Below are positions 1 through 32,878 of a DNA stretch of 32,878 bases, one piece after another. A program made the translations under genes and the position numbers. How positions within the stretch are numbered: the stretch's first letter is position 1; every line of letters begins with the position of its first letter. Below the pieces are notes generated by a model that saw only the letters and a program-made list of their open reading frames with translations, was not told the DNA's origin and searched no databases. Source of the stretch: Bacteroidota bacterium. GTDB lineage: Bacteria > Bacteroidota > Ignavibacteria > Kapaibacteriales > UBA961. Where the stretch lies: positions 79,844 through 112,721 of the forward strand of contig JAFDZU010000003.1 of the NCBI GenBank assembly GCA_018266765.1. Reading direction: 5' to 3'.

Positions 1-15
1 AGGAAAGGGTGAGCC

Positions 16-1239
16 ATGGGAACAGCCATAAAGCAATTCTTAAACAGTAAGATTGTGACAAAATTCTTGCCCTATCTTCTACTCCCTCTGGTATTGCTTC
101 TTAGCAACTGCATCATACCCATAATACCCGGCTATGTTAACGCTTGTGATGAGTACTGTCCCTGTTCAGACGGCAAAACACCAATATCAAATATTGCTCG
201 TTGGGATGGCAGTCAATGGCTTCCACTTGGTAGCGGAGTGAACAAAAAAGTAGAAAGTATAGTTGTAGATAGTGTCGCTAATGAATTATATGTATTTGGG
301 CAGTTTACATCTGCGGGTGGCATTCCTGTCAATGGACAAGCAAAATGGAGTGAGACCACTCAATCGTGGTCGGCGATAGGCACGCAGCTAATGAATAATC
401 CGCTGAACTATCTTCCGCTTATTGTGGCTTCGGGTGGTAAAATATACATCGGTAATTTTTCAGATAATAAGCTTTACAACTCTGACAACTCTTTCCTTGA
501 CAGCATAGGCTTGTGTGTTTGGGATGGTAAAAATTGGAAAATACTTTTAAATACAAATAGCGTAACACCCATAATTATAGATATTATAGGAACAACGCTA
601 TATTTTTTTGCTCGACCATATAAAGATGATACAAATGAAAAGTATAAAATATATTTATTTGACTTGGTTTCTAATCAAATTATAGATTCACTTCCTGACC
701 GACCTATCAGGTCAATCTATACTAATGCTATAGTAGGTGAAGTTCTGGTATCACGGGAAGGAATATATAGTGATGAAGGAGATGGTATCTATTTTTTTGC
801 CAACGGTGTTCGTAAAAAAATCATTCAAGTTGAAACGAAATCAAATTGGGGTTTTAGTAAATTATCGTCAAGCTCCGAGTATGTAAGTTTATGGAACTAT
901 AATCTACGACCAACATCACCGACCGGACAAAAACATATGATTATCTATGATATTAAAGCAGATACAACATTTAATAAACCCGTTATCCCACTTGACCCTA
1001 CTCACCGAACACAACAAGTCTATGCAACGAAAATATCCGGTCATACACTTTTTGTAGGCGGTGCATTTTACCTCAAAGATGGCGGCAGTGCCGATGTTCG
1101 CAATATAGGTGCGTATGACCTTCGTCAAAAGAAATGGTACGACTTAGCGGGCGGAGTATGTGGTCCTGTTCATGCAATAGCAGAAATGAACGGCTCGATG
1201 TATGTCGGCGGAGAATTTTCGACGGTGGGGAAGAAATGA
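16..1239 (+). CDS. Exported WDG-repeat (propeller-like) lipoprotein
   Basis: This 407-aa protein begins with a basic segment and a long hydrophobic stretch ending in LLLSNC (about residues 20-32). That is a lipoprotein-like signal, although Asn before the Cys is atypical. After a short Cys-rich piece (CDEYCPC) it carries repeats of the type 'IARWDGSQW...LGSGV...LYVFGQFTSAGG', again near LCVWDGKNW and at the end (LFVGGAF, YVGGEFSTVG). These WDG/YVGGxF repeats occur in beta-propeller-like surface proteins of environmental bacteria. I see no catalytic residues. The ATG at 16 is well placed 6-7 nt after AGGAAAGGG (1-9). The last repeat stops abruptly at STVGKK, where such proteins usually continue with another WDG unit, so the C-terminus may be truncated. 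The stop overlaps the ATG of a small ORF (ATGA). Export is likely; ligand and function are unknown. Confidence 0.75.
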   Translation: MGTAIKQFLNSKIVTKFLPYLLLPLVLLLSNCIIPIIPGYVNACDEYCPCSDGKTPISNIARWDGSQWLPLGSGVNKKVESIVVDSVANELYVFGQFTSAGGIPVNGQAKWSETTQSWSAIGTQLMNNPLNYLPLIVASGGKIYIGNFSDNKLYNSDNSFLDSIGLCVWDGKNWKILLNTNSVTPIIIDIIGTTLYFFARPYKDDTNEKYKIYLFDLVSNQIIDSLPDRPIRSIYTNAIVGEVLVSREGIYSDEGDGIYFFANGVRKKIIQVETKSNWGFSKLSSSSEYVSLWNYNLRPTSPTGQKHMIIYDIKADTTFNKPVIPLDPTHRTQQVYATKISGHTLFVGGAFYLKDGGSADVRNIGAYDLRQKKWYDLAGGVCGPVHAIAEMNGSMYVGGEFSTVGKK

Positions 1240-1367
1240 AATACCAATTAATAACTCGAACTGCAAACCCAAATAATTTGCCGTGTTGTGAGGGCACATC
1301 AAATGAAGAAGGCAAGCAATTTACTATAGAGGAATGTACTCGAAATAACGGAACAGGTTGGAAATAA
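1236..1367 (+). CDS. Small ORF (43 aa) translationally coupled to the upstream lipoprotein
   Basis: The ATG at 1236 overlaps the preceding stop codon (ATGA) and has GGGG at 1227-1230 as a possible ribosome site. The product starts MKYQLITRTANPNN, contains a CCEG motif and a third Cys, and ends NNGTGWK. I do not recognise it. The end recalls the WNGTxW motifs of the upstream repeat family, so it may be a leftover of a longer repeat protein cut by a frameshift rather than an independent gene. A longer in-frame start inside the upstream gene is unlikely, because it would lie fully within coding sequence of the other frame. Confidence 0.35.
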   Translation: MKYQLITRTANPNNLPCCEGTSNEEGKQFTIEECTRNNGTGWK

Positions 1368-1382
1368 AATACTTAATATCTT

Positions 1383-1909
1383 ATGAAAACAACGTATCTA
1401 ATAATATTTGCCGCTTTGAGTACCATTCTACTCAATTCTTGCGGAACACAAAGATATTCTCTATCTCTCGAACGGAATTATTAACCAAACAATTTGATTG
1501 CGATAGTGTAATTATACTATTTACAGATAGTACCCAACGTCAAGCTAAAGCAAAGTCTATTGTCTTTAATGATAATAAAGTTACTGTGAATGGAGAAGAG
1601 AAGAACAGTCAATTTGATTTGTCCTCTATTGTTCAAGTAAATACAAAACGAAAACAATCGTACAAAGGCGATATTCTTGGCATTGCTATCGGAGGGATGA
1701 TAGGATACGGAGCAAGCAGTATTGCCCCCGGAATTGATTCTTCATCTACAACATTCCGCCGGATATTTACTACTTTCTTTTGTGCGGGAATCGGATGGCT
1801 TATTGGTCACAAATCCAGAACAGAATATCAGATAGATATACGCAATTCATTATCATTTATTCCTGCTTCCAATTCTAATATGTTCTTCAGAATTTCAATT
1901 AGAATGTAA
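1383..1909 (+). pseudogene. Small lipoprotein with glycine-zipper segment, frameshifted
   Basis: The ATG at 1383 opens a textbook lipoprotein signal, MKTTYLIIFAALSTILLNSC followed by GTQRY, with lipobox LNSC. That frame ends at TAA 1482-1484 after 33 codons. From about 1475 the frame offset by +2 continues without interruption to 1909 (ELLTKQFDCDSVIILFTD...). It contains a glycine-zipper-like hydrophobic part (GDILGIAIGGMIGYGASS) and a second hydrophobic piece (FFCAGIGWLIGHKS). The two halves make one sensible small exported lipoprotein of about 175 aa if a 2-nt insertion or 1-nt deletion is corrected near the CT-rich run at 1458-1469 (TCTCTATCTCTC). An uninterrupted reading from a TTG at 1358 exists, but its N-terminus has no signal peptide. 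Either the gene is decaying or the assembly has an indel here. Function unknown. Confidence 0.65.
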
Positions 1910-1931
1910 AAACATAGCGGATACACACTCA

Positions 1932-4900
1932 CTATTTCCTTTCGATGTATTCCAAAAGCGCGCGATACAGCACCGATTCCCATAGTATTTCCTCACAGCC
2001 GAGCAGAATAAACTGCTGACGCGCACGAGTCAGAGCCACATTAAGTTTCCGGTCTATAAGCAGTTCGCCGATTTCCACTAATGACTGTGCCGCTCGAAGT
2101 CCTGATGTATGATTTACCGCACACGAAAGAATGATAATATCGCGCTCGCTTCCTTGATAACGCTCTACGGTATCAATGGTAACTTTCGTCCGAAGTTTTG
2201 GTGGCAATAGTGCGTAAATTTCAGCAATTTGCGCTCGAAATGGAGTAATAACACCCACAGTCGAAGCGGTAAATTCTTCACCATATTGAGAGGCAATATG
2301 AGTAATAATTGCGCTGGCTATTTCTGCTTCCCCTCGGTGAACCTTCGGTCTGTGTTCACGTTTTGAGGGAATATAAATCATGCGGTTCGTGTTCAATTTT
2401 TCTATAACATTCGGTGATAATGAATAGATGTTTTCATTTGCAAAAGTAGGCGAGTGCTGAGATAGAGAATTCTCTATTGTATAGTCAGAATATTGCCGGT
2501 CATTCATCGGTTCTAATCGTCCGTCGTAGAACATCACACTCGGAAAATGCTGAATATCTGCGTGCATCCGAGCTTGTCGGGTGAGCATTCCATAGCCGTC
2601 CGTCCATCCGTTTGAGATGCAACATTTAAGCAGACGCTCGAACAGCGAAACACGCAAATCAGTCAGGTGTATCTCATCTAAATGTGAATTGTGAACTGCC
2701 GCACCACGCTCGTTTTGTACAACAACAGCAGGGAGTTGCTTTTCGTCACCGATGAGAATAAAACGATTGACTGCGGCAAGAATCCCAATAATATGCGGCT
2801 CTAATAATTGCGATGCTTCATCTATAATTGCAGTCGAAAAACGTTTGAGCTTGAGTATTTCGGGATTAGAATTCACCGATGAAACAGTAGAAACAATCAC
2901 GCGGGTTTGCTCAAGTTTTAGTTTAAGTTCTTCAATTGATATTTCATGTGCAATTACCGAAAGAAGTTTATCGGGGTGTTCGCTCGTTTCTTTGCCGCCA
3001 AGTCGAAGAAACGGAAAATCTTCGCTTATGCGTTTGAGTGCCGAGCAAATTTCGTCCACAGCTCGATTGGTAAATGCAAGCACAAGCAACGTTTCGTCGG
3101 TTGTATTAAAAAGATGCTCAACAAGATTGCGAAGCATAACCGAAGTTTTACCTGTTCCGGGTGGCCCTTGTAATAAGAAATAATCTTTTGCGGCGAGCGC
3201 ACGAGCCAGTAATTCTTTTTGTTCTGAGTGAAGACGAGGAATATCAAGTTCGGGTAAATTGCTGAATTCCGGAGCACGTAACCCCATAATTACAGAGCGT
3301 TTATAGTGTGGAGATTTTAGTGCTGCGGCAAGAGAACGGTAGAGTGTGGTAAACCCGCTTTCGATTTGGTCGCCCTCGATTGCCCATGCTTTTGCTTTGG
3401 TGAAAAATTCACGATGAAGCTGTTTATTTCGCAGACTTATGGTTATTTGTTCGGGCGATAATTGACGAATTGACGCTTTGATAATTTGTCCTTCGACAGG
3501 ACTTGTATCGCCGATTGGATAGAGAATTGCAATATCGCCCACTCGAAACGACGAAACTTGTGCTGTAGCATCGGTTCGGCGAAATGTAAGGTAAAATTTA
3601 GTAAAATCAGATTCTTCGGGCAAAAGTTCTAAGTGAGCTAACACTGAAAAATTCAGTTCTTTTTCTTCCAATGAATCGCGCCAAAGTGATGCAAATCCAT
3701 TCGAAGAACGGTTGCCTTCAGTTCCTGTTCTACCGGCATATTGTTCTCGCATCAAAAACGAAAAAAAAGCTTGAAAGTATGTGCGTTCAAGCGGTGTAAG
3801 CCCAGTGTAAAAGTTCGAGAATTCCAATACTTCATCTTGTTTAAAGCTCGGCATTACCCCAAAATTATCTAAGGAAATATTTTTCAAAAATGTAAATTTC
3901 CGTTCGATGATTTCATGCTCAATAGCAATAATTTGATTACGTAATAATAGTGCGTCTTGTTTGTTTTGAGGAATATTCGGAGCATTGCGAAGGGGGAAAT
4001 CCACAGCACGAGAATACAAGACTTGACTGTCGCCAGTGCGACCTTTATACGCCGAATCTAACAGTAAATTATAACAAGTCGTTTGAATTAAATGATTAAT
4101 CCACATTCCGGTTTGAACGCTTGGGCGACCGGGCAGAATAAATGAAATATTTGGTGATGGCGGTTTGCCGGATTTTAGTTCAATAACAGTTTTGCGGAGC
4201 GCGTCGTCGTATTCGAGTAATAAATCGAGCCGTCCTTGCAGTCCGTATATCGGCGAAATAAACGTTGGTTCGATGCTGAATTTATCATAATGTAGAGAGG
4301 GTAATAATTCTCGAAGAGTAGCAAATTGTTCGGCGACCGACCCTTGTAATTCTGAGAGTGAACTCGGATTATCACCCAACGCATACAGCGTTTGAAGTGG
4401 CTTAACGGCAAGTGAACTACGGAATATTTTCTCGAAACCTGCATCAGGATTATTGAGCAATTCATCAAAACAATTATTGACTAATGTTCCCGAAAATGCG
4501 GCGAGAGAAGTTTCACCTGCTGAGAATTTTTTGAGAAAATACAAATGAGGATTTGTACCATTTTGCTGAAAACATTCGGCAATATCGGTTACATCCATCA
4601 AAATATCCGGTTCAAGAATTACGAGAGTTGATGATGTAGAGTAAAAACCTGTGGGTGTATTTTTAGCGCGAACAAGCTCGGTTATATGAAGGGTAGCACC
4701 TGTCCAAATAAACGAGGCAGTTTCAAGTAATCGGTCGTATAGTGCAATTTTTACGGAGCCAAATTCTTCTGCTTCACAGTTGAGAATAATACGTTTGCGA
4801 GTGGTATGCTGTTCTACTTCTCCACATGACTTGACGATTACTCTCATTAAATGTACAGTATCCGCAGTACGAAAAATCGGACGACTCAATTGATGAACTT

Positions 4901-5285
4901 CAACAAAATATTCCGAAAGTTTCGGCGGAATATCAACTTTTGAAAAGAAGAAAATAGCATCGGCAATTGACTTTGCGGAGGAGAGTATATCTTCACGAGT
5001 ACAATCAAGTGTGCGGTCGTGTGCTAGTCGGGCTACAAAACGGCGAAAGCTATTTATCTCGGCAGATAAATCCGCAGGAACTGTATATTTATCAGTAATA
5101 TAACTCCATTGTGCAAATGCAGTTGAAAAAAACTGAAGTTCATCGGCAGTAAGCAGTCCGAGGAGTTCACGAAGAATAGGGCGTAAAGCAAATATATCTT
5201 TGCGATGATTATCAGCTTGGCTCTCAATAAGAGAAAGCAACGAGTCGTACAGTGGCGCGGCGGTATTTTCTTCGAGCATAGCCAT
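1932..5285 (-). CDS. Dna2-like PD-(D/E)XK nuclease / SF1 helicase fusion
   Basis: This 1117-aa protein joins a RecB/Cas4-type nuclease to a superfamily 1 helicase of the UPF1/DNA2 branch (AAA_11/AAA_12). Nuclease motifs near residues 355-405 are GRLD, then IELKSG (the ExK of the catalytic motif), then QTTCY (QxxxY). Helicase motifs are GPPGTGKT (Walker A, about 703-711), IIDEASQ (Walker B, about 820), GDEKQLP (motif III), YQGSERD (motif V) and NVALTRARQQF (motif VI, about 1085). The order matches eukaryotic Dna2 and related bacterial enzymes that process DNA ends, flaps or replication intermediates. I see no CxxC cluster of the kind that holds the Dna2/AddB Fe-S centre. The start is ATG 5285; a second Met lies two codons in. 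It stands alone and converges on the frameshifted lipoprotein gene with a 22-nt gap. Role in repair is inferred; a defence role is possible, but no partner genes support it. Confidence 0.88.
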   Translation of the reverse strand: MAMLEENTAAPLYDSLLSLIESQADNHRKDIFALRPILRELLGLLTADELQFFSTAFAQWSYITDKYTVPADLSAEINSFRRFVARLAHDRTLDCTREDILSSAKSIADAIFFFSKVDIPPKLSEYFVEVHQLSRPIFRTADTVHLMRVIVKSCGEVEQHTTRKRIILNCEAEEFGSVKIALYDRLLETASFIWTGATLHITELVRAKNTPTGFYSTSSTLVILEPDILMDVTDIAECFQQNGTNPHLYFLKKFSAGETSLAAFSGTLVNNCFDELLNNPDAGFEKIFRSSLAVKPLQTLYALGDNPSSLSELQGSVAEQFATLRELLPSLHYDKFSIEPTFISPIYGLQGRLDLLLEYDDALRKTVIELKSGKPPSPNISFILPGRPSVQTGMWINHLIQTTCYNLLLDSAYKGRTGDSQVLYSRAVDFPLRNAPNIPQNKQDALLLRNQIIAIEHEIIERKFTFLKNISLDNFGVMPSFKQDEVLEFSNFYTGLTPLERTYFQAFFSFLMREQYAGRTGTEGNRSSNGFASLWRDSLEEKELNFSVLAHLELLPEESDFTKFYLTFRRTDATAQVSSFRVGDIAILYPIGDTSPVEGQIIKASIRQLSPEQITISLRNKQLHREFFTKAKAWAIEGDQIESGFTTLYRSLAAALKSPHYKRSVIMGLRAPEFSNLPELDIPRLHSEQKELLARALAAKDYFLLQGPPGTGKTSVMLRNLVEHLFNTTDETLLVLAFTNRAVDEICSALKRISEDFPFLRLGGKETSEHPDKLLSVIAHEISIEELKLKLEQTRVIVSTVSSVNSNPEILKLKRFSTAIIDEASQLLEPHIIGILAAVNRFILIGDEKQLPAVVVQNERGAAVHNSHLDEIHLTDLRVSLFERLLKCCISNGWTDGYGMLTRQARMHADIQHFPSVMFYDGRLEPMNDRQYSDYTIENSLSQHSPTFANENIYSLSPNVIEKLNTNRMIYIPSKREHRPKVHRGEAEIASAIITHIASQYGEEFTASTVGVITPFRAQIAEIYALLPPKLRTKVTIDTVERYQGSERDIIILSCAVNHTSGLRAAQSLVEIGELLIDRKLNVALTRARQQFILLGCEEILWESVLYRALLEYIERK

Positions 5286-5575
5286 ACAGCATAAAAGTAG
5301 AGAAAATCGTGTAATTCAACTATGCATGCAATATAACAAATGAAGGGCAATCATACAATGTAGAAGTAACCGTTAATAATATTGATTCCGTAAGACAGGA
5401 ATACTGAGAGTCAAAGTATTTGCAATTCTATGATTGTTAAGAGGTCAAAATTCCCTTATAATCAGCTTTTATGAGAGTAACAATAAAATTTGATTCGTGC
5501 CGTGACTGTAAGAAGTTTATTTTTGTATAAAAATTTCAAATAAACAATCTAATCACTTCATAGGAAAATTCAGCC
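5286..5575. other. AT-rich divergent intergenic region
   Basis: These 290 nt separate the divergent nuclease-helicase and LRR genes and must carry both promoters. One candidate Bacteroidota-type -7 box lies near the right end (5518-5525). I found no convincing hairpin, RNA gene or ORF. Confidence 0.6.
5518..5525 (+). promoter_or_regulatory. Candidate -7 box (TATTTTTG) for the LRR-lolA pair
   Basis: TATTTTTG fits the Bacteroidota -7 consensus TAnnTTTG and lies about 50 nt before the GTG start at 5576. A TTTG at 5489-5492 could serve as the -33 element, but the 25-nt spacing is longer than usual. In AT-rich DNA a chance match is possible. Confidence 0.3.
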
Positions 5576-6547
5576 GTGAAATACATTCTCATTATTATCA
5601 TATTGATTTGCGCGACTACATCGGGTTTTGCCCAGCAACCACTCTCTGTAGATTCATTACGTAAACGTCAGATTAGTATGCAACGCATTCAACCCGCTAA
5701 AAATAAAACATACCGTGATTTACTCGAAGCATTAGCAACGCCGGATAGTGTGTATCGTTTGGACTTGGGACGTAAGAAACTTACTGAAATACCGGTGGAC
5801 ATTACGAAATTTCCAAATCTTGAAATTCTGATGCTTGATAATAATAAAATTACTGAAATTCCTGCAACTGTTACATCACTTCCAAATCTAAAACAACTGA
5901 CTATTCGGTATAACGAAATTTCAACGATTCCATCGGCAATTGGTAGCTTGAAACAATTGCAAATGTTAGATTTGAGTAATAATAAAATTACAATAATACC
6001 TTCTGAAATTGGTAAATTAGAAATGTTAGAGCGGCTTAGTTTATCAAACAATGAAATTACTGCAATTCCAACGGAACTTTCCAAAAACACCAAACTTCAA
6101 CAGTTGAATTTGGAGAATAATCAAATTATGGCAATTCCGCCTGCAATACTGAAAATGGAAGACCTTTCAAATATTGACCTTTCCAATAATCAAATTGAAA
6201 TAGTTCCCCCAGAAATTGAGGGTCTGAAAAATCTTCGTTCGTTGCAACTTGGCAATAATAAACTCAAAACTCTTCCGAATGAAATTGGTAATTTAACAAG
6301 ACTTGACCGAATCGAACTTAAAGAAAACCAACTGTTACGAGTTCCTGGTACATTTGGAAATCTGACTGCACTTAGAACACTTGATTTGACAGGAAACCCA
6401 CTTGTAGATTTACCAATTCCCGAACTGGCAAAAATCCCAAATCTTCGTAGTCTGTTGATTGGAAATGGAATAAAAGTTCAGCGCACTCCACCGTCACAGG
6501 TAAGACAAACACCTGAAATCAATAGAGAAAGAGTAAAATCTAAATGA
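5576..6547 (+). CDS. Exported leucine-rich-repeat protein
   Basis: This 323-aa protein starts with a GTG preceded by TAGGA (5561-5565). A clear signal peptide (MKYILIIIILICATTSGFA, cleavage before QQ) is followed by about nine 23-residue leucine-rich repeats of the bacterial LxxLxLxxNxIxxIPxxIGxL type (roughly residues 70-295), such as LQMLDLSNNKITIIPSEIGK. The tail is short, basic and polar. No kinase, GTPase or membrane anchor is attached, so it is most likely a periplasmic or secreted binding scaffold. Its stop codon overlaps the ATG of the LolA-like gene (ATGA at 6544-6547), so the two are probably translated together. The binding partner cannot be read from the sequence. Confidence 0.85.
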   Translation: MKYILIIIILICATTSGFAQQPLSVDSLRKRQISMQRIQPAKNKTYRDLLEALATPDSVYRLDLGRKKLTEIPVDITKFPNLEILMLDNNKITEIPATVTSLPNLKQLTIRYNEISTIPSAIGSLKQLQMLDLSNNKITIIPSEIGKLEMLERLSLSNNEITAIPTELSKNTKLQQLNLENNQIMAIPPAILKMEDLSNIDLSNNQIEIVPPEIEGLKNLRSLQLGNNKLKTLPNEIGNLTRLDRIELKENQLLRVPGTFGNLTALRTLDLTGNPLVDLPIPELAKIPNLRSLLIGNGIKVQRTPPSQVRQTPEINRERVKSK

Positions 6548-7197
6548 AAATTAACTCTATCATACCGAAATATAGCATTGCAATCTATATTGTTGTGGCG
6601 ATAATGTTTGTTCGGCATGATGCTTCGGCACACAAGTCGAGTGAAGAAGTGTACAATTCAATCAAAAAAAAATATGGTTCAGCTTCCTCGCTTCAATGCA
6701 CTTTTAGTTCGGCTGTCGGTTCGCAGAATTCTATTACCGGTACTGTAAAAGCCAAAAAAGGGAATAAATATATCCTTAATTTTGGGAGCAGAATTATTGT
6801 TTGCAATGGCGAAACTATTTGGAATTTTACTAAAATATCGAATAGTGTTGTGGTGAGCAATTACGAAGACAAAGGGCAAATTTCCATTGAAAAAGTGTTC
6901 TTTACATTCTTGAATGCTTACACTTCAGCTACTGTATTATCAGAGCAATCATCAAAAGGTGATAAATTTATTACATTGCGGCTTCTGCCGGAATCACCCG
7001 ATAAAATAATCAGCGGTGTGCGTTCAATCTCACTTTCACTTTCACCCAAATCTCTTGCACTGCAACGAATCAGTATTACCGATGCTTCCTCAACGCAAGT
7101 ATGGAAAATATCATCTCTTAAAACTGACATTACATTATCGGATTCTACCTTTGAATTTACTGCACCAAAAGATGCACAAGTGGTTGATATGCGATAA
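6544..7197 (+). CDS. LolA-like periplasmic lipoprotein carrier
   Basis: The 217-aa product has an N-terminal hydrophobic export signal (IAIYIVVAIMFVRHDASA, cleavage around residues 29-30). Next comes EEVYNSIKKKYGSASSLQCTFS, the usual LolA opening in which a helix leads into the first strand of the incomplete barrel. The mid part (GTVKAKKGNKYILNF, VCNGETIWNF) and the closing FEFTAPKDAQVVDMR also match the LolA fold. LolA proteins ferry lipoproteins from the LolCDE transporter to the outer membrane. Here the gene is coupled to an LRR protein rather than to lolCDE, although a LolC/E-type permease lies 12 kb downstream. It may be the housekeeping carrier or a paralogue serving this locus. Confidence is high for the fold, moderate for the role. 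Confidence 0.78.
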   Translation: MKINSIIPKYSIAIYIVVAIMFVRHDASAHKSSEEVYNSIKKKYGSASSLQCTFSSAVGSQNSITGTVKAKKGNKYILNFGSRIIVCNGETIWNFTKISNSVVVSNYEDKGQISIEKVFFTFLNAYTSATVLSEQSSKGDKFITLRLLPESPDKIISGVRSISLSLSPKSLALQRISITDASSTQVWKISSLKTDITLSDSTFEFTAPKDAQVVDMR

Positions 7198-7415
7198 AAA
7201 AAAATAGTACACAATTAAATTTATTGCAAATAATCCATAAACTTTTCGTAAGATTGCAGTTGTAATCGATAGTAATTTTTAATGATTGAATAATCTTTCG
7301 TTTTTCTGCTCAAGTATAGAACTTACCTAAAAAATTCAATCCGACAATTTAAGCACGGCTCAGAGCAAAATTTCTCGTTTTTTCTCCCGGATTTTCAAAG
7401 TATTTGGAGAAGAGT
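7198..7415. other. Intergenic region between LolA-like and OMP genes
   Basis: This AT-rich 218-nt spacer has no ORF of note. It holds a near-perfect 16-nt dyad at 7252-7267 (GATTGCAGTTGTAATC) that could be an operator. It is not followed by a strong T-run, so a terminator is unlikely. The downstream outer-membrane/giant/FN3 operon probably has its own promoter here. Confidence 0.4.
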
Positions 7416-9095
7416 ATGCGATTTGTTACTGTTTTTCTTTTAATTTGTTCGATTCAAATAACTTCAGCACAGACAGAGAGTTCCACTCTGAGTGGTTCAA
7501 TGATTCTGTCGTCCGATTTTTATGGTACAAATGCAGATGCAACTTCTTTTTTTGTACCTCGTCGCCCGTCTGCTCTCTATCGAATGGTTTTTACACCAAC
7601 AATTACTATTGATGAGATTTCTCTCCCGTTTTCGTTTATTCTTTCATCTACCCAGACGAATGTTATAACCCCAACTGCACCTAACCAGTCGTTTGCACAA
7701 TTTGTACAAAATCCTATGAACACAATTCAGTGTTCGCCAAAATATAAATGGATAGAGCTTCATTTCGGTACGTATGTACCACAATTTTCGGAGCTTACTG
7801 CGGGAAATTCCCCTTGTTTTGGAGCCGGCTTTGACTTGAGTCCACTTCCAACAATACGTTTCGCAGGATTTGCCGGAACACTCCAACGGGCTATTGAACC
7901 TGATTCGGCCGGCGGCTCAATCGGGATTTTTGCCCGACGTTTATATGCTCTCAAACTTGGTTTTGGAAAGCGTGATGAAACATTTATTGACTTTAATTAT
8001 GCTCGAAGTACCGATGAAGTTGGCTCGTTGATTCGCCGTCCTGTCGGTATTATTCCACAAGAAGGAATAAATGTTTCGATAAATTCTTCGACGAATTTTG
8101 GCGGTGGATTTTCTCTAAAAAGTGAAATAGCGTCATCTGTTTTTACTCGAAATACAGATGCTGTACTTGTTCCCGATAATGACCTTCAATTTCTAGGTTC
8201 ATTGATTACCGTTCGCCAAGCAACGCGGCTTGATTTTGCCGGAACTCTTACATTTGGAGTAAACCAGCAGACATGGGGTGCAAACACAAATTTCCGTTAT
8301 CTCGGAGATGGGTACGTGCCGCTTGGCTATCTCTTTTATCAATCTGATATGATGGAAGCCACAATTTCTCCGTTTGCTTATCTATTAGAGAATAAACTCA
8401 CACTTGGTGCAACTTTTGGCTGGCGAAGAGATAATTTAATTGGTACTAAATCGGCTACAACAAATCAAATTATTGGAGCATTCAATGGCTTTTGGCAAGT
8501 TGCTGATAATTTCTCAATTGCAGGAAATTATGCTAATTATGGAATACGAAACTCAATCTCAAATGATACTCTTCGTATCCAAAATATCTCACAGAATATT
8601 TCAATCTCACCTTCATATACTATACTTGCTACCGATACACGCCACACAATATCACTGACTGCTTCTTTAAATTCCTACACAGACTCTAATCCGATTTCCG
8701 GTGCTTTTACCTCTAATGATACTCGTGCATTAATTCTAAATTATGCGCTTGCTTTAGCAACTATTCCATTTATAGGTACTTTCAGTATAAGTAATCTTCA
8801 TAATAATCTTTCGATTGGTGAATTAACGGTCAATGCTGTTTCTCTCGGCGGTAGTTATACTATTGGTAAACGAACATTAATTCCTTCGCTTACTATAACG
8901 TATTCTACCACTTCTCAAGCCAATTTTACTCCCGATACACAGTATTTGATACGACTCGGATTAATAGCTACAATAGATAAAGCTCTATCGCTTACCCTAA
9001 ATAGTATCGTGAATTTCTATCAATACGGGACGAGCCGACTCAATACGAGTTTCTCCGAAAAATATCTGCAACTTACTGCTTCTTATATATTTTAA
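7416..9095 (+). CDS. Outer-membrane beta-barrel protein
   Basis: The 559-aa protein starts at ATG 7416, directly after GGAGAAGAG (7406-7414); the in-frame TTG at 7404 overlaps that ribosome site and is not used. A signal peptide (MRFVTVFLLICSIQITSA, cleavage before Q) precedes about 540 residues of short alternating hydrophobic/polar strands with aromatic girdle residues and Gly/Asn turns. The chain ends in LQLTASYIF, a C-terminal aromatic residue as recognised by the BAM machinery. This composition indicates a transmembrane barrel, probably of about 16-20 strands (estimate). I do not recognise a specific transporter family. It lies only 27 nt before the giant gene and is probably co-transcribed, so it could be that protein's outer-membrane partner or exit channel. 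Confidence 0.78.
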   Translation: MRFVTVFLLICSIQITSAQTESSTLSGSMILSSDFYGTNADATSFFVPRRPSALYRMVFTPTITIDEISLPFSFILSSTQTNVITPTAPNQSFAQFVQNPMNTIQCSPKYKWIELHFGTYVPQFSELTAGNSPCFGAGFDLSPLPTIRFAGFAGTLQRAIEPDSAGGSIGIFARRLYALKLGFGKRDETFIDFNYARSTDEVGSLIRRPVGIIPQEGINVSINSSTNFGGGFSLKSEIASSVFTRNTDAVLVPDNDLQFLGSLITVRQATRLDFAGTLTFGVNQQTWGANTNFRYLGDGYVPLGYLFYQSDMMEATISPFAYLLENKLTLGATFGWRRDNLIGTKSATTNQIIGAFNGFWQVADNFSIAGNYANYGIRNSISNDTLRIQNISQNISISPSYTILATDTRHTISLTASLNSYTDSNPISGAFTSNDTRALILNYALALATIPFIGTFSISNLHNNLSIGELTVNAVSLGGSYTIGKRTLIPSLTITYSTTSQANFTPDTQYLIRLGLIATIDKALSLTLNSIVNFYQYGTSRLNTSFSEKYLQLTASYIF

Positions 9096-9122
9096 CTGTT
9101 CGGATGAAGAAAGGTCATTATT

Positions 9123-12100
9123 ATGAAAACTTACTTCTTTCTACTCATACTTTTATTTGGTGGAGTATGTGCACAGGGACAATTATCAGTCAATCTTATA
9201 ATGTCGCCCAATCCTTCACCGTATCTTTCAGATTGGCAAACTCGGCAAGAAACTGCAAGATTTATTGTTCGGAATAATTCTACGCAACCAACAGTTGTTA
9301 AAATTACTACTAAAGTTTATGGTGGAGGTGGCAGTAATCTTCTCGTGGAAACGCAAGCTAATAAAATGCAACCAATTACGCTTCCACCATTCCAAACTCT
9401 TACATTCTTTGCAGAGGAAGCTATTCCGCTCTCTGCTGTAAAATTTTATGGAACTGCAAGCGAAGTAACGATTAGAACTGGAAAAATTCCGGCAGATAAT
9501 TACAAAATTTGTATAGGATTGACGGATATAACGGGAAGTCAATCACTTACTGAACCAAGTTGTGGAAATTTCAGAATTGAATCCTATCAGCCGCCACGGT
9601 TACTTTCGCCATGTTTTACGGAATCTCAACAGCCGATTACAGTCCAGCAAGCAAATTCACTTACGTTTCAGTGGACAGGAATTTTGCCGAGCTATACCGC
9701 AGGTCAGGTTTTTTGTCATTTTACACTATGTGAAGTATTGCCCGGACAAACTCCGCTTCAAGCAATGATTTCAAACCAACCAATTATTAGCCAAATAGTT
9801 CTCTCGACGCAACTTACCATCACGCCCGATATGGGAATATTCCAACCCGGCAAAACGTATGCGTGGGGTGTGCAGTCCACTGATCAATTCGACAGACCTA
9901 TCGGAGAACCGGATGGACGTTCTAATATTTGTACCTTTTCTACCCAACAGTCCGTACTCACACAATGTCCTTGCGTACCTTGTTTTGTGAGAATTCTCCA
10001 ATCAAGTGGTGGAACTATGGTTGGAACTTCCTCTGCTGTAAATGCCGGTTCTGAATATACTTTTACAGCGGAAGTAGAAACAAGCTGTCCGAACGGTTGC
10101 CCTGCTACTATTCTGCGTGGTACTTGGACAGTTACGTTTACAGGTTCTGACGGAAAAACCTCAACTATAACGGGTGGAGGAGGTTCTATAAAATTCACTC
10201 CTCCCTCAAGCGGAAAAATTCATATTGAGTTGACAGGTTTTAAAGTGTATTGCGGGAATTCTGCGGTCTGTAATTGTAATAATGCTTCACTTGACGTAAC
10301 TGTTTCGGGCGGAGGTGGAACAATTGACGGCGGTGGTGGTGGCACAACCGAAGGTGGTGGCACAACAACAACTACCGGAGACCCGACTCACACAACAACC
10401 ACAACACTTTGCCCCTGTGGCCCTTGCAAAACAAAGGGAATCAATGTTAATGGAAATCTTTGGGTCGATAAAACCGTTATAACAGAGTGGGGGTGCAAGG
10501 GTGGTGATTATGATTTTGTTTTGGAAGTCAGTCCTAATTGTATCAAACCATGTCCGCCAACACTTACAGCAGTATGGCAGGTAGATTTCTACGACGAAAA
10601 CGGAAAAAAAACAGGTGGCTCATCTGCAAATGGCACTTCAACTTCATATAAAGTTCCACCCAAACAAGAAGGAAAACTTGTTGTTACATTCTCGGATATT
10701 AAGCTCAAATGTGGGAATTCAGGTGTATGTTTATGTCCCTCGGCTACCATTACAATTGTATTTGGTTGCAGTCATTTCCCACCACCCGATACTACGACCG
10801 ACAAAGGATGTAAAGCGCCGGTAATTATATCGGAAACAGCTACTCCAATTTCCCTTGGAGCGAGATTAGATTCACCAGAAACATTCCCTTATCCTCGCGC
10901 TGTGCCAATAAGAGCAATAGGTTATGACTGGGATTGGGCAACAATTCTTTGTAAATATTGCGAAAGCGATAAAAAATCCGTGCTTCGCAAGCCCGTTCGG
11001 GATGTAGTATCGAAATATAATTGGGTGCTTGGTGGCCCGGGATCTCTTAATTCTCCGGCAGATGTGAAGGAACTTGAAAAAATTGCTACACAAATTGATT
11101 CGATAGCCGCACAAATTGCTTCCAAAAAAGCAAAAATAGATTCGCTCGAAGCAGAAAAAGTGAATATTCCAAAACGGCTTAAAGCTCGTCAGGAAAAAGC
11201 CAAAAAACAGATTTCTGAACTTGATGATTTGCTGATTACAATAGATAAATCAATTGCCTCACTCAAAGATTCATTGAAACAAATTACCGCACAAAAGCTA
11301 ACTTCGGAGCGAAAACGAGACGAATTAGAAAAACAAATTACTTCGTTAAAATCTGATATTGGTAAAGACACAACTTCTATCGCAGAGCTGAAAATTAAAT
11401 CTGAAAATAAACCACAACCTAGTGAAATAGCTTTGCTTGCAAAGGTAGATGCCCAGAGGAAAGTGGTGGAAAAAGCTGAGTCTGACTTATCTAAACGTGA
11501 GGAAGAAGTGATTTCACAATCCAAAACATTAGAAAAAGACTTAGCCAAAAGTTTGGATGCAATGCAAGCCGCAAGCAATGAATACCAACGTCTGAAAGCA
11601 GAATTAGATAAAGCAAATAAAACACTGATAAAAAATATAGCAGTCATTGCTGCAAATCCTGTGTATGCTGCATATTTTGGAAGACTAAAAGATTGGACTG
11701 ACAAATTTAATGCTCATGTAAATGAATTTTTACCGGAACACCGAGCCGAACTTTCCGGACTTGAAACCGCCGCACTCAAAATTTGCGACTCAATTGCCTC
11801 CGGTACTCTGCCACTCAAAAAGCGAGTAGAACTTTCTGATAAATTTGCAGTAAAATTAAAGGCACTCATGGGTAATGCCAAAGGTAAATGTGCTGCAAAA
11901 TCCACGGATGCTCTGCGAAAAGGATGTGCTGATGCTCTTGCAATTGTTGAGCTTGCTGCTGATAAACTTATTTCGGCAGTCGCAGCAGTTGCTCGTGAAA
12001 TTCTCAAGCCAAGTATCATTGTAACATGGAAAACAAATTCTTATAAAGTTGCACTGTTGGAAGCGCAAACCAAAAAAGCGGAGGACGATGCAAGAGCAAA

Positions 12101-15100
12101 AGCGAAGAGTTATGATGCGGCTTTGGCAGGATTTGCAAAATCAATTGAAGCACTCGAAGATAAAAGACGTTCAGCGAAAGATAAACTTAATGTAGAAAAT
12201 GAAACTCTCGGAATTCTAAGTCGTGAGTATTCTGATATGGCTTTTGCACGTGAGAATGATTTTCTAATTAACCGAGAAAAATATCTTGGAGAGCTTCATG
12301 AATTGGAAGTAAAAGTACTTCTGGAGAATGAAAAGCTGATAGGATTAATTGAAAAGCGCAATACAGAAATTCAACGTATCGTTCTACTGGAAGGAATTAT
12401 TCAAGGGCTTGAACGTCAAATTAATCAAGCAGTTAATGACAAAAAAGACCTAACTAAATCCAAAGAAGAACTCTCGAAAATCCTTGCTGAAACCCCCGAC
12501 GCTGTCTTGAAAACGATTCAATCGGAAATAGATAAACTTAAAACTGAACTTGCCTCGCTTGAAGATGGGCTAAAATTACTCAAAGACAAAGAAGCAAAAG
12601 CAAGTGCGCCAAAGAAAATTGCATTTGGTGAGATTGTCTATTACTGTCCGCCTCCGCTTGAAGAAGTAATGAAGGATAAGCCGAAATTCGAGGCATTGAA
12701 AGATTCAGTACGGGTTGCTGAATTAGAATTAGAAGTAGCAAAAGCTGTAAAAGCCACTTCGCAAGGTCGGCTATTATCCGAGTTAGAACGTATTGCCGCG
12801 GCGATGATGAAATTCAAAACGGCCTCGGATAATATTCCGGATTTGGAAAAAAAATACAATGATGCTAAAGCAAAGCAAACAGCAAATGCTGTTGCTAAAA
12901 AACTTGATAATTCAAAAAAAGAAAAAGCACTTGCAGATGCCACTGCACGAGCACAAAAGAGACAAACTACCGCCGAAGACAAGCAAAAACAAGCTCTTGA
13001 AGACGCAGATAAAGCAAAAAAAGAACTCGCCGATGCTAAAAAATCGAAGAAAGATTTAGATAATAGTGCTGATAAAAAGCGAATGGAATATCTCAAAAGT
13101 GTTCACGAAAGGATGGAGCAAGAGAAAAAGGTAGCCGAGGTTGAAAAAGAATTAAAATCCGGTGCTGAATCCATCAAAAAAGAAGTTGAAGTATTGAAAG
13201 CAATGAACAAAGATTCTGTGAGAATAAATGCACGAAGAGAACAAGCAGAATTTAATAAAAACCAAAGTGAAGTGACAAAATTGCTCGCAGAATTAGCTTT
13301 GCAAAAAGATAAAATTTCTTCTCAAAATACAAAAATTGCAGAGTTGGCAGCCAGACAGAAAGTCCTTGAAGCAAAACATAAAAAAGAAGTTGAAGAACTT
13401 GCCAAGGCATTAAAAGAAGAAGCGGAAAAAGGTTATGACCTTAATGAGACCAACAAAGATCGAAAATTAGCAGAGCAAAAGGTTAATACGTTAAACGAAA
13501 AATTGGGTGCTTCTCTTGATAAATCAGCTGATGCACAAAATGCGGCAACAAATTCAAAACAAAGAGCTTCTGAGCTTAAAGCAAAACTTGATACTCTTAA
13601 AAATGAACCGGTTGACAACGAAAAATATAATAATCTTAAAGATGAAGCTACTGCCGCAAAAGAAGAACTTGACAATGCGATAAAAAGTAAAGATGACGCT
13701 GAAAAAACGGTAAATGATGCCCTTGCTTCTAAGAAAAAAATCGAGGGCGAGGCAAAAGAGCAGTTTGAGAAAGCAAAAGAAAAACTCAAATCATCGAAGA
13801 AAAACTTACATGATTTTCTCGTTGGTGAATTAAATACCGTGAAGTTTGATGCTGAACTGACAATTACAGCCGATGATGAAGTAATTGACGGATATCGCGC
13901 CAATGACGATGCCGTAACTATCACCCAAAAAATAATATATCCTGCGTCACGAATTCCTACGTTTCCAGAAATTCCTGCCAGTGACGGGTTAGGAATGCAG
14001 AGAAGCGGTGAAGATTGCCCACCAGCTTCTACATATTTTCCCAATGGTGGAATCGCCGAAAATCCTGCTTCAATTGCAATGCAAGAGCCGCGAACAATTG
14101 CATTGATTTACAAAAAAGGTGAACCTCTATGGCGTGAATGGCCGGTGATTCGCAACGATGCGCCGATACTTGCTAAGGATGTTGTTCAAATGGAAAGTAG
14201 CGGTACCGATGCTGATATCATCAGATATCTCTGTGGCGGAAGTGGTGCTAATAACTGTCCGCCTTCATTGCCAATTGAAGGTGGTATTGCCGATGTCGTT
14301 CATTTGGATTGGAGTGGCGGAGTGTTTATCAACGGAACAAATTTCAATCATGTATTGACTGAAACTCCGCTTACGGGTATGCCGAAATGCAGTGATAAAA
14401 TTGAATACAGTATTGCATATACTGCAAGTGAACTCGCGGCTGATGACCCCAAAAAATCGAAATTTAATCCTGAAATTACAGCAGGGGTATTAGTAGAAAT
14501 TCCTGATTCAATAAAAGGTTCGCCAAAAGAATTTGCTCCACTGTCACCACGAATAGTAACAGGCGACCATAAGGGGTTAGATGGTGAAACGATAGAATTT
14601 ACTGCAAAACTTACAAGCGGAAATGCTACAAAATTTGGATTTATTGATGCAAATAAAACCATGGTAGCAGGCGACGACCCGGGAGCAAAGCCCGAATATT
14701 CGATGAAAACTAAAAATGGCGGCTATGCCGAGGTGTTATTCTATTATGGAGAAGGAGTTGGAGAATTTGAAGTAACTATTAATTGGAAACGCGGAAAATC
14801 GTGTGATGAAAAGAAATTCAAAGCTAAAACTCCGCTTCATTTACAGTTTTTACGGCTTGCCGGAACTGCTCCCGAGCCGGCATGGAAAGCGGCACTTGCA
14901 ATTTGGGATGGAAAGGCAACTCCGGCAACTGCCTCGATGCCTTCGACTTCCGAAGAAAAATCAGCTAAACTATACAACACTCCACCTGCTGACGCAGTAG
15001 CCGGACTCTTGGACGAAAAACGGGACGGAGTTAATGGAGTATCAATTGAATTTAAGAAAACAGCTGGGAAGATTATAGTTAAACCTACATCTGATTCTAC

Positions 15101-17618
15101 GAAAATCTTTGGAATAGCAAGAACTACGGTTGATAGTGTACCTAAAAAAGAAGGTGAAGAAGCCAAGTTATCAGCAAAATGTGCAGATGCTAAAATCCGC
15201 GAATTATGCGAACCAAAAGAGGTGGAAGGTTCATTTAAGGTTTCTAAAATTAAGCAGTTCAAGATTGGATTCCCGGAATTACCATTTATTGTGGTATTAG
15301 AAGAAGATGCAATCTGCGGACAACCAATTACCGGAAAAGGGAAAATTAAGCCCGAATTATCAGGTATTCCTTCGGAATTTTTTAAGGATTATTTAGATGT
15401 CGGGATTGAAGTAGATGTAAAGGATGTGGAGTTTGACGGGTGTGCAAGTGGCGGAGAAATTCCAGTGGCTCAAAGCGGAACTGCAACATGGAGCGGCAAA
15501 ATCAAAAAGAGTTTTCGAGGCTTTGATTTTACAATTACATCACTTGGACTTGCGGCACAACGAACAGGACTCTTAGGTGGATATTTTACCCATAAAACGG
15601 CACTTCCCGATTCAGTAATATTTGAGGCAAGTGTGAAGGGAGATGGCAATTTCATCTGTGCTGTCAGCAATTTGCCCGAAGTCTCAATAAAAGGTTTCAA
15701 ACTCAAAAAAGGTGCAGCTGTTGTGCTGGATATGGATGCAACAGTTAATCCCGAAAATGCTAAAGTACCTGATGATTTCCAAGGGGTTATCATCGGTGCG
15801 GCAACAATTGAATTTCCCGAAGCACTCTCAAAAAGTGACGAACTTCGCACAACACTCTCGGTAAAAGATTTTTCAATCGGAACGGGCGGGGTTTCGGGTG
15901 AGGCATCACTTTCTTCAGAATTAAGAATGGGAATTGGCGGCTATTCATTCACTGCCAAAAAATTAACCTTGAATTTTGAAAAAAGTGAACTCGATACGAA
16001 AAAGTTTGCGCTCGCCGGAACATTTGAATTCCCGAAACCATTCGATGGAGCAATTGATGCAGAAATTTCAAAAGATGGTGAAAATTGGAAATGTGCGCTT
16101 TCGACCGAACGTCCAGTGGCTATTCCTACGCTTGGGATTGTCTTTCATTTAGGCGGCGAAAATGCAATTGAGAAGAAAGGTGATTTGTATTCTTTAACGC
16201 TGAATGGTAGCATTGCCTCCAAAGATAGATTTGGTCAAATTGACATAAATAATTTGGTGATTAAATCCGATGGAAGTGCCAAAGGTGCTGTAAAAATCGG
16301 AAAAAATCCGACGACTAAAGTCAATAAAGGATTTGGATTTGAGGTAAAGTCATTAGAATTTGAATTTGACCCGCCGAATCAAAAATATGAATTAACAATG
16401 AAAGGTGGAATCAGCTTCGAGAATTTGGGAATAAAAACAATCGAAGGTACGATAACAGTTGGCGGTGGTTCGGTATTTTCGATTCAAATTGATAGTATTA
16501 ATATTGAGAAAAATCCGGTTACATTTCGAGGAAAATTTACCTATAATAATAATGAATTCCTTGCTAAAGTTGATGTCAGTGTAAAAAATTTGGGTGGCGG
16601 CATTAAAGGAATGGTAATAATCGGAACGCAACCGATTGATGAAACAAAGTCGTATTCGTATTGGTATGGCGAGCTTGAAGTTAGGGGCGACAAAGGCATA
16701 CCGCTTGGTCAGACAGGATTATCGTTACTTGCTTTAGGTGGAGGAGTTGGGTCAAATTATAATCCGCCAATCGGCTCGCAAAAAGGTTCGCCGGTGAATG
16801 CAAACGGAGGAATTGCTTTAAAAGCATCTGTAACTATTGGCGATGCACCTTCAAGCGGAAAAGTATTTGCAGGACGGCTTTCGATGGTACTGTTTCCGGC
16901 TGCAGGATATTTCAGTTTGAACGGGAAAGCATGGCTGTTGGATAAAGAAGATGCAATTTTTGGCGAAGGACAATTGAATATGCGGTGGGATTCACCGGCA
17001 CGGTTGGACGGGAAATTACGATTGTTTGTAGGGATTATGGATGCAAAAGGCCGAATTGCGAAGTTTAACAGTGAGGTAGAGTTCCGTTATGCCGGTGGCA
17101 GGGATTGGTATATTCGCAGTAATGACATTAGCGGGCAAGTGATGGACAAACTTCGTTTTAAAGGCACTTTTGATGTTCAGCCAGAAAAAGTATGGGTGAA
17201 AGGAATGCTAGCTTTTGATTTGGGTGGACCTGTCGAAGGTGACGGTACTGAAAAAGACGGAGATAAACCTGCTGTTAAGAAGAAAGATTTCCTTAATGTT
17301 GAAGCGCATCTCGAAGCAAAAGCAGAAGTACTCTATAACAAACCACCTGCTGAAAATGCCACTCGTGAAGTTGGCTGGAAAATGTTTCATGCAAGTGCTG
17401 ATTTTAAAGGAACTTGGGATGTCAGTATCAATCTAGCGGATTTATTAAGCAAAACTATTACTTCGGGTGATATAAAAGTAGGATGTGTGATAGATGCAAC
17501 TGAAAAGCACTTGAAATTTGAAGCAAAAGCTGATGTAGTAGCTGAGGTTCCCGGGATTTTTAGCAATTGGCATTTTGAATTCCATGATGTAAACCTTGGT
17601 TATGAAACTGATATATAA
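9123..17618 (+). CDS. Giant exported multidomain protein (2831 aa): Ig-like, coiled-coil and beta-repeat regions
   Basis: The start is ATG 9123 after GAAGAAAGG. (1) A signal peptide, residues 1-20 (MKTYFFLLILLFGGVCAQGQ). (2) A beta-rich domain at 20-275 whose opening (LSVNLIMSPNPSPYLSDW) and 'IPADNYKICIGLTD...SCGNFRI' resemble N-termini of large Bacteroidota/Ignavibacteria surface proteins. (3) Two similar Ig-like modules starting CPCVPC (about 282) and CPCGPC (about 430), each ending in CGNSxVCxC, joined by a Gly/Thr linker. (4) A beta segment to about 645 (YNWVLGGPGSL). (5) Two long Lys/Glu/Ala coiled coils, about 646-1165 and 1187-1570, separated by FGEIVYYCPPP. (6) About 1260 residues of repetitive beta structure, 1570-2831, without transmembrane segments or a T9SS-like tail. 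The coiled coils seem to interrupt an Ig-like region. It lies in an operon with the barrel and FN3 genes. Possible roles are surface fibre, adhesin or periplasm-spanning bridge; none is proven. Confidence 0.85.
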   Translation: MKTYFFLLILLFGGVCAQGQLSVNLIMSPNPSPYLSDWQTRQETARFIVRNNSTQPTVVKITTKVYGGGGSNLLVETQANKMQPITLPPFQTLTFFAEEAIPLSAVKFYGTASEVTIRTGKIPADNYKICIGLTDITGSQSLTEPSCGNFRIESYQPPRLLSPCFTESQQPITVQQANSLTFQWTGILPSYTAGQVFCHFTLCEVLPGQTPLQAMISNQPIISQIVLSTQLTITPDMGIFQPGKTYAWGVQSTDQFDRPIGEPDGRSNICTFSTQQSVLTQCPCVPCFVRILQSSGGTMVGTSSAVNAGSEYTFTAEVETSCPNGCPATILRGTWTVTFTGSDGKTSTITGGGGSIKFTPPSSGKIHIELTGFKVYCGNSAVCNCNNASLDVTVSGGGGTIDGGGGGTTEGGGTTTTTGDPTHTTTTTLCPCGPCKTKGINVNGNLWVDKTVITEWGCKGGDYDFVLEVSPNCIKPCPPTLTAVWQVDFYDENGKKTGGSSANGTSTSYKVPPKQEGKLVVTFSDIKLKCGNSGVCLCPSATITIVFGCSHFPPPDTTTDKGCKAPVIISETATPISLGARLDSPETFPYPRAVPIRAIGYDWDWATILCKYCESDKKSVLRKPVRDVVSKYNWVLGGPGSLNSPADVKELEKIATQIDSIAAQIASKKAKIDSLEAEKVNIPKRLKARQEKAKKQISELDDLLITIDKSIASLKDSLKQITAQKLTSERKRDELEKQITSLKSDIGKDTTSIAELKIKSENKPQPSEIALLAKVDAQRKVVEKAESDLSKREEEVISQSKTLEKDLAKSLDAMQAASNEYQRLKAELDKANKTLIKNIAVIAANPVYAAYFGRLKDWTDKFNAHVNEFLPEHRAELSGLETAALKICDSIASGTLPLKKRVELSDKFAVKLKALMGNAKGKCAAKSTDALRKGCADALAIVELAADKLISAVAAVAREILKPSIIVTWKTNSYKVALLEAQTKKAEDDARAKAKSYDAALAGFAKSIEALEDKRRSAKDKLNVENETLGILSREYSDMAFARENDFLINREKYLGELHELEVKVLLENEKLIGLIEKRNTEIQRIVLLEGIIQGLERQINQAVNDKKDLTKSKEELSKILAETPDAVLKTIQSEIDKLKTELASLEDGLKLLKDKEAKASAPKKIAFGEIVYYCPPPLEEVMKDKPKFEALKDSVRVAELELEVAKAVKATSQGRLLSELERIAAAMMKFKTASDNIPDLEKKYNDAKAKQTANAVAKKLDNSKKEKALADATARAQKRQTTAEDKQKQALEDADKAKKELADAKKSKKDLDNSADKKRMEYLKSVHERMEQEKKVAEVEKELKSGAESIKKEVEVLKAMNKDSVRINARREQAEFNKNQSEVTKLLAELALQKDKISSQNTKIAELAARQKVLEAKHKKEVEELAKALKEEAEKGYDLNETNKDRKLAEQKVNTLNEKLGASLDKSADAQNAATNSKQRASELKAKLDTLKNEPVDNEKYNNLKDEATAAKEELDNAIKSKDDAEKTVNDALASKKKIEGEAKEQFEKAKEKLKSSKKNLHDFLVGELNTVKFDAELTITADDEVIDGYRANDDAVTITQKIIYPASRIPTFPEIPASDGLGMQRSGEDCPPASTYFPNGGIAENPASIAMQEPRTIALIYKKGEPLWREWPVIRNDAPILAKDVVQMESSGTDADIIRYLCGGSGANNCPPSLPIEGGIADVVHLDWSGGVFINGTNFNHVLTETPLTGMPKCSDKIEYSIAYTASELAADDPKKSKFNPEITAGVLVEIPDSIKGSPKEFAPLSPRIVTGDHKGLDGETIEFTAKLTSGNATKFGFIDANKTMVAGDDPGAKPEYSMKTKNGGYAEVLFYYGEGVGEFEVTINWKRGKSCDEKKFKAKTPLHLQFLRLAGTAPEPAWKAALAIWDGKATPATASMPSTSEEKSAKLYNTPPADAVAGLLDEKRDGVNGVSIEFKKTAGKIIVKPTSDSTKIFGIARTTVDSVPKKEGEEAKLSAKCADAKIRELCEPKEVEGSFKVSKIKQFKIGFPELPFIVVLEEDAICGQPITGKGKIKPELSGIPSEFFKDYLDVGIEVDVKDVEFDGCASGGEIPVAQSGTATWSGKIKKSFRGFDFTITSLGLAAQRTGLLGGYFTHKTALPDSVIFEASVKGDGNFICAVSNLPEVSIKGFKLKKGAAVVLDMDATVNPENAKVPDDFQGVIIGAATIEFPEALSKSDELRTTLSVKDFSIGTGGVSGEASLSSELRMGIGGYSFTAKKLTLNFEKSELDTKKFALAGTFEFPKPFDGAIDAEISKDGENWKCALSTERPVAIPTLGIVFHLGGENAIEKKGDLYSLTLNGSIASKDRFGQIDINNLVIKSDGSAKGAVKIGKNPTTKVNKGFGFEVKSLEFEFDPPNQKYELTMKGGISFENLGIKTIEGTITVGGGSVFSIQIDSINIEKNPVTFRGKFTYNNNEFLAKVDVSVKNLGGGIKGMVIIGTQPIDETKSYSYWYGELEVRGDKGIPLGQTGLSLLALGGGVGSNYNPPIGSQKGSPVNANGGIALKASVTIGDAPSSGKVFAGRLSMVLFPAAGYFSLNGKAWLLDKEDAIFGEGQLNMRWDSPARLDGKLRLFVGIMDAKGRIAKFNSEVEFRYAGGRDWYIRSNDISGQVMDKLRFKGTFDVQPEKVWVKGMLAFDLGGPVEGDGTEKDGDKPAVKKKDFLNVEAHLEAKAEVLYNKPPAENATREVGWKMFHASADFKGTWDVSINLADLLSKTITSGDIKVGCVIDATEKHLKFEAKADVVAEVPGIFSNWHFEFHDVNLGYETDI

Positions 17619-19059
17619 AAACTTAGTACTATTTTGGATATTGGGAGTAATATTTTTGCTGTTACAGGAGAATATGCAGGCGCATACTTCACCGGTAGTT
17701 TCATTTGTACGAAACGGAAAGGTATATCTTCGATGGAAACCCGAGAGATCAACAGCACTCGAAGGATGCAATGTTTACCGAAAAACATTAGATGGAGATT
17801 GGACAAAATGTACAATAAAGCCAATTGAACGAATTACAAACAGCGACGAGATACATCAAATACTCGGCACACAATCCAAAGTTTTTTTTCAATTAATGGG
17901 AGTTCAATTTCCACAGAAAGGAATAGATGACAGTGCGTATAGTACATTTTTACAATCCAAAAAGCAAGTCAGTAATTTTGACTTGATGTGTCAGATTTAT
18001 CCTGATTTCCCTCGTGTTATGGGCGAAATGTATGTAGATTCTACTCCGTCGAAAGGAGCAGTAATCTATAAAATTACGACAATTGAACATGGGAAAGAAA
18101 CTGAACTTGCTGTATCTCAACCGGTTAATTCTACTATTAATGATATAATACCGGAAATACTAATGCTCGAAGCAATTCCCCGGAATGAACGAGTAGTTCT
18201 AAAGTGGAAACGAAATGATAACGCCCTCGAAGCCGGAACAGTCAATGGCTTTAACGTGTATCGTTCTAAATCGCTCTTAGGGCAGTTCGAACGTGTGAAT
18301 TCTTCCCCAATATTTCCAATAAGACTGCTTGTGGAAGGAAAAAAAACTACAGATGAACAAGAATTTCTGGATAAACTTGTGAATAACGGGACAGAATATT
18401 TTTATGTTGTTCGTTCAGTCAATGCGTTTGGGTTTGAAAGCGAGCCAAGTATGACTGCTCACACAACACCATTTTCTACTGATGTTGAAATTAAGTTTGA
18501 TATAACGATTGAACAATTTGGAAGCGGGGCGATGGTGCATTTTATAGCAGGCGATTCGGCACATTTTGAAGGAGTAGAATTATGGAAATCAACCAAACGA
18601 GCAAACGGATACAGTAAAGTATTTCCGCTTAGTCCATTCCAACTCCAAAATAATTTTTATGATTCGGATGTTTCCGGCGGAGAGCATTATTTTTATTATG
18701 CTGTTGGTAAATGGAAGAATGGCGAGGTTCGGCAGTCAGACACACTATTATTTATTCGTCCCGATAAGTTGCCACCCGATATTCCGCAAGGATTAACCGC
18801 AACGAATAAGGGTGCGATTACGGTACTTTCATGGAAAAAAAGCAATGAGAATGATATTGAAGGTTATGAAATACGCAGGTCGGTAGTACAATCTGCTGAA
18901 GCAATGCAATTCGCTCTCACCGATAAACTATTACAAACTAATAGTTTCAGTGATAGTACCAAAACCCAAGAACGTGCGTATCGTTATTATGTCTATGCTG
19001 TTGATAAAACAGGGAATTACTCAAAGCCGGCGGAAATTGAGGTGCTACCGGCTAAGTAA
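17602..19059 (+). CDS. Exported protein with four fibronectin type III-like domains
   Basis: The ATG at 17602 lies inside the last codons of the giant gene (17-nt overlap), so translation is probably coupled. A TTG two codons earlier is less likely. The 485-aa product has a signal peptide (LVLFWILGVIFLLLQENMQA). Four FN3-like units follow, each with the VxLxWKxxxxxxxxGxNVYR pattern: about 30-110 (VYLRWKPERS...GCNVYRK), 190-300 (VVLKWKRNDN...GFNVYRS), 300-400 (a diverged unit with VELWKSTKR) and 400-485 (TVLSWKKSNENDIEGYEIRRS...YAVDKTGNYS). There is no enzyme domain, anchor or sorting tail. It is likely an accessory surface or periplasmic binding protein working with the giant protein and barrel. 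The gene converges on the LolC/E-type gene with a 12-nt gap. Confidence 0.8.
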   Translation: MKLIYKNLVLFWILGVIFLLLQENMQAHTSPVVSFVRNGKVYLRWKPERSTALEGCNVYRKTLDGDWTKCTIKPIERITNSDEIHQILGTQSKVFFQLMGVQFPQKGIDDSAYSTFLQSKKQVSNFDLMCQIYPDFPRVMGEMYVDSTPSKGAVIYKITTIEHGKETELAVSQPVNSTINDIIPEILMLEAIPRNERVVLKWKRNDNALEAGTVNGFNVYRSKSLLGQFERVNSSPIFPIRLLVEGKKTTDEQEFLDKLVNNGTEYFYVVRSVNAFGFESEPSMTAHTTPFSTDVEIKFDITIEQFGSGAMVHFIAGDSAHFEGVELWKSTKRANGYSKVFPLSPFQLQNNFYDSDVSGGEHYFYYAVGKWKNGEVRQSDTLLFIRPDKLPPDIPQGLTATNKGAITVLSWKKSNENDIEGYEIRRSVVQSAEAMQFALTDKLLQTNSFSDSTKTQERAYRYYVYAVDKTGNYSKPAEIEVLPAK

Positions 19060-19071
19060 TTTGATGAACTA

Positions 19072-20301
19072 TTATTGCTCGCGCAAAGACTGGGATATTG
19101 CCATTCGTGCTGCTCTTTGAGCAGGATACAGTGTTGCACCGAAACATAATACTAACGCCACCGAGCAGACTATCACAACATCACTCGAATACACCGAAAC
19201 AGGGATTGCCGATATGATGTATTTGGTGCGGTCAAGCCCAAACCAGCCGAATTGCTGTTGACCATAACACAGCCCAAGACCTAATACTATTCCACTTCCT
19301 ACGGCAATTATTCCGATGAGAATTCCTTCCATCAAAAAGATATTTCGTACTAATTTATCGGTTGCTCCGATTGCTTTTAACAAAGCAATATCATGGCGTT
19401 TCTGAACTACGGTCATAGTGAGTGAAGCCAAAATATTAAACACAGCCACAAGAACGATGATACTGATAATGCTGAATGAAACTAATCGCTCGAATTGCAT
19501 GATACCGTAGAGTTCTTTGTGGAGGTCGAACCATGTTTCGATGGTTGCATCTGCGGGAACGACGGATTTTAGACTTTGAGCAAATGATTGTACATTCTCA
19601 AGATTATGCAGTCGAATATCAATGAAAAACTGTTTCGACGAAAAAAGTTTTCGCCCAAGTTCTTGCGAGCCATAGAAATAAAATTGGTCGTATTCTTTGG
19701 CGTTCGATTGAAATATTCCCGAAACTAAAGCGGTAATTCCACTTGGACGGTAGAATCCAGCGGCGGCTTGTTCGATTTCAGCAGGAGAAATAAGTGAGAT
19801 TGTGTCGCCGGGCATGGCGCGAAGTTTGTCAGCTACGCCTGTGCCGAGAACAACATGATAGAATTCATTGCGTTTTCCAATATCAAATACTCCGAACTGA
19901 ACTGCATCTTTCACTCCCGAAACTTGTCCGATTTCTGTATTATTCACGCCGTTAAGCATAAATACTTGCGAATTTGCACCTTTGATAACAATGACTCTTC
20001 CCTGAAGAATCGTAGATGCGGCTTCCACTTCCGCTTTTGAGCGAATTAACGATAGAATCGCGCTATCCGGTTGATGAGTGTTGGGATTTGCAGTAGCTGT
20101 TATGCGAATATGCGGGTCATAGCCAATCAGCATCGTTTGGAGCAAATCACGGAAACCATTGAATATTGACATCACACAAATAAGTGCCGCCACGCCAATA
20201 GCAATACCAAAAAGAGAAATACCGGAGATGATTGTGATAAAATTCACACTTCGGCGCGAGGTACGCATATACCGAAGAGCAAATCGAAGAGATAAAGGCA
20301 T
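19072..20301 (-). CDS. LolC/LolE-family ABC transporter permease (lipoprotein release)
   Basis: The 409-aa protein opens with MPLSLRFALRYMRTSRRSVNFITIISGISLFGIAIGVAALICVMSIFNGF in compact form: a cytoplasmic elbow and the first membrane helix (about 20-45), typical of LolC/E. A periplasmic MacB-like domain follows (about 50-265). Three further helices make up the FtsX domain: VSFSIISIIVLVAVFNILASL, MEGILIGIIAVGSGIVLGLGL and VVIVCSVALVLCFGATL. The chain ends with the conserved YPAQRAARMAISQSLRE. The family extracts lipoproteins from the inner membrane with the LolD ATPase and hands them to LolA. No lolD is in view. Many relatives in this phylum have a single LolC/E-type permease that probably works as a homodimer, so I give no symbol. 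It is not in an operon with its right-hand neighbour. Confidence 0.88.
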   Translation of the reverse strand: MPLSLRFALRYMRTSRRSVNFITIISGISLFGIAIGVAALICVMSIFNGFRDLLQTMLIGYDPHIRITATANPNTHQPDSAILSLIRSKAEVEAASTILQGRVIVIKGANSQVFMLNGVNNTEIGQVSGVKDAVQFGVFDIGKRNEFYHVVLGTGVADKLRAMPGDTISLISPAEIEQAAAGFYRPSGITALVSGIFQSNAKEYDQFYFYGSQELGRKLFSSKQFFIDIRLHNLENVQSFAQSLKSVVPADATIETWFDLHKELYGIMQFERLVSFSIISIIVLVAVFNILASLTMTVVQKRHDIALLKAIGATDKLVRNIFLMEGILIGIIAVGSGIVLGLGLCYGQQQFGWFGLDRTKYIISAIPVSVYSSDVVIVCSVALVLCFGATLYPAQRAARMAISQSLREQ

Positions 20302-20395
20302 ACAGCTTTACATGTGCAGTAAGACAATCTGTGTTTTCAAACGGCAATATATCATATTACATCGGAAAAATTACTGCTTTCTATGATTTTTTTTG

Positions 20396-20470
20396 AACCA
20401 CAGAGACACAATAGGTAACAATAGGTGCAGAGTTCAATGAAACTTCCTTCTATTTGTGTATTTTTGTGGA
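20396..20470. repeat. Degenerate inverted repeat of the CCACAGAGACACA type
   Basis: The left arm CCACAGAGACACAA (20398-20411) is answered by TTGTGTATTTTTGTGG (20454-20469), an imperfect reverse complement with a 2-nt length difference. The intervening 42 nt contain a short direct repeat (AATAGGT at 20411-20417 and again at 20421-20427). Similar 'ACCACAGAGACACAGAG' strings recur between genes in many environmental genomes (recollection, not checked), so this is probably a decayed copy of a dispersed intergenic element. Confidence 0.5.
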
Positions 20471-20512
20471 TAGGGAGAAGTTATTTAGAGTGAAACATTC
20501 CTCTATAAGCAA

Positions 20513-20522
20513 GTTAACGGCT
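20513..20522. repeat. Left boundary repeat of the immunity-gene unit
   Basis: GTTAACGGCT here is the reverse complement, with one mismatch, of AGCCGCTAAC at 21009-21018, immediately after the immunity gene. The pair brackets one gene, as expected for the two ends of an integron-type cassette or a small mobile unit. The 10-nt length alone is weak evidence. Confidence 0.45.
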
Positions 20523-20535
20523 ATTTTAAAAAAAA

Positions 20536-21003
20536 ATGACAACAGACAGCGACATATACTTTGAACTTACAGGCTCAGGTGACATGGTCAGACTTGAACC
20601 GAAAACATTAGCCAGAGGAAGTGGTGAGCTTACGGATTGGGATAGAAACTGGATAGATACTTTAGTTACAGTTAAGGGAGGACATTTTACAGGACAGTTT
20701 GAGGCTATGTTTATGACAACGGATTTTGAAAGATTCAAACAAGAACTCAAGCCTCTTTATGACAACTTAAAGGGAACAGCAAAATTCTCAGGATTTGAAG
20801 GACAATTAGAATTAAAAATTAAAGGAGACGGTATCGGACACTTTGAGGTAGACGTATTAGCTTGTGACCAACCTGGAATTGGTGGTGTATTGACTTTCAA
20901 AATGTCTTTTGACCAGACAATAATTAAAGACCTTGTTGAACAACTTGACAGCATAACAAGAAAATTTCCAATTGTTGGAGACTTCAATATTAAAAATGAA
21001 TAA
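20536..21003 (+). CDS. WapI/DUF6228-type orphan immunity protein
   Basis: The 155-aa cytoplasmic protein has no signal or membrane segment. Its pattern is characteristic of the WapI family of contact-toxin immunity proteins as I recall it: an opening strand ending MVRLEP, WDRNWIDTLVTVKGGHFTGQF, DFERFKQELKPLYDNLKG, FEGQLELKIKGDGIGHFEV and LTFKMSFDQTIIKDLVEQLD. Such proteins neutralise the C-terminal nuclease of a WapA/Rhs-like toxin. No toxin gene is nearby and the neighbours are housekeeping or envelope genes, so this looks like an orphan acquired for protection. The ATG follows a run of A's without a Shine-Dalgarno site. The gene sits between inverted 10-nt repeats and is followed within 5 nt by an attC-like hairpin, which suggests transfer as a unit. 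The family call is from pattern recognition only. Confidence 0.68.
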   Translation: MTTDSDIYFELTGSGDMVRLEPKTLARGSGELTDWDRNWIDTLVTVKGGHFTGQFEAMFMTTDFERFKQELKPLYDNLKGTAKFSGFEGQLELKIKGDGIGHFEVDVLACDQPGIGGVLTFKMSFDQTIIKDLVEQLDSITRKFPIVGDFNIKNE

Positions 21004-21008
21004 AAAGT

Positions 21009-21067
21009 AGCCGCTAACAGGCGTTTTGCAATAGCCGAGGTTTTATTCTCCGCAGATAGTTTAGTGG
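21009..21067. repeat. attC-like imperfect hairpin after the immunity gene
   Basis: CCGCTAAC (21011-21018) pairs with TTTAGTGG (21060-21067) through seven pairs including one G-T wobble. An inner stem GCCGAG (21034-21039) pairs with CTCCGC (21048-21053) with one C-C mismatch. Between the stems lies an unpaired region. Outer and inner imperfect stems with an interior loop resemble the folded bottom strand of integron attC sites, and a G-TT step is present at 21059-21060. The core does not match the classical GTTRRRY perfectly. It has no T-run, so it is not an ordinary terminator. Confidence 0.45.
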
Positions 21068-21175
21068 TAGCAGGAAGTTTAGTTCTCCACATCAACATTT
21101 GAGCAAAAAATACAACAATTCAAGCCATAATTATTTTTTCTTAAATCTAATTAATCTAACTCCTTACCTACCCTA

Positions 21176-22138
21176 TCATTTCAATAAATTTTTAATTTTA
21201 ACTTTATATAATCTGCTGAGTCCGTTCTCGAAGGTATTCATTTCAGTTCTGAGGTCTTGGATGCTTCGATTTTTATCGTATTTATTCTTGATTTCACTTC
21301 GTTTGCTTGTAAAATACAAGGTTTCGGTTTTGAGGTCAACAAACGGACAATAATCCATAAACGGAGAATTTATCTTGTCGCCTAAGGTTACAGGTGCCGT
21401 CCAACTGTCGTTTCCTTTGTTGTAACTGATGTATAAGTCGCCACTTCCTAAGCCACCTTTACGATTGTAACAGGTATAGATTAAATAGGATTCATCAGGA
21501 GAAATAAACGCATTAAATTCGTATCCTTCAGAATTCACCGAATCGCCAACCGGCTTGGGCTGTTCGTATTTGCCGTTGATAAATTTACTGACAAAAATAT
21601 CATCCTTACCTTTAGAGGCAGTTCCGTCACTCGTGAAATACATTGTATTGGATTTTGAAACCGAAGGATAAAACTCATTACTTTTTGTATTAATCGGCGC
21701 ACCAATATTCATAGGATTTGACCATGTACCGTTTGTACTTTTCCGCTCAACATACCAAATGTCGTAATCTTTCTGTTCGGCGGATAGGGCAGTGTCCAAT
21801 GGTCTGTTGGAGACAAAATAGAGTTTTAGTCCATCGGGTGAGAAAAACGGTTCTAAATCTAAATATTTCCCTGAAAAGGGAGCTACAACAGGTTCTGACC
21901 ATTTTCCGTTTTGCGCTGTAATCCATAGGATAGCTGAAAGTTCACCTTGAAAACTCTGAGCAGTAAAAAATACTTCATTACCGGATGGCGAAATCGCAAC
22001 ATCGCGAGCACTTGGAATGTGAGTTATTATTTCGGGGATAAATGGTTGTACTTTAATGCTGTTATCTTGACCGTAACAGAATTGAGAAAGTAAAGATAGC
22101 AGTAGAACGAGTGGTATAACAGTAGATAGATTTTTCAT
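21176..22138 (-). CDS. Exported WD40-like PD40 beta-propeller protein
   Basis: The 320-aa protein has a signal peptide (MKNLSTVIPLVLLLSLLSQFCYG, cleavage before Q). PD40 (TolB-type) propeller blades follow: ARDVAISPSGNEVFFTAQS, LEPFFSPDGLKLYFVSNR, FYPSVSKSNTMYFTSDG, AFISPDESYLIYTCYNR and MDYCPFVDLKTETLYFTSKR. Six blades seem to be covered. It lacks the OmpA-type peptidoglycan-binding domain often fused to this module in Bacteroidota, and there is no enzyme signature. The protein is probably periplasmic or surface-exposed, with an unknown ligand. The start is ATG 22138. It is a stand-alone gene, convergent with the immunity-gene island on its left and divergent from the next gene on its right. 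Confidence 0.82.
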   Translation of the reverse strand: MKNLSTVIPLVLLLSLLSQFCYGQDNSIKVQPFIPEIITHIPSARDVAISPSGNEVFFTAQSFQGELSAILWITAQNGKWSEPVVAPFSGKYLDLEPFFSPDGLKLYFVSNRPLDTALSAEQKDYDIWYVERKSTNGTWSNPMNIGAPINTKSNEFYPSVSKSNTMYFTSDGTASKGKDDIFVSKFINGKYEQPKPVGDSVNSEGYEFNAFISPDESYLIYTCYNRKGGLGSGDLYISYNKGNDSWTAPVTLGDKINSPFMDYCPFVDLKTETLYFTSKRSEIKNKYDKNRSIQDLRTEMNTFENGLSRLYKVKIKNLLK

Positions 22139-22408
22139 TGTATTGTAAAGTTAGTAGTCGTTGTAAGAAATTCCTCAAATGTTTACTAATTCAAATGCAA
22201 AACTCACAAGATTCCATGAATCCGCCAAGAGAAAATTACATAGTTGTTATTTATTCCAATTATTTGAAATAAAAATTGTCTATAGAGAAGTCGAGCGACA
22301 TCAATAAGTGCGCTTATAGTCAAATTCTTTTGTAAATTAGATTTCACAGATAGAAAATCATTCTTTATTACAGTTCATAATTATTTACATTAAAAGGCAG
22401 TTACTACC
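22139..22408. other. Divergent intergenic region
   Basis: This 270-nt AT-rich spacer lies between divergent genes. The only structure I see is a short dyad, ATAAG-TGCG-CTTAT, around 22304-22317, which could be an operator. I found no clear promoter match or RNA gene. Confidence 0.4.
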
Positions 22409-23284
22409 ATGTCATTTCTATTGCTATTACTTCTACAAATTTCACCTCCGTTTTGGTCATATTGGGGCGATGGCAAAGCCGAAATAGACAGCTATGCAAT
22501 TACCCAAAACCGATATAATCAGCCACGCAAGGCAACATCTGTTATGATTTTCGTGACCGAACCGTTTAATCTTAGCAAACAAGTAAAGTCTGATATTTCA
22601 AACGATAAAGACCCGAATATTATTTCGGTACTGAAACTCAATCGCACCAAAAAATTCCAAACAGGAATCTATGATTATTCACTTCTTACTTCTGTGTTTG
22701 TTCCGGTGAATACGTATTCTATCGGCAAATCAACGTATTCGGGCGGGAGTCCGCTGAAAGTTTCGTTTTCTTCGCAGGAATGGTGTGGACTTACAACGCA
22801 TCAACTAAATCGAACCGAACAAGGGATGAATTCTCGTCAATTGAGTTATTTTGAGAGTGAAGGCGATAAGTTTGAGCAGTGGAAATCCGACGATAGAACA
22901 CTCTATGCCGATAATTTATTTATTGCTGTTCGCGAAGTATTGTCATCTCTTCCCGAAGGAACGTATCCATATTATCAAACGCTGGAATTTGGGCGGCTGT
23001 TCCACCGTTCATTTGCTGTGCAAACTGCTACCGTAGCAAAAAAATATGCAACAATTTCACATAATAATAAAACAGTCAACGTAACGCATTGGACAATTAC
23101 TGCAGGAAAGCAAGTCTGGACATTTGACGTGGAGAAAGAATATTCACGACGAATATTGGAATATCAATTTCAAGATGGAGATGTGGTAATCGAAGCAGGT
23201 ACATTGCTGAAATCTAAACGATTACCATATTGGCAATTGAATAAAAACGGCAATGAAAAATACTTGAAAGAACTTGGTTTATAA
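22409..23284 (+). CDS. Conserved protein of the family often mislabelled 'septum formation inhibitor Maf'
   Basis: The 291-aa product begins with a short hydrophobic stretch (MSFLLLLLLQISPPFWSYWGDG), probably an export signal. It contains the blocks GKAEIDSYAITQNRYNQPRKATSVMIFVTEPF, VLKLNRTKKFQTGIYDYSLLTSVF, VSFSSQEWCGLTTHQLN and SYFESEGD (longest run split here: GKAEIDSYAITQNRYNQPRK, then ATSVMIFVTEPF). I recognise this pattern from Bacteroidota proteins deposited under the name 'septum formation inhibitor Maf'. It has none of the nucleotide pyrophosphatase motifs of true Maf, so that name should not be used. Its biochemical role is unknown. The ATG at 22409 follows AAAAGGCAG (22392-22400). 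It converges with the DUF3108 gene (9-nt gap). Confidence 0.72.
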   Translation: MSFLLLLLLQISPPFWSYWGDGKAEIDSYAITQNRYNQPRKATSVMIFVTEPFNLSKQVKSDISNDKDPNIISVLKLNRTKKFQTGIYDYSLLTSVFVPVNTYSIGKSTYSGGSPLKVSFSSQEWCGLTTHQLNRTEQGMNSRQLSYFESEGDKFEQWKSDDRTLYADNLFIAVREVLSSLPEGTYPYYQTLEFGRLFHRSFAVQTATVAKKYATISHNNKTVNVTHWTITAGKQVWTFDVEKEYSRRILEYQFQDGDVVIEAGTLLKSKRLPYWQLNKNGNEKYLKELGL

Positions 23285-23293
23285 GCTAATCTA

Positions 23294-24112
23294 TCAATCG
23301 GGAAGTTTAGAATCTAACGATCCTCGTAATCCACTATAGCCGGTGAGTTCGCTGTCAATAGTGCCAATTGGAATTTTGGTGCTAACTTTTACGGGAATTT
23401 TACGTTCGTCGTCGGAAAGCCATATAAGCAAGCGTCCATCGCTTTTGAATAAGCCACCTTCGACAATCATCGGCTCGATAACGATGCACCTAAATTTACC
23501 TGCTCCAACTTCGATTTCTTGCCTCCCGAGGATTTTTACGGCAAGGTCATTGGTCTTATCATCAAAGAAATTCTGGAGTTGAATAATATCGCCTTTGCGC
23601 TTGGACTGCAAATCTTGGGTGCGTATATAATAGAACGCAGATACAATATCATGAACAAATGGCGGAATCTGATATTCTTTATCGTTTGCATAGGCAAGGT
23701 TTTTTGTTTGGTCAAATTGCGCTTTGAAATCGCGGGAATAACCTCCTTCACGGACATGCTGTTCAAATTCATGTGGAAAAATTCCATCCACGTCGAGGAG
23801 TGTTTGATAGCCGTCTTTAACTCTGTAAAGCCAATCAAGTGACTTAAGCGAACGCACTTCAAAACGAATATCATAACAATTTTGGTTATTACGAACAACC
23901 GGCTGAGGACGAACATAAAAATAAGCAGTTCCTGCTGTGATAAATTTATAACCAACTCGATATTCTAATTTCTCACCGTAACCGAATGCCTCGTTCGGAA
24001 TATAGCGTCTGCCTGCTTCTACTCGCGCAACGGTCTGAGGACTGCCGGGAATAAACGAAGTAAGTCCACTTAGTACCAGAACAAAACTGAAGAATAAAGC
24101 AATAAAACGCAT
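23294..24112 (-). CDS. DUF3108 family exported protein
   Basis: The likely start is ATG 24112, giving a signal peptide (MRFIALFFSFVLVLSGLTSF) and a 272-aa protein. A TTG at 24142 would add ten residues but puts no better ribosome site upstream. The body matches DUF3108: FGYGEKLEYRVGYKFITAGTA in two parts (FGYGEKLEYRVGYKF, then ITAGTAYFYV), YRVKDGYQTLLDVDGIFPHEF, DIVSAFYYIRTQ, VGAGKFRCIVIEP and GRLLIWLSDDERKIPVKV. Members are predicted beta-sandwich proteins of the periplasm or outer envelope with no established activity. The neighbouring 87-aa gene on the same strand lies upstream, but a terminator between them makes an operon unlikely. Confidence 0.8.
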   Translation of the reverse strand: MRFIALFFSFVLVLSGLTSFIPGSPQTVARVEAGRRYIPNEAFGYGEKLEYRVGYKFITAGTAYFYVRPQPVVRNNQNCYDIRFEVRSLKSLDWLYRVKDGYQTLLDVDGIFPHEFEQHVREGGYSRDFKAQFDQTKNLAYANDKEYQIPPFVHDIVSAFYYIRTQDLQSKRKGDIIQLQNFFDDKTNDLAVKILGRQEIEVGAGKFRCIVIEPMIVEGGLFKSDGRLLIWLSDDERKIPVKVSTKIPIGTIDSELTGYSGLRGSLDSKLPD

Positions 24113-24217
24113 AAAATACTTATAGTATGATAACAAAGCCAAGCCGAATGAAATGTATGTAACAAAGGAAACGAATAGAAGGATGATTCTATTTTAAGTA
24201 AATTAAATTGCAACAGC

Positions 24218-24254
24218 ATAAAAAAACCTTCGGACTTTTAGTGCTCGAAGGTTT
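24218..24254 (-). terminator. Rho-independent terminator of the 87-aa gene
   Basis: AAACCTTCG (24224-24232) and CGAAGGTTT (24246-24254) form a perfect 9-bp stem with a 13-nt loop. Read on the minus strand the hairpin is followed by a T-run (the A's from 24226 back to 24220). It lies 55 nt beyond the stop of the 87-aa gene and isolates the DUF3108 gene from it. Confidence 0.85.
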
Positions 24255-24309
24255 GTAGAATATTCGCCGAATGGTTATTGCGATACTCGCTAAAAGCGTT
24301 GGTGTTTGT

Positions 24310-24573
24310 TTAATCTGTCAACGCCGCATATCGCGGTTTACGGATTTTGGGTTCAACTTCCAAAAAATCAAGGTGAACATCTCCTTCGTCACTTACTGTG
24401 CATCGCAAAGCTGTTGAAGTAAACTTATGAGCTTTTTTAAATGCGTTGCGGCAGGCACGTTCTACGCTTTTTGATATATCTTCCGGCATACCGATAAAGT
24501 TTACGTCCATGTCGGTAACATCTCCGAAAGATGGGACTGCGCGAAAAGTGAACTGCTTACTAATGGTTTCCAT
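24310..24573 (-). CDS. Small conserved-looking protein of unknown function (87 aa)
   Basis: I do not recognise this protein. It begins METISKQFTFRAVPSFGDV and contains a central amphipathic helix (EDISKSVERACRNAFKKAHK). A strand-like segment follows (TALRCTVSDEGDVHLDFLEVE), and the tail is basic (KIRKPRYAALTD). It has no signal peptide or membrane segment and is probably cytoplasmic. AGGAT lies about 13 nt before the ATG on the minus strand, slightly far for a ribosome site. The strong terminator just downstream supports a real, separately transcribed gene. Confidence 0.6.
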   Translation of the reverse strand: METISKQFTFRAVPSFGDVTDMDVNFIGMPEDISKSVERACRNAFKKAHKFTSTALRCTVSDEGDVHLDFLEVEPKIRKPRYAALTD

Positions 24574-24841
24574 GATGGAATAAATCCTAATGAATGATAC
24601 AAATATTGATGTCTTGTTCTGTTATCAGCAAGTGTTATGCCAAATAACAACAAACAATTAGGAAATTTAATTTGTGAATTTTAACTAATTGAATTATTTT
24701 TTTGACTTCCAATACAAGTAGAATGATATTCGTCTAAACTTTGACTTTGACGGAAGCAATTGAAGTTATATCAATGTAATTCTCAAAAACTACAAACGAC
24801 AAACTAAATATTCTCTTATTTATATTTATAAAGGATACAAA
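24574..24841. other. Divergent intergenic region before the Fe-S carrier gene
   Basis: This 268-nt AT-rich spacer holds the promoters of the 87-aa gene and the Fe-S carrier gene. A small dyad TGTTAT-GCCAA-ATAACA (24633-24649) is the only structure I noticed. No ORF or RNA gene was seen. Confidence 0.4.
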
Positions 24842-25243
24842 ATGGAAACCATGATAATGGATGTAGCGAATCACGTCAGCATACCTACCGGTGTGATTGG
24901 TACTGATGAAAATGACAACATTAAGGTTACTCACAAAGCTATCAGCGAAGTACGAAAAATTAAAGCACAAAATAATATTCCTGAAGAATACGGATTGCGT
25001 GTGGGAGTAAAAGGCGGGGGATGTTCCGGTATGTCTTATACTCTTGGATATGATGCCGCTCCTCGTGATAACGATCGTGTTTTGAATGTAGAAGATTTAA
25101 AAGTATTTATTGACACCAAAAGTATATTTTATCTGATGGGCATTACGTTAGATTATACTGATGGCTTGATGGGGCGTGGTTTTACATTTAACAATCCGAA
25201 TGCGACCAAAACTTGCGGATGTGGCAGTTCGTTCGGTGTGTAA
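24842..25243 (+). CDS. A-type iron-sulfur carrier (HesB/IscA/SufA/ErpA family)
   Basis: The 133-aa protein carries the family signature of three cysteines: C61 in GGGCSGMSY, and C125 and C127 in KTCGCGSSF at the end. The core ITHKAISEVRK-like helix (VTHKAISEVRKIKAQ) and GLRVGVKGGGCSG are typical. These proteins bind an Fe-S cluster or iron and pass it to apo-enzymes. An N-terminal extension of about 30 residues precedes the domain. The ATG at 24842 follows AAAGGA (24831-24836). Distinguishing IscA, SufA and ErpA is not possible here, and no suf or isc operon surrounds it. The neighbourhood holds superoxide dismutase and the Fe-S enzyme IspH, a functionally coherent set. Confidence 0.92.
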   Translation: METMIMDVANHVSIPTGVIGTDENDNIKVTHKAISEVRKIKAQNNIPEEYGLRVGVKGGGCSGMSYTLGYDAAPRDNDRVLNVEDLKVFIDTKSIFYLMGITLDYTDGLMGRGFTFNNPNATKTCGCGSSFGV

Positions 25244-25318
25244 ACTCAAAAGAATGCAACTCGTTTATTTCAATAACGCTAAAGATTTTTAAATTAATAA
25301 CTTAAGGAGATGTTTATT

Positions 25319-25945
25319 ATGGCTTACGAATGGAAATTTAATCCTCGCCCCTATTCGGATGACGAGGCAAAAGAACTGTTGAAAAACGTTGTTTCACCCG
25401 AAACTTCAGATTGGCACTACAACACTCATCACAAAGGTTACGTAACATTTCTCAATAAAATCGAGGGTGAACTCGAGATTGCAGACCGCTCCACAGCGAA
25501 CGGAAACTACTCTCATGTAGGTGAATTAAAGCGTCGTATGACATGGAATCATGGCGGAACTGTGCTCCATGATGTGTATTGGGAAGTGCTCGGTGGCGAC
25601 GGAGATGAAACAAAAGGGGCGGAAGTTCTTGCGGCTATTGTGCAGAATTTTGGTAGCTTTGATGCATGGAAAGCTGACTTTAAAGCGGCGTGTGTGGCGG
25701 CTAAATTATCCGGTTGGGGCGTATTAACCTACGACCAATTATATAGCGGACGCCTCTTAAATGTACTGGTGGACGAGCATCATTATGGTGCAATTTGGGG
25801 AGGTATTCCACTGATTTCTTGCGATGTTTTTGAACACGCTTACTACCATAAAGATGGACCGGGACGCGCTAAATACGTGGATAATTTTCTCGCAAATCTT
25901 CATTGGGGACGTATCAATGAGCGTTACAAAAAATTTGTTCGTTAA
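25319..25945 (+). CDS. Iron/manganese-family superoxide dismutase
   Basis: The enzyme disproportionates superoxide to peroxide and oxygen. The correct start is ATG 25319 (MAYEWKF), nine nt after AAGGAG (25304-25309); the in-frame ATG at 25310 touches that site. In the 208-aa protein the four metal ligands are visible: H33 (DWHYNTHH), H84 (TVLHDVYW), D169 and H173 (CDVFEHAYY). The helical N-domain and alpha/beta C-domain have normal size. There is no signal peptide, so it is cytoplasmic. The region before the last ligands (VDEHHYGAIWGGIPL) has two extra histidines compared with E. coli SodB and recalls a less common branch of the family. Metal preference cannot be decided. It lies 75 nt after the Fe-S carrier and is followed by two terminators. 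Confidence 0.93.
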   Translation: MAYEWKFNPRPYSDDEAKELLKNVVSPETSDWHYNTHHKGYVTFLNKIEGELEIADRSTANGNYSHVGELKRRMTWNHGGTVLHDVYWEVLGGDGDETKGAEVLAAIVQNFGSFDAWKADFKAACVAAKLSGWGVLTYDQLYSGRLLNVLVDEHHYGAIWGGIPLISCDVFEHAYYHKDGPGRAKYVDNFLANLHWGRINERYKKFVR

Positions 25946-25969
25946 CAGGAAATGCTTTTTTTGATTCAT

Positions 25970-26006
25970 GAGGCGATTCTGTAATTCATGCAGAATTGCC
26001 TCTTTT
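25970..26006 (+). terminator. First terminator after the superoxide dismutase gene
   Basis: GAGGCGATTCTG (25970-25981) pairs with CAGAATTGCCTC (25991-26002) through 12 bp including one G-T pair, with a 9-nt loop and TTTT at 26003-26006. Confidence 0.88.
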
Positions 26007-26008
26007 GT

Positions 26009-26040
26009 ATCTGACACAACTACATAGTGTCAGATTTTTT
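26009..26040 (+). terminator. Second, tandem terminator
   Basis: ATCTGACAC (26009-26017) and GTGTCAGAT (26027-26035) form a perfect 9-bp stem with a 9-nt loop, running into TTTTTT (26035-26040). It starts two nt after the first terminator's T-run and gives a strong double stop ahead of hisS. Confidence 0.88.
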
Positions 26041-26094
26041 ACACAGTGTTGATTCTCTCTAATTATTCAATCTCCATATTTCTATTATCGAATT

Positions 26095-27360
26095 ATGATA
26101 CAATCGCCCCGCGGAACTAAAGATATTCTCCCGTCAACTATAAATGCTTGGCAACAGCTTGAAGATACCTTCAGGCGAGTTTCGACACTATTTGGTTATC
26201 AGGAAATCCGTACTCCAATCTTTGAAAACACAGAAGTATTCATGCGAACAATCGGAGAAAATACAGATGTTGTCGGCAAGGAAATGTACACGTTCCCTGA
26301 TAAAGGCGGCGATTCAATGACTTTGCGCCCCGAAATGACAGCAAGTGTCGCTCGTGCTGTTGTCCAGCATAACCTTACGGCAACTAATCCACTACAACGA
26401 CTTTGGTATGTGGGTGAATTCTTTCGATATGAACGCCCGCAAAAAGGACGATACCGTCAATTTCACCAGTTTGGCGCAGAATGTATCGGCTCTGCCGCTC
26501 CAGAGGCAGATGTTGAGGTGATTCTTCTTGTTGCAAAATTACTTTCTGATATTGGCCTTAAAGAATTCTCACTCGAAATTAATACACTAGCCAATCGAGA
26601 AGTACGAATTCTTTACCGTGAAAAATTGGTTGAGTATCTCATTGAGCAGAAATCATCGCTTTCGCCTGAAAGTCAGGAAAGATTAGATAAAAATCCGCTT
26701 AGAGTGTTGGATTCAAAACATCCGCTTGACCGCGTGGCAATCGAATCAGCTCCTACAATTTTAGAATATTTAGATGATGAAAGTGCTCTGCATTTTGCAA
26801 CCGTTCAAAATCTATTAACCATTGCAGGTATTAATTTTACGATTTCTCCACGTCTTGTGCGCGGTTTGGACTATTACAGTCACACCGTTTTTGAATTTGT
26901 AAGTACTGCTCTCGGCGCACAGAGCGCACTCGGTGGCGGTGGCCGCTATAATGATATGTTCGAAGAATTTGGCGGAAAACATACACCTGCTGTTGGTTTT
27001 GCAATGGGTATTGAACGGATATTAATGATTCTTGAACAAACTAATCCAACGTTATATAAGCAAAATACGCCTGATGTTATGATGATTACGTTGGAAAATG
27101 AATCCTATCCATTCTCACAAACTATTGCTCAATTACTTCGTAATGACGGAATTTCTACCGTTATGGATGTCCAAGGGCGTTCACTAAAAGCTCAGATGCG
27201 AGAAGCGGACCGACTTGGTGCGGCAATTACCATTATTATCGGTGAAAATGAACGAACCTCAGGGCAATTAACAGTTAAGAATATGAAAACAGGAATGCAA
27301 GAAACTGCAACTCAAGAAAATATCATAGAAATAGTTCAGAAAATGCTTAGATTGTCATAA
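26095..27360 (+). CDS. hisS: Histidyl-tRNA synthetase
   Basis: The 421-aa class II enzyme charges tRNA-His. It shows the full signature: IQSPRGTKDILP at the N-terminus and EIRTPIFENTEVFMRTIGE. Motif 2 is GEFFRYERPQKGRYRQFHQFG, cited in parts (FFRYERP and GRYRQFHQFG). The histidine-specific motifs are LVRGLDYYSHTVFEF and GGGGRYNDM, and motif 3 is AVGFAMGIERI. The anticodon-binding domain occupies the last 90 or so residues. Length is normal for bacterial HisS. The ATG at 26095 gives the conserved N-terminus; no Shine-Dalgarno is visible. The gene lies 55 nt after the tandem terminators, so it has its own promoter, and is followed after 36 nt by ispH. Confidence 0.97.
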   Translation: MIQSPRGTKDILPSTINAWQQLEDTFRRVSTLFGYQEIRTPIFENTEVFMRTIGENTDVVGKEMYTFPDKGGDSMTLRPEMTASVARAVVQHNLTATNPLQRLWYVGEFFRYERPQKGRYRQFHQFGAECIGSAAPEADVEVILLVAKLLSDIGLKEFSLEINTLANREVRILYREKLVEYLIEQKSSLSPESQERLDKNPLRVLDSKHPLDRVAIESAPTILEYLDDESALHFATVQNLLTIAGINFTISPRLVRGLDYYSHTVFEFVSTALGAQSALGGGGRYNDMFEEFGGKHTPAVGFAMGIERILMILEQTNPTLYKQNTPDVMMITLENESYPFSQTIAQLLRNDGISTVMDVQGRSLKAQMREADRLGAAITIIIGENERTSGQLTVKNMKTGMQETATQENIIEIVQKMLRLS

Positions 27361-27396
27361 TTATAAACCTTACGACTTATAAAACTTAATAAACTG

Positions 27397-28326
27397 ATGA
27401 CCGTAACTATAGATAAAAATTCCGGATTCTGCTGGGGAGTAGTTCGCACTGTCCAAATTGCTGAAGAGGCACTTGCTGAAAGTGAAAAAGTGTATGTACT
27501 TGGGCATATAATCCATAATCCTCGTGAAATTGAACGATTAGAACAAAAGGGATTGGAAACAATTACAGTAACAGATTTTGAGCGAATTGCTACTCTATCG
27601 CCCGGAGCAAAAGTTCTCATCAGAGCGCATGGCGAACCGCCTGAAACTTATTACAAAGCATTTGAGTTAGGGATTGAAATAATTGATGCAACATGCCCTG
27701 TAGTTACAAAGCTTCAAGAACGTGCCCGAAAATTCTACACACAGGGATACCAAGTAGTTGTATTTGGCAAAAAAGACCATGCAGAAGTTTTGGGAGTTCG
27801 CGGCGTGTGTAATGATGAATGTATTGTTGTTAAAAATGTTCAAGATGCTCTCGAACATATTGATTTGAAACGAAAAACGGTGCTTTTTTCACAAACAACA
27901 ATGGACAGACCAACATTCATAGAAATTACTGCGGCACTCAAACAACGTGTTGCGGCTGAAGTAGTTATTGATACAATGGAATCAATTGCAACTGAATTTC
28001 ACTCCAAAGATACTATCTGCGGACAAGTGTCGGGACGAGAAAATCATCTTGCAAAGTTTGCGGAGGAGAATGATGTTGTTATTTTTGCGGCAGGAAAAGC
28101 GTCATCGAATGGTAAAGTATTGTTTGATGTGTGTCATGCGGCAAATCCGCACACCTATTTTATAGAAGATATTTCGGAAATTCAGCCCGAATGGATTGAA
28201 GGTGCAAATCATATCGGTATAAGTGGTGCTACAAGTACACCACAATGGTACATGGAGTTAGTCAAGCAAGCAATCGAAGGTACAGTTCCCGCTTTGAATT
28301 ATCAATTACCTGTTGTAGAATTATAG
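27397..28326 (+). CDS. ispH: 4-hydroxy-3-methylbut-2-enyl diphosphate reductase (IspH/LytB)
   Basis: IspH catalyses the last step of the MEP isoprenoid pathway, reducing HMBPP to IPP and DMAPP with a 4Fe-4S cluster. The three cluster cysteines are present: C12 (GFCWGV), C100 (DATCPVV) and C208 (DTICGQV). HMBPP-binding patches are also seen (LGHIIHNPREIERL, LIRAHGEPP, GKKDHAEVLGV, GISGATSTPQWYMELV). At 309 aa the length is typical. ATG 27397 gives the standard N-terminus and has no strong ribosome site. It follows hisS by 36 nt and precedes a 54-aa membrane protein gene by 33 nt, so the three may be co-transcribed. An A-type Fe-S carrier 2 kb upstream could supply its cluster; this is inferred from proximity only. 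Confidence 0.97.
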   Translation: MTVTIDKNSGFCWGVVRTVQIAEEALAESEKVYVLGHIIHNPREIERLEQKGLETITVTDFERIATLSPGAKVLIRAHGEPPETYYKAFELGIEIIDATCPVVTKLQERARKFYTQGYQVVVFGKKDHAEVLGVRGVCNDECIVVKNVQDALEHIDLKRKTVLFSQTTMDRPTFIEITAALKQRVAAEVVIDTMESIATEFHSKDTICGQVSGRENHLAKFAEENDVVIFAAGKASSNGKVLFDVCHAANPHTYFIEDISEIQPEWIEGANHIGISGATSTPQWYMELVKQAIEGTVPALNYQLPVVEL

Positions 28327-28359
28327 TTTTTTTTATACCTTTTTATTCAAGGAGCAGTT

Positions 28360-28524
28360 ATGATTGCTGTCAATTTAGTGCTTATCGCAGTTTCAACCTT
28401 TATGTTGGTAATCACGTTTATCGTCATTAGTCAGGAAATTAGTGTTTGGCTTGGCTTAGGATTGTTTCTCGGTACAGCATATGCCGCGTATAAAGTAATT
28501 TGCTCGCGGCTGACGAAGTTGTAA
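28360..28524 (+). CDS. Small two-helix membrane protein (54 aa)
   Basis: AAGGAG (28349-28354) lies at ideal spacing before ATG 28360. The product has two hydrophobic helices, AVNLVLIAVSTFMLVITFIV (about 3-22) and VWLGLGLFLGTAYAAYKVI (about 29-47), separated by SQEIS, with a basic tail CSRLTKL. This is a typical small inner-membrane protein; I do not recognise a family. It follows ispH by 33 nt on the same strand and may belong to the hisS-ispH unit. Confidence 0.7.
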   Translation: MIAVNLVLIAVSTFMLVITFIVISQEISVWLGLGLFLGTAYAAYKVICSRLTKL

Positions 28525-28641
28525 TGTTGGAGTGATCAGTGCTATTTTCACATATCTATAAGTAATTCAATATTTTTTTGATAATATAGATTATTAAATA
28601 GAGTAAAAATTACTGTTAGTTCTGACGCTTTAGGTTCCGAA

Positions 28642-30030
28642 TCACAATTCATCGCTATGGTCTTCAGCATGTTCATCAATATGCTGTTGTGGCTCGCTTC
28701 TGTGAATTTCGTGAATATACTGGTCTTTGAGATATTCATAGAATGAATGCCTACTCACCAATCCCGAAATTAAATTTGCAAGAAGTGCTGTTAACATTAA
28801 ATAGAATATAATGTTGTGGCTGTTGGTCATTTCAATCACCAGAATACTCGACGTAAACGGACTTCGAGTAATCCCCGTCAACGACCCCACCATTCCGCAT
28901 AAAATAATAAGATTCGTTTCCGAACCCGAAAGATGCAGCCATCCGGAAATAACAGCACCAATACTTGCCCCCGTACTGAGAGATGGTGCAAAAATTCCAC
29001 CGGAAGCCCCAACCGAAAATGAAACAATCGAGCCGAAAATCCGCAAAATAGGTATATACCATTCTAAGTATTTATCACCTGTAAATAACGTGGTAATCAT
29101 AATTTCCTTGCCGGAGCCGAAAACTCGCCCGTCTATAAAAACAGCAAGAGAAGCTATAATTAAACCGGCAAAAATTGCATACAGTGCTTTCTTGTAGTTA
29201 CTTTCAAATAGATTTTTTCTTTTTAGAATAAATAGGATTACTCTTCCTGTTCCGCTACCGGCAACTCCGGAAACAATAGCTACTGGAATTATGACAAATA
29301 CAATCCAAACAGGGATGTTGCTTAATGTGGGGTATCCTAAATATAGATACGGCCCCAAAAAATTTAATGCAGTGAGTCCGGCAATAATTACACCTGTAAG
29401 AAGTGCTGATTTAAAAAAATTAAAATGAGTTTTGGTGAGTTCTTCGATGGCAAAGACAATTCCACCGAGTGGTGTATTAAATGCTGATGCTAATCCCGCG
29501 GCCGCACCGGTAACAATCATGTTTCGTTTCGATATTTTAGGATACCATTTCGGTAGTAAGTCGTTTATTTTTTTAAAGATGGATGCTGATATTTGTATTG
29601 TAGGTCCTTCGCGACCAATTATCCCACCGCCAAAAATCATCGTAAGACTTGAAAGTACTTTAATAACAATTACTCTGAAACCAAGTAAGCTTCTTACTTT
29701 GTAGTTGTGTTTCGGATTTGATAATTCAATCGCCGCACTTACTTGCGGGATTCCGCTCCCACGAGCAAAAGGAGAATATTTAGAAACTAACCACCAAGAT
29801 AATAGAAATGTTAGCGGAGTTATAATGAAAAACAGCCAACTTGCATGTTTAAATACATAAATAGTTCCTTCTTCAGCCCACAAAAATACTTTTGCATAGA
29901 ACACTGAAACTATACCGGTTATAAACGCTCCGAGCCAGAAAGGTAAGGCATTTAAAAAAGTCTTCTTAAAATTTCTATCGGCAATATGTGTATAGAATTC
30001 TTTAAGTTTTTCTGTTATTTGATCTATCAT
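28642..30030 (-). CDS. CLC-family chloride channel / Cl-/H+ antiporter
   Basis: The 462-aa membrane protein carries the three CLC selectivity motifs: GSGIPQV (about residue 92), GREGPTIQI with the external gating glutamate (about 137) and GIFAPSLSTGASIGA (about 343). FAIEEL has the internal proton glutamate in the position of E203 of E. coli ClcA, which favours an antiporter over a channel. There are no C-terminal CBS domains; instead the protein ends in a short His/Asp/Glu-rich tail (QQHIDEHAEDHSDEL). ATG 30030 is preferred; a GTG four codons upstream (30042) is also possible, and neither has a good ribosome site. A TATATTTG box on the minus strand lies about 100 nt upstream. Physiological role (acid response or ion balance) cannot be decided. 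Confidence 0.93.
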   Translation of the reverse strand: MIDQITEKLKEFYTHIADRNFKKTFLNALPFWLGAFITGIVSVFYAKVFLWAEEGTIYVFKHASWLFFIITPLTFLLSWWLVSKYSPFARGSGIPQVSAAIELSNPKHNYKVRSLLGFRVIVIKVLSSLTMIFGGGIIGREGPTIQISASIFKKINDLLPKWYPKISKRNMIVTGAAAGLASAFNTPLGGIVFAIEELTKTHFNFFKSALLTGVIIAGLTALNFLGPYLYLGYPTLSNIPVWIVFVIIPVAIVSGVAGSGTGRVILFILKRKNLFESNYKKALYAIFAGLIIASLAVFIDGRVFGSGKEIMITTLFTGDKYLEWYIPILRIFGSIVSFSVGASGGIFAPSLSTGASIGAVISGWLHLSGSETNLIILCGMVGSLTGITRSPFTSSILVIEMTNSHNIIFYLMLTALLANLISGLVSRHSFYEYLKDQYIHEIHRSEPQQHIDEHAEDHSDEL

Positions 30031-30040
30031 ATACTTTAGC

Positions 30041-30058
30041 ACAGTTTATACGAACTGT
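30041..30058. promoter_or_regulatory. Dyad upstream of the CLC gene (possible operator)
   Basis: ACAGTT (30041-30046) and AACTGT (30053-30058) are perfect inverted repeats spaced by 6 nt, just before the CLC start and downstream of the candidate promoter. This is a plausible repressor or hairpin site, but six-base arms can occur by chance. Confidence 0.3.
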
Positions 30059-30128
30059 TCGCTGTTGTTTTCAGGATTAATGATGTTTTTGGAGGGGATT
30101 TTGATATTTCTATCCATTGTCAGGAACA

Positions 30129-30136
30129 CAAATATA
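30129..30136 (-). promoter_or_regulatory. Candidate -7 box (TATATTTG) for the CLC gene
   Basis: Read on the minus strand the site is TATATTTG, an exact TAnnTTTG match, 98 nt before ATG 30030. No good -33 TTTG is present at the usual distance. Confidence 0.35.
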
Positions 30137-30149
30137 AGGAGAAAGAACA

Positions 30150-30233
30150 ATGTTTGATGATAAAACTGGATTTATTTATTTTTCGAATTATGGTAATGCC
30201 TTGCCTGTATTATTTGGAAGGGTAGTTATATAG
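30150..30233 (+). CDS. Possible microprotein ORF (27 aa)
   Basis: AAGGAG (30136-30141) stands 8 nt before ATG 30150. The ORF encodes MFDDKTGFIYFSNYGNALPV and seven more residues, then TAG. No family is recognised and no promoter is obvious on this strand. The ribosome site is as good as any in the window, but chance cannot be excluded at this length. Confidence 0.25.
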   Translation: MFDDKTGFIYFSNYGNALPVLFGRVVI

Positions 30234-30400
30234 TTTTTATTTTTTTGTTATAATTACTAAGCTTATAAAATACTATTTTTTTAACTTAGAAATAATTCAC
30301 CACCCTAATTTTAGATAATTTACAGACTAATTCGAATAATTATTGAAACATAAAATGTCGCATTTCCTAAAAAATATACGGAGTTTCGTTTTTTTTGTTG

Positions 30401-30408
30401 TATTTTTG
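30401..30408 (+). promoter_or_regulatory. Probable -7 box (TATTTTTG) for the DEAD-box helicase gene
   Basis: TATTTTTG, followed by CA, resembles typical Bacteroidota promoters (TAnnTTTGCA). It would place the transcription start near 30414 and leave a 5' leader of roughly 175 nt. The -33 element is not convincing. Confidence 0.45.
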
Positions 30409-30589
30409 CAATCGAAATTTTTAATTCGGTTGTTCACACTTCGTATATAGCCCAAGCCGAGAGATTTGATTATTCCACGAGCAATTTGCCCCTCCTCAAG
30501 AAACGCACACATCGCTTATGTCTCTCTATTCTACTGCTACCTACTTGTGGAAGCCGTTTTTGTATATGATATTTTAGAGAAAGACAACA

Positions 30590-32179
30590 ATGGTAAAAAT
30601 GAAATTCGATGAGTTAGGACTCTCGAAAGAAATTCTCAAAGCCGTCCATGATATGGGCTTCGAGGAAACAACGCCGATTCAATCGGCCGCAATTCCGGTG
30701 CTGCTTGCCGGAGGAGACGTTATCGGGCAAGCACAAACGGGAACTGGTAAAACAGCGGCATTTGGTATTCCTGCACTCGAATCTTTAACTGCCGACCGCA
30801 AGATTCAAACCTTAATTCTGTGCCCGACACGTGAACTTGCTATTCAAGTTTCGGAGGAAATAATCGAACTTGCTAAGTATAAAAAAGGAGTTCAAGTTCT
30901 TCCGATTTATGGTGGTCAGCAAATCGAACGTCAGATGCGCGCACTTCATAGTGGAGCACATATCATTATCGGAACACCCGGAAGAGTTGTGGATCATATC
31001 CGTCGCGGTACAATTAACTTCAGTGCTGTGAAGATGGTTATCTTAGACGAAGCTGACGAAATGCTTGATATGGGATTTCGTGATGACTTAGAAGTAATTT
31101 TACAGCAAGTTCCACCCGAACGCCAAACAGTATTCTTTTCGGCAACGATGCCGAAGGCAATATTAGACATGACAAAGAAATATCAGAAAAATCCTGAGCA
31201 TGTAGCAATTAAACACGAAACTCTCACCGTTCCACTTATTGAACAAGAATATTTTGATGTGCGTGAAGGGCAAAAGCTCGAAACACTTTCGCGGATTATT
31301 GATATGCACAGTATCAAGCTCGGATTGGTATTCTGCAATACAAAACGTAGAGTGGATGAAGTAGTGGGACATTTGCAAGCACGGGGATATTCTGCCGAAG
31401 GGTTGCATGGAGATTTGCGCCAAGCCCAGCGCGACCAAGTAATGGGTAAATTTCGTAAAGGTACAATCGAATTATTGGTGGCAACAGATGTGGCGGCGAG
31501 AGGAATTGATGTGGACGACGTAGAAGCCGTATTCAATTATGACGTTCCCCAAGATGAGGAATCATACGTTCACCGTATTGGTCGTACTGGACGTGCGGGA
31601 CGCTCAGGACGTGCATTTACATTTGCATCCGGCAAAGATTTTTATAAATTACAAGATATCCAACGATATGCTAAAATTAAAATCAAGCGTGGAATTATTC
31701 CATCGTTTGCGGATATTGAGCAAAGCCGTGCGGCAACTGTTATGGCGGCTATTTCGGCTGTAATTGAAGAAGGTGGATTAGAGCCATATATGAAACACAT
31801 CGAACGGCTTATGGTTTCGGGTGAACATTCACCGATAGAGATTGCCGCGGCGTTCTTGAAGGTGGAAATCAGCCCTGATCGTCAAGAAGAATCAATCGAA
31901 TCATCGGCTCCGTCATCATCGCGCAGGTCATCCGACTCAAACATGACTAAATTAGTTATGAATGTGGGCAATCGCCATAATGTTCGTCCAAAAGATATTC
32001 TGGGAGCAATTGCAGGCGAAACAGGTGTTGCCGGAAAATTAGTCGGGAATATAGACGTACAGGCAAATTTGACGTTCGTTGAAGTGGATGCGACAAAAGT
32101 AAAACAAGTGATTGATGGAATGAGAAAAGCCAATATTCGCGGGAATCGCGTGAAAATTGAAGTCTATAAAGGACGGTAA
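30590..32179 (+). CDS. deaD: DEAD-box ATP-dependent RNA helicase, DeaD/CsdA type
   Basis: The 529-aa protein has all DEAD-box motifs in order: Q motif (GFEETTPIQ), AQTGTGKT, PTRELAIQ, TPGR, DEAD, SAT, LVFCNTKRRVDEV, ATDVAARGIDV and HRIGRTGRAGRSGRA. A Ser-rich linker (about 430-445) leads to a C-terminal DbpA-type RNA-binding domain (about 449-527: VGNRHNVRPKDILGAIAGET, VAGKLVGNIDV, FVEVDA). This layout fits DeaD/CsdA/CshA, which unwind rRNA and mRNA structures during ribosome assembly and cold adaptation. The start could be ATG 30590 or the Met three codons later; GAGAAAGA (30573-30580) is a weak ribosome site. The long leader would fit cold-shock control as in E. coli deaD, but that is inference. 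The 66-aa gene follows 135 nt later under its own candidate promoter. Confidence 0.94.
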   Translation: MVKMKFDELGLSKEILKAVHDMGFEETTPIQSAAIPVLLAGGDVIGQAQTGTGKTAAFGIPALESLTADRKIQTLILCPTRELAIQVSEEIIELAKYKKGVQVLPIYGGQQIERQMRALHSGAHIIIGTPGRVVDHIRRGTINFSAVKMVILDEADEMLDMGFRDDLEVILQQVPPERQTVFFSATMPKAILDMTKKYQKNPEHVAIKHETLTVPLIEQEYFDVREGQKLETLSRIIDMHSIKLGLVFCNTKRRVDEVVGHLQARGYSAEGLHGDLRQAQRDQVMGKFRKGTIELLVATDVAARGIDVDDVEAVFNYDVPQDEESYVHRIGRTGRAGRSGRAFTFASGKDFYKLQDIQRYAKIKIKRGIIPSFADIEQSRAATVMAAISAVIEEGGLEPYMKHIERLMVSGEHSPIEIAAAFLKVEISPDRQEESIESSAPSSSRRSSDSNMTKLVMNVGNRHNVRPKDILGAIAGETGVAGKLVGNIDVQANLTFVEVDATKVKQVIDGMRKANIRGNRVKIEVYKGR

Positions 32180-32235
32180 AAAAATATTTTTTCGAGCGAC
32201 AGACACAGACTGCAAAATATCGTCTGAGATTTGTT

Positions 32236-32243
32236 TATATTTG
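32236..32243 (+). promoter_or_regulatory. Candidate -7 box (TATATTTG) for the 66-aa gene
   Basis: An exact TAnnTTTG match followed by C lies about 72 nt before ATG 32315. It also argues that a longer in-frame reading starting near 32231 is not the real gene. Confidence 0.4.
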
Positions 32244-32314
32244 CTCTGAGCGGTAGTCGTACTTTTGATACCGTTGCAATAAAACTTTTAATCAACAATG
32301 TGCGGAGATACGCT

Positions 32315-32515
32315 ATGACTATTTTCCATTTTGGGCGGCACTCGGTTCCATTTGCGGATATTCATGACATTCATTTGGAGTATAACTACCATAATAACGA
32401 GATTTTCGTTGATTTGGAAGTGAACGGAGGGGTTCAAATGAGTTTGAATTTACCTGATTCAGTAGTATTTATGGAGCAATTTATCAACAAAATAAAACAG
32501 GAAAAAGCGATTTAA
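32315..32515 (+). CDS. Small protein of unknown function (66 aa)
   Basis: ATG 32315 has GGAG (32304-32307) seven nt upstream. The product, MTIFHFGRHSVPFADIHDIH followed by LEYNYHNNEIFVDLEVNGGV and a C-terminal helix (DSVVFMEQFINKIKQEKAI), looks like a small cytoplasmic beta-hairpin plus helix protein. No signal or membrane segment is present, and I do not recognise a family. It has its own promoter-like box and ends 40 nt before a very strong terminator, so it is probably a genuine monocistronic gene. Confidence 0.65.
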   Translation: MTIFHFGRHSVPFADIHDIHLEYNYHNNEIFVDLEVNGGVQMSLNLPDSVVFMEQFINKIKQEKAI

Positions 32516-32555
32516 TGCTGTATGAAGTTTCTTGATTTGATATTCAGTATACTAT

Positions 32556-32605
32556 AAAATTTAGGGCTTGAACAATATTGTTCAAGCCCTAAATTTTTTT
32601 TTTTT
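32556..32605. terminator. 42-nt perfect palindrome terminator with 12-T run
   Basis: Bases 32556-32597 are a perfect palindrome centred between 32576 and 32577 (core AGGGCTTGAACAAT and its reverse complement), followed by T's through 32605. It terminates the 66-aa gene. A's at the left end give a short T-run on the other strand, so it may also stop the nitric oxide reductase gene coming from the right. Confidence 0.93.
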
Positions 32606-32671
32606 CAAGTAATATAATTTACTATCAACTAGCGAGATATTACTTGGGTAGGTTAATTATCCCCTCTTTTA

Positions 32672-32878
32672 TCAATTATCACCTGCTTCTGTAGGTGGAT
32701 GAATTTTTAATCCTTTTCTGCCCCGAGTGATAAACCAAATAAGTGGCAACACTCCTCCTACAGTGAAAATTGCCCCCCCGATAATACGTAACCATGTAAG
32801 TGATTGAAACCATGATGAATCAATAAATATACTGCTGCGTGCAAACCAAAGCCCATGTTCTGTTACTGCTTTAAACTG
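32672..32878 (-). CDS. norB: Nitric oxide reductase large subunit, C-terminal part (runs off the window)
   Basis: The last 68 codons of a minus-strand gene are present; the start lies beyond the window. They read QFKAVTEHGLWFARSSIFID, SSWFQSLTWLRIIGGAIFTV, GGVLPLIWFITRGRKGLKIH and PPTEAGDN. The pattern 'GLWFARS..F......QSLTWLR..G..IF..GG.LPLIWF' is that of the final transmembrane region of NorB, especially quinol-dependent qNOR (NorZ), members of the haem-copper oxidase superfamily that reduce NO to N2O. The last membrane helix is RIIGGAIFTVGGVLPLIWFI. No haem ligands are in this part. A role in NO detoxification or denitrification is inferred. The palindromic terminator at 32556-32605 lies downstream and may serve it. 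Confidence 0.78.
   Translation of the reverse strand, partial: QFKAVTEHGLWFARSSIFIDSSWFQSLTWLRIIGGAIFTVGGVLPLIWFITRGRKGLKIHPPTEAGDN

Follow-up and report, generated by a model that had tools for sequence, protein, structure and literature searches.

A WapI-like immunity gene in a putative mobile gene cassette and evidence for a gene-capture system widespread in Bacteroidota

Overall, we consider it probable (about 0.85) that positions 20514 to about 21111 of the 32.9-kb stretch of DNA analysed here (the window) represent a single gene cassette belonging to an integron-like system of the Bacteroidota, which was captured at an attI-like site whose integrase has since been lost. The features behind this reading were established by sequence comparison, namely hairpins and their arrays, complementary cassette ends, an attI-like motif, linkage to an integrase, and identical cassettes bordered by G|TT in different contexts. 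Judged from these features, the immunity gene of the window sits in what appears to be a mobile gene cassette, and the corresponding gene-capture system appears to be widespread in Bacteroidota and to move resistance genes, e.g. tet(X2), as well. The features of the window are compiled in Table 1.

Table 1. Features of the cassette and its left flank in the window
Feature	Position	Strand	Basis or remark
Stretch of ~77 bp with 77% identity to the segment before another cassette of the own genome (contig C58)	20440..20516	+	
TATTTTTG, matches TAnnTTTG	20459..20466	+	~40 bp upstream of the attI-like motif/left end
TATAAGCAAGTTA, attI-like motif	20504..20516	+	Motif TATA-N3-5-AGTTR
Cassette left end, R'-type box, GTTAACGGCT	20513..20522	+	Sequence; array-wide end complementarity
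Cassette gene, 155-aa WapI-like immunity protein (PF24716)	20536..21003	+	E 1.4e-25
Start of the recombination hairpin belonging to the cassette, R''-type box, AGCCGCTAAC	21009..21018	+	
attC-like hairpin, truncated, with left arm and apex present and right arm absent	21009..21111	+	Covariance model

The initial annotation had described an immunity gene that is enclosed by inverted ends. Both parts of this description proved to be correct, as the two ends are complementary at nine of ten positions with one open reading frame (ORF) between them, and the encoded protein is a WapI-like immunity protein (Table 1), which presumably protects against a toxin. The ends are located where they had been placed, but the feature as a whole is larger and reaches to about 21111 on the right and to the attI-like motif at 20504 on the left. 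A relative of the WapI-type protein (57% at the amino acid level) is also cassette-borne (GTTAGCACC...GGTGCTAAC) in G165, a genome from outside the class of the window. Elsewhere in the window, an ORF of 2831 aa extends from 9123 to 17618. Taken alone, the pair of inverted ends is not significant, since an equally good pair arose in 45 of 400 cases when the two 50-nt flanks were dinucleotide-shuffled. The question was therefore turned to the relatives of the window unit, and it is in the context of the arrays and of the hairpin family that the inverted ends gain significance.

The segment starting at 21009 recurs in the own genome of the window and in its relatives, typically directly behind a small gene. 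Strings of the type GCCGCTAAC...TTAGTGGT next to small genes, which the initial annotation had mentioned, do exist: blastn matched the segment to five other places in the own genome, the covariance model detected 13 other copies of the hairpin there, and the repeats adjoin many other small genes. The full copies are hairpins of about 136 nt and represent imperfect palindromes bounded by R''/R' boxes, which also applies to the window copy in part. An outer box of 9 bp is followed by an asymmetric loop with 1 nt on the left and 5 nt on the right side and, further inward, by 10 bp, a small loop, 9 bp and a variable top. Most of the boxes are of the type GTTAGCGGC, GTTATGCCT or GTTGTACGA and do not conform to the canonical core GTTRRRY. 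Among 83 copies, two-sided changes occur at 42 of the 48 hairpin pairs, and the covariation score amounts to 0.378 compared to 0.136 for shuffled and at most 0.081 for slid alignments, a score that benefits from the fitting of the alignment to the structure. The bottom strand gave the better fold with DNA parameters in both sites tried, a sample too small for a conclusion; folding with RNA energies refers to the top strand only. In the window copy, model positions 31-102 map to 21040-21111, and its folding is no better than that of shuffled sequences (z -0.03).

Of 123 genomes of the order, 29 contain the hairpin; across the Bacteroidota, 118 of 395 genomes and 65 of 170 genera do. All hairpin counts derive from the covariance model R1, which was built from seven copies and is narrow, so that they represent minima; the site of blaVEB-1, for instance, was missed by R1 and spotted by eye alone. 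Directly behind several hairpins in three loci (L087, L088 and L097), there are GTTCAGCAAGATTCGC...GCTCATCTTGC or near-identical palindromes, which we read as inserts of a second type at the borders of cassettes.

The hairpins stand in arrays, all on one strand. If a cassette closes into a circle, its left end should match the start of its own hairpin and not the other side of that hairpin, and this expectation was tested for 48 array intervals. At least six of the seven variable bases of the left end (GTTNNNNNN) are complementary to the start of the own hairpin in 31 intervals, compared to none of 48 within one hairpin and to a mean of 2.07 and a maximum of 9 in 10,000 shuffles. The earlier proposal that the start of the cassette is complementary to its own attC is thus supported across the arrays. 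The other 17 intervals fail the test, some of them perhaps because cassettes that escaped recognition, or inserts of another kind, lie in them. The longest ORF lies in cassette orientation in 71 of 75 cassettes (median length 911 bp), and the contents are diverse, comprising immunity, restriction enzymes, Shedu, HNH, mercury transport and resistance. Neighbouring cassettes of one genome (G004, L042 4254-6572) encode an efflux pump resembling Tet(A) and a dihydropteroate synthase resembling Sul3, and the two matches stay below the curated resistance cut-offs. In another locus (L228), two near-identical stretches of about 170 bp bounded by GTT (10150-10318 and 12240-12412) are perhaps cassettes without a gene.

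One could also regard the hairpins as terminators or as REP or MITE-like repeats that came to stand behind small genes by chance, the inverted ends of the window being likewise accidental. The palindromic nature and the dispersal of the hairpins agree with this, as does the lack of significance of the window end pair by itself. However, the complementarity of neighbouring borders across the arrays contradicts such an explanation, identical cassettes with sharp G|TT borders are found in different contexts (see below), and no Rfam family matches the hairpin, the window region or four arrays, so that we judge this explanation to be extremely improbable. Promoter or terminator repeats and a MITE were rejected. 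A pdif module (XerC/XerD) was rejected as well, since the sites described here are hairpins of about 136 nt, whereas pdif sites consist of 28 bp (11+6+11 bp; PMC7530245).

The left flank of the cassette is informative about the site of its capture. The attI-like motif TATA-N3-5-AGTTR is found within 250 nt after 16 of 25 integrases (shuffled mean 0.38, maximum 3), and the only + strand copy in the whole window is located exactly at the left end of the cassette, where the crossover presumably lies between G20513 and T20514. The sequence TAnnTTTG is the -7 promoter box of Bacteroidota, and such boxes follow 12 of 25 array integrases (shuffled mean 2.0); TATTTTTG is a possible cassette promoter, although a single 8-mer is weak by itself. 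The shared 77-bp stretch ends at the cassette boundary and is probably the remnant of an integration platform. Because of the attI-like motif and the 77 bp common to a second cassette site, the cassette and its flank look like a platform remnant minus its integrase.

The initial annotation had assumed a lone insertion, and indeed neither an integrase nor a second cassette was seen in the 32.9-kb window; a random insertion, however, is disfavoured by the attI-like motif and the 77-bp stretch directly upstream. A related possibility is that an integrase acting in trans inserted the cassette at a secondary chromosomal site that has never been a platform. The missing integrase and second cassette would fit this scenario, and so would the congeners, which lack any trace at this locus. 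The flanks of the cassette are not conserved in all relatives: in two congeners the homology stops at 20372 and is followed by a different, ribosomal-protein-S1-like gene and no cassette. A clean empty site for the window locus could not be reconstructed, since these congeners differ in sequence from 20372 onward. Against a secondary site speak the attI-like motif together with the TAnnTTTG box in the left flank and the fact that the 77 bp shared with another cassette site of the own genome end at the cassette border, and we therefore consider it rather unlikely. Our preferred reading, capture at a platform, implies that this platform lost its integrase. It counts against this reading that an intact integrase was not found in the own genome either, which has only a frameshifted copy on contig C22 and a 47-aa fragment on contig C21. 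In view of the frameshifted integrase and of the right arm missing from the window hairpin, the unit is probably a relic. A short 'TTTTTTTGAACCACAGAGACACAATAGG' repeat, several copies of which exist in the own genome, is located at 20388-20420 of the window.

The integrases that head the arrays possess the catalytic blocks of tyrosine recombinases (PF00589), and the best structural match of the integrase model is the IntI-DNA complex 2a3v (E 3.6e-16). Nevertheless, the IntI-specific domain of about 40 residues is absent from all 25 integrases (23 from arrays and two from resistance plasmids) and present in all four IntI proteins compared, with 65-66 versus 105-107 residues between the catalytic blocks. 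In a tree calculated with a quick method and containing many open forks, all 23 array integrases fall into a Bacteroidota clade (SH-aLRT 89), separate from IntI (100). Membership in the IntI-class integrons, as the comparison with integron cassettes had suggested, does therefore not hold. Within the 123 genomes of the order, integrase and hairpin occur together in 17, the integrase alone in 8, the hairpin alone in 12 and neither in 86 (p = 7e-8 with genomes counted as independent and relatedness ignored); 12 of the 29 hairpin-positive genomes thus lack the integrase clade. Among the best 80 integrase relatives in named genomes, the hairpins, where present, are located downstream on the integrase strand, with L143 and L155 as exceptions. 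There are two layouts, transcription being directed towards the cassettes for integrases that carry an extra domain at the N-terminus and away from them for several shorter ones. This extra domain of the co-directional integrases gave no Pfam match above cut-off. The first ~80 residues of the integrases of L099, L086, L115, L044, L042 and L133 represent such a domain with a conserved WS...K.W motif, and the integrase of L163 (683 aa) appears to carry more than one copy of it.

Cassettes have apparently been transferred as units. A MerTP cassette of Flavobacterium enshiense is also found in G023, a genome related to that of the window, with 86.5% over 1,446 bp, which is exactly one cassette ending at its two boxes. 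Identical copies of the 1,328-bp tet(X2) cassette are present in the G023 chromosome and in plasmids of five genera (hosts Bacteroides xylanisolvens, Myroides odoratimimus, Sphingobacterium faecium, Empedobacter brevis and Riemerella anatipestifer); they extend from G|TT to G|TT with sharp borders on both sides and have several different neighbours or flanks. In G023, the 3' end of an integrase is followed by the attI-like motif and by tet(X2), a class D beta-lactamase gene and aadS as three consecutive hairpin cassettes. The tet(X3) gene of Acinetobacter plasmids shares its start at GTTATGTGCC with the tet(X2) cassette and stands behind a truncated integrase of the Bacteroidota clade. The hairpin behind tet(X3) consists of a left arm that is cut short, and its last 32 bp are also found in plasmids that lack tet(X), indicating a boundary to a different element, probably ISVsa3/ISCR2. 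The integrase directly before blaVEB-3 in a Klebsiella plasmid belongs to the clade of the Bacteroidota array integrases as well, and the blaVEB-1 cassette, located among cassettes of the class 1 type, has a hairpin with the same 1/5 asymmetry (by eye), pointing to a Bacteroidota origin of this cassette. The respective regions are L231 6133-7754 for blaVEB-3 with its Bacteroidota-type integrase and L234 2500-3571 for the blaVEB-1 cassette.

The position of blaVEB-1 could also be taken as a sign that the window contains the remnant of an ordinary IntI-class integron (CALIN) and that the linked XerA-like recombinases are bystanders. The arrays do resemble integron arrays, and integrons detected by IntegronFinder 2.0 have been reported in Chlorobi, Ignavibacteriae and Salinibacter (PMC9024848). 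However, no match above the IntI cut-off was obtained in nine of the ten array-bearing relatives searched or in the own genome of the window, and around the one true IntI (G028, C101:10350-11285) no such hairpin lies within about 9 kb. Moreover, integrase linkage and the attI-like motif track the XerA-like clade, which makes an IntI-class remnant an improbable explanation.

The mechanism that we propose instead proceeds as follows. A tyrosine recombinase akin to IntI and to archaeal XerA, but devoid of the IntI-specific domain, would recombine the attC-like hairpins of about 136 nt with one another and would join them to the attI-like site (TATA-N3-5-AGTTR) next to its own gene, cutting at G|TT. 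The cassette would leave as a circle, in which the left end (GTTNNNNNN) joins the own hairpin and completes the site, and the circle would insert, always in the same orientation, either at attI or behind a cassette already present. As for the window, the WapI-type immunity gene would have been captured at an attI-like site, after which the adjoining integrase was lost and the right hairpin arm decayed or was deleted, so that the cassette would now be fixed. Both the catalysis of cassette recombination by the Bacteroidota integrase and the use of single-stranded hairpins as its substrate are what we infer from sequence comparison. According to the title of Messier and Roy 2001, as cited in PMC4792948 and PMC2426708, the IntI-specific domain is necessary for activity; since it is absent here, another way of recognising folded sites is called for.

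With the IntI-class integrons the system shares a tyrosine recombinase, an attI-like site, single-gene cassettes that stand in arrays and end in imperfect hairpins, the GTT crossover and a left end complementary to the cassette's own site. It differs from them by an integrase outside the IntI clade that often reads towards the cassettes, by boxes of 9-10 bp that are mostly not GTTRRRY and by the asymmetric loop behind the outer box; in the window, there is also no integrase beside the cassette. The Treponema integrons, described as intI integrons, are a precedent for the layout and do not indicate a relationship. An 'integron-like subgroup' of tyrosine recombinases has been defined (Smyshlyaev et al. 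2021, PMC8138268), whose members are not linked to cassette arrays or sites in the passages of that paper considered here. The 'xerD'-tet(X) units of Acinetobacter and Flavobacteriaceae (PMC7473080, PMC7530245, PMC7494873) contain, beside tet(X3), a recombinase that is a truncated member of the Bacteroidota clade, whereas in those papers mobilisation is tied to ISCR2. PMC7473080 left open whether tet(X) is moved by 'xerD', and the role of this gene has now become testable.

The integron surveys considered here select on the IntI-specific domain (PMC2426708, PMC9668308), and a cassette system without this domain would therefore be missed or be seen as orphan sites. An earlier description of such a system was not found in the open-licence papers of PubMed Central. 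We lean towards the broader view that the Bacteroidota have an integron lineage of their own, which recognises its folded sites without the domain, escaped these surveys, and is a main vehicle for genes of resistance (tet(X2), aadS and others), restriction and immunity within the phylum and outwards to Acinetobacter and Enterobacteria. If this is true, the IntI-specific domain is not the sole way to run a cassette system. In a 2025 study, IntegronFinder was applied to a Chryseobacterium indologenes with an OXA-347/tetX/aadS/ermF island and no integrons were reported (PMC12382657); in contrast, tet(X2), the class D beta-lactamase gene and aadS of G023 are the three consecutive hairpin cassettes described above.
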